DNA of 36,774 nt. Source: Bacteroidota bacterium. Its GTDB lineage: Bacteria; Bacteroidota; Bacteroidia; SXHM01. Position 1 is the first letter of the stretch; every line of letters begins with the position of its first letter. Shown here piece by piece: positions 1 to 36,774 of the stretch. The notes beneath the pieces are model-generated. The model had not been told where the DNA came from. It did no database searches and saw nothing but the letters and a program-made list of their open reading frames with translations. Location: contig CANKAM010000036.1 of assembly GCA_947479755.1 (NCBI GenBank), forward strand, positions 1-36,774, written 5' to 3'. The position numbers and the translations under genes were made by a program.

Positions 1-834
1 ATTCGTCAGAATGAGAAAGCCGAAACCAATGTAAAGGTTACAGGTTTACCACAACCTTATTACGATACCAGAATCATTTTTGAAGATAAGGCCTTAGGCG
101 AACTTAAGAAAATGTTGAACTTCAATCCCGGTACCGAGACCGTTTTCAACGTAATGAAAAACAACAAAGGTGAATACGTTTGCCGCTGGCAGAGCGAGGT
201 TCCTCTGGCACAGGCTGCACCTCCTGCACCCGGACAAAACGTTATGATTTACACCCAAACTGCTCCTGTTGGAAACATCAGCTATACTGAACAAACAACG
301 ACTACAGTTACAACAGGAGTTCCGGGAGCAAGTGCAAATGTGAATATGAATGTACCGGGAGTTAGCATGAACGTAAATATCAGCGATCCGTTTTATATGC
401 CTCCTGCTACCACTACAACTACGTATTCATCAACAACAACCACTACTACTTCATCCAACAATTACAGCAACAACAATATGCCTCCGCAAAACAATGCACC
501 GGCTATGAGCCCCGGCAGAGCACACATCAATAACGATTGCTGGGCGGGTTCTACAAATTCAAGCGAGTTTGACGGGATTAAAAAAAGCATTTCTTCAAAC
601 GGATTTGACGATACAAAATTGAGTCAGGCAAAAATGATTGTTCAGAAAAAATGTCTGACCTCTAATCAGGTTAAAGAAATCTGTCAATTGTTTGGCTTTG
701 AAGACAACATGCTTGATTTTGCCAAGTTTGCTTATGACTGGGTTTACGACCAAAGCAATTACTATGTGGTAAATGATGTATTCGGTTTTGAATCAAGCAA
801 AACTGAACTGAACAGCTTTATTTCAGGCTATTAA
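1..834 (+). CDS. DUF4476 domain protein, 5' end outside window
   Basis: The reading frame is open from the first base, so this is the C-terminal 277 residues of a longer protein. The ATG at 112 is probably internal, because sensible coding sequence (VTGLPQPYYDTRIIFEDKAL) precedes it. The middle is low complexity: Val/Asn-rich (VNMNVPGVSMNVNIS), then runs of Thr, Ser and Asn. The last ~95 residues, from NDCWAGS to the stop, look like DUF4476, a helical domain common in Bacteroidota exported proteins (SEFDGIKKSI, AKMIVQKKCLTSNQVKEIC, FAKFAYDWVYD). Family function is unknown. A signal peptide would lie outside the window. The low-complexity stretch is probably an extracytoplasmic linker (inference). 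A terminator follows 20 bases after the stop. Confidence 0.8.
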   Translation: MRQNEKAETNVKVTGLPQPYYDTRIIFEDKALGELKKMLNFNPGTETVFNVMKNNKGEYVCRWQSEVPLAQAAPPAPGQNVMIYTQTAPVGNISYTEQTTTTVTTGVPGASANVNMNVPGVSMNVNISDPFYMPPATTTTTYSSTTTTTTSSNNYSNNNMPPQNNAPAMSPGRAHINNDCWAGSTNSSEFDGIKKSISSNGFDDTKLSQAKMIVQKKCLTSNQVKEICQLFGFEDNMLDFAKFAYDWVYDQSNYYVVNDVFGFESSKTELNSFISGY

Positions 835-856
835 TAATCAGCCGTTGATAAACTAA

Positions 857-889
857 AAAGTCCTGCTTTAAAGCGGGACTTTTTTTTTG
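857..889 (+). terminator. Intrinsic terminator after DUF4476 gene
   Basis: The stem AGTCCTGC (859-866) pairs with GCGGGACT (873-880) with one G-T wobble. The TTTAAA loop can extend the pairing, and nine T follow. It isolates the DUF4476 gene from serC. Confidence 0.85.
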
Positions 890-921
890 CAACTTGCAGC
901 AGATTTAAACTAATAAACAAC

Positions 922-1995
922 ATGAGTAAAGTACATAATTTCAGCGCTGGACCTGGCATTCTTCCTCAGGAGGTATTGAATAAAGCTGCAGAAGCTGTTC
1001 TGAATTTCAACGGCATTAACCTTTCATTACTGGAAATTTCTCACCGCAGTAAAGACTTTATTCCTGTGATGGACGAAGCCCAGAAACTGGTAAAGGAATT
1101 GTTGGGCTTAGACGATGATTTTTATGTTCTATTTTTGGGTGGCGGTGCAAGCATGCAATTTGCCATGGTTCCTAGCAACCTCTTGCGCACCAACGGCACT
1201 GCGGCTTATGTGAACACAGGTGTATGGGCAAGCAAAGCCATTAAAGAAGCAAAGATGATTGGTAACACCAATGTTGTTGCTTCATCTGAAGACAAAAAAT
1301 TCAATTACATACCTAAAGGATATACAATACCTGCGGATGCAGACTACCTGCATATAACTTCTAACAACACCATTTACGGAACACAGATAAAACAATTCCC
1401 TAAAAGTCCTGTGCCGCTGGTATGCGATATGTCGAGCGATATTTTCAGCCGCAAGGTTAACGGCAATGATTTCTCGTTGATTTATGCCGGAGCACAAAAG
1501 AACATGGGTCCTGCAGGAGCAACTATGGTAGCAGTACGTCAGAGTGCACTTGGTAAAACCGACCGCAAAATTTTATCAATGCTGGATTACAAAGTGCATA
1601 TCAAAGGCGAATCGATGTATAACACGCCTCCTGTGTTCCCTATTTATGTTTCTATGCTTACCATGAAATGGCTGAAAGACAATGGCGGTGTGGAATGGAT
1701 TGAAAAAATAAACCGTCAGAAAGCAGATTTACTTTACAACGAAATTGACAGCAACCCATTATTTGTTGGCACCGTTGAGAAAGAAGACCGTTCTGATATG
1801 AATGTGTGTTTCCTGCTTAAGAATACTGTACTGGAACCTGAGTTTGATAAACTTGCAAAGGTTGCCAACCTGAGCGGTATCCGCGGACACAGAGATGTGG
1901 GCGGTTACCGTGCATCGCTTTACAATGCATTACCACTGGAAAGCGTGCAGGCACTGGTGGATGTAATGAAAGAATTTGGAAGAATAAAAGGATAG
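922..1995 (+). CDS. serC: Phosphoserine aminotransferase
   Basis: This PLP enzyme converts 3-phosphohydroxypyruvate and glutamate to phosphoserine and 2-oxoglutarate in serine biosynthesis, in the cytoplasm; the family can also act in pyridoxal phosphate synthesis. The protein is 357 residues, usual for SerC. It begins with the family signature HNFSAGPGILP. GGGASMQF (residues ~74-81) binds the cofactor phosphate, CDMSSD contains the cofactor-contacting Asp, and YAGAQKNMGPAG carries the Schiff-base lysine at K193. The end (LSGIRGHRDVGGYRASLYNA) is typical of the family. Its stop codon directly touches the serA start, so the two are translated from one message. No clear TAnnTTTG promoter is visible in the 87 bases upstream. 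Confidence 0.96.
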   Translation: MSKVHNFSAGPGILPQEVLNKAAEAVLNFNGINLSLLEISHRSKDFIPVMDEAQKLVKELLGLDDDFYVLFLGGGASMQFAMVPSNLLRTNGTAAYVNTGVWASKAIKEAKMIGNTNVVASSEDKKFNYIPKGYTIPADADYLHITSNNTIYGTQIKQFPKSPVPLVCDMSSDIFSRKVNGNDFSLIYAGAQKNMGPAGATMVAVRQSALGKTDRKILSMLDYKVHIKGESMYNTPPVFPIYVSMLTMKWLKDNGGVEWIEKINRQKADLLYNEIDSNPLFVGTVEKEDRSDMNVCFLLKNTVLEPEFDKLAKVANLSGIRGHRDVGGYRASLYNALPLESVQALVDVMKEFGRIKG

Positions 1996-2952
1996 ATGAT
2001 TAAAATTCTTGCCAACGATGGAATAGACGATACCGGTAAAGGCTTGCTGGAAGCAGCCGGTTTTACCGTTCTTACCGAAAAGGTGGCGCAGGAAAATCTT
2101 ATTGCCTTTATCAACGAACAAAGTGTTGATGCCCTGCTGGTGCGCAGTGCTACCAAGGTGCGCAAAGAGTTGATTGATGCCTGCAAAAACCTGAAACTGG
2201 TTGGACGCGGGGGTGTTGGTATGGATAATATTGATGTTGATTATGCCCGTACCATGGGTATTAATGTAATGAATACGCCTGCCGCATCTACACGCTCGGT
2301 AGCAGAATTAGTGTTTGCTCATCTTTACGGAATGGTGCGTGGCATCTATGATTCAAACCGCAAAATGCCTGTTGCTGACGGAGCAAAATTCAATGAACTG
2401 AAAAAGAAATATGCCAACGGCACCGAGCTGAAAGGTAAAACGATGGGCATTATCGGTTTCGGAAGAATTGGTCAGGAAGTGGCTGCCATTGCGGTGGGCA
2501 ACGGGATGAATGTTCTGGCTTATGACCCTTATATTGCTGATGTAATCATTGGTTTTGAGATTTTTAGTCTGGGCCGGGTGGAAGTAAAAGTGAAAACAGT
2601 TTCGCTGGACGAAGTGCTGAGAAACAGCGATGCACTTACGCTTCATGTTCCTTTTACTGGCGGCTATCTGCTTACCAAAGAAGAATTCGCGAAAATGAAA
2701 AAAGGTGTATTACTGGTGAACTCTTCACGCGGAGAAGTAATTAATGAAACTGATTTAATTGCTGCATTAGATGAGGGACAGGTGGCTGCAGCTGGGTTAG
2801 ATGTTTTTGCCAACGAGCCAAACGTAAATACCGCATTGCTGCAACATAACAAGGTATCGCTTACACCGCATATTGGCGCTGCCACTATGGAAGCACAGGA
2901 ACGCATAGGTATTGAAATAGCGGAGAAGATTATTGCTTTTTTCAAAGCCTGA
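1996..2952 (+). CDS. serA: D-3-phosphoglycerate dehydrogenase, short form
   Basis: It catalyses the first step of serine synthesis, oxidising 3-phosphoglycerate with NAD. It is a D-2-hydroxyacid dehydrogenase of 318 residues. The NAD-binding loop GFGRIG spans residues 154-159. The catalytic triad is R245 (NSSRGEVI), E274 (FANEP) and H292 (TPHIGA). It stops shortly after the catalytic domain and lacks the C-terminal ACT domain that gives serine feedback in the ~410-residue E. coli enzyme. Short forms are known in the family, so I read this as natural rather than truncated. Feedback inhibition by serine through an ACT domain is therefore not expected. ATG follows the serC stop with no gap, and the DUF1015 gene starts 3 bases after its TGA. 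Confidence 0.94.
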   Translation: MIKILANDGIDDTGKGLLEAAGFTVLTEKVAQENLIAFINEQSVDALLVRSATKVRKELIDACKNLKLVGRGGVGMDNIDVDYARTMGINVMNTPAASTRSVAELVFAHLYGMVRGIYDSNRKMPVADGAKFNELKKKYANGTELKGKTMGIIGFGRIGQEVAAIAVGNGMNVLAYDPYIADVIIGFEIFSLGRVEVKVKTVSLDEVLRNSDALTLHVPFTGGYLLTKEEFAKMKKGVLLVNSSRGEVINETDLIAALDEGQVAAAGLDVFANEPNVNTALLQHNKVSLTPHIGAATMEAQERIGIEIAEKIIAFFKA

Positions 2953-2955
2953 TTC

Positions 2956-4203
2956 ATGGCAATTATCAAACCCTTCAAAGGAATTACACCCACTGCCAAT
3001 AACGTTGCGCAGGTAGTTACCCGTCCCTTTGATTTTTATTCTAAAGAACAACGCAGTGTTATACTGGACGAAAATCCTGTTTCGTTTCTTCACGTAATTG
3101 CACCCGAACACAGGAGTGATATAAAAAGTGAACCCAACTCGCCCGACCTGTTTCGTAAGAGCAAATCACGTTTTCAGACCTTTCTTGACAAAAGCATTCT
3201 GGTGCAGGACAGTGCCGAATCACTTTATGTATACACACAGGTCATCAATGGAATATCACATACGGGAATTATAGGCTGCGCATCGGTTGAAGATTATAAG
3301 AACAATGTTATACGCAAGCACGAACATACCATTACAGAGCGTGAAGAGACCTTGAAAAATTACCTGCGCGTGTGCGATATCAATGGCGAGCCGGTGTGCA
3401 TGACTTACCGCCCTTCATCTGAAATTGCTGCTATAACAGAGGAAATAACAACGCGCAAACCTGATTTTAATTTTATTACTGCCGATACTATCCGCCACAA
3501 ACTCTGGAAAATAAATGATGCATGGGAAGTAGAAAAAATCACTGCTGCTTTTGCTTCCATACCCGCTATTTACATTGCTGACGGGCATCACCGCTGCTCC
3601 TCTTCTGCCTTGCTTGCCGAAGAAATGAAGGCAGAAAATCCTCATCATACCGGTAAGGAGGCCTACAATTATTTCATGGCAATCTATTTTCCGGATAATG
3701 AATTGCAGATATGCGAGTTTAACCGCATTGTAAGGGATTTAAACGGACTGAATATTGAACGATTTACTGAAAAGCTATCCGAGAATTTTAAAGTAAAAGC
3801 CAGCAGCACTGAGGTGGTAAAACCCACACAGGCCAAACACTTCGGCATGTACCTTGAGCATACATGGTATTCACTGGAACTGCGCGACAAAAAACTGAAC
3901 GAGGGCAACCCTGTTAAATCACTGGATGTTTCTATTCTCACCGAACTTATCCTCACGCCTGTTTTAGATATACATGACCAGCGTACCGATAAACGCATTG
4001 GTTTTGTAAGCGGCACCAAAGGTGTGGAAGAACTGGTGCGCAAGGTTGACAGCGGTGCATGGAAAGTTGCCTTTACCCTTTACCCCGTTCAGGGTGCAGA
4101 GTTCTACAGTATTGCAGATGGCGGTTATTTTATGCCACCAAAAAGCACTTACATTGAGCCTAAGCTAAGGAGCGGGTTGGTTATTTATTCGCTGGAAATC
4201 TAA
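2956..4203 (+). CDS. DUF1015 family protein in serine operon
   Basis: The 415-residue protein matches DUF1015. It has the N-terminal IKPFKGITPT start, and the signature ADGHHRCSSS at residues 208-217 in the middle. DUF1015 proteins are cytoplasmic, of unknown function, and in Bacteroidota are commonly found beside serA and serC, as here. ATG is 3 bases after the serA stop, so it is the third gene of the operon. The position suggests a role in serine or phosphoserine metabolism (inference). The conserved Asp-Gly-His-His-Arg cluster looks like a metal or phosphate site, but no activity can be claimed. No strong terminator follows; the next 291 bases hold an inverted repeat and short direct repeats. 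Confidence 0.9.
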   Translation: MAIIKPFKGITPTANNVAQVVTRPFDFYSKEQRSVILDENPVSFLHVIAPEHRSDIKSEPNSPDLFRKSKSRFQTFLDKSILVQDSAESLYVYTQVINGISHTGIIGCASVEDYKNNVIRKHEHTITEREETLKNYLRVCDINGEPVCMTYRPSSEIAAITEEITTRKPDFNFITADTIRHKLWKINDAWEVEKITAAFASIPAIYIADGHHRCSSSALLAEEMKAENPHHTGKEAYNYFMAIYFPDNELQICEFNRIVRDLNGLNIERFTEKLSENFKVKASSTEVVKPTQAKHFGMYLEHTWYSLELRDKKLNEGNPVKSLDVSILTELILTPVLDIHDQRTDKRIGFVSGTKGVEELVRKVDSGAWKVAFTLYPVQGAEFYSIADGGYFMPPKSTYIEPKLRSGLVIYSLEI

Positions 4204-4265
4204 TTCCCCTTATCTCTTTAAATTATTTCTCTGGTCTGCATCAACTTTTCGTTGGCTATTAAAGG

Positions 4266-4302
4266 GTATTTTCAATAAATTTTTTCAGTTTATTGAAAAT
4301 AC
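4266..4302. repeat. 14-bp perfect inverted repeat upstream of FIST gene
   Basis: GTATTTTCAATAAA (4266-4279) and its exact reverse complement (4289-4302) flank a 9-base loop. It lies 63 bases after the DUF1015 stop and 192 bases before the FIST start. It has no proper T-run outside the stem, so it could be an operator, an RNA hairpin or a weak terminator. Sequence alone does not decide. Confidence 0.6.
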
Positions 4303-4369
4303 TATTGAACATACAAAATAGATGAACTGAGAAATATTTCCGCCAAATGGAAACCATAACAGCTTTAGT

Positions 4370-4411
4370 TGCGTTAAAAATCCCGCATTAAAAATCGGCA
4401 TTAAAAAAACA
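4370..4411. repeat. Three short tandem repeats of GCATTAAAAATC type
   Basis: GCGTTAAAAATC, GCATTAAAAATC and GCATTAAAAAAAC follow one another at 13-14 base spacing, ending about 84 bases before the FIST start. They may be binding sites or simple A-rich repetition. No recognised promoter element was found in this 291-base gap. Confidence 0.45.
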
Positions 4412-4494
4412 AGCCTTCATAGTAACAATAGCTTCATCTGTCTAAAAAAGAAAAATACTTACACTAACAAAAAATAATTTCAAACCTCGAAAAA

Positions 4495-5634
4495 ATGAAA
4501 ACAGAACAACGTAACTGGACATCAAACAAAGGATGGAAACAGGAATCAGACAAAGGGCTAAACGGCTCAGCTAATTTTGTAACCGTATTTGGTTCACGCG
4601 GTGCATTAAGCGACCCCGCTCGTTTCAATGAAATTAAGGCTTTTTACCCGAACGCTCAAATTATGTCGGGAACAACATCAGGCGAAATTTTCAATGATTC
4701 GGTTTATGACGATTCAATTGTTGTATCAGCTGTTGAGTTTGAAAAAACAAAACTGAAAACGGTTAAAGCAACTATCAATGAACATAATGGCGACAGCTAC
4801 GCAACAGGCGCTGCTATCGCAAAACAACTGATGGCTGCCGACCTTAAACACGTTTTTATTTTATCTGACGGTTTAAAAGTAAACGGCAGTGAATTATCGC
4901 GCGGTTTAAATGATACACTTGAAAATAAAGTTACCGTAACCGGTGGACTGGCAGGTGACGCTGCTAAATTTGAAAAAACACTGGTAGGTTTAAATGAAAC
5001 TCCTTCTGAAGGAAACATTGTAGCCATTGGTTTTTATGGTAACGATTTAAAAGTTGGTTTTGGTTCTGTTGGAGGCTGGGATGTATTTGGTGTAGAACGC
5101 CATGTTACAAAATCAGTAGGCAATGTATTATATGAGTTAGACGGCCAACCGGCACTTGATTTATACAAAATGTACCTGGGTGATAAAGCAAAAGATCTTC
5201 CGGGTTCTGCTCTGCTCTTCCCGCTTGGAATGAGAATAAACGAAGACTCAGAATCGCTGGTAAGGACGGTATTGGCGGTGAGCGAAGAAAATAAGTCAAT
5301 GACTTTTGCGGGTGATATTCCGCAAGGGGCAACAGTTAGATTAATGAAAGCAAATTTTGATAAACTGATTGACGGAGCCGGAAATGCTGCAGAAAACAGT
5401 TACCAGTCATTAGGAGCGCAATCAGATTTTGCAATTTTAATCAGCTGTGTAGGACGCAAACTGGTACTTGACCAACGAATTGAAGAGGAAGTGGAAGCTG
5501 TGCGTGATATATTGGGAAATAATCCTGCTATTACAGGTTTCTATTCTTACGGTGAAATTTCACCAATTTTATCAACTGTAAAATGTGAGTTGCACAATCA
5601 GACAATGACCATTACAACTTTTACAGAAGCTTGA
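4495..5634 (+). CDS. FIST domain sensor protein
   Basis: The 379-residue protein resembles FIST (F-box and intracellular signal transduction) proteins. FIST_N covers roughly residues 20-190 (FVTVFGSRGALSDPARF, IMSGTTSGEIFNDS, HVFILSDGLKVNGSELSRG, VTGGLAGD). FIST_C covers roughly residues 200-360 (LDLYKMYLGD, ALLFPLGM, AILISCVGRKLVLDQR, GFYSYGEISP). The family is a predicted intracellular sensor of small ligands, possibly amino acids, usually encoded with kinases, GGDEF or phosphatase partners. No signal peptide or membrane segment is seen. Downstream are a SpoIIE phosphatase and a receiver protein. A terminator at 5664-5690 separates this gene from them, so it may be made in excess of its partners (inference). 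Confidence 0.88.
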   Translation: MKTEQRNWTSNKGWKQESDKGLNGSANFVTVFGSRGALSDPARFNEIKAFYPNAQIMSGTTSGEIFNDSVYDDSIVVSAVEFEKTKLKTVKATINEHNGDSYATGAAIAKQLMAADLKHVFILSDGLKVNGSELSRGLNDTLENKVTVTGGLAGDAAKFEKTLVGLNETPSEGNIVAIGFYGNDLKVGFGSVGGWDVFGVERHVTKSVGNVLYELDGQPALDLYKMYLGDKAKDLPGSALLFPLGMRINEDSESLVRTVLAVSEENKSMTFAGDIPQGATVRLMKANFDKLIDGAGNAAENSYQSLGAQSDFAILISCVGRKLVLDQRIEEEVEAVRDILGNNPAITGFYSYGEISPILSTVKCELHNQTMTITTFTEA

Positions 5635-5663
5635 AAATAATAAAGACTGAAACATCCTTGAAG

Positions 5664-5690
5664 CCTGTCCGTTTGAGCGGACAGGTTTTT
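5664..5690 (+). terminator. Intrinsic terminator between FIST and phosphatase genes
   Basis: CCTGTCCG (5664-5671) pairs perfectly with CGGACAGG (5678-5685) around a six-base loop and is followed by TTTTT. It lies inside what looks like one signalling operon and may set the ratio of sensor to downstream proteins by partial readthrough. Confidence 0.85.
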
Positions 5691-5717
5691 GGATTCATAA
5701 AGAGATAGAAAACTACA

Positions 5718-6698
5718 GTGAACAACGGACTTTTAGACCGCCAGCTTAAACGTTACCTCAGAAATAACCCTCCGCTTCCACCCGAGGCTGAAGAATTATT
5801 TAAGGCAGTAAGCCATGCTTACGACCATTATGAGGAAGACCGTCTGATGCTTGAACGCACTGTGGAACTTAACTCCATTGAGTTGACTCAGGCTAATAAA
5901 AAGCTGATGACTCTTTTTAAAGATCTGGAAGAAAAAAACAACGACCTTCTGAGCAGTATCCGTTACGCGAAAATGATTCAGGAAGCCATACTTCCTCCTG
6001 ATACTGCTTTCCAGAAATTAGTTCCCGACCACTTTATTTTCTTTAAACCGCGAGATATGGTAAGCGGGGATTTTTATTGGCTGGAAGAACACGATGGCAA
6101 AGCACTTATAGCTGCCGTTGACTGCACCGGACATGGAGTTCCGGGTGCATTTATGTCCATTGTAGGTTACAATTTATTAACCACTGCCGTGAAACAAAAC
6201 CAATTAACAGAACCTAATCTGGTACTTGACCAATTAAATCAAGGTGTAAATAAAACCTTGCGCCAAAACAAAGAGGATATGTCTATAAAAGACGGAATGG
6301 ATATAGCCTTTTGCAGTATTGATACTAAAAAAATGCAACTGCAATATTCAGGTGCATACAATCCTCTTTACCATTTCCGTGACGGACAACTCATGGAAAC
6401 CAAAGGGGATAAATTCCCTATTGGCATATCATTTAAAGATAATTTCAACAAATTCAGTAACCACACAGTTGATATACAACCCGGTGATATGTTCTACATT
6501 TTTACTGATGGTTTTCCTGACCAGTTTGGCGGACCAAAAGGAAAAAAATTCAAGTACGATCAATATAAAAGTATGCTCAAAACAATGAGCAGCATGCCTT
6601 GCAGCGAACAATTACCTTTTATTGAAAATACATTCAACGAATGGAAAGGTGATTTACTGCAGATTGATGACGTGCTTGTAATTGGCTTTAAGTTTTAA
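5718..6698 (+). CDS. SpoIIE/PP2C-type serine phosphatase with coiled-coil N-terminus
   Basis: The 326-residue protein has an N-terminal charged helical segment (residues ~1-85; NGLLDRQLKRYL, then ELNSIELTQANKKLMTLFKDL, broken here as a likely coiled coil). A SpoIIE-type PPM phosphatase domain follows (~90-326). Metal-binding motifs are intact: MVSGDFYW with D118, AAVDCTGHGVPGAF with D135, IFTDGFPDQFGG with D264. Such phosphatases dephosphorylate Ser/Thr on partner proteins, often anti-sigma antagonists, but no antagonist or anti-sigma gene is in view. Translation starts at GTG; no ATG fits upstream. The receiver gene begins 3 bases after its stop. The N-terminal helix may dock on the FIST protein (inference). 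Confidence 0.9.
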   Translation: MNNGLLDRQLKRYLRNNPPLPPEAEELFKAVSHAYDHYEEDRLMLERTVELNSIELTQANKKLMTLFKDLEEKNNDLLSSIRYAKMIQEAILPPDTAFQKLVPDHFIFFKPRDMVSGDFYWLEEHDGKALIAAVDCTGHGVPGAFMSIVGYNLLTTAVKQNQLTEPNLVLDQLNQGVNKTLRQNKEDMSIKDGMDIAFCSIDTKKMQLQYSGAYNPLYHFRDGQLMETKGDKFPIGISFKDNFNKFSNHTVDIQPGDMFYIFTDGFPDQFGGPKGKKFKYDQYKSMLKTMSSMPCSEQLPFIENTFNEWKGDLLQIDDVLVIGFKF

Positions 6699-6701
6699 GC
6701 G

Positions 6702-7199
6702 ATGAAAAAAAGAAATTCTGTTCACACTACTATGGAAGGACTTTCCGGCTCACTTATTCCAGCTAAGGAATTGAAGATTTTTATAGTGGACGATGATGAG
6801 TTTTTTCTTAAACTGATTACCTCCTGCCTGTCTAAATTTACAGACTTTACCATTTACGAATTTTCAAATTATACAGATTGCCTTAACAGCAGAGTAAAAC
6901 CTGATATTGCAATTCTCGATTATTACATCGGCACCGATAACAATGATAAAACCAACGGAATTAAAGTGCTGACAAAGTTGCGTGAAAAATACCCCGCATT
7001 AATTGGATTTGTACTTTCCGGGAAAGCTGAACTTCCTTCTGAGAATGATAAGTTGAAGCATTTATTGGATACAAATTTCAGTGAAATGCGTAAGAAGTTT
7101 CGTGAAGGTTCCTATTTCTATTTTTATAAAAACAAAGCTTCCTGCTTTGAAATATTCGATATTCTTTCACACATTTCGTGGAAGAGTTCGGGCGAATAA
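6702..7199 (+). CDS. Receiver-only response regulator with extended loop
   Basis: The 165-residue protein is a single CheY-like receiver with no output domain. The acidic cluster is D30-D31-D32, the phosphoacceptor D73 (AILDYYIG), the conserved Ser/Thr S106 (VLSGKAE) and the conserved Lys probably K143 (FYFYKN). The distance from S106 to K143 is about 15 residues longer than usual because of an inserted helical stretch (PSENDKLKHLLDTNFSEMR), which is unusual. About 22 residues precede the domain; M11 is an alternative start. No histidine kinase is encoded nearby, so its phosphodonor must come from elsewhere. It is co-transcribed with the phosphatase and converges on the protease gene 3 bases away. 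Confidence 0.88.
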   Translation: MKKRNSVHTTMEGLSGSLIPAKELKIFIVDDDEFFLKLITSCLSKFTDFTIYEFSNYTDCLNSRVKPDIAILDYYIGTDNNDKTNGIKVLTKLREKYPALIGFVLSGKAELPSENDKLKHLLDTNFSEMRKKFREGSYFYFYKNKASCFEIFDILSHISWKSSGE

Positions 7200-7202
7200 C
7201 TT

Positions 7203-9869
7203 CTACTTCAGCACTATTTTTCCTCTTGCCTGAATTTTGGTTTTGCTGTTAAGCAATTCAAAGAAATACATACCTGCGTTTAGGTTTTTCTTTTCAATAA
7301 AAACTCTGCCGCTACTGATATTGCTGTAGTTCTGCACTACCCTACCCTGCACATCTATAATAGTTAGCGTATAAACTTCATTTGCAGTTGGAGTAAATTC
7401 AAGAACAGCAACATCACTGAAAGGATTCGGATACACACTTACATTCATGGCCTCATCGGCAGTGTAAATACTGTTTGTTGAATCGTGATCAATAATTTCA
7501 ATGCAATAATCTTCCACCTCACCATAGTTAAACGGATTGGAACAAGCCTGCGGTGCGCTGCTGAACTTCATGCTTACACGCATTCTTGTACTGCCCAATG
7601 TTGCAGTTGCAGGAACGGCAAATGTTCCGGTTACGGCTGCCGTTGTAGTTCCTGAAGCAAACACATTTTCGCCTGCATCACCAAAATTTCCGTTTTGGTT
7701 GTAGTCAATCCACACACGGAAAACTTCATTAAAACTGCCGCCAGGAAAACCCGGAGTTAGTATGATGTTATAAGTCTGGTTTTGCCCCAAAACAGTTGAA
7801 GCATCTGTATAATCACCATAACCATCATCAGATCCTGAAGCATTGTCAATTTCGTTTAGTTCTACATTGGCTATCCATTCTTCGGTAGCATCCTCACTTT
7901 TTGATTCACAATAAATAAGGTCGGTGCATGCTCCGCATCCTTTTGTAGTGAATGTGAAGATGTCAGAATAATCTGTTAAGCCGGTATCACAAAGCGTTTG
8001 AACACGAAACTCATACTCTTTGCAGGGTTCTAAATCCAATACTACTAATGAATCTACTGCTATTCCTGTAAAACTATTTGTCCATACATTAGAACCAGCA
8101 ACACGTAAATCTATGTTATAGGAGTTGGCAGCAAGTAAATCGCCCCAGTTTAGTGTTACAGTACTGTCAGTAATTGAGGTGACGCCTAAATTTGAAGGCG
8201 GTAGGCAGCAGCCATCAGTGGTGAATACATGGCTTTGAGACCAGTTGCTGCTATCGGTATCACAGATAGAAAGTACCTGAAACTCATATTCGGTGCAGGC
8301 AACCAAATCTGTAACAGAAAAAGGTGATGTTACTCCGGGAGCAAATGTCCAGATGTTGCTGCCTGTTGGGCGGTATAGCAAATCAAAACCTACGGTGCCG
8401 GGAGCACTGCTCCAGGTGAATGTAGCACCTGTATCACTTATAGTATTTGTAGTTAATCCAAACGGTGTAACGCAGCCGCCTGCGCTGCAATTGTTGAGCA
8501 ATTCATTTACTGCATTAAAAACATTCAGTCTTCCACCTGTTACGGTAATGTTATTAAGACTTGCGTTAGGGTCAACGCCATCTAAGATGTATTGTTTTAT
8601 CTGCAAGGCTGCTGCTGCAGGGTCGGCATAAGCTAATGCCATAAAGGAGGAACATTGAACAGAATACAGCAATCCAATTGTACCTGCTACATGGGGTGTT
8701 GCGCCTGATGTTCCGCCAAAACTTGCATAACCATTTGGATAGGAAACAGTGTGCGTTCCTTCGCCCGGTGCACCTAGGTCAATGGTGGTAAGACCGTACC
8801 CTGCCTGTGTTACTTTATTATCATCGTCATTGGTGTTAGTAACGGATATCAGCCAGTCGCTTGGACAAGCAGTGGGCAAATCACCGAAGTTATCCACGTT
8901 CTGGTTGCCGTTGATGGTTGCTCCTGCACTCAGTACACCGCAAGCACCTAAGGAATCATACATAGCGCACCACAGCGGTGCATCAGCTGGCTGACCACCA
9001 TCAATTCCCCATGATGAGTTGGTGGCAACTACAAAAGCACCTTCAGTTCCTCCGCTTTGGTTGTAGCGTTTGCGCATTACAAAGGGATACGTATAGGCTT
9101 CCACTGCCTGAGCTTCATTTCCTCCGCCCACAACAATCATTAGTTTCACGTTCCAGTTTACACCGGTTACTCCTACTCCGTTATTTCCTTTAGCACCTAC
9201 AATACCGGCTACACAACTTCCGTGACCTCCTCCACCAACTCCGCCTGTAATATCATCGGTATTTGCATCTGCATTCCAGCCGCGGTAATCATCTTCGTAA
9301 CCGTTGCCGTCATCATCAACATTGTTATTGGGTATTTCATCATAATTGAACCATTTATTCCCCGCAAAGTCGGGGTGTGTGCCGCTTAAACCATCATCAA
9401 CTATGCAGACAACAATCGTATCTCCGAAAGCAGTTATTCCTCCTGTGGTAATGTCCCAGGCAAGGTCGGCATCAATATCGGCACCGGCTGTGCCACCGCT
9501 TTGCCCTGTGTTGATGTATTGCCATTGTTGGTTGAACTGCGGATCGTTGGGAACGGTAGAACGGTAATAGATGTGGTGATTTAATTGTGCTTCGTTTACT
9601 GCGGGATGAAATTTTACTGCATTCAACACACGTTCCTGATTTACTCCTTCGTAGTTGTATTCCACGAGCCAGATATTCATGGGAGGTGAAATAAATTTCT
9701 TTGCACTAAGTTTGATGTTGCTGCCTTCAAAGGTTTGGAAACTGCGGCTTACAGCTTCTATGCTTGTGCCTTGTTTGATCTGAACAAGGAGCTGACCATT
9801 GACGAAAGGCTGAGAAAAAGTGAAGCAAGAAGTAAGAAGCAGGATGCAAGATGTGAGGAGTAAACGCAT
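7203..9869 (-). CDS. Secreted subtilisin-like protease with FN3, GEVED and T9SS domains
   Basis: The 888-residue protein is predicted to be secreted by T9SS. Order of parts: signal peptide (1-20, cleavage probably after FSQ); prodomain-like region (~25-100); S8 subtilase domain with D158 (VDDG), H216 (GGGHGS), N284 (NSSWG) and S388 (GGTSGATPHVAG); two fibronectin type III domains (~466-552 and 556-643); a GEVED domain (~655-795; WIDYNQNGNFGDAGE, FNYGEVEDYCIEI); and a T9SS type A sorting domain (~810-888; VYPNPFSD). The catalytic set is complete. LTSC at 12-15 mimics a lipobox, but T9SS cargo normally uses signal peptidase I. T9SS machinery genes are not in this window. It likely degrades external protein (inference). 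Confidence 0.94.
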   Translation of the reverse strand: MRLLLTSCILLLTSCFTFSQPFVNGQLLVQIKQGTSIEAVSRSFQTFEGSNIKLSAKKFISPPMNIWLVEYNYEGVNQERVLNAVKFHPAVNEAQLNHHIYYRSTVPNDPQFNQQWQYINTGQSGGTAGADIDADLAWDITTGGITAFGDTIVVCIVDDGLSGTHPDFAGNKWFNYDEIPNNNVDDDGNGYEDDYRGWNADANTDDITGGVGGGGHGSCVAGIVGAKGNNGVGVTGVNWNVKLMIVVGGGNEAQAVEAYTYPFVMRKRYNQSGGTEGAFVVATNSSWGIDGGQPADAPLWCAMYDSLGACGVLSAGATINGNQNVDNFGDLPTACPSDWLISVTNTNDDDNKVTQAGYGLTTIDLGAPGEGTHTVSYPNGYASFGGTSGATPHVAGTIGLLYSVQCSSFMALAYADPAAAALQIKQYILDGVDPNASLNNITVTGGRLNVFNAVNELLNNCSAGGCVTPFGLTTNTISDTGATFTWSSAPGTVGFDLLYRPTGSNIWTFAPGVTSPFSVTDLVACTEYEFQVLSICDTDSSNWSQSHVFTTDGCCLPPSNLGVTSITDSTVTLNWGDLLAANSYNIDLRVAGSNVWTNSFTGIAVDSLVVLDLEPCKEYEFRVQTLCDTGLTDYSDIFTFTTKGCGACTDLIYCESKSEDATEEWIANVELNEIDNASGSDDGYGDYTDASTVLGQNQTYNIILTPGFPGGSFNEVFRVWIDYNQNGNFGDAGENVFASGTTTAAVTGTFAVPATATLGSTRMRVSMKFSSAPQACSNPFNYGEVEDYCIEIIDHDSTNSIYTADEAMNVSVYPNPFSDVAVLEFTPTANEVYTLTIIDVQGRVVQNYSNISSGRVFIEKKNLNAGMYFFELLNSKTKIQARGKIVLK

Positions 9870-9952
9870 AGTTTTATATAATAAGTTTAGATGTAACAGA
9901 TATTGACAGCCGAGCCAATATTACATATTACATTTTACATCTTAAATTGTTT

Positions 9953-10243
9953 TTAAAGCAGTACAACTTCCTCAATTACTTTCTTGCCTGCCTCTTCGTT
10001 CATCAGGTTTATGATTTTTTCTTTTTCAAAGCTGAGAGCTTCGCGGGCTGCGGAAGAATTGAGGTGTATGAAGAGTTTCTTTTTGCTGATGTATAGGCGG
10101 GTGGTGTGTTTGGCTATTGTTTTGCCCATCACCTTTTCCCAGGAGGAGATGAGTTTTGTTTCGTCCAGCTTTTGCTGCAGACCGAAGACACGCAACATTT
10201 CGTTGATGGCTTGTCCGAGGGTTTGTTGATTGCTGCGTTTCAT
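9953..10243 (-). CDS. DUF721 / DciA-like protein
   Basis: The 96-residue protein resembles DUF721 (RNQQTLGQAINEMLRVFGLQ at the start, WEKVMGKTIAKHT, then YISKKKLFIHLNSSAAREAL and a short helical end). DUF721 includes DciA, which loads or assists the replicative helicase DnaB in many bacteria lacking DnaC. Bacteroidota members are small and often lie next to recF, as here, which supports a replication or repair role. The fold resembles a KH-like nucleic-acid binder (family knowledge). It is downstream of recF on the same strand with a 100-base gap that holds a long imperfect inverted repeat. No membrane or export signal. Confidence 0.85.
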   Translation of the reverse strand: MKRSNQQTLGQAINEMLRVFGLQQKLDETKLISSWEKVMGKTIAKHTTRLYISKKKLFIHLNSSAAREALSFEKEKIINLMNEEAGKKVIEEVVLL

Positions 10244-10256
10244 TTATTTAGGGAAG

Positions 10257-10362
10257 TAGCCACAAGCCAAGTAGCTAATTAGGTGTATAGTTTCTATTAC
10301 AATTTTCATTTACTGTTTGGCTTCCTACTATTTGGGTACTTGGCTATTTCACTATGTGGCTA
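10257..10362. repeat. Inverted TAGCCACA/AGCCAAGTA repeat overlapping recF stop
   Basis: TAGCCACA (10257-10264) and AGCCAAGTA (10265-10273) recur in inverted orientation as TACTTGGCT (10337-10345) and TGTGGCTA (10355-10362), with a 9-base insertion between the right-hand blocks. The recF stop codon (10344-10346) lies inside the right arm. A related GGCTA-rich tract occurs at 32987-33019, also over a stop codon. Confidence 0.6.
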
Positions 10363-11459
10363 TTAATTATTTCTCCTTTATCCACCTCAAATATCTTCAC
10401 ATTCCGGTCGCTGTTTTTAAATATGTTTTTGAGGCGGTCAGTGTGAGTGTCGGTGATGAATACCTGTCCGAAGTTTTCGTTGCTTACTTTTTCAATCAGT
10501 CGTGTGATGCGGGTTTCGTCCAGCTTGTCGAAGATATCATCGAGTAATAACAGGGGAGCATAGCCTTTTACCTGTTTCATAAAATCGAATTCTGCCAGTT
10601 TCAGGGCTACCAGAAATGATTTCTGCTGTCCCTGCGAACCATATCGTTTTACGGGATAGGTATTTATTTCAAAGTTTAAGTCGTCTTTGTGTATGCCCAC
10701 GGTGGTGTATTGCAGAATGCGGTCGCGGTTAAATGCGTTACGCAACTGTTCAGCAAAGTTAGCTTTTTCCAATTGCGATTCATAGGTAATGTTTACGGCC
10801 TCAGTATCGCCAGATATATGGCTATAATAGGCAAGAAACGAAGGAAGGGTATTGAGAATAAATTCCTTTCGTTTTTCAAATATCTGTTGTCCGTAGTTAA
10901 CGAGTTGGTTGTCCCAAATCTCGAACTGCTCGTAGTCTATGTTGCTTTGTCCTGCAGTTGTTTTTAACAAGGCGTTGCGCTGACTAAGGGCGTTGTTGTA
11001 GTTAATGAGGTTATAGAGGTACTCGCGGTTGTATTGCGAAACCACGGAGTCTATAAATTTTCTGCGCACCTCGCTGCCGCCTGTTACCAGCTCGGTATCG
11101 GCAGGTGAAACCATAACGATTGGGATTAAGCCGATGTGCTCGGCAAGGCGGGGATATTCTTTTTTGTTGCGTTTGAATTGCTTTTTGGTGTTACGCTTTT
11201 GTCCGCAATAGATGTTTTCTTCTTCTCCGTTGATCAGAAATTTGCCTTCTACTACAAAAAAGGCTTCATCATGACGGATGTTCTGGCTGTCAACAGGATT
11301 GAAATAGCTTTTGCACATGGCCAGGTAGTGCATGGCATCCAGCAGACCGGTTTTGCCGGCTCCGTTATTGCCCGTAAAGCAGTTTACCTGTGGTGAAAAC
11401 AACAGGTCGGCCTGGGCTATATTGCGGAAATTGATGAGAGAGAGGCTTTGGAGATGCAC
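10344..11459 (-). CDS. recF: DNA repair and replication ATPase RecF
   Basis: RecF binds gapped DNA and helps RecO/RecR load RecA. The 371-residue length is normal. The start HLQSLSLINFRNI is the family signature; the Walker A motif GNNGAGKT is at residues 30-37; the ABC-type signature YGSQGQQKS at ~273-281; and Walker B LLLLDDIFDKLDE at ~303-315. Start is GTG, chosen because it places LSLINFRN at the usual position and lies only 7 bases from a TAACTTTG element, implying a nearly leaderless transcript. The last few codons (NSHIVK) and stop are encoded by a GGCTA-type intergenic repeat, so the C-terminus may have been reshaped by it. Confidence 0.96.
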   Translation of the reverse strand: MHLQSLSLINFRNIAQADLLFSPQVNCFTGNNGAGKTGLLDAMHYLAMCKSYFNPVDSQNIRHDEAFFVVEGKFLINGEEENIYCGQKRNTKKQFKRNKKEYPRLAEHIGLIPIVMVSPADTELVTGGSEVRRKFIDSVVSQYNREYLYNLINYNNALSQRNALLKTTAGQSNIDYEQFEIWDNQLVNYGQQIFEKRKEFILNTLPSFLAYYSHISGDTEAVNITYESQLEKANFAEQLRNAFNRDRILQYTTVGIHKDDLNFEINTYPVKRYGSQGQQKSFLVALKLAEFDFMKQVKGYAPLLLLDDIFDKLDETRITRLIEKVSNENFGQVFITDTHTDRLKNIFKNSDRNVKIFEVDKGEIINSHIVK

Positions 11460-11466
11460 AGTTGGG

Positions 11467-11474
11467 CAAAGTTA
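11467..11474 (-). promoter_or_regulatory. recF -7 promoter element TAACTTTG
   Basis: It matches the Bacteroidota -7 consensus TAnnTTTG exactly and ends 7 bases before the recF GTG start. The implied 5' leader is only a few bases long. The -33 box is not obvious. Confidence 0.5.
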
Positions 11475-11515
11475 GGAAATGGGAATTAAGAATTAACAGC
11501 TGATAAAGAAAAAGT

Positions 11516-11765
11516 CAACCACTGCCCACTCGTTGACAACCCACCATCACCAATGGGCAACCGTTGCCAATACAGGGGCAACGGCTCAGCACCGGAGGGC
11601 AATCACTGCCAACGCATGGGCAATCATTCATCACGGGTGGGCAAAGGCTGCCAACGCATTGGCAACCGCTCACCACACATGGGCAATCATTCACCACAAA
11701 TGGGCAACAGTTCCCCTCGCGTGAGCAAGGGCTCACCACCGGTGTGGAACGGTTGCCCACCCCTG
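11516..11765. repeat. Tandem array of about twelve degenerate 21-bp units
   Basis: Eleven units of exactly 21 bases start at 11516, 11537, 11558, 11579, 11600, 11621, 11642, 11663, 11684, 11705 and 11726; a partial twelfth begins at 11747. Most begin CAAC, CAAT or CAAG and end TGGG or similar. Units with TGCC in the middle alternate with units carrying CACCAC-like centres for the first eight, giving a 42-bp higher-order period. The array fills most of the 317-base gap between recF and the aminopeptidase gene. There are no unique spacers, so it is not CRISPR. Since 21 is a multiple of three, several frames stay open across it on both strands; these are not evidence of coding. Confidence 0.9.
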
Positions 11766-11776
11766 TTTTCTTGCTT

Positions 11777-13201
11777 TTATTTTATCTTATTAAACACCCC
11801 TTCCTGTTTCATCAGGGCCTCAATTTCGTCAGCCTTGCGGGGAGCAAGGGACGAAAGATTTTCGGGTTGACCTTCGGTAATGAGAATATCGTCTTCAATG
11901 CGCACACCAATGTTCCACCACTTTGGGTCGCAGTCACTTCCTTCGGCAATATAAATACCAGGTTCTACAGTAATTACACTATTTACCTTAAGCATGTCAT
12001 ACAGCCCTGCATCGTGCACATCTAAGCCCAAATAGTGCGAAGTACCGTGCATAAAATACTTGCGGTATTCGGCAGCTTCTTTAATGATTCCGAGTTCCAG
12101 TAGGCGGGCCTGCACCACCTCAACTGCAGCTTTGTGGGGAGCCATAAAGGGTTTGCCTTTCAGGCATTTTTCTATTCCGGCTGCTTGTGCATCATACACA
12201 ATCTCATAAATAGCCCTTTGCTCGGGCGAGAACTTGCCGTTAATGGGAATCGTGCGCGTAACATCGGCTGTGTAGCCGTGGTATTCGGCACCAATATCCG
12301 AAACCAGTAGTTCGGGGTTGTCTAAATGCTTGCGGTTAGTGGTATAATGCAAAACGCAAGAGTTTTCACCACTTCCCAATATGGAAGGAAAGCCTACATC
12401 TTCGGCTCCTTTTACTTTAAAGAAAAACTCAACAATGGCTTCGCTCTGGTATTCGGTCATCCCAGGTTCCAGTGCTTTCATCAGTTCAATCTCGGCCTCG
12501 CAGGTCATGGTTATGGCTTTGCGGAGCAATACAAGTTCTTCCTGCAACTTTATTTCGCGCAGGCTTGCCATCATTACTTCCAATCCTGCCACATCAGGTG
12601 AGGCGCGTTGTGTGTTTTTCTGAAACGTCTGTATCAGGTCATATAAATCACCATTCTCACCGGTTTCGTCACGTACATCGTTAAATATCTTGCTGTTAAA
12701 AACCTTATCAAACTTACCAAAGTCAATTCCTGATTTTTGAAAATCATCGTTTACCAAAGCGGGTTTAATGCCTAACTGTGCTTCCACACCATCCGTTCCC
12801 AGTCTGCGGCCTGTCCATACCTCACTGGCAGGGTTGCGGCTTTGCACAAAAATCATTTCGCTGTTGCCATCGGCAAACTTCTGTTTGTCTTTGAAAACAA
12901 CCAGAACTGCATTGGGCTCGGTTAGTCCGGTAAGGTAATAAAAGTCAGGATCCTGATGGTATTCAAAGTCCACATCGTTGGCGCGGTTACGCACAGGAGC
13001 CGCAAAGAAAACTGCAACAGAGCCTTCGGGCATCATAGCGCGCAGGGCTTCTCTCCTGCCCTTGTGAAAGTCTTTATTCAGCAAATCCTCGTCATAGCGG
13101 CTGGGCTTCTTCTCACTTATAACCTTAGGCGGAAGAGTTTCCTGTGCTGAAACAGAAATAACTGCCGAAAGAATAAGGAAAAATGAAAGTTTGATTTGCA
13201 T
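11777..13201 (-). CDS. Exported Xaa-Pro aminopeptidase (M24 family)
   Basis: This metallopeptidase removes N-terminal residues preceding proline. The 474-residue protein has a signal peptide (QIKLSFFLILSAVISVSA, cleaved near AQ), an aminopeptidase P N-terminal domain (~40-200; FYYLTGLTEPNAVLVVF) and an M24 pita-bread domain (~215-460). Predicted metal ligands are D302 and D313 (SDIGAEYHGYTADVTR), H389 (HGTSHYLG), E413 (VEPG) and E436 (VRIEDD), with H396 also conserved. I start at the ATG at 13201 because it gives a clean signal peptide; the upstream ATG at 13222 lies inside the rpmB terminator hairpin. Location is probably periplasmic. It may act with secreted proteases in peptide use (inference). 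Confidence 0.93.
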   Translation of the reverse strand: MQIKLSFFLILSAVISVSAQETLPPKVISEKKPSRYDEDLLNKDFHKGRREALRAMMPEGSVAVFFAAPVRNRANDVDFEYHQDPDFYYLTGLTEPNAVLVVFKDKQKFADGNSEMIFVQSRNPASEVWTGRRLGTDGVEAQLGIKPALVNDDFQKSGIDFGKFDKVFNSKIFNDVRDETGENGDLYDLIQTFQKNTQRASPDVAGLEVMMASLREIKLQEELVLLRKAITMTCEAEIELMKALEPGMTEYQSEAIVEFFFKVKGAEDVGFPSILGSGENSCVLHYTTNRKHLDNPELLVSDIGAEYHGYTADVTRTIPINGKFSPEQRAIYEIVYDAQAAGIEKCLKGKPFMAPHKAAVEVVQARLLELGIIKEAAEYRKYFMHGTSHYLGLDVHDAGLYDMLKVNSVITVEPGIYIAEGSDCDPKWWNIGVRIEDDILITEGQPENLSSLAPRKADEIEALMKQEGVFNKIK

Positions 13202-13203
13202 AA

Positions 13204-13240
13204 ATAAAAAAAGCGTTGCCATGCAAAGATAGCAACGCTT
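13204..13240 (-). terminator. rpmB terminator with pepP-like promoter in its loop
   Basis: AAGCGTTGC (13211-13219) and GCAACGCTT (13232-13240) form a perfect 9-bp stem with a 12-base loop. Read on the minus strand, a run of T follows (13204-13210), so it terminates rpmB. The loop contains TATCTTTG. Confidence 0.85.
13224..13231 (-). promoter_or_regulatory. TATCTTTG -7 element for the aminopeptidase gene
   Basis: An exact TAnnTTTG match lies 22 bases upstream of the aminopeptidase ATG at 13201 and inside the loop of the rpmB terminator. No clear -33 box is seen. Confidence 0.45.
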
Positions 13241-13262
13241 GAATATTATAGGTTAAATACTA

Positions 13263-13502
13263 CTACTTTGTAGTAAAACCTTTTTCTCTTGCTTCTTTCA
13301 AACAAGCATAAATGCCGTTTTTAGTAACATTTTTCAATGCAGAAGTAGAGATTTTAAGCGTTACTGATTTTTTTTCTTCAGCGATGAAGAAAGTCTTTTT
13401 CAGCAGGTTAGGATAGAATTTCTTCTTAGTTTTTACGTTAGAGTGAGAAACTTTATGTCCTGTAATAGCCTTCTTACCTGTTAATTCGCAAACGTTTGCC
13501 AT
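13263..13502 (-). CDS. rpmB: 50S ribosomal protein L28
   Basis: The 79-residue basic protein matches L28: the start MANVCELTGKKAITGHKVSH is the family signature, followed by KTKKKFYPNL and the C-terminal KISTSALKNVTKNGIYACL. It is part of the large ribosomal subunit. In many Bacteroidota rpmG follows rpmB, but here the aminopeptidase gene lies downstream behind a terminator. The promoter TATATTTG is about 29 bases upstream, next to a 14-bp palindrome shared with the divergent lipoprotein gene. Confidence 0.97.
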   Translation of the reverse strand: MANVCELTGKKAITGHKVSHSNVKTKKKFYPNLLKKTFFIAEEKKSVTLKISTSALKNVTKNGIYACLKEAREKGFTTK

Positions 13503-13531
13503 GATTTTCTTTCGTTTTTTATTTGGGGCTG

Positions 13532-13539
13532 CAAATATA
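13532..13539 (-). promoter_or_regulatory. rpmB -7 promoter element TATATTTG
   Basis: An exact TAnnTTTG match. A TTG at 13563-13561 lies 21 bases upstream and could serve as the -33 box. It overlaps the edge of the palindrome at 13538-13551. Confidence 0.6.
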
Positions 13540-13551
13540 GAATTAATTCTA
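13538..13551. promoter_or_regulatory. 14-bp palindrome between divergent promoters
   Basis: TAGAATTAATTCTA is a perfect palindrome between the rpmB and MbnP-like gene promoters. A further TTAGAATT half-site occurs at 13574-13581. It could be an operator; no regulator can be named. Confidence 0.4.
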
Positions 13552-13563
13552 AAACAAAAACAA

Positions 13564-13571
13564 TACTTTTG
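13564..13571 (+). promoter_or_regulatory. -7 promoter element TACTTTTG of MbnP-like gene
   Basis: An exact TAnnTTTG match ends 16 bases before the ATG at 13588. The expected -33 position falls within the palindrome and shows no TTTG. Confidence 0.45.
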
Positions 13572-13587
13572 TGTTAGAATTATTTAA

Positions 13588-14328
13588 ATGAAAAAATCAG
13601 TCCTTTCTGCACTTACTCTGGTAACACTTTCAGTTATCTTTTTATCATCCTGCAAACCTGAAGACAATCCAACAACAACAGACCTGAGCATTAATTTCTA
13701 TCCCATGGCAGGAAACGATGCGCTTGTTTACAATCAGGAATATACCATAAACGGACGTAAACTAAAGTTTACAAATGCACAGTTTTATATTTCGGCAGTA
13801 AGGCTTATAAAAGCAGACTCTTCAAGCACAATTCCAGAAATGACCTACGCTTTGGTTCATGCACTTGAAACCAATTACAGCGCTGGTTCAGTTGATCCTG
13901 GAACTTATATTGAACTTGAATTTGCGGTTGGAGTAGACTCTGTATCTAACCATAGCGACCCTACGCAATGGGGAGTAACGCATCCTTTGTATGTAAACAG
14001 CCTTTATGCCAGCTACTGGGATTGGAGTCAGGGATATGTATTTATGAAACTGGAAGGCTATGTGGATACTACAGCCGCAGCCAACGGCACAGCTTCAACC
14101 GGCTTTGCGTACCATCTAGGAAATGATGAAATATTAAGAACTATAGCTCTTTCCTTTAATAAAGCTATTGGAGGAAATGAAGCCACAATTGAACTAAATG
14201 TAGATTACGCAAAACTGCTCGAAGATGTGGATTTGAGAACCGAACTGCAAACGCATTCAATATCTAACGAGCCTTTGGCAGCTAAAATTGCTGACAAAGC
14301 GCAGGAAGCAATTACGCTGAGGCCATAA
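13588..14328 (+). CDS. MbnP-like lipoprotein
   Basis: The 246-residue protein has a lipoprotein signal peptide with lipobox LSSC and acylated C22. The mature part resembles the MbnP family: LSINFYPMAGNDALV, KFTNAQFYISAVRLI, a GVDSVSNHSDPT segment, and YASYWDWSQGYVFMKLEG with two conserved tryptophans. MbnP proteins are periplasmic and copper-linked. In characterised pairs a diheme enzyme, MbnH, oxidises an MbnP tryptophan to kynurenine (family knowledge). No MbnH-like gene with CxxCH motifs is found in this window, so partner and role are open. The 3' end overlaps the convergent glutaminase gene by 17 bases. Its promoter faces rpmB. Confidence 0.82.
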   Translation: MKKSVLSALTLVTLSVIFLSSCKPEDNPTTTDLSINFYPMAGNDALVYNQEYTINGRKLKFTNAQFYISAVRLIKADSSSTIPEMTYALVHALETNYSAGSVDPGTYIELEFAVGVDSVSNHSDPTQWGVTHPLYVNSLYASYWDWSQGYVFMKLEGYVDTTAAANGTASTGFAYHLGNDEILRTIALSFNKAIGGNEATIELNVDYAKLLEDVDLRTELQTHSISNEPLAAKIADKAQEAITLRP

Positions 14329-14884
14329 AGAAATTCTCAATTATCTCCAACCCATGCTCAGTCAATATCGACTCAGGATGGAATTGTACCCCGCAAACAT
14401 CTAATGTTTTATGGCGGAAGGACATTACAAAATCATGTTCGTCAATTACGGTCAGTTTTAAGCAATCCGGCAAATCCTGTTTCTTAACTGCCCATGAATG
14501 ATAACGCCCGCAGTTGAATTCTTGTTGTAAACCTTTAAATAGTTCGTCTGATGGGTCAACTACAATTGCTTTGCGAGCCACACCATGCAACACTTGATTC
14601 ATATTTACCAGCTTTCCGCCAAAAGCCTCAGCAATTGCCTGATGCCCGAGGCAAACGCCTAAAATCTTTTTGGTTGGTGCATACCGTTTTATCAGTTCAG
14701 GCATTATGCCTGCATCTTTAGGTAAGCCCGGTCCGGGAGAAAGAATGATGACATCATACTTATCAACCGCATCAAGGCTTATCTTATCATTACGGAATAC
14801 CTTAATATCATCGCAAAACTGCTCGGCATAGTGAACAAGGTTGTAAGTAAATGAATCGTAGTTGTCGAGAATGAGGGTTTTCAT
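14312..14884 (-). CDS. Anthranilate/aminodeoxychorismate synthase glutaminase subunit
   Basis: This class I glutamine amidotransferase supplies ammonia to a chorismate-using partner for tryptophan (TrpG) or folate (PabA) synthesis. The 190 residues begin LILDNYDSFTYNLVHY, the family start. Oxyanion loop SPGPGLP is at ~49-55; nucleophile C78 is in GVCLGHQ; H169 and E171 are in VQFHPES. No trp or pab genes are adjacent, which favours the PabA or a dual role, but sequence alone does not decide. TACATTTG lies 14 bases upstream as a likely promoter. The last codons overlap the MbnP-like gene on the other strand. Confidence 0.92.
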   Translation of the reverse strand: MKTLILDNYDSFTYNLVHYAEQFCDDIKVFRNDKISLDAVDKYDVIILSPGPGLPKDAGIMPELIKRYAPTKKILGVCLGHQAIAEAFGGKLVNMNQVLHGVARKAIVVDPSDELFKGLQQEFNCGRYHSWAVKKQDLPDCLKLTVIDEHDFVMSFRHKTLDVCGVQFHPESILTEHGLEIIENFFMASA

Positions 14885-14898
14885 CTATTTTAGCAGCG

Positions 14899-14906
14899 CA
14901 AATGTA
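14899..14906 (-). promoter_or_regulatory. -7 promoter element TACATTTG of glutaminase gene
   Basis: An exact TAnnTTTG match ends 14 bases before the ATG at 14884. No clear -33 box. Confidence 0.45.
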
Positions 14907-14923
14907 AGATGTTTAGCCCTTCG

Positions 14924-14941
14924 TCCCGATAGCTATCGGGA
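14924..14941. repeat. Perfect 18-bp palindrome TCCCGATAGCTATCGGGA
   Basis: The sequence equals its own reverse complement over 18 bases. It lies in the divergent gap between the glutaminase and RidA genes. Its form is that of a dispersed REP-like element; this window has only one copy. Confidence 0.7.
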
Positions 14942-14969
14942 ACGCTCAGTATAACAAATTAATAATCCT

Positions 14970-15350
14970 ATGAACAAAAAAATAATCCAAACCGATAAAG
15001 CTCCTGCACCAATAGGACCTTACAGTCAAGCTGTAATAGTAAATAACATGCTGTATGTATCAGGACAAATTGCCATTAACCCTGCGACAGGACAATTGGT
15101 AATGGACAATATCATAGAAGAAACACAGCAGGTAATGAACAACCTGAAAGCCATACTTGAAGCTGCAGGCATGGATTTTAGTAACGTGATAAAGACTACC
15201 ATTTTCTTAAAGGACATGAATCAGTTCAGCAGTGTAAACGAAGTTTATGGAGCGTTCTTTAAAAGCGATTTTCCTGCGCGTGAAACGGTGCAGGTGTCGG
15301 CCTTGCCTAAGTTTGTGAATGTGGAGATTTCGGTGGTGGCAAGTATGTAA
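14970..15350 (+). CDS. ridA: RidA family reactive imine/enamine deaminase
   Basis: RidA hydrolyses reactive 2-aminoacrylate and related imines formed by PLP enzymes, protecting those enzymes. The 126-residue length is standard. Family motifs are visible: APAPIGPYSQA near the start with Y18, VSGQIAINP, KTTIFLKDM, and the substrate-carboxylate-binding R104 in FPARETVQV, followed by VNVEISVVA with E119. These residues mark the active RidA subgroup. It is cytoplasmic. It is a single gene facing the M61 peptidase; the 71-base convergent gap holds a 12-bp inverted repeat. Confidence 0.94.
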   Translation: MNKKIIQTDKAPAPIGPYSQAVIVNNMLYVSGQIAINPATGQLVMDNIIEETQQVMNNLKAILEAAGMDFSNVIKTTIFLKDMNQFSSVNEVYGAFFKSDFPARETVQVSALPKFVNVEISVVASM

Positions 15351-15361
15351 TAAGTAAGATG

Positions 15362-15412
15362 TAATATTTAATATCGAGAAGAGGGTGACCAAATATTACC
15401 TATTAAATATTA
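15362..15412. repeat. 12-bp inverted repeat between convergent genes
   Basis: TAATATTTAATA (15362-15373) recurs as its exact reverse complement at 15401-15412, with 27 bases between. A/T-only arms between ridA and the M61 gene could form a weak hairpin in both transcripts. Confidence 0.5.
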
Positions 15413-15421
15413 ATTATTAGA

Positions 15422-17152
15422 TCACCATTCCCTTCCTGTCCACTTCCTATAATTTTCTTTTTGCTCGTTTGACGCATCCCTCATTTTTGCAGGCCAGTAG
15501 GTACGGTAATAACGCTCGGTTGTTGGTGTAAGCGAAACCTCTTTAGTTTCTGATGAACGCAATACAGTTAGCGTTACGGTTTCTTCCTGAAAATATTCCA
15601 GCCACTCTTTCAGGTTGTTCAGTAACTTAATTCCGTTCACAGCAACGAGTTCATCGCCTTCTGAAAGGCCTGCCCTGTCGGCAATGGAGTTAGGTGCTAC
15701 TTCTATTATCACCAATGCACCGCTGCGTTTATTTTCTACTTTAAAGCCAAAACGGTTTTCAAAATAATATTTGGAGCGACTATCCTTTATTTCCAAACCT
15801 ACATACGCAAATGTTTCGCGCAAAAGCGGCTCGTAGCTTTGGGTGCCGTTGTAATATTTAGCGAAGAAATCAACAAACGGAATTCCGGCAACGGTTTCAA
15901 GTGCTTTAAGATAATCCTCTTCGGTGTAACCAATTCCATTCTTCCCGAAATCATTATACAGTTTACGTAACACATCATCCATTGAAAAATCGTTTCCTGT
16001 TTGTTTGCGTATCAGCAAATCCAGCATCAGTGCGCACAAAGCACCTTCATTATAAATAGAAACCTTGCGGTGGGGAATTCCTTTTTCGTAGCCATCGAGC
16101 CAGGTATCAAAAGAGGATGCACCAACAGAAAGGTTAAACCTTCCGTAATTGTGAAAATACTTTTGCAGCAGCAGATGCAGGTTGCGGTTAAACTCATATT
16201 CGCTTACAGCACCTGAACGGAACAGCATCAAATCTCCATAATAGGTTGTAACGCCTTCGGCAACATAACCCAATTTGCTGTAATTCTCTTTTGAATAATC
16301 ATACGGCTGCATTTCAGCAGGACGAATAGCTTTTACATTCCACGCATGAAAAAGCTCGTGACTGCTGATGCCAAGAAACTCGGCATACAACTGCTCTTTC
16401 ATTAAATCATAAGACGGTCCGAGTGCAATCACCGTGCTGTTCTGGTGCTCAACACCATGATACAATGGGAATGGTGCAATCTGGAAAAGGAAGTGATATT
16501 CAGAAAAAGGAAACTCTCCAAATACTTTTAACTGCTCAGCAATAAACTTGTGAAAATGATTTTCTATCTTTTCAAACTCAGGTTTGCTTTGGCCCTGAAA
16601 CCAAAGGTGGAAATCAATATTCTCTGCTTTAAAAATATGATGTTTGAGAGACGGACTTGCAATAAACGGACTATCAGCAAGCAAATGATAATTTTCTGCC
16701 GTTAACACCTCACCAGCTTTTGAAAGAGAACATGCAATCTGATAGTTCTTCGGACACTGAACTTCCACTTCACACTTCTCCCTTTCTCTGCCTGGCACAT
16801 ACAGCAGGCAGTTTACAGGATTTACATACAATTGTTGCTCATTAAGAAAAGTAGAACCGGCATCCAACACATTGGCATAATACTCATACTTCACATGCAC
16901 TTGCTTTGCGCCTTGGGCTTTTACCTGCCAACAATCTTTGCTTGTTTTATCAAACGGCAAGACATTTCCTTTTTCATCATACACCGAAAAGGCACGAACA
17001 TTCTTTGCAAAGTTCTGCAAAGTATATCTGCCGGGACGCCATGCAGGTAGTTGTATTTGCAGGGGCGCAAGAATTTGCGCCCGTACCTGAACAATAAATT
17101 CTATCTGTATAAAATGGCGATGAGGGTTTTCGCAGGAAATAATATAACGCAT
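15422..17152 (-). CDS. M61 family metallopeptidase with PDZ domain
   Basis: The 576-residue protein resembles M61 glycyl-type aminopeptidases. An N-terminal beta domain (~1-170; PAWRPGRYTLQNFAKNV) precedes the zinc domain with HELFH at 265-269, followed by the downstream E in EGVTTYYGD. A PDZ domain is at the C-terminal side (~480-560; AGLSEGDELVAVNGIKL). No signal peptide is evident. I start at the ATG at 17152 since MRYIISCENPHRH fits the family start; the longer GTG start lies inside a palindromic repeat. Residues 24-30 (RAQILAP) are encoded by a GGGCGCAA...TTGCGCCC palindrome sitting in frame, apparently an inserted repeat. Confidence 0.92.
   Translation of the reverse strand: MRYIISCENPHRHFIQIEFIVQVRAQILAPLQIQLPAWRPGRYTLQNFAKNVRAFSVYDEKGNVLPFDKTSKDCWQVKAQGAKQVHVKYEYYANVLDAGSTFLNEQQLYVNPVNCLLYVPGREREKCEVEVQCPKNYQIACSLSKAGEVLTAENYHLLADSPFIASPSLKHHIFKAENIDFHLWFQGQSKPEFEKIENHFHKFIAEQLKVFGEFPFSEYHFLFQIAPFPLYHGVEHQNSTVIALGPSYDLMKEQLYAEFLGISSHELFHAWNVKAIRPAEMQPYDYSKENYSKLGYVAEGVTTYYGDLMLFRSGAVSEYEFNRNLHLLLQKYFHNYGRFNLSVGASSFDTWLDGYEKGIPHRKVSIYNEGALCALMLDLLIRKQTGNDFSMDDVLRKLYNDFGKNGIGYTEEDYLKALETVAGIPFVDFFAKYYNGTQSYEPLLRETFAYVGLEIKDSRSKYYFENRFGFKVENKRSGALVIIEVAPNSIADRAGLSEGDELVAVNGIKLLNNLKEWLEYFQEETVTLTVLRSSETKEVSLTPTTERYYRTYWPAKMRDASNEQKENYRKWTGREW
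17062..17083. repeat. REP-like palindrome inside M61 coding sequence
   Basis: GGGCGCAA (17063-17070) and TTGCGCCC (17075-17082) form an 8-bp stem with a GAAT loop. It is the same family as 17174-17193 and 30172-30191, with compensating stem changes between copies. It encodes residues 24-30 of the M61 peptidase. Confidence 0.75.
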
Positions 17153-17171
17153 AAGGGTGCGAATATAATGT

Positions 17172-17194
17172 AGGGGCACAATATATTGTGCCCT
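17172..17194. repeat. REP-like palindrome upstream of M61 gene
   Basis: GGGCACAATATATTGTGCCC (17174-17193) is a perfect 20-bp palindrome preceded by TAG, 22 bases upstream of the M61 ATG and about 74 bases before icd. Confidence 0.8.
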
Positions 17195-17232
17195 GAATTG
17201 ATAAAAATCATTTTCTATTTCATTTGATGTTA

Positions 17233-17240
17233 TACATTTG
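17233..17240 (+). promoter_or_regulatory. icd -7 promoter element TACATTTG
   Basis: An exact TAnnTTTG match ends 26 bases before the icd ATG. No clear -33 box. Confidence 0.5.
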
Positions 17241-17266
17241 CTCCCTCATTCAAAAAACACAAACAA

Positions 17267-18547
17267 ATGTCAGGAAGTAAAATCACAGTAAATAATGGAG
17301 TTCTTAATGTACCCAACAACCCTGTAATCCCTTTTATTGAAGGCGATGGAATTGGGGCAGATATTTGGGCAGCATCGGTTCGCGTATTTGATGCAGCGGT
17401 AGAAAAAGCCTATGGAGGAACCAAAAAAGTAGAATGGAAAGAAATTCTTGCAGGTGAAAAAGCCTTCAACCAAACGGGTGAATGGTTGCCGAAAGAAACT
17501 ATACAAGCGGTTAAAGATTATATTATTGCTATTAAAGGCCCTTTGACAACACCTGTTGGCGGTGGTATCCGCTCACTGAATGTGGCAATCCGTCAGGAGT
17601 TGGATTTATACACTTGTCTGCGCCCGGTGCGTTATTTCAGTGGAGTTCCTTCGCCAATGAAACACCCTGAGTATGTGGACATGGTTATCTTCCGTGAAAA
17701 CACCGAAGATATTTATGCCGGTATTGAGTGGATGGCAGGAACGGATGATGCTAAAAAAGTAATCAAGTTTTTGACAGAAGAAATGGGTGTTAAGAAAATC
17801 CGTTTCCCCGAGACGTCTTCTATTGGTATTAAACCCGTGTCGGTTGAAGGTTCTGAGCGTTTGATACGTGCAGCACTTAAATATACCATAAAACATAAAA
17901 AACCTTCCTTAACTATTGTTCACAAAGGAAACATCATGAAATTCACTGAAGGTGGTTTCAAACAATGGGGTTATGCTTTGGCAGAACGCGAGTTCGCCAA
18001 CGAAACATTCACCTGGACTGAATACGACAGAATAGCCGCTGATAAAGGAGTTGATGCAGCCAATGCAGCACAAAAAGCAGCACTTGCTTCAGGAAAAGTA
18101 TTAGTGAAAGATTCTATTGCTGATGCTTTCCTGCAACAAATACAATTGCGTCCGGCTGAGTATTCAGTGATTGCAACATTAAACCTGAATGGCGACTACG
18201 TTTCTGATGCACTGGCTGCTTCGGTTGGCGGTATCGGTATTGCTCCGGGAGCAAACATCAATTACATCACGCACCACGCGGTGTTTGAAGCTACCCACGG
18301 AACTGCACCTAAATATGCAGGTTTGGACAAGGTAAACCCTTCATCTGTTATACTTTCAGGAGCCATGATGTTTGAGCACTTGGGCTGGGTTGAGGTTACT
18401 AACCTGATTTATGCAGGTATTGAAAACAGCATTAACAAAAAGATTGTTACGTATGATTTCGCACGTTTGATGGAAGGAGCAACTGAAGTAAAATGCTCTG
18501 AGTTTGGCGATGCGATTATTGAAAATATGGAGTTGGTGAAAGTTTAA
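17267..18547 (+). CDS. icd: NADP-dependent isocitrate dehydrogenase
   Basis: It converts isocitrate to 2-oxoglutarate in the citric acid cycle, producing NADPH. The 426 residues align in pattern with the E. coli-type homodimeric enzyme: [15 protein letters not shown] at the start, isocitrate-binding [23 protein letters not shown] broken here as S103, N105, R109 and R119, and [15 protein letters not shown]. Coenzyme residues HGTAPKY followed later by TYDFARLM match the Lys-Tyr / Tyr-Arg set of NADP-specific enzymes. S103 corresponds to the E. coli regulatory phosphorylation serine, but no kinase AceK is seen. A REP-like inverted repeat and a strong terminator follow. Confidence 0.95.
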
Positions 18548-18550
18548 CAC

Positions 18551-18610
18551 GTCATGCTGAACTTGTTTCAGCATCGCTCGTTATTGACCCTGAAACAAGT
18601 TCAGGGTGAC
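18551..18610. repeat. Dispersed inverted repeat after icd
   Basis: The 21-base arm starting GTCATGCTGAAC (18551-18571) pairs with 18590-18610 with two mismatches across an 18-base spacer. It begins 4 bases after the icd stop. It has the form of a REP-type element placed at a gene end. Confidence 0.75.
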
Positions 18611-18617
18611 GAACAGA

Positions 18618-18646
18618 AAAGGCAGGACGAAAGTTCTGCCTTTTTT
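18618..18646 (+). terminator. Intrinsic terminator after icd
   Basis: GGCAGGAC (18621-18628) pairs with GTTCTGCC (18633-18640), with one G-T wobble and a GAAA tetraloop, followed by six T. Confidence 0.85.
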
Positions 18647-18687
18647 CTTTGAACTCTTTGCGAAAAAACTTTGCGACCTTTGCGGTC

Positions 18688-19572
18688 ATGCAACTGAAAC
18701 TCATCAACAGAAAAACCCTGAAAGGTATTCCCTCCGCATCAGGCATTGAGTTGTATGCTAACAAACGCTATATCATCGGAGATGATTCGTCATGGCTGTT
18801 TATTCTTGACAGAGATTTAAACGTACTTGAGAAGGTTGCTTTACTAAAAAAAGAAAAACTCAGTGACGAACCGATAGAAAAAAAGCACAAGCCCGATTTT
18901 GAGGCAATGACTTTTGCAAAGATTAACGGAGAAGATATTTTATTCATTTTCGGTTCGGGTTCAAAACCTAAGAAGCGCGACAAACTGATTGTTGTTTTTC
19001 CTGAAAGGCAACACGCTGTTAAACGCTTCGGTCTTGAATATTTATACAATACACTGCGCGAAAACGAAATCGGAGAAGAACACAAACTGAATATTGAAGC
19101 TGCAGCAGCAAACAATACTAAACTTTACCTTTTTCATCGCGGGAATATTTCGGGTAAAAACTTAGTATTTAGTTTTTCGCTGAATGACTTTGCAGACTAT
19201 GTTTTAACTGAAAATAATAGTATCCCTGCTTATACAGTTTCATCTTGTATTTTACCTTCAATAAACGGAATTGCTTCAGGCTTCTCAGGCACTTCATTGC
19301 TTAATGAAAAACATATCCTCTTTTCTGCTTCGGTTGAAGACACTGAAAATGAAATTGACGATGGAATGGTGCTGGGGAGCTTTATAGGCATTCTGAACCC
19401 GGAAACAAAAGAGTTAAACTACAAACTGCTGCAACAAGGAGCCGAAATACATGCTATTAAGATTGAATCGGTTTGTGTTTTACAAACGCAGGAGAAAATA
19501 CATACACTCCTTGCCGTTACCGACAGCGATGGCGGGGCTTCTGAATTGTTGGAAATAGAATTAGCAGAATAA
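18688..19572 (+). CDS. DUF6929-like protein
   Basis: The 294-residue protein looks like DUF6929, a Bacteroidota family of unknown function. It starts QLKLINRKTLKGIPSASGIE and has repeated beta-strand blocks (YIIGDDSSWLFILDRDLNVLEKV, broken here; DILFIFGSGSKPKKRDKLIVV; TKLYLFHRGN; SFIGILNPETKELNY) that suggest a beta-propeller-like fold (inference). No signal peptide is seen with this start. I prefer the ATG at 18688 over the upstream one at 18649, because the extra residues derive from a CTTTGCG-rich intergenic stretch. It stands alone between the icd terminator and convergent argS, whose end is 4 bases away. Confidence 0.82.
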   Translation: MQLKLINRKTLKGIPSASGIELYANKRYIIGDDSSWLFILDRDLNVLEKVALLKKEKLSDEPIEKKHKPDFEAMTFAKINGEDILFIFGSGSKPKKRDKLIVVFPERQHAVKRFGLEYLYNTLRENEIGEEHKLNIEAAAANNTKLYLFHRGNISGKNLVFSFSLNDFADYVLTENNSIPAYTVSSCILPSINGIASGFSGTSLLNEKHILFSASVEDTENEIDDGMVLGSFIGILNPETKELNYKLLQQGAEIHAIKIESVCVLQTQEKIHTLLAVTDSDGGASELLEIELAE

Positions 19573-19576
19573 TATA

Positions 19577-21355
19577 CTACATCTTTTCAGGAGCCTGAAT
19601 TCCCAGCAATCTTAAACTATCTTTAATTATTCTACCGGTTAGGACGGTAAGTTGTAATCGAAAATTCTTCTTCGCTTCATCCTCTTCTTTCAGCACCGGA
19701 AAGTCGTGATAAAACTGATTGTATTCCTTTGCCAATTCGTAGATATAATTAGCTAAAAGTGCGGGGCTGTAAGCCTCCCCTGCTTCTTTCAGCACCGCAG
19801 AAAACTGATGAATTAGTTTTATTAATTCCTTTTCTTTTGGCAGAATAGATAATGTGGAACTTACTGCAGTTGCCGAATGCGAATCTGCTCTGCGCAACAA
19901 CGATTTAATCCTTGCGTGGGTGTATTGAATGAACGGTCCGGTGTGACCATTAATATCAATACTTTCCTGGGGATTGAAAAGCATTTTCTTTTTCGGATCC
20001 ACTTTCAGAATAAAGTATTTGAGAGCAGCCATACCAATCATGCGGTAAAGCTCTTCGGCATCTGCGTTGTCCTCTCCTTTTCCTTTTTCTAATGAAATTT
20101 CTTTAGCGGTGGTAATCATTTCTTCCATCAGGTCATCAGCATCTACAACGGTACCTTCGCGCGATTTCATTTTGCCTGAAGGTAAATCAACCATTCCGTA
20201 AGAAAGGTGGTAACAGTTTTTAGCCCACTCAAAACCCAACTTCTGAAGAATAAGAAACAACACCTTGAAATGATAATCCTGCTCAGTGGCAACGGTGTAA
20301 ACAATGCCACTTAAATCAGGAAAATCGTTGTAACGCAAAATGGCGGTGCCTATGTCTTGTGTAATATACACCGCAGTGCCGTCTGAGCGCAACAATACCT
20401 TTTCATCCAATCCTTCTTTGGTTAAATCAACCCAAACCGATTGTCCTTCTTTTCTATAAAAAATGCTTTGATCCAAACCTTTCAGTACTTCGTCTTTCCC
20501 CCGCAACCAGGTCTGGCTTTCGTAATAGAGTTTATCAAAATTAACACCTAAGCTGTTGTAGGTAACATCAAAACCTGCATAGACCCAACTGTTCATCATT
20601 TCCCAAAGCGCGTAAACTTCCGGGTCTTTAGCTTCCCATTTCAGCAGCATGGCTTGTGCCTCCACAATTGAAGGTGCTTGCTTTTCGGCTTCTTCTTTTG
20701 TTAATCCGTTAGCAACTAGTTCAGCAATCTCGGATTTGTAATGCTTATCAAACTCCACATAATATTTACCTACCAGCTTATCACCTTTCAATCCTGATGT
20801 TTCAGGCGTTTCACCATTCCCCCATTTCTGCCATGCCAACATGGATTTACATATGTGAATACCTCGGTCGTTTATCACCTGCACCTTCAAAACCTTGTGC
20901 CCGTTGGCTTTCAGTATCTCAGCCACCGAATAGCCCAATAAAATATTACGGATGTGCCCAAGGTGCAAAGGCTTGTTGGTATTTGGTGAAGCATATTCCA
21001 CCATCATGGTTTTACCTGTGTTGGCAGGCGAAAAACCAAAGTGTTCAGTTGCCGAAGCAGTATTAAAAAAGTCTAACCAGAACGAAGAAGAAATAACCAG
21101 ATTCAGAAAACCTTTCACCACGTTGAAGTTCTCTACTTCTGTAAGATTTTCTTTCAGGTAAGTACCAATATCCTTGGCCGTTTGCTCTGGTGATTTTTTG
21201 CTGATGCCCGTAAACGGGAAAACAACAATAGTTACATCGCCTTCAAAATCTTTACTTGTCTTTTGAAAATTGATGCGCTTTTCGTCAGGCTTTTGGTTGT
21301 AGAGCTTTTCTATTCCGTCAACTATTGCTGATTTTAACTTATCTTCTAAATTCAT
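19577..21355 (-). CDS. argS: Arginyl-tRNA synthetase
   Basis: This class I synthetase charges tRNA-Arg in the cytoplasm. The 592 residues are normal. An Arg-tRNA synthetase N-terminal domain covers ~1-90. The HIGH signature is HLGH at 131-134 within ASPNTNKPLHLGHIRN. The KMSKS-like loop is SGKMKSREG. The C-terminal DALR anticodon-binding domain (~480-592) contains GPFIQYTHARIKSLLRRA and ends with a typical LRLLGIQAPEKM. ATG directly follows the TAA of the arginase-family gene with no gap, so the two are co-translated. It shares that gene's promoter at 22314-22321. Confidence 0.97.
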   Translation of the reverse strand: MNLEDKLKSAIVDGIEKLYNQKPDEKRINFQKTSKDFEGDVTIVVFPFTGISKKSPEQTAKDIGTYLKENLTEVENFNVVKGFLNLVISSSFWLDFFNTASATEHFGFSPANTGKTMMVEYASPNTNKPLHLGHIRNILLGYSVAEILKANGHKVLKVQVINDRGIHICKSMLAWQKWGNGETPETSGLKGDKLVGKYYVEFDKHYKSEIAELVANGLTKEEAEKQAPSIVEAQAMLLKWEAKDPEVYALWEMMNSWVYAGFDVTYNSLGVNFDKLYYESQTWLRGKDEVLKGLDQSIFYRKEGQSVWVDLTKEGLDEKVLLRSDGTAVYITQDIGTAILRYNDFPDLSGIVYTVATEQDYHFKVLFLILQKLGFEWAKNCYHLSYGMVDLPSGKMKSREGTVVDADDLMEEMITTAKEISLEKGKGEDNADAEELYRMIGMAALKYFILKVDPKKKMLFNPQESIDINGHTGPFIQYTHARIKSLLRRADSHSATAVSSTLSILPKEKELIKLIHQFSAVLKEAGEAYSPALLANYIYELAKEYNQFYHDFPVLKEEDEAKKNFRLQLTVLTGRIIKDSLRLLGIQAPEKM

Positions 21356-22306
21356 TTACTCTACACCCGTTAATTCGTTAGTTACTTTTCTTAAAATCTT
21401 AAAGGCATTTTCTGCCATGGTATTTTCTTTATCAAGCGTTGGGTTTACTTCTACCATTTCAAAGCAGCAAACCTTTGGGCTGCGCACCAGGCGCGATATA
21501 AAATTGGCAGCCTCACGCTCTGTCAAACCTTTTGCAACAGGTGTTCCGGTTCCTTTGGAAACCGAAGGATCCATACTGTCTACATCAAATGAAATGTAAA
21601 TCAGATCGCAATGGGCAAGTAATTTAAGTATGTGGTCTCCAGAACGACTGATACCCTTCTTGCGCATTTCAGCTACGGAGAACCGTTTCATCTTATGTTT
21701 ATCAATCAGAAATTCCTCTTGCTCCTCGGTGTCACGTAATCCAACATAAACAATGTCGTCATACTGAATCTTGGGGCAAATACCGCCAATATTTTTCAGC
21801 TTATTCCAAAACATTTTAGTTTCGCCAATAGGCTCATTCTCCTGACACTCCAGATTGTCTTCACCAAGAGAAAGCGCCAAGGGCATTCCGTGCATATTTC
21901 CTGATGGTGTGGTGTAAGGCGAATGAATATCGGCATGCGCATCAATCCAGATTACGCCTAATCGTTTGTTAGGAGCAGCCATTTTTATTCCTGCAATAGT
22001 TCCTCCGGCTGTGCTGTGGTCGCCCGCAAGAATTAAGGGAAACTGCTTTCTCTTTATTACTTTCCCTACCTCTTTACTTACCCGCAGATAGATCTTATAA
22101 ACGGCATTAATATGCTTTGCGTAATGATTGATGATGGGCTCAAACAATTCTTCATTCTCCGTTTCAATTTCAACCGACTTCAGCTTTTTGAAATACAAAC
22201 TGTGAAAATCCATAGCTGCAATCTTTATGGCATCTATACCAAGACTTGCGCCACGGGTTCCTGCACCAATTTCGGATTTAACTTCTATGAGCTTAACGGT
22301 TCGCAT
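21356..22306 (-). CDS. Arginase/agmatinase/formimidoylglutamase family hydrolase
   Basis: The 316-residue binuclear manganese hydrolase has all ureohydrolase motifs: LAGDHSTAGG, WIDAHADIHSP, SGNMHGMPLA and SFDVDSMDPS, ending with the EVNP motif. These supply the metal-binding His and Asp residues. The substrate could be arginine, agmatine or formimidoylglutamate; the N-terminal EIGAGTRGASLG and the neighbouring argS favour arginase (inference). Being directly joined to argS, it places arginine breakdown and arginine charging under one promoter, an unusual pairing. TAACTTTG lies 7 bases upstream of the ATG. Confidence 0.9.
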   Translation of the reverse strand: MRTVKLIEVKSEIGAGTRGASLGIDAIKIAAMDFHSLYFKKLKSVEIETENEELFEPIINHYAKHINAVYKIYLRVSKEVGKVIKRKQFPLILAGDHSTAGGTIAGIKMAAPNKRLGVIWIDAHADIHSPYTTPSGNMHGMPLALSLGEDNLECQENEPIGETKMFWNKLKNIGGICPKIQYDDIVYVGLRDTEEQEEFLIDKHKMKRFSVAEMRKKGISRSGDHILKLLAHCDLIYISFDVDSMDPSVSKGTGTPVAKGLTEREAANFISRLVRSPKVCCFEMVEVNPTLDKENTMAENAFKILRKVTNELTGVE

Positions 22307-22313
22307 ACAGGGG

Positions 22314-22321
22314 CAAAGTTA
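22314..22321 (-). promoter_or_regulatory. -7 promoter element TAACTTTG of arginase-argS operon
   Basis: An exact TAnnTTTG match with 7 bases to the ATG, the same box and spacing as recF; it implies a nearly leaderless message. Confidence 0.5.
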
Positions 22322-22338
22322 TATCAAATGACCATAAA

Positions 22339-22370
22339 TAAAAAAGGCTCTGAAACCAGAGCCTTTTTTA
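22339..22370 (-). terminator. Intrinsic terminator after T9SS propeller gene
   Basis: AGGCTCTG and CAGAGCCT pair around a four-base loop (stem near 22345-22364), with A-run on one side and T-run on the other. It terminates the minus-strand gene at 22391 and could work in both directions. Confidence 0.85.
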
Positions 22371-22390
22371 AGAATTAATAAAAACTGTAT

Positions 22391-24046
22391 TTATTTAGCT
22401 ACTGTAAATTTAGCAGTAACCTGTGTGTTGTTCATAAAAACAACAGCAGTATACATTCCGTTTGCAAGATTGCTGATATCAGCAGAGAAAACTGAAGTTA
22501 CATTGCTCAGAGTTGTTTCATAAACTTTAGCACCAAGTGCATTGTAAATAACCATACCTTTTGCATCAGCTGCATTTACTCCAAAGTTGAAGTTTAATGT
22601 TTCGCCTGCAGGGTTAGGGTAAATACCTACAACGTTTGCAGCAGAGTTTTCATCTACTGAAACTGTTGTACAAAGAGTATTTGATGTTAACGGATTTTGA
22701 TTAACTCCACTTGATAAAATAGAAGAAACATCTCTTTGGGTTAACACAATGTCAGTAGAAAGAATATCAGCTAAAGAAGGATCAGTTTGTGACGAATAAG
22801 CTGAAGTGTTTGCAATTGTTGCTTCAACAAAAAGAGCACCGCTATTATTGCACAAGCTATTTCCGTTTGCATCCATCCTAACTACCCAGGCATTGTTAGC
22901 TGTACCTCCAAAAGAGTTAGAATATCCCCCTCCAACAAAACCTCCGCTACCATCTTGAGCAATGCCTTGAAAAATATCAGAGCCAGTACTGCCATAAACT
23001 CTTGACCACTGAATAACCCCATTATTATCAACACTGATAGCAAAGGCTTCGCCACCAGTTCCAAAACTTTGTGTGCTTCCGCAAAGTACAACTCCGCTAT
23101 TGCTTGAATTTGCGCATGCAGAAGCCAATGACTCATCTTGCGTCCCTCCATACGTTTTGAACCAATCCATTGTAATAGTTGGAAAACTAACAGTACTGAA
23201 ACGAGCTAAAAATGCATCACCTCCACCCTGTCCAATATTACGTGTATTTCCAGCAATAAAGAAACTACCTGAACCGCCATCAACAAATACTCTTGCATCA
23301 TCATCACCAGGCCCTCCGAAAATAAACGCTGAATTTTTAGTGCCGTCCTCATTTAACAAAACAGCCATACAATCATTCAAACCCATTACGTTTACACCTG
23401 AATAACCAACTACCATATAGCCAACTCCTTGAATTTTCTGAACATGATAAGTAACTTCATTTGTGTAAGATGTTCCAACACTTTTTGACCACATAACAGC
23501 ACCTGTTGCTGCATCTAATTTCGCTACAATACCATTAAATTTTGCTACATCACCTTGTTTGGTTTGCCCTGCAATAATAACGTTGTTGTCATTGCCTTCT
23601 GTTACAGAAAAACAACGGTCAAGACTGTCGGTTCCTAAAACCTTGACCCAAGCAGGACCACCACCACTTGTAAGAGTAATTAAAAACAGGTCATCAATAT
23701 TTGCAGGAGTAGTTGAAAAACTGTTTGAAGCACCTGCTATTGTTGCATTTCCTGATACAAATTTACTTACAGCTCTTGCGGTTTCATTTCCTGCACCGCC
23801 AGCCTGAATAACTGACCCGGTAAATGTTCCGTCCAATCCGCCATTCATAATCATCATATCATAAGCTCCTGCACTTGGTGTTGCATTTGTTGCTCCAACG
23901 AGTGTAACATTGCTTCCGTCAATCAATACTTTATTTGCATACTCGTCACCTGCAACATCAATAGAAACTTGGTATTGTTGTGCAAATGCGGGAACCGCAC
24001 CTGCAACTAGTAAACCTAATACTGCTTTTGTAAAATTTTTAATCAT
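22391..24046 (-). CDS. T9SS-exported beta-repeat protein
   Basis: The 551-residue protein starts with a signal peptide (IKNFTKAVLGLLVAGAVPAFA, cleaved near AQQ, length ~22). The body (~25-400) has repeats of a form such as GGGDAFLARFSTVS, GGEAFAISVDNNGVIQWSRV and ANNAWVVRMDANGN, each followed by GSTGSDIFQ or GGTQDES blocks. This is the pattern of secreted Bacteroidota beta-propeller-like proteins that list events with 'GG.DD....' turns. The last ~75 residues (VVGIYPNPAGETLNF to VTAKFTVAK) are a T9SS type A sorting domain. Function is probably a surface structural or binding protein (inference); no enzyme motif was seen. Codon use looks like its neighbours'. Confidence 0.88.
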   Translation of the reverse strand: MIKNFTKAVLGLLVAGAVPAFAQQYQVSIDVAGDEYANKVLIDGSNVTLVGATNATPSAGAYDMMIMNGGLDGTFTGSVIQAGGAGNETARAVSKFVSGNATIAGASNSFSTTPANIDDLFLITLTSGGGPAWVKVLGTDSLDRCFSVTEGNDNNVIIAGQTKQGDVAKFNGIVAKLDAATGAVMWSKSVGTSYTNEVTYHVQKIQGVGYMVVGYSGVNVMGLNDCMAVLLNEDGTKNSAFIFGGPGDDDARVFVDGGSGSFFIAGNTRNIGQGGGDAFLARFSTVSFPTITMDWFKTYGGTQDESLASACANSSNSGVVLCGSTQSFGTGGEAFAISVDNNGVIQWSRVYGSTGSDIFQGIAQDGSGGFVGGGYSNSFGGTANNAWVVRMDANGNSLCNNSGALFVEATIANTSAYSSQTDPSLADILSTDIVLTQRDVSSILSSGVNQNPLTSNTLCTTVSVDENSAANVVGIYPNPAGETLNFNFGVNAADAKGMVIYNALGAKVYETTLSNVTSVFSADISNLANGMYTAVVFMNNTQVTAKFTVAK

Positions 24047-24200
24047 AATTTTTGTTTTTGTGGGTTTATTGAATTTTGAATTAATTAAGGTTTCAATATT
24101 ACGAGTTTTTCTTTGACTGATTGAAAAATAGGAAATAAACTTCAGTACTATATAATACTTAGTATAAGCGTATAAATTAATTCCAAGATGTAATTTAGAT

Positions 24201-24208
24201 TATTTTTG
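24201..24208 (+). promoter_or_regulatory. -7 promoter element TATTTTTG of response regulator gene
   Basis: An exact TAnnTTTG match ends 23 bases before the ATG at 24232. A short imperfect palindrome ATACTTAGTAT lies further upstream near 24157 and might be an autoregulation site (weak). Confidence 0.45.
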
Positions 24209-24231
24209 CCCTTCAGATACTGAGCAATAAC

Positions 24232-24921
24232 ATGCCCCACAAAATCCTTTTAGTTGAAGACGAAGAAAGTCTGCTTGACATCATCAAGCTAAATCTGGAA
24301 TTGGAGGGGTATGGTGTTACTTCGGTAAGCAACGGAAGGGTTGCTCTTACTGAAATTCGCAGCAATCACTTTGACTTGGTTATTCTGGATGTGATGCTGC
24401 CCGAAATGGATGGTTTCAGTATTTGTCAGGCGGTGAGATTGGATAATAATCAGGTTCCAATTCTTTTTCTTACAGCAAAAAATTCAAGCGAAGACCGTGT
24501 ATTTGGATTAAAGATTGGCGGTGATGATTACCTTTCCAAACCATTTAACCTGGAGGAACTTTTATTGCGGGTGCAATTACTTTTAAAAAGAAATGCAGGC
24601 TCAACAGGTAAACAAGATGATGTTCTTAAATTCGGAAACTGCGAAGTAAATTTTATCACTTACGAAGTTAAAGGGCATGACGGCAAAAAGCAGCAGATTA
24701 CCAAACGCGAAATACTGTTATTAAAACTTCTTGCCCAACGCAAAAACGAAGTGGTTGCCCGCGAAGAAATACTTGAAAAGATATGGGGCGAGGATGTAAC
24801 CACTACTACGCGCACCATTGACAACTACATTGTTGCTTTCCGCAAATACTTTGAAGAGAACCCAAAAGAGCCGAAGTATTTTCATTCCATACGTGGGGTT
24901 GGGTATCGGTTTACGCCTTAG
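24232..24921 (+). CDS. OmpR/PhoB-family response regulator
   Basis: The 229-residue regulator has a CheY-like receiver (~3-118) with acidic pair E9-D10, phosphoacceptor D53 (VILDVMLPEMDG), T81 (FLTAKN) and K103 (LSKPF). A C-terminal winged-helix DNA-binding domain follows (~128-228; ITKREILLLKLLAQRKNEVV, RTIDNYIVAFRKYFEENPKE, HSIRGVGYRFTP). All switch residues are present. No histidine kinase lies next to it, so it is an orphan in this window. Its targets are unknown. A hairpin repeat starts 6 bases after the stop and may act as transcript end. Confidence 0.94.
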   Translation: MPHKILLVEDEESLLDIIKLNLELEGYGVTSVSNGRVALTEIRSNHFDLVILDVMLPEMDGFSICQAVRLDNNQVPILFLTAKNSSEDRVFGLKIGGDDYLSKPFNLEELLLRVQLLLKRNAGSTGKQDDVLKFGNCEVNFITYEVKGHDGKKQQITKREILLLKLLAQRKNEVVAREEILEKIWGEDVTTTTRTIDNYIVAFRKYFEENPKEPKYFHSIRGVGYRFTP

Positions 24922-24926
24922 CCGTT

Positions 24927-25017
24927 CGTCATTGCGAGCGCAGCGAAGCAATCTATTGATTAAATTCTGCTCATAATTATGAGATTGCTTCTCCGCCTTA
25001 GGCGGATCGCAATGACG
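24927..25017. repeat. Large nested inverted repeat after response regulator
   Basis: CGTCATTGCGA (24927-24937) pairs with TCGCAATGACG (25007-25017), and GAAGCAATCT (24945-24954) with AGATTGCTTC (24982-24991). A separate internal hairpin TCCGCCTTAGGCGGA lies at 24992-25006. This CGTCATTGCGAG type of element is widely dispersed in bacterial genomes. Confidence 0.85.
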
Positions 25018-25024
25018 GGATTAT

Positions 25025-25032
25025 TATCTTTG
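25025..25032 (+). promoter_or_regulatory. -7 promoter element TATCTTTG of carboxyltransferase gene
   Basis: An exact TAnnTTTG match 21 bases before the ATG, just after the nested inverted repeat. Confidence 0.5.
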
Positions 25033-25053
25033 CCCGCCAATCAATAAAAATCA

Positions 25054-26682
25054 ATGAACTTAGAATTCAATAAGAACGAAGACGTGATGCGCAGAATGAT
25101 TTCTGCGATGAACAAACGATTAGAAAAAATTCACGAAGGCGGAGGCAAAGCACGCATTGAAAAAGAACACGAAAAAGGCAAGCTGACCGCACGCGAGCGC
25201 GTTGCCATGCTTATTGATAAAGACAGCAAGACAATTGAAATTGGTGCGTTTGCTGGCGAGGGTATGTATGCCGAACACGGTGGTTGTCCTGCCGGTGGGG
25301 TTGTGATTGTTATCGGTTATGTTTCGGGAAGACAGTGTGTGATTGTTGCCAACGATGCTACTGTAAAAGCAGGCGCATGGTTTCCTATTACAGGTAAAAA
25401 GAATTTACGTGCTCAGGAAATTGCAATGGAAAACCGTTTGCCCATTATTTACTTAGTGGACAGCGCAGGGGTTTACCTTCCCATGCAGGACGAGATTTTT
25501 CCTGATAAAGAACATTTCGGGCGCATTTTCCGCAACAATGCGGTTATGAGCGGAATGGGCATTGTACAGGTTTCGGCTATTATGGGCAGTTGCGTGGCGG
25601 GTGGTGCTTACCTTCCCATTATGAGTGATGAGGCGCTGATTGTAAACAAAACAGGAACTATATTTTTGGCAGGCTCTTACCTGGTAAAAGCTGCCATCGG
25701 TGAAGACATTGACAACGAAACGTTGGGCGGTGCAACAACGCATTGCGAGATTTCAGGCGTTACCGATTATAAATGCGAGAACGATGAATCATGCCTGAAA
25801 GAAATCCGCAAAATATTCAGCAAAATAGGTGATTACGATAAAGCAGGTTTCGACCGCATAAAACCTGCGCTTCCTAAAAAAGACCCAAAAGAGATTTACG
25901 GAATCTTCCCTGATTCAAAAGAGAAGCCTTATGATATGCTTGAGATAATCGGGCGCATTGTTGACGATTCAGAATTTGACGAATACAAAGCGGGTTATGG
26001 CAAAAGCATTCTCTGCGGTCTGGCGCGTATTGACGGCTGGGCTCTGGGCATTGTTGCCAATCAGCGCAAGGTGGTAAAAAGCAAAAAGGGTGAGATGCAG
26101 TTTGGCGGTGTTATCTATTCCGACTCGGCTGACAAGGCTGCACGCTTTATCATGAACTGCAATCAGAAAAAAATCCCTCTGGTGTTTATGCACGATGTAA
26201 CCGGCTTTATGGTAGGCTCGCGTAGTGAGCATGGAGGCATTATTAAAGACGGGGCTAAAATGGTGAATGCCATGAGTAATTCCGTTGTTCCTAAATTCAC
26301 CATCATTATCGGTAACTCCTACGGTGCAGGCAACTACGCCATGTGCGGAAAGGCTTATGACCCGCGCCTGATTGTGGCATGGCCAACGGCAAACATTGCC
26401 GTAATGGGTGGCGCACAGGCGGCAAAAGTTCTCTTGCAAATTCAGGTGGCATCGTTAAAAGCCAAAGGCGAAAAAATTACGCCAGAAGACGAAGCAAAGC
26501 ACTTAAAACTAATCACCGAGCGTTACGAAAGCCAAACTACTCCTTATTACAATGCAGCGCGTTTAATCGTTGATGCAATTATTGACCCTTTAGATACCCG
26601 CACCTGGATTACCATGGGTATTGAAGCGGCCAACCACTCGCCTATTACCAAGGCTTATAATGTGGGGGTGATACAGGCGTAA
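25054..26682 (+). CDS. Acyl-CoA carboxylase carboxyltransferase (beta) subunit
   Basis: It transfers the carboxyl group from carboxybiotin to an acyl-CoA. The 542 residues contain the N- and C-terminal crotonase-like carboxyltransferase halves. The segment PDKEHFGRIFRNNAVMSGMG and the C-terminal AARLIVDAIIDPLDTRTW resemble methylcrotonoyl-CoA carboxylase beta (leucine degradation) more than propionyl-CoA carboxylase, but the substrate is not certain. Oxyanion-forming glycine motifs GSCVAGGAYLP and GNSYGAGNYAMCG are present. No biotin-carboxylase/biotin-carrier alpha subunit lies in the window, so its partner is encoded elsewhere. Its stop codon is part of a 42-bp palindromic terminator. Confidence 0.92.
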   Translation: MNLEFNKNEDVMRRMISAMNKRLEKIHEGGGKARIEKEHEKGKLTARERVAMLIDKDSKTIEIGAFAGEGMYAEHGGCPAGGVVIVIGYVSGRQCVIVANDATVKAGAWFPITGKKNLRAQEIAMENRLPIIYLVDSAGVYLPMQDEIFPDKEHFGRIFRNNAVMSGMGIVQVSAIMGSCVAGGAYLPIMSDEALIVNKTGTIFLAGSYLVKAAIGEDIDNETLGGATTHCEISGVTDYKCENDESCLKEIRKIFSKIGDYDKAGFDRIKPALPKKDPKEIYGIFPDSKEKPYDMLEIIGRIVDDSEFDEYKAGYGKSILCGLARIDGWALGIVANQRKVVKSKKGEMQFGGVIYSDSADKAARFIMNCNQKKIPLVFMHDVTGFMVGSRSEHGGIIKDGAKMVNAMSNSVVPKFTIIIGNSYGAGNYAMCGKAYDPRLIVAWPTANIAVMGGAQAAKVLLQIQVASLKAKGEKITPEDEAKHLKLITERYESQTTPYYNAARLIVDAIIDPLDTRTWITMGIEAANHSPITKAYNVGVIQA

Positions 26683-26721
26683 AAATATAAAAAGCCGCAA
26701 TTGCGGCTTTTTATATTTTTA
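26680..26721. terminator. Bidirectional terminator, 42-bp perfect palindrome
   Basis: Bases 26680-26700 are the exact reverse complement of 26701-26721. The core is AAAAAGCCGCAA/TTGCGGCTTTTT. It contains the TAA stop of the carboxyltransferase gene and serves both this gene and the convergent T9SS gene ending at 26736. Confidence 0.92.
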
Positions 26722-26735
26722 TAATTATTAATAAT

Positions 26736-27572
26736 TTACTCCACCACTACCCTCTTCACCGTAGTTCCTTTATCAGTTCTCAGTGCCAGCGAATACATAC
26801 CCGGAGCAAAATCCGAAACGTCAAGCGTAGCGGTTTGCAAACAGGCAGTTTGCGTTCCTTTGTTTCTAGAATAAACCGTTTGTCCTGCAAGGTTATAAAC
26901 GTCTAATGAAACCGTGCTTTGGCTCTCCAGCTCATAGCTAACGGTAAGTATATCTAAAGAAGGATTGGGGTAAATAGTAAGTGAAGTTACCGCTGTTTCA
27001 GGAATGAAGACTGCCTGTGCCGTAGTATTTGGGGTTATGGTAATAATCAATTCGTTCCAGAGGCGCACCGTTTTTGTGGCGACATTGTATTGCACCGGGC
27101 GAATAGCCAACAACAGCGAGCCATCGTTTAAAAACTTCTGTTTTCTTTTTCTCACCACCCTGCGCGGAAAAAATTCATCCGAACGATAGTTCTCATGCTT
27201 TCTGTAATCAGCATTATCTTCATCCGCTTCAACAGCTTTCGGTGCAGTAAGCGCAACGGTCATGTTCTCAAAATCAGTATAGCTTACAAACTCAGTTTCA
27301 ATCTTAACTTCTGTTGAAGAAAAGGGAACCATCGTCATCATCTTAGGCAAATCAGGTGCACCGGGTTTATTAATCTGCACCCCGTTCTCCAGCGAAATAA
27401 TTTTGGCGGCACCTTCTGCAGTTTGCACTGTTTTCCAATCAAAGCCTTTGACCAAAACCTTTAAGACAGTTTTTTCGGGCGTTGAAGAAATGATTTGAAT
27501 GCGGCTTTGCTGTGCAAATGCACTTAAGCAAAACATCATCAAAAGCAGACTAAAGACAGTAATTCGTTTCAT
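26736..27572 (-). CDS. Gingipain-propeptide-like protein with T9SS tail
   Basis: The 278-residue protein starts with a signal peptide (KRITVFSLLLMMFCLSAFA, cleaved near residue 20). Residues ~25-185 resemble the N-terminal propeptide of C25 gingipain-type peptidases: NKPGAPDLPKMMTMVPFSS, VKIETEFVSYTDFEN, then IRPVQYNVATKTVRLWNELI. A T9SS type A sorting domain (~197-278; LTIYPNPSLD, ending VKRVVVE) follows directly. No C25 catalytic domain lies between them. Either it lost its protease or it is a free-standing inhibitor or chaperone (inference). No frameshift is visible. The gene is alone, facing the carboxyltransferase gene. Confidence 0.82.
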   Translation of the reverse strand: MKRITVFSLLLMMFCLSAFAQQSRIQIISSTPEKTVLKVLVKGFDWKTVQTAEGAAKIISLENGVQINKPGAPDLPKMMTMVPFSSTEVKIETEFVSYTDFENMTVALTAPKAVEADEDNADYRKHENYRSDEFFPRRVVRKRKQKFLNDGSLLLAIRPVQYNVATKTVRLWNELIITITPNTTAQAVFIPETAVTSLTIYPNPSLDILTVSYELESQSTVSLDVYNLAGQTVYSRNKGTQTACLQTATLDVSDFAPGMYSLALRTDKGTTVKRVVVE

Positions 27573-27603
27573 CGTTTGTTATTTCAGTTTGTTAGTAGTT
27601 TAC

Positions 27604-27651
27604 AAAAAAACTTCCCGCAGCGTTGCCCTTTGTGGGAATTTCTACGGGAAG
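27604..27651 (-). terminator. Terminator after small exported protein gene
   Basis: On the minus strand CTTCCCG (27651-27645) pairs with CGGGAAG (27617-27611) and is followed by seven T. The loop is long (27 bases), with a smaller internal pairing. Confidence 0.7.
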
Positions 27652-27673
27652 CACTCCATGGAAGAGCTATGTG

Positions 27674-28177
27674 TTATTTAACCGCTGCCTGTTGCACTTT
27701 AGAGTCAACCAAAGTTTTGAAGGCAAAATCCTGAACATTATCATTAAAACTTACCATTTCAATGGTATTGGGATATTCATTTATATCCAGTTTGCTGAAG
27801 TCAATATCAATTTCAAATTCACGGTCATCATCTGTTTTAGCGTTATGTGTATCAAACTGTACGGTGTAATGCAAATCAGCAGGAGTAGCAAAATCAAGCA
27901 TGTAAGCCGAGTTGTATTTCATGTTAAAATTCTGCTTGCTTGAATTGCACATAAACTGATCGATAGGGCTGAAATCACCATTACCCATAAGATCTTCGTA
28001 AACAGTAATCATATAACCTTTAAAAGCTTTACCGTTAATATGCGTTTCAGTGGTTACTAACAAATTTCCTTTTTGGGCATTTGCGTTTCCGAAACTTAAC
28101 AGCATAAGTGCAATTGCTGAAAGAAGAACCGCCAGGTTTGATTTGCTGTGAGTTGGTATGAGTAAGAGATTTTTCAT
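27674..28177 (-). CDS. Small exported protein of unknown function
   Basis: The 167-residue protein has an N-terminal signal peptide (hydrophobic LAVLLSAIALMLLSFG, cleavage near ANA at ~35). The mature part has no domain I recognise. It is mostly beta-like (KGNLLVTTETHINGKAFKGYMITVYED, broken here) with an acidic stretch (AKTDDDREFEIDIDF) and one conserved-looking cysteine in FMCNSSKQNF. It is probably periplasmic or secreted. It starts divergently from the LTA synthase-like gene, 99 bases away, and has its own terminator. Confidence 0.7.
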   Translation of the reverse strand: MKNLLLIPTHSKSNLAVLLSAIALMLLSFGNANAQKGNLLVTTETHINGKAFKGYMITVYEDLMGNGDFSPIDQFMCNSSKQNFNMKYNSAYMLDFATPADLHYTVQFDTHNAKTDDDREFEIDIDFSKLDINEYPNTIEMVSFNDNVQDFAFKTLVDSKVQQAAVK

Positions 28178-28276
28178 GATGTTTAATTTTTGATTACACC
28201 CATCTTAACGCCACCCTTATTTTTTAAGTTGCTTTATTTCGATTAACGACAAGGTGTAAATTCCTAATTTGGCGGC

Positions 28277-30163
28277 ATGAGATTCGTGTTCAACTGTGTT
28301 TGGGTATTGCTGCTTCGCCTGCTGGGCGGCATGTTGCTGCTCACCCTGTGCCGGTTTCTGTTTCTGCTCAACAACTTTGATTTCTATTACAAAGTTCCCC
28401 GCACAGAAGTAGCACAGGCCTTTCTCCTCGGCTTGCGTTTCGACCTTTCCGCCATGCTCATTTGCCTCTCGCCTTTTATAGTGCTGCACTTTATTCCTGT
28501 ATTTCATCAACAGCCAAAGCCAAAAAAGGTATTGCAATACTTCTATGTAATACTGCTCACGCTTATGTTTCTATTTAATCTGGTTGATACCGTTTATTTC
28601 AAATTCACCTTCACCCGTTCTACTGCAGATATTTTTAAACTGGTCTTCGTCAGTAACGATATGGCCATTGTGGGGCCTTCTATAATAATAGACTTCTGGT
28701 ACATTATTGCCGGATGGTTTATGCTTATCTATTTCTCATACAAGCTGTTTTTGAAAACAGAAAAACTGATAAAACAAACAGATGGCGAAGCCAAACAATA
28801 CATCTACAGCACAGTATTTCTTATTCTTTTTGGTGCTGCTTCTGTTATAGGAGTAAGAGGCGGATTACAATACAAACCGCTGAATATGCTGGATGCAGGC
28901 GGACAACAAACATCGGCTTTGAGGCTCAACACACCTTACACCTTAATCAATACAGTAGGGATGACGGGTGTGAAACGTGTTGATTATTTTTCCGGAAAGA
29001 CAGGTGAACATTTTTTTACAGCAGTTACCAAACCCAATGAAACCGAACCTTTCCGCAAGGATATTAATGTGGTTGTAATTATTGTTGAAAGCCTTTCAAA
29101 AGAATATGTCGGCTACCTGAATAACTTTAAAGGCTACACACCTTTCCTTGATTCATTATGCGCTGAAAGCTTTGTGTTTACCAATGCCTACTCCAACGGG
29201 AAAAAATCCATTGAGGGTATTCCGGCAGTGCTGGCAAGTTTGCCATCACTAATGAACGACCCGTTTATCACCTCCAAATATAACGGCAATCAAATCACCA
29301 GTATTGCCAGTTTGATGCAAAAGAAAGGCTATACCACTTCATTTTATCACGGAGCAAAAAACGGCAGCATGGCCTTTGATGCCTTTGCCGAAAAAGCAGG
29401 ATTTAAAAACTATTATGGTCGTGAGGAATACAACAACGATGATCATTACGATGGCAACTGGGGAATTTATGACGAAGAGTTTTTGCAATACTTTGCAAAT
29501 GGATTAACCAAAACACCGCAACCATTTGTGGGTGCGATCTTCACGCTTTCATCGCATCACCCCTACCCCATTCCTGATAAATACAAAGGCAAATTTCCGG
29601 AAGGTGATTTACCGATTCACAAAAGTGTTCTGTATGCCGATTACTCGCTGAAACAATTCTTTGCTACTGCATCAAAAACTGAGTGGTTTAACAACACCAT
29701 TTTCGTGATTACTTCCGACCACACCTCACTTGCTTTACGACCATTTTACCAGAACTGCGTGGGCGCCATGTCGGTTCCGATTATCATGTATTCACCAGCG
29801 CTTAAGCTGAAAGGCAAAAGCAATGTGGTAACCCAGCAAACCGACATTATGCCTGCCCTGCTAGACCTGCTGAATTATGATGAGCCTTACATAGCCTTCG
29901 GAAAATCACCTTTTGACAGCACCACAACTCACAGTGCTTTTACCCGTTACGATCAGCTGTATCAAATCATTGAAGGAAACCACGTTTTACAGTTTGATGG
30001 AAATAAAACTATAAACTTGTACGATTTTAAAAACGACAGCTTGCTGACCAACAATCTTGCAGCTAAAGAAACAGAGAAGCAACAACAGCTTGAAAACAGA
30101 CTGAAAGCATTTATTCAGGACTATAATCACAGACTGATTAATAACATGACGGAGATAAAATAA
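28277..30163 (+). CDS. LTA-synthase-like membrane phosphoglycerol transferase
   Basis: The 628-residue protein has about five N-terminal membrane segments (~5-30, 48-75, 85-110, 133-157, 178-195) and a large extracytoplasmic alkaline-phosphatase-superfamily domain (~260-600). Predicted active-site residues: E271 (VIIVESLSKE), nucleophile S311 (NGKKSIEGIPAVLASLPS; family members use Thr or Ser), LSSHHPYP, and D481-H482 (VITSDHTS). LTA synthase in Gram-positives builds lipoteichoic acid from phosphatidylglycerol; Gram-negative members probably add phosphoglycerol to other envelope molecules (inference). It is directly followed by a DAG kinase, which fits the DAG such a reaction would release. 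Confidence 0.9.
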   Translation: MRFVFNCVWVLLLRLLGGMLLLTLCRFLFLLNNFDFYYKVPRTEVAQAFLLGLRFDLSAMLICLSPFIVLHFIPVFHQQPKPKKVLQYFYVILLTLMFLFNLVDTVYFKFTFTRSTADIFKLVFVSNDMAIVGPSIIIDFWYIIAGWFMLIYFSYKLFLKTEKLIKQTDGEAKQYIYSTVFLILFGAASVIGVRGGLQYKPLNMLDAGGQQTSALRLNTPYTLINTVGMTGVKRVDYFSGKTGEHFFTAVTKPNETEPFRKDINVVVIIVESLSKEYVGYLNNFKGYTPFLDSLCAESFVFTNAYSNGKKSIEGIPAVLASLPSLMNDPFITSKYNGNQITSIASLMQKKGYTTSFYHGAKNGSMAFDAFAEKAGFKNYYGREEYNNDDHYDGNWGIYDEEFLQYFANGLTKTPQPFVGAIFTLSSHHPYPIPDKYKGKFPEGDLPIHKSVLYADYSLKQFFATASKTEWFNNTIFVITSDHTSLALRPFYQNCVGAMSVPIIMYSPALKLKGKSNVVTQQTDIMPALLDLLNYDEPYIAFGKSPFDSTTTHSAFTRYDQLYQIIEGNHVLQFDGNKTINLYDFKNDSLLTNNLAAKETEKQQQLENRLKAFIQDYNHRLINNMTEIK

Positions 30164-30170
30164 AACCGTA

Positions 30171-30192
30171 GGGACACAATATTTTGTGTCCG
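30171..30192. repeat. REP-like palindrome between LTA-synthase and DAG-kinase genes
   Basis: GGACACAA (30172-30179) and TTGTGTCC (30184-30191) form an 8-bp stem with a TATT loop, preceded by GTAGG. It is the same family as at 17063 and 17174, with compensatory changes in the stem. Confidence 0.75.
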
Positions 30193-30207
30193 CAAAACGA
30201 TAGAAAA

Positions 30208-31098
30208 GTGGAAAAGAAGAAAAGAATATTGTTCATCATCAATCCTGTTTCAGGAATTGGCAGGCAGCATAAAATTGAAGATGCGCTGCCTTCACTGTTG
30301 GACAAAACCAAGTATGAACACGAGATACGCTACACCGAACACGTCAACCACGCCAAAGAAATTTCGGCACAGGGTGCCAAAGAAGGCTTTGATGTAATCG
30401 TTGCCGTTGGCGGTGACGGAACATTGGGCGAAGTGGCTTCGGGCATTTTGCATACCAATACTGCCATGGCAGTAATACCTGCCGGTTCTGGAAACGGGAT
30501 GGCTCGCGAGTTGGGTATTCCCAACAACATTGAAAAGGCATTTGACATTATTAACAACGGCCATATTGAAACAATTGATACCGCAATCTTAAACGGCAAC
30601 ACGTTTGTAAGCACTGCCGGCAGCGGCTTTGATGCACACGTAGCCAATATGTTTGCACAAGGCGAAAAGCGCGGCTTCTTAAGATATGTAATGGTTACAG
30701 CGCGTGAATTTCTGCGTTATCCTTCGCGTCAGTATGAAGTGCATGTAAACGGTGAAGTGAAGAACTATTTTGCATGGGTTTTTATTTTCTGCAACTCCAA
30801 ACAGTTTGGAAACGGTGCAATTGTTGCGCCTCAGGCAAGTGTAAAAGATGGGTTACTCCACATTACAGTTATTAAAGATTTCCCTAAGTATAAGACCATA
30901 CTGCTGGTGTTTCGTTTGTTCCTGAACAACATTGACAAATCAAGGTATGCCGAAACATTTACCTGCACCAGAATAAAAGTGATACGCGAAAAGAACAACG
31001 CCATTCACCTGGATGGCAGTCCGTTTAAAACCACCAAAGATATTGAGGTAGAGATTGTGCCTGCTTCACTGAAGGTGATTGTGAATAAGCCGCTGTAA
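30208..31098 (+). CDS. Diacylglycerol kinase family lipid kinase
   Basis: The 296-residue protein is a DgkB/YegS-type lipid kinase that phosphorylates diacylglycerol, or a related lipid, with ATP. The start RILFIINPVSG is the family signature; the nucleotide-binding GGDG is at residues 68-71 (AVGGDGTLGEVASG); PAGSGNGMARELG starts at ~91; and GSGFDAHVA follows. The C-terminal part ends with VEIVPASLKVIV. I use the GTG at 30208: the longer TTG start at 30184 lies inside the palindrome. Downstream of the phosphoglycerol transferase, it could recycle DAG to phosphatidic acid (inference). Confidence 0.9.
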   Translation: MEKKKRILFIINPVSGIGRQHKIEDALPSLLDKTKYEHEIRYTEHVNHAKEISAQGAKEGFDVIVAVGGDGTLGEVASGILHTNTAMAVIPAGSGNGMARELGIPNNIEKAFDIINNGHIETIDTAILNGNTFVSTAGSGFDAHVANMFAQGEKRGFLRYVMVTAREFLRYPSRQYEVHVNGEVKNYFAWVFIFCNSKQFGNGAIVAPQASVKDGLLHITVIKDFPKYKTILLVFRLFLNNIDKSRYAETFTCTRIKVIREKNNAIHLDGSPFKTTKDIEVEIVPASLKVIVNKPL

Positions 31099-31102
31099 AG
31101 AG

Positions 31103-31354
31103 CTACAATTCTTCAGATACCTTTTTGCTTGCAGCCTTCAAATCCAGAAACATTTCGTTGAAGCGTTGCAGCACTTTTTGCATAAAGTCCTCATCAAAAA
31201 ATTTCTGCACTCCATCTAATCCGGCAACAGAATCCATAGGGATTTTGTAAGTCTGTTCCATAGGACCTGCTTCCATTTTAACCACATACTTTTCGTTCAT
31301 GGCAAAAACAGTGATAAGCAAATCAGGGTGTGGTATGTTGCCAACTACGCGCAT
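31103..31354 (-). CDS. Small conserved protein of unknown function
   Basis: The 83-residue protein starts MRVVGNIPHPDLLITVFAMN, which resembles a small conserved Bacteroidota family (MRVVGNIPHPD...ITVF, ...KVEAGPMEQTYKIP...), but I cannot name it or its function. It is soluble, with no signal. It ends 4 bases from the convergent DAG kinase gene and follows the barrel protein gene on the same strand, 11 bases downstream. Confidence 0.7.
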   Translation of the reverse strand: MRVVGNIPHPDLLITVFAMNEKYVVKMEAGPMEQTYKIPMDSVAGLDGVQKFFDEDFMQKVLQRFNEMFLDLKAASKKVSEEL

Positions 31355-31365
31355 TAAGAATGAGT

Positions 31366-32295
31366 TTATAAATTATAGTACGCTCTCAGAGCAACTGAAT
31401 GCTGAAGGTGAAGACCCGTATCGTATCCAAGTTTCAGGCGCTCATAAACCGGAGCGTATAATACCTGTAACGTAGTTTTTGTGCTCATCGTGATGTTTAA
31501 ACCCAAACCTGCAAAAGCGCCTAAGTTTACTGTTACCGGTTTTTGCAAGGCTATTGTTTGCTGACCATTAGGATTGTAATACGTAAAAAGGTCTATCTCT
31601 AAGTTATTGATGGCAATCTTGTTATTGTCGAACTTTGCCATGGTAAGATTTAGTCCTGCTTCTACAAACAGATTTGCTTTTTCATGATTACCCAATATGC
31701 GCTGGTATCCCAACTGAAACATAAGGCGCTGCTCGCCACCAATAATTGCAAAAGTTTTAAGTTCATCACTGGGAAGAATAGGATAAATATTTTTAATTGT
31801 AAATGCCCCGCTGGCTTTTAGTATAGTTGCATTTACGTTGAAAATAAGCGTGTTCTTTTTATCTACAAAATAGCGGCAGGCAAACCCTATAAGTATGGAA
31901 GTATTGTAACGCATCTGTAAGGGCATATTAATTTCTTCAAAACTCCATCCATCGTGATTAAATGTTTGCCCGTTTACACTCAGCGCCTGAGCAATCTGAT
32001 CAGGAAAAAACGGGGGTTCTTTGCCACCATACTGAATGTTTATATTCTGATACATGTAACTGTTTGCAAAATCATTCTTGCCTCCGTTGCCATCAAACCC
32101 ATACCCATCATAAATTTGGGCACCTGCATTGTTGGCAAAGAATGCCCCTACCGTAATGCCAACATGAAATCCTTTACCTGCTTTTAGTTTTCCGGGCTTT
32201 TCTGTTTCGTTGCCTTCTTCCTGAGAATGGGAAGTAAAGCTGAAACCCAGTAAAAGGAGCAGTATTAGAAAGACAGACTTAGAAACTAAATTCAT
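31366..32295 (-). CDS. Outer-membrane beta-barrel-like protein
   Basis: The 309-residue protein has a signal peptide (KSVFLILLLLLGFSFTSHS, cleaved near Q25). The mature part has alternating aromatic and polar strands (FHVGITVGAFFANN, SILIGFACRYFVDKK, ANLFVEAGLNLTMA, VNLGAFAGLGLNITM) and ends HSVALRAYYNL with a C-terminal aromatic near-terminus, all as expected for an outer-membrane beta-barrel. No enzyme motif was seen. Family and substrate unknown. Gly-rich turn GYGFDGNGGKND lies near residue 70. TATATTTG is 19 bases upstream. Confidence 0.75.
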   Translation of the reverse strand: MNLVSKSVFLILLLLLGFSFTSHSQEEGNETEKPGKLKAGKGFHVGITVGAFFANNAGAQIYDGYGFDGNGGKNDFANSYMYQNINIQYGGKEPPFFPDQIAQALSVNGQTFNHDGWSFEEINMPLQMRYNTSILIGFACRYFVDKKNTLIFNVNATILKASGAFTIKNIYPILPSDELKTFAIIGGEQRLMFQLGYQRILGNHEKANLFVEAGLNLTMAKFDNNKIAINNLEIDLFTYYNPNGQQTIALQKPVTVNLGAFAGLGLNITMSTKTTLQVLYAPVYERLKLGYDTGLHLQHSVALRAYYNL

Positions 32296-32314
32296 GAGAT
32301 AAGAAATGATACTG

Positions 32315-32322
32315 CAAATATA
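32315..32322 (-). promoter_or_regulatory. -7 promoter element TATATTTG of barrel protein gene
   Basis: An exact TAnnTTTG match 19 bases before the ATG. A TTG (32342-32340) 17 bases further upstream could be the -33 box. Confidence 0.55.
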
Positions 32323-32346
32323 GGGTATCAGCGGAGATACAATTTA

Positions 32347-32949
32347 TTACTTCTTCCACTTAATGCTGCAACCTATTGCCTTGGTAAAATCAGGGTTTAT
32401 TGGCTTTGCCGCCAATAAGGCATCAACTGCATTTTCTACATATTTATGTTTAACGGCAGCTGCATCATCTGCATTATCATCAATAGCACCGATGTATTTT
32501 ACAATTAAATTGTCTTTCTCTTTTTGAACAATGTACACATGTGGTGTGCGTGTAGCACCATAACTTTTAGCAATAGCCTGTGTTTCGTCATGCAGGTAAG
32601 GGAAGGAGAAGTTTTTTTCTTTGGCACGGATTATCATGTTATCGTAACTGTCTTCCGCGTATTGCGCAGCATCATTTGAGTTAATGGCTACAACCGGATA
32701 ACCTTTTGCTGCATATTTTTTATTCAGCTCATTGATACGGTCTTCGTACTTAACGGAGAACGGACAATGGTTGCACGTAAAAACAACTATAAAGCCCTGG
32801 GCAACTTTATTATCACCCAATGAAATCTTACTTCCGGTTACATTTAATAGGCTGAAATCTGTTGCAATATCGCCTACTTTGTAGCCGCCATCGGGCTTAA
32901 ACGATACGAAAAGAAAGAAAGCTGTTGCTAATAAGATTAAGTTTTTCAT
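32347..32949 (-). CDS. Exported thioredoxin-family protein (CNHC)
   Basis: The 200-residue protein has an N-terminal hydrophobic segment (NLILLATAFFLFVSF) as signal or anchor. A thioredoxin-like domain follows, with the redox motif C59-N-H-C62 in VFTCNHCPFSVKYED and the cis-proline motif in TRTPHVYIV. It is of the AhpC/TSA-redoxin type (GDIATDFSLLNVTGSKISL). Likely a periplasmic thiol oxidoreductase or peroxidase-like protein; the exact role is open. A third cysteine lies near the end (GCSIKWKK). The next gene, also minus-strand and lying upstream of it in transcription, encodes a second thioredoxin-fold protein. Confidence 0.88.
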   Translation of the reverse strand: MKNLILLATAFFLFVSFKPDGGYKVGDIATDFSLLNVTGSKISLGDNKVAQGFIVVFTCNHCPFSVKYEDRINELNKKYAAKGYPVVAINSNDAAQYAEDSYDNMIIRAKEKNFSFPYLHDETQAIAKSYGATRTPHVYIVQKEKDNLIVKYIGAIDDNADDAAAVKHKYVENAVDALLAAKPINPDFTKAIGCSIKWKK

Positions 32950-32986
32950 TTTTATTTTTCAGATTTAGTTAGTGGTGTTATTCCAA

Positions 32987-33019
32987 TTGGCTATGTGCCT
33001 GTTTGGCTTAGTGGCTAAG
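32987..33019. repeat. GGCTA-type repeat tract over TlpA-like stop codon
   Basis: GGCTA-like blocks occur as TTGGCTATGTG, TTTGGCTTAG and TGGCTAAGG, spaced ~12-13 bases. The stop of the TlpA-like gene (33008-33010) falls in the tract. It resembles the tract over the recF stop at 10257-10362. Confidence 0.55.
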
Positions 33020-33478
33020 GGTAGTTTGTATTAATGAGTCCAGTTCAGTTTGTTCAAATTCACCTTCACGAAAAAATAGTTTTTCTCCTTTGCGGTAAAG
33101 CAGTGTTGCCGGTATTGCTCCTCCCCATTCCGGTTCAATTTTATCAATCCACACATTTGGGTTTCCTGCATTCAGCAAGACAACTTCGCATTTGATAGTT
33201 CTGTCTAGAACAAATTTGTCAAGCTTTTGTTTATCCCTGATGAAATCAAGGCTTACGAGCAGCACTTTCACTTTTTGTGTTTTAAATTGCGCTGCTGCTG
33301 TTTCAAAATAAGGCAGTTCTGCTACACACGGTTTGCACCAGGTGGCCCAGAAATTGACAACATACAAGGTGTCGTTATTCTGTTGAATAACTCTTGACTG
33401 AAGTTGTTCTAATGTTACTTCCTGAACCGGTTCAGCAGGAAGAAGCAAAAAAAGCAGATGCAGAATAAACAATAACAC
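33008..33478 (-). CDS. TlpA-like thioredoxin-fold protein
   Basis: The 156-residue protein has an N-terminal hydrophobic segment (LLFILHLLFLLLPAEP), then a TlpA/ResA-type thioredoxin domain with W-C48-K-P-C51 (VVNFWATWCKPCVAELPYF) and the cis-proline motif GGAIPATLLY. It likely reduces disulfides or haem-lyase partners in the periplasm. The start is GTG, placed directly after the BadF-like stop with no gap; no ATG fits. Its last codons (LSH) and stop come from a GGCTA-type repeat. The two genes are co-transcribed. Confidence 0.9.
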   Translation of the reverse strand: MLLFILHLLFLLLPAEPVQEVTLEQLQSRVIQQNNDTLYVVNFWATWCKPCVAELPYFETAAAQFKTQKVKVLLVSLDFIRDKQKLDKFVLDRTIKCEVVLLNAGNPNVWIDKIEPEWGGAIPATLLYRKGEKLFFREGEFEQTELDSLIQTTLSH

Positions 33479-34321
33479 TTACTCTTTATTTGTGTGATAT
33501 AACACCAAAGCAGCTGCAGGTGTTTCAACTATTCTTCCGATGCGCACGTGTTTTTCAGTTGCCACATCGTTTAGTATTTTGCTGAAATAAAATGCAATGG
33601 AACCGGTGAAATGAACCGGCAATTCAGCATATCCTTCATACCTGCAAATATATCGGTCGAAGAAATCAACAAATGAACTTCTCACTAAATTCATCACATA
33701 CGGATCATCTATTCGTTGAAAAAGAAACTTACCGAAAGAAGCGAGAAAGCGATTAGGCATTGGTTGCATATAAACGGCTTCAAAGATTTTATCTTTTGTA
33801 AGTCCGAATTTTTCAGTGAAATCCTTTTCCAGTTTTTCAGGTAGTTTTCCAATCAGAAAATCTGCAATAAAACGTTTTCCCATATAACTGCCACTTCCTT
33901 CATCGCCTAGAATATATCCAAGCGCTGGAATATTTGCTGTTATATTTTCACCATCAAAAACGCAGGAATTTGAGCCCGTACCCAGTATACAGGCAATCCC
34001 CTTTTCATGTCCGCAAAGCCCGCGTGCTGCTGCCAGCAAATCATGCTCCACATGAATTTCAGCTTCCTGAAAACATTCATTCAATGCACTTTCAACAATA
34101 CCACACATAGACGGGCTTGAACAACCCGCTCCGTAAAAATGAACCTGCTTTACAGCGGTTTTCAGAAAAGGCAAAAGATTTAGTTTTATCTCCTCAGATA
34201 TAGCTTCGCTTTTCTGATGAAAAGGGTTAAAACCTTTGGTAATAAACTGTTCAATTTTTCCGGTATTGTCAATTGCTCTCCAGTCAGTTTTAGTTGAGCC
34301 GCTTTCTGCAATAAGCATCAT
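33479..34321 (-). CDS. BadF/BadG-type sugar kinase (N-acetylglucosamine kinase-like)
   Basis: The 280-residue protein is an ASKHA-fold kinase of the BadF/BadG/BcrA group, whose Bacteroidota members are N-acetylglucosamine kinase-like. Phosphate-1 loop ESGSTKTDWRAI is near the start; ILGTGSNSCVFDG (~125-137) and GYILGDEGSGSYMGKR (~150-165) are the phosphate-2 and sugar-binding loops; LPVHFTGSIAF is near the C-terminus. It probably phosphorylates recovered amino sugars in the cytoplasm (inference). It begins MM; the second Met is an alternative start. No clear -7 element; TATTTTCG upstream is a one-mismatch match. Confidence 0.85.
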   Translation of the reverse strand: MMLIAESGSTKTDWRAIDNTGKIEQFITKGFNPFHQKSEAISEEIKLNLLPFLKTAVKQVHFYGAGCSSPSMCGIVESALNECFQEAEIHVEHDLLAAARGLCGHEKGIACILGTGSNSCVFDGENITANIPALGYILGDEGSGSYMGKRFIADFLIGKLPEKLEKDFTEKFGLTKDKIFEAVYMQPMPNRFLASFGKFLFQRIDDPYVMNLVRSSFVDFFDRYICRYEGYAELPVHFTGSIAFYFSKILNDVATEKHVRIGRIVETPAAALVLYHTNKE

Positions 34322-34372
34322 AGGTTATTTGTTTGTGTGCGAAAATAGACAATTAACACAAACGCATTTATC

Positions 34373-34380
34373 TATATTTG
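34373..34380 (+). promoter_or_regulatory. -7 promoter element TATATTTG of dehydratase gene
   Basis: An exact TAnnTTTG match 16 bases before the ATG at 34397. No clear -33 box. Confidence 0.5.
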
Positions 34381-34396
34381 GGGCTTTATCAGCAAG

Positions 34397-36280
34397 ATGA
34401 TTTTCTTTTCAAGCAATACAACTCCGCGGTGGATAATATTTCTTACCGATTTGTTCTACAGTGCCGTTTCACTGTATTTTGCTTACACGCTGCGCTTTAA
34501 TTTCCACATCCCCAACCGCGAGGTTGCAACATTTATTTATGTTTTCCCTTTTGCACTTATAGTACGTGCGCTCAGTTTTTCAATCGGCAAAACCTATGCA
34601 GGCGTAATCCGCTACACCAGCGCAAGTGATGCCGCCCGCATCTTCACCGTTGCCCTTGCCGGAAGTATTTTCTTTTACATCGCCAACTTGTTTTCGCTCT
34701 TCTTTCTCACCAAGAAGTTCATTATTCCTACCTCGGTAATTATGATTGATTTTTTTGTGCTCAGCATTGCCCTTACCGGGGTAAGGCTGGGCGCAAAAAC
34801 ATTTTATTTCTGGCTCAGCAACAAATCAAAAACAAAAGTAAACGTTGTTATTTTCGGTGCAGGCGAATCGGGAATTATCACCAAACGCACCCTTGACCGC
34901 GATGCAGGAACCCGTTACCGCGTGCTGGCTTTTGTTGATGACGACCGCAAAAAAGTAAACACACGATTAGAAGGTGTTACCATTTACAATACAACTGATT
35001 TACCAAAAATATTAAGAGAGAACAGGGTTGCACGCCTCATTCTTTCGCCACAAAAATTATCAGCAAAACGCAAAAGCGAAATCATTGAAGCCTGCCTTGG
35101 TCACGACATAAAGATACTGAACGTGCCGCCTGTAAGCGACTGGATTAACGGTGAACTCAGCTACCGCCAGATGAAAGGCATTAACATTGATGACCTGCTG
35201 GGACGCGAACCCATTAACCTGAATGCCGAAAGCATCAGCAAAAAAATAAAAGACAAAACGGTGTTAGTTACAGGTGCTGCAGGTTCTATAGGCAGTGAGC
35301 TGGCAAAACAAATCAGCAGCTACTCGCCCAAACAACTCTTGCTACTCGACAATGCCGAATCGCCCTTATATGAGCTGGAAGTAGAACTGAAAGAGAAACT
35401 TAAATTAGACAACTTTGAAATAATACTATGCGATGTGCGCGAGCAACAGCGCATGGAGAAAGTGTTTCGCAGCTTTAAAATCGATATGGTGTTTCATGCT
35501 GCCGCCTACAAGCATGTTCCCATGATGGAAAAAAATCCGGCTGAAGCAGTGTCCGTTAATATTCAGGGGACTAAAATTGCTGCCGACCTTGCCGTTAAAT
35601 ACGGGGTGAATGAGTTTGTGATGATTTCAACCGACAAGGCAGTGAACCCCACCAACGTTATGGGAGCATCCAAACGCATTTCGGAAATTTATACCAGAAG
35701 CCTTTCGCACAGAGCAGATAATAAAACCCTGTTTGTAACAACCCGTTTTGGAAATGTACTGGGCTCCAACGGCTCGGTAATTCCTTTCTTTAAAAAACAG
35801 ATTGAAAGCGGAGGTCCGGTTACGGTTACCCATCCTGATATAACCCGCTATTTCATGACTATTCCTGAAGCGGTGCAGTTAGTACTGGAAGCAAGTGCCA
35901 TGGGCAAAGGCGGTGAGATATTTGTGTTTGACATGGGCCAGTCGGTGAAGATTGCAGACCTGGCATTGAAAATGATTCAGCTCTATAAACTCACTATTGA
36001 TAAAGACATAAAAATAGTTTACACAGGACTTCGCCCCGGTGAAAAACTGTATGAAGAACTGCTGAACAACGAAGAAAATACCTTGCCTACCCACCATCCT
36101 CAAATCCTTATTGGAAAAGTAAAAGAATATGAATTTGCGCAGGTTTCAAAAGATGTGGATGAGCTGATACAACTGATGGAAACACAGGACAATCAGCGCA
36201 TTGTTACAAAAATGAAACAGATGGTGCCTGAGTTTATCAGTAATAACTCGGAGTTTGAGGCATTGGATAAGGGGAAATAA
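34397..36280 (+). CDS. CapD/PglF-type nucleotide-sugar 4,6-dehydratase
   Basis: The 627-residue protein has about four N-terminal membrane segments (~10-30, 45-65, 80-105, 112-132), a Rossmann-like CoA-binding-type domain (~145-260; VVIFGAGESG) and a C-terminal SDR dehydratase domain with GxxGxxG at 293-299 (VTGAAGSIG). Catalytic motif T412-D413-K414 in STDKAVNPTNVMGASKR, with M422 and K426 replacing the usual YxxxK Tyr, is characteristic of PglF/FlaA1/WbpM. It likely makes a UDP-4-keto-6-deoxy amino sugar for capsule, O-antigen or protein glycosylation. No glycosyltransferases are in this window. REP-like hairpins follow immediately. Confidence 0.93.
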   Translation: MIFFSSNTTPRWIIFLTDLFYSAVSLYFAYTLRFNFHIPNREVATFIYVFPFALIVRALSFSIGKTYAGVIRYTSASDAARIFTVALAGSIFFYIANLFSLFFLTKKFIIPTSVIMIDFFVLSIALTGVRLGAKTFYFWLSNKSKTKVNVVIFGAGESGIITKRTLDRDAGTRYRVLAFVDDDRKKVNTRLEGVTIYNTTDLPKILRENRVARLILSPQKLSAKRKSEIIEACLGHDIKILNVPPVSDWINGELSYRQMKGINIDDLLGREPINLNAESISKKIKDKTVLVTGAAGSIGSELAKQISSYSPKQLLLLDNAESPLYELEVELKEKLKLDNFEIILCDVREQQRMEKVFRSFKIDMVFHAAAYKHVPMMEKNPAEAVSVNIQGTKIAADLAVKYGVNEFVMISTDKAVNPTNVMGASKRISEIYTRSLSHRADNKTLFVTTRFGNVLGSNGSVIPFFKKQIESGGPVTVTHPDITRYFMTIPEAVQLVLEASAMGKGGEIFVFDMGQSVKIADLALKMIQLYKLTIDKDIKIVYTGLRPGEKLYEELLNNEENTLPTHHPQILIGKVKEYEFAQVSKDVDELIQLMETQDNQRIVTKMKQMVPEFISNNSEFEALDKGK

Positions 36281-36283
36281 AAC

Positions 36284-36420
36284 GACCCCCTAACCCCCTC
36301 CTTGAAAAAAGGAGGGGGAACGTAAACCGCCAGTTTTTTCAACGCATAATTTTAGTTCAACGCGGGCTGCAAGTTCCTTCCCTTTTTAAGGGAAGGTGCC
36401 CAAAGGGCGGAAGGGTTTCA
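36284..36420. repeat. Pair of REP-like G/C-rich hairpins
   Basis: CCCCCTCCTT (36294-36303) pairs perfectly with AAGGAGGGGG (36309-36318). CCTTCCCTT (36376-36384) pairs perfectly with AAGGGAAGG (36388-36396). The second is followed by GGGCGGAAGGG. Both lie between the dehydratase stop and the DUF559 gene. Bacteroidota commonly carry dispersed CCCCCTAACCCCC-type repeats like these. Confidence 0.85.
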
Positions 36421-36448
36421 GGGTATAAATAGTTTTTTTTATTTTAGC

Positions 36449-36774
36449 ATGATGAATGAAAAACCAAAACACAATCTTGTTTATTTAAAACCTATTCGCA
36501 AGCATTTACGCCATCACCTTACTCCGGCTGAAGCAGCACTTTGGTCGTTGCTTAAAAACAGTCAACTGGAAGGCCGCAAGTTCAGGAGGCAACATAGCAT
36601 AGCTGATTTTGTAGTTGATTTTTATTGCCCTGAAGAGCATCTTGTTATTGAACTGGATGGCGAAGTTCATAACAATCCTGATCAACAGGATAAAGATATT
36701 TCAAGAGATAAAAAACTGAAAGAAGCCGGATTTAAGGTATTAAGATTTGAAAATAAATTTGTTTTTGAGCATAG
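36449..36774 (+). CDS. DUF559 (Vsr/endonuclease-like) protein, 3' end outside window
   Basis: The frame starts at ATG 36449 and is open to the window end (108 residues seen; family members are ~115-130). It matches DUF559: RKHLRHHLTPAEAALWSLL, then GRKFRRQHSIADFVVDFYCP and LVIELDGEVH, followed by KLKEAGFKVLRFEN. The D57, E68 and D70 positions correspond to the PD-(D/E)xK-like catalytic site of the Vsr-type endonuclease fold (family knowledge). DNA cleavage by these proteins is not established. M2 is an alternative start. It sits immediately behind two REP-like hairpins, a context that may be meaningful. Confidence 0.87.
   Translation, partial: MMNEKPKHNLVYLKPIRKHLRHHLTPAEAALWSLLKNSQLEGRKFRRQHSIADFVVDFYCPEEHLVIELDGEVHNNPDQQDKDISRDKKLKEAGFKVLRFENKFVFEH

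Follow-up and report, generated by a model that had tools for sequence, protein, structure and literature searches.

The junction between recF and a Xaa-Pro aminopeptidase gene (called pepP here) in a Bacteroidota bacterium raises the question of why a tandem array keeps an exact 21-bp period while its sequence drifts, and what might read it. The window analysed, i.e., the whole stretch of 36,774 nucleotides from contig CANKAM010000036.1, carries recF at 10344-11459 (minus strand; open reading frame with an NCBIfam TIGR00611 match of 337 bits against a cut-off of 172) and pepP at 11777-13222 (minus strand; open reading frame with the Pfam domains Peptidase_M24 and AMP_N), confirming the location given in the original prediction. 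The array (11514-11765, no strand assigned) fills this junction, 55 bp from the recF start and 12 bp from the pepP stop. Eleven units of strictly 21 bp had been described; the exact length stands, while the count does not, as the profile gives twelve units (consensus GGCAAccgcTCCCCACncaTG) with no indels across them. The best lag-21 match of the array is 0.586 over 210 bp, against a mean of 0.368 (sd 0.013, maximum 0.41) in 200 first-order Markov simulations of the entire window, which corresponds to a z of about 17. A 42-bp higher-order pattern had also been proposed and is present, albeit modest: mean unit identity is 0.65 at distance 2 and 0.66 at distance 4, compared with 0.58 at distance 1, and TRF scores the 42-bp and 63-bp registers at 111 and 145 and the 21-bp register at 75. 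Columns 4-5 of the unit (the AA of GGCAA) are invariant, and the unit profile is palindromic, with a score of 0.74 that 0 of 500 column permutations reach; the GGCAAC-GTTGCC inverted blocks noticed earlier are real and belong to this general palindromy, an example being the palindromic block GGCAACCGTTGCC at 11556-11568 (no strand assigned). Clustering of conserved columns and 10.5-bp conservation are confined to a few arrays (window array p 0.034) and are not general. Elsewhere, the window contains short 7-bp tandem repeats (GAAGCAA, ATATTAC, TATGTAA, AAATATT) at 9822-9948 and 15344-15419, found at related loci too, and, at 36285-36321 (minus strand), a dispersed G-rich terminator-like repeat (CCCCCTCCTT..AAGGAGGGGGTTAGGGGGTGG) with several copies in the sampled genome (L119:1379-1435, L189 and L116).

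The original prediction had treated the locus as a single array with one searchable unit, a view that proved too narrow. A blastn search of the unit against its own genome recovered only the window array itself, and a 63-bp profile likewise recovered only this array at E<0.01, the next-best matches being two further 21-bp arrays (C7:8244, E 0.012; C47:13642, E 0.077). Since the array sequence is essentially unique in the genome, a motif-free scan compared the DNA with itself at every lag, over 400 kb each from the own genome and from a congener (G003). Matches at lag 21 numbered 10 and 17, respectively, and a few of them are coding or low-complexity stretches rather than arrays of the window kind, whereas lags 19, 20, 22 and 23 gave 0-2; lags 42 and 63 rise along with 21, and the remaining multiples of 3 form a coding-repeat background. 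Another 400 kb of the own genome yielded just 4 more lag-21 matches and, therefore, the density of arrays, which rests on sampled stretches, is uneven; there may be enrichment at contig ends. Within genus g1, arrays occur in 40 of 300 random 3.7-kb pieces, and about half of them, the window array included, have no adjoining orphan gene. One intergenic region (L141:9359-9865) carries two adjoining 21-bp arrays with different motifs.

Array motifs are private to the locus, and similarity between arrays rises above the column-permuted null in few pairs only. The profile of the window array resembles those of the C47 array (p 0.011), located upstream of a further unassigned protein, and of the array at L118 (p 0.0005). 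Alternation of two subtypes at 42 bp is common among the arrays, and in three (L002, L027, L144) the strand flips mid-array with the phase kept. The retention of phase during sequence drift, first noticed in the window array, is thus seen in many other arrays and also at orthologous sites where the motif has been wholly replaced. The opposing outcome anticipated at the outset, namely a single copy, none in relatives and variable unit length, was looked for and not found, because relatives hold arrays of identical exact unit length with other motifs.

Turnover is visible at the recF-pepP junction itself. The own genome (G000) has a GGCA array and no gene; G006, with a pepP 95% identical, has a TTTCC array; G003 has a 313-aa orphan gene (family Y) followed by its own array; and G001 (98% identical) and G005 have a short spacer without an array. 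A second intergenic site (L123) varies among six species: two have a common motif with differing unit numbers, a third shows a different 21-bp motif, the fourth (L220, G005) has a 43-bp register instead of 42 when the printed sequence is read by eye, the fifth has weak periodicity only and the sixth is nearly spacer-free. A third site (L118:8009-9274, on C7 of the own genome) carries an in-frame 21-bp array that forms a heptad linker between the membrane helix and the outer-membrane-type domain of a membrane-anchored protein. Here the array is common to three species at 98% identity, while across four species the motifs differ, all being 21 bp and in frame with other heptads. Between close species, the differences at L118 are clustered as copies of neighbouring units, pointing to gene conversion, and units also move by whole copies.

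The feature that gives these arrays a context is their association with orphan genes. As an independent test of linkage, three families were sought one by one in 295 Bacteroidia genomes: M (242 aa) was found in 31 of them, Y (313 aa) in 10 and F (228 aa) in 37. A 21/22-bp array lies nearby in 27 of 30 fetched M loci, 20 of 27 Y loci and 26 of 30 F loci, a sample that is phylogenetically non-independent and includes near-duplicate loci (L249/L250, L270/L271, L280/L290); several of the Y loci without an array are on truncated contigs. As controls, random 3.7-kb stretches of other genera contain an array in 3 of 100 cases, and pepP loci in 1 of 24 at 21 bp plus 2 of 24 at 22 bp. In the genus sample, an array occurs within 450 bp of 8 of 21 genes of array-linked families against 35 of 1014 others (p 6e-7), a figure biased upward because seed genes were included. 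The side of the array is characteristic as well: upstream for F (26/26, with locus L323 having a second array elsewhere), downstream for Y (16/20, the exceptions being partial matches) and mostly downstream for M (about 22/29, with six upstream). Each of the three F genes found in the complete genome G155 has an array upstream; these arrays have 18-21 units, with periods of 22, 22 and 21 bp. A further family, X, has arrays in only about 5 of 13 sampled homologs, mostly upstream. Near one F gene and its 21-bp array, a Cas9-like gene (RuvC_III and HNH domains, PADLOC Cas9) was observed (L139:3298-7370, G003).

No M, Y or F protein reaches a curated Pfam or NCBIfam cut-off, and searches of the linked families with PADLOC and PHROGs gave nothing convincing. 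F shows a weak fibronectin-type match, while X carries a carboxypeptidase-regulatory-like domain and has a poor structural model (pLDDT 53). M is predicted to fold into a helical bundle (AlphaFold pLDDT 86), for which the fold search returned no DNA-binding match and no solved or viral relative at E<0.1. M was not found in plasmids, nor an F homolog in phages. The other repeats near M, namely the G-rich terminator-like repeat and common short repeats, are not array-specific. M, Y and F are three unrelated families without curated assignment that are linked to 21/22-bp arrays.

The arrays of these families also differ in symmetry. Palindromy of the unit is significant (p<0.05) in 13 of 22 F arrays, against 1 of 23 M and 1 of 17 Y arrays, and in none of the X arrays tested; folding energies agree with this division (F versus M plus Y, p 0.0003). 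In 11 of 17 M loci, a terminator separates the end of the M gene from the array, placing the array there outside the M mRNA; the Y locus L276 has its terminator beyond the array. Sites on a fixed pitch are seen most clearly upstream of a gene for a Cro/C1-type HTH protein (HTH_26; L113:3549-4260), where about 14 exactly spaced (A/G)TTAATTG cores are kept in three species and the other unit columns are randomised or saturated. Several congeners show the same arrangement of HTH gene and array, which some genomes have twice. The in-phase strand flips and the 22-bp arrays speak for DNA rather than codons, and the earlier suggestion of about two helical turns per unit is compatible with the 21-bp arrays as well as the rarer 22-bp ones. 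Taken as a whole, the evidence favours arrays that are read as DNA, two helical turns per unit, by partners that would be symmetric for F and asymmetric for M and Y.

On this basis, we propose, with the chances about evenly balanced, that the window array belongs, as a solo copy, to a class of cis-acting arrays in Bacteroidia whose members also occur in orphan-gene cassettes and act as double-stranded DNA putatively read by a protein. Such an array would comprise about 6-21 tandem units of 21 (sometimes 22) bp in exact phase, with a locus-private motif that turns over rapidly while the period stays. Many arrays would each form a cassette with a single orphan gene (of family M, Y, F, X, A or another), on a side largely fixed per family. 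A protein bound to the duplex every two helical turns, on one face, could build a nucleoprotein filament; its likeliest identity would be the product of the adjoining orphan gene or a regulator acting as its partner (at one array, for example, the HTH protein), and this binder may co-drift with its array while recombination homogenises the units. Counting against this proposal, the M proteins at L246 and L247 are 71% identical and yet the motif has changed completely, which is fast for a sequence-specific binder; the helical bundle of M, unlike known DNA-binding folds, and the many g1 arrays that have no orphan neighbour weigh against it too. Some arrays lie in reading frames as heptad linkers, as at L118, where DNA of this type is put to another use. 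The neighbours of the window array are recF and pepP, with no orphan gene adjoining, and it has the exact period and private motif that mark the class; it is perhaps a cassette remnant or a target in trans.

Among the alternatives, neutral minisatellites arising from clade-specific slippage or recombination with a 21-bp step would account for the whole-copy movement and gene conversion of units between close species, and for the many solo arrays of genus g1. This explanation is nonetheless unlikely, as it leaves aside the near-universal linkage to unrelated orphan families, with sides largely fixed and in genomes otherwise poor in arrays, as well as the family-specific symmetry of units and the letter-exact cores among randomised columns.

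Slightly less probable still is a role of the window array as RNA, transcribed from pepP into recF, with hairpins that tune recF expression. The two genes lie on one strand with no terminator found between them, and the predicted folding energy of the pepP/recF strand is -124.8 kcal/mol, compared with -97.5 for shuffles (z -5.6). However, palindromic DNA folds on both strands (the other strand has a z of -3.2), and compared with column-permuted arrays of equal periodicity, z is about -3 on both. Furthermore, M and Y arrays have no excess folding, and G001 and G005 manage without an array at this junction.

A third possibility, which we regard as improbable, is that the arrays are processed into guide RNAs in a CRISPR- or TIGR-like manner; the private motif would be the guide, the period a processing ruler and the orphan protein the effector. 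A fixed ruler, private sequence and an adjoining conserved protein would all be expected of a guide array, and many arrays alternate at 42 bp. TIGR arrays consist of alternating 8-12-nt repeats and unique 9-nt spacers in a unit of about 36 nt, with a Nop-domain Tas protein (PMC12045711), and resemble the present arrays in being short (5-15 units), lying upstream or downstream of one protein gene and varying in sequence by locus (PMC12045711). In contrast, the arrays described here have a 21/22-bp unit without the layout of alternating repeats and unique spacers; units within an array are nearly identical, offering no unique spacer set. A Nop domain was sought by Pfam and NCBIfam in the window neighbours and the linked families and not found, and the latter have no Cas or Argonaute-like domain either. 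In most M loci, moreover, transcription of the gene stops before the array, and Rfam models gave no match in the window. CRISPR arrays share the regularity and the adjoining protein genes; the arrays here, however, have no division into spacer and repeat, and their period is far shorter.

The proposal that the arrays code for heptad-repeat peptides (21 bp being 7 codons) draws on the L118 array, kept in frame with different heptads in related species, and on the window array, which is open in one plus-strand frame (0 stops against 2.9 expected) but is not conserved in relatives. As a general account it is very improbable: stops summed over the tested arrays number 626 against 643 expected in the column-shuffled comparison, with no class-wide depletion, several arrays have stops in all six frames, 22-bp arrays exist, and the arrays of M, Y, F and X cassettes lie outside the gene. 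Selection for intrinsic curvature or flexibility, which would be motif-independent since any 21-bp repeat bends in phase, is equally remote. A 21-bp unit makes two helical turns, and the window array ranks in the 92nd-95th percentile for predicted curvature; over 87 arrays, however, neither predicted curvature nor A/T phasing exceeds that of column-permuted arrays with an equal period.

Known repeat systems of similar appearance were also considered. The BrickBuilt MITE of Porphyromonas gingivalis reportedly has a unit of 23 nt. It is likewise an intergenic minisatellite of Bacteroidia with short spacer-free units (PMC4596501), but it occurs as one sequence at 19 genomic sites, with a leader, a tail and inverted-repeat ends (PMC4596501). 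An element of this type was rejected, as the window repeat is not present at many sites (blastn and profile), each array has its own sequence, and the inverted repeats flanking the arrays as a set are no longer than those of control pairs. Iteron and centromere arrays are direct repeats spaced by about one or two helical turns, next to the gene for a small protein. The present arrays differ from these in being chromosomal, many per genome and unrelated in motif, in offering candidate binding sites only, and in having no replication or partition gene. Partition by a single protein is exemplified by StbA of R388 (PMC3098194). Overall, the coding, curvature, MITE, CRISPR and TIGR readings, when tested, fit worse than a DNA platform.

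The open PMC literature yielded no description of gene-linked 21/22-bp arrays in Bacteroidetes. It is somewhat more probable than not, in our judgement, that Bacteroidia harbour undescribed systems that pair an orphan gene with an array of free sequence and fixed 21/22-bp period, with a symmetry set by the family, that would act as a multi-site platform or as RNA cut to a ruler, and that may also occur solo. The reproducible, class-wide link between orphan families and arrays conserved in spacing and free in sequence has the contours of a novel type of prokaryotic system, and the linkage provides a first functional handle on the orphan families. It also offers a natural case of rapid turnover of array motifs under fixed geometry, in outline like the evolution of centromeres or guide arrays.
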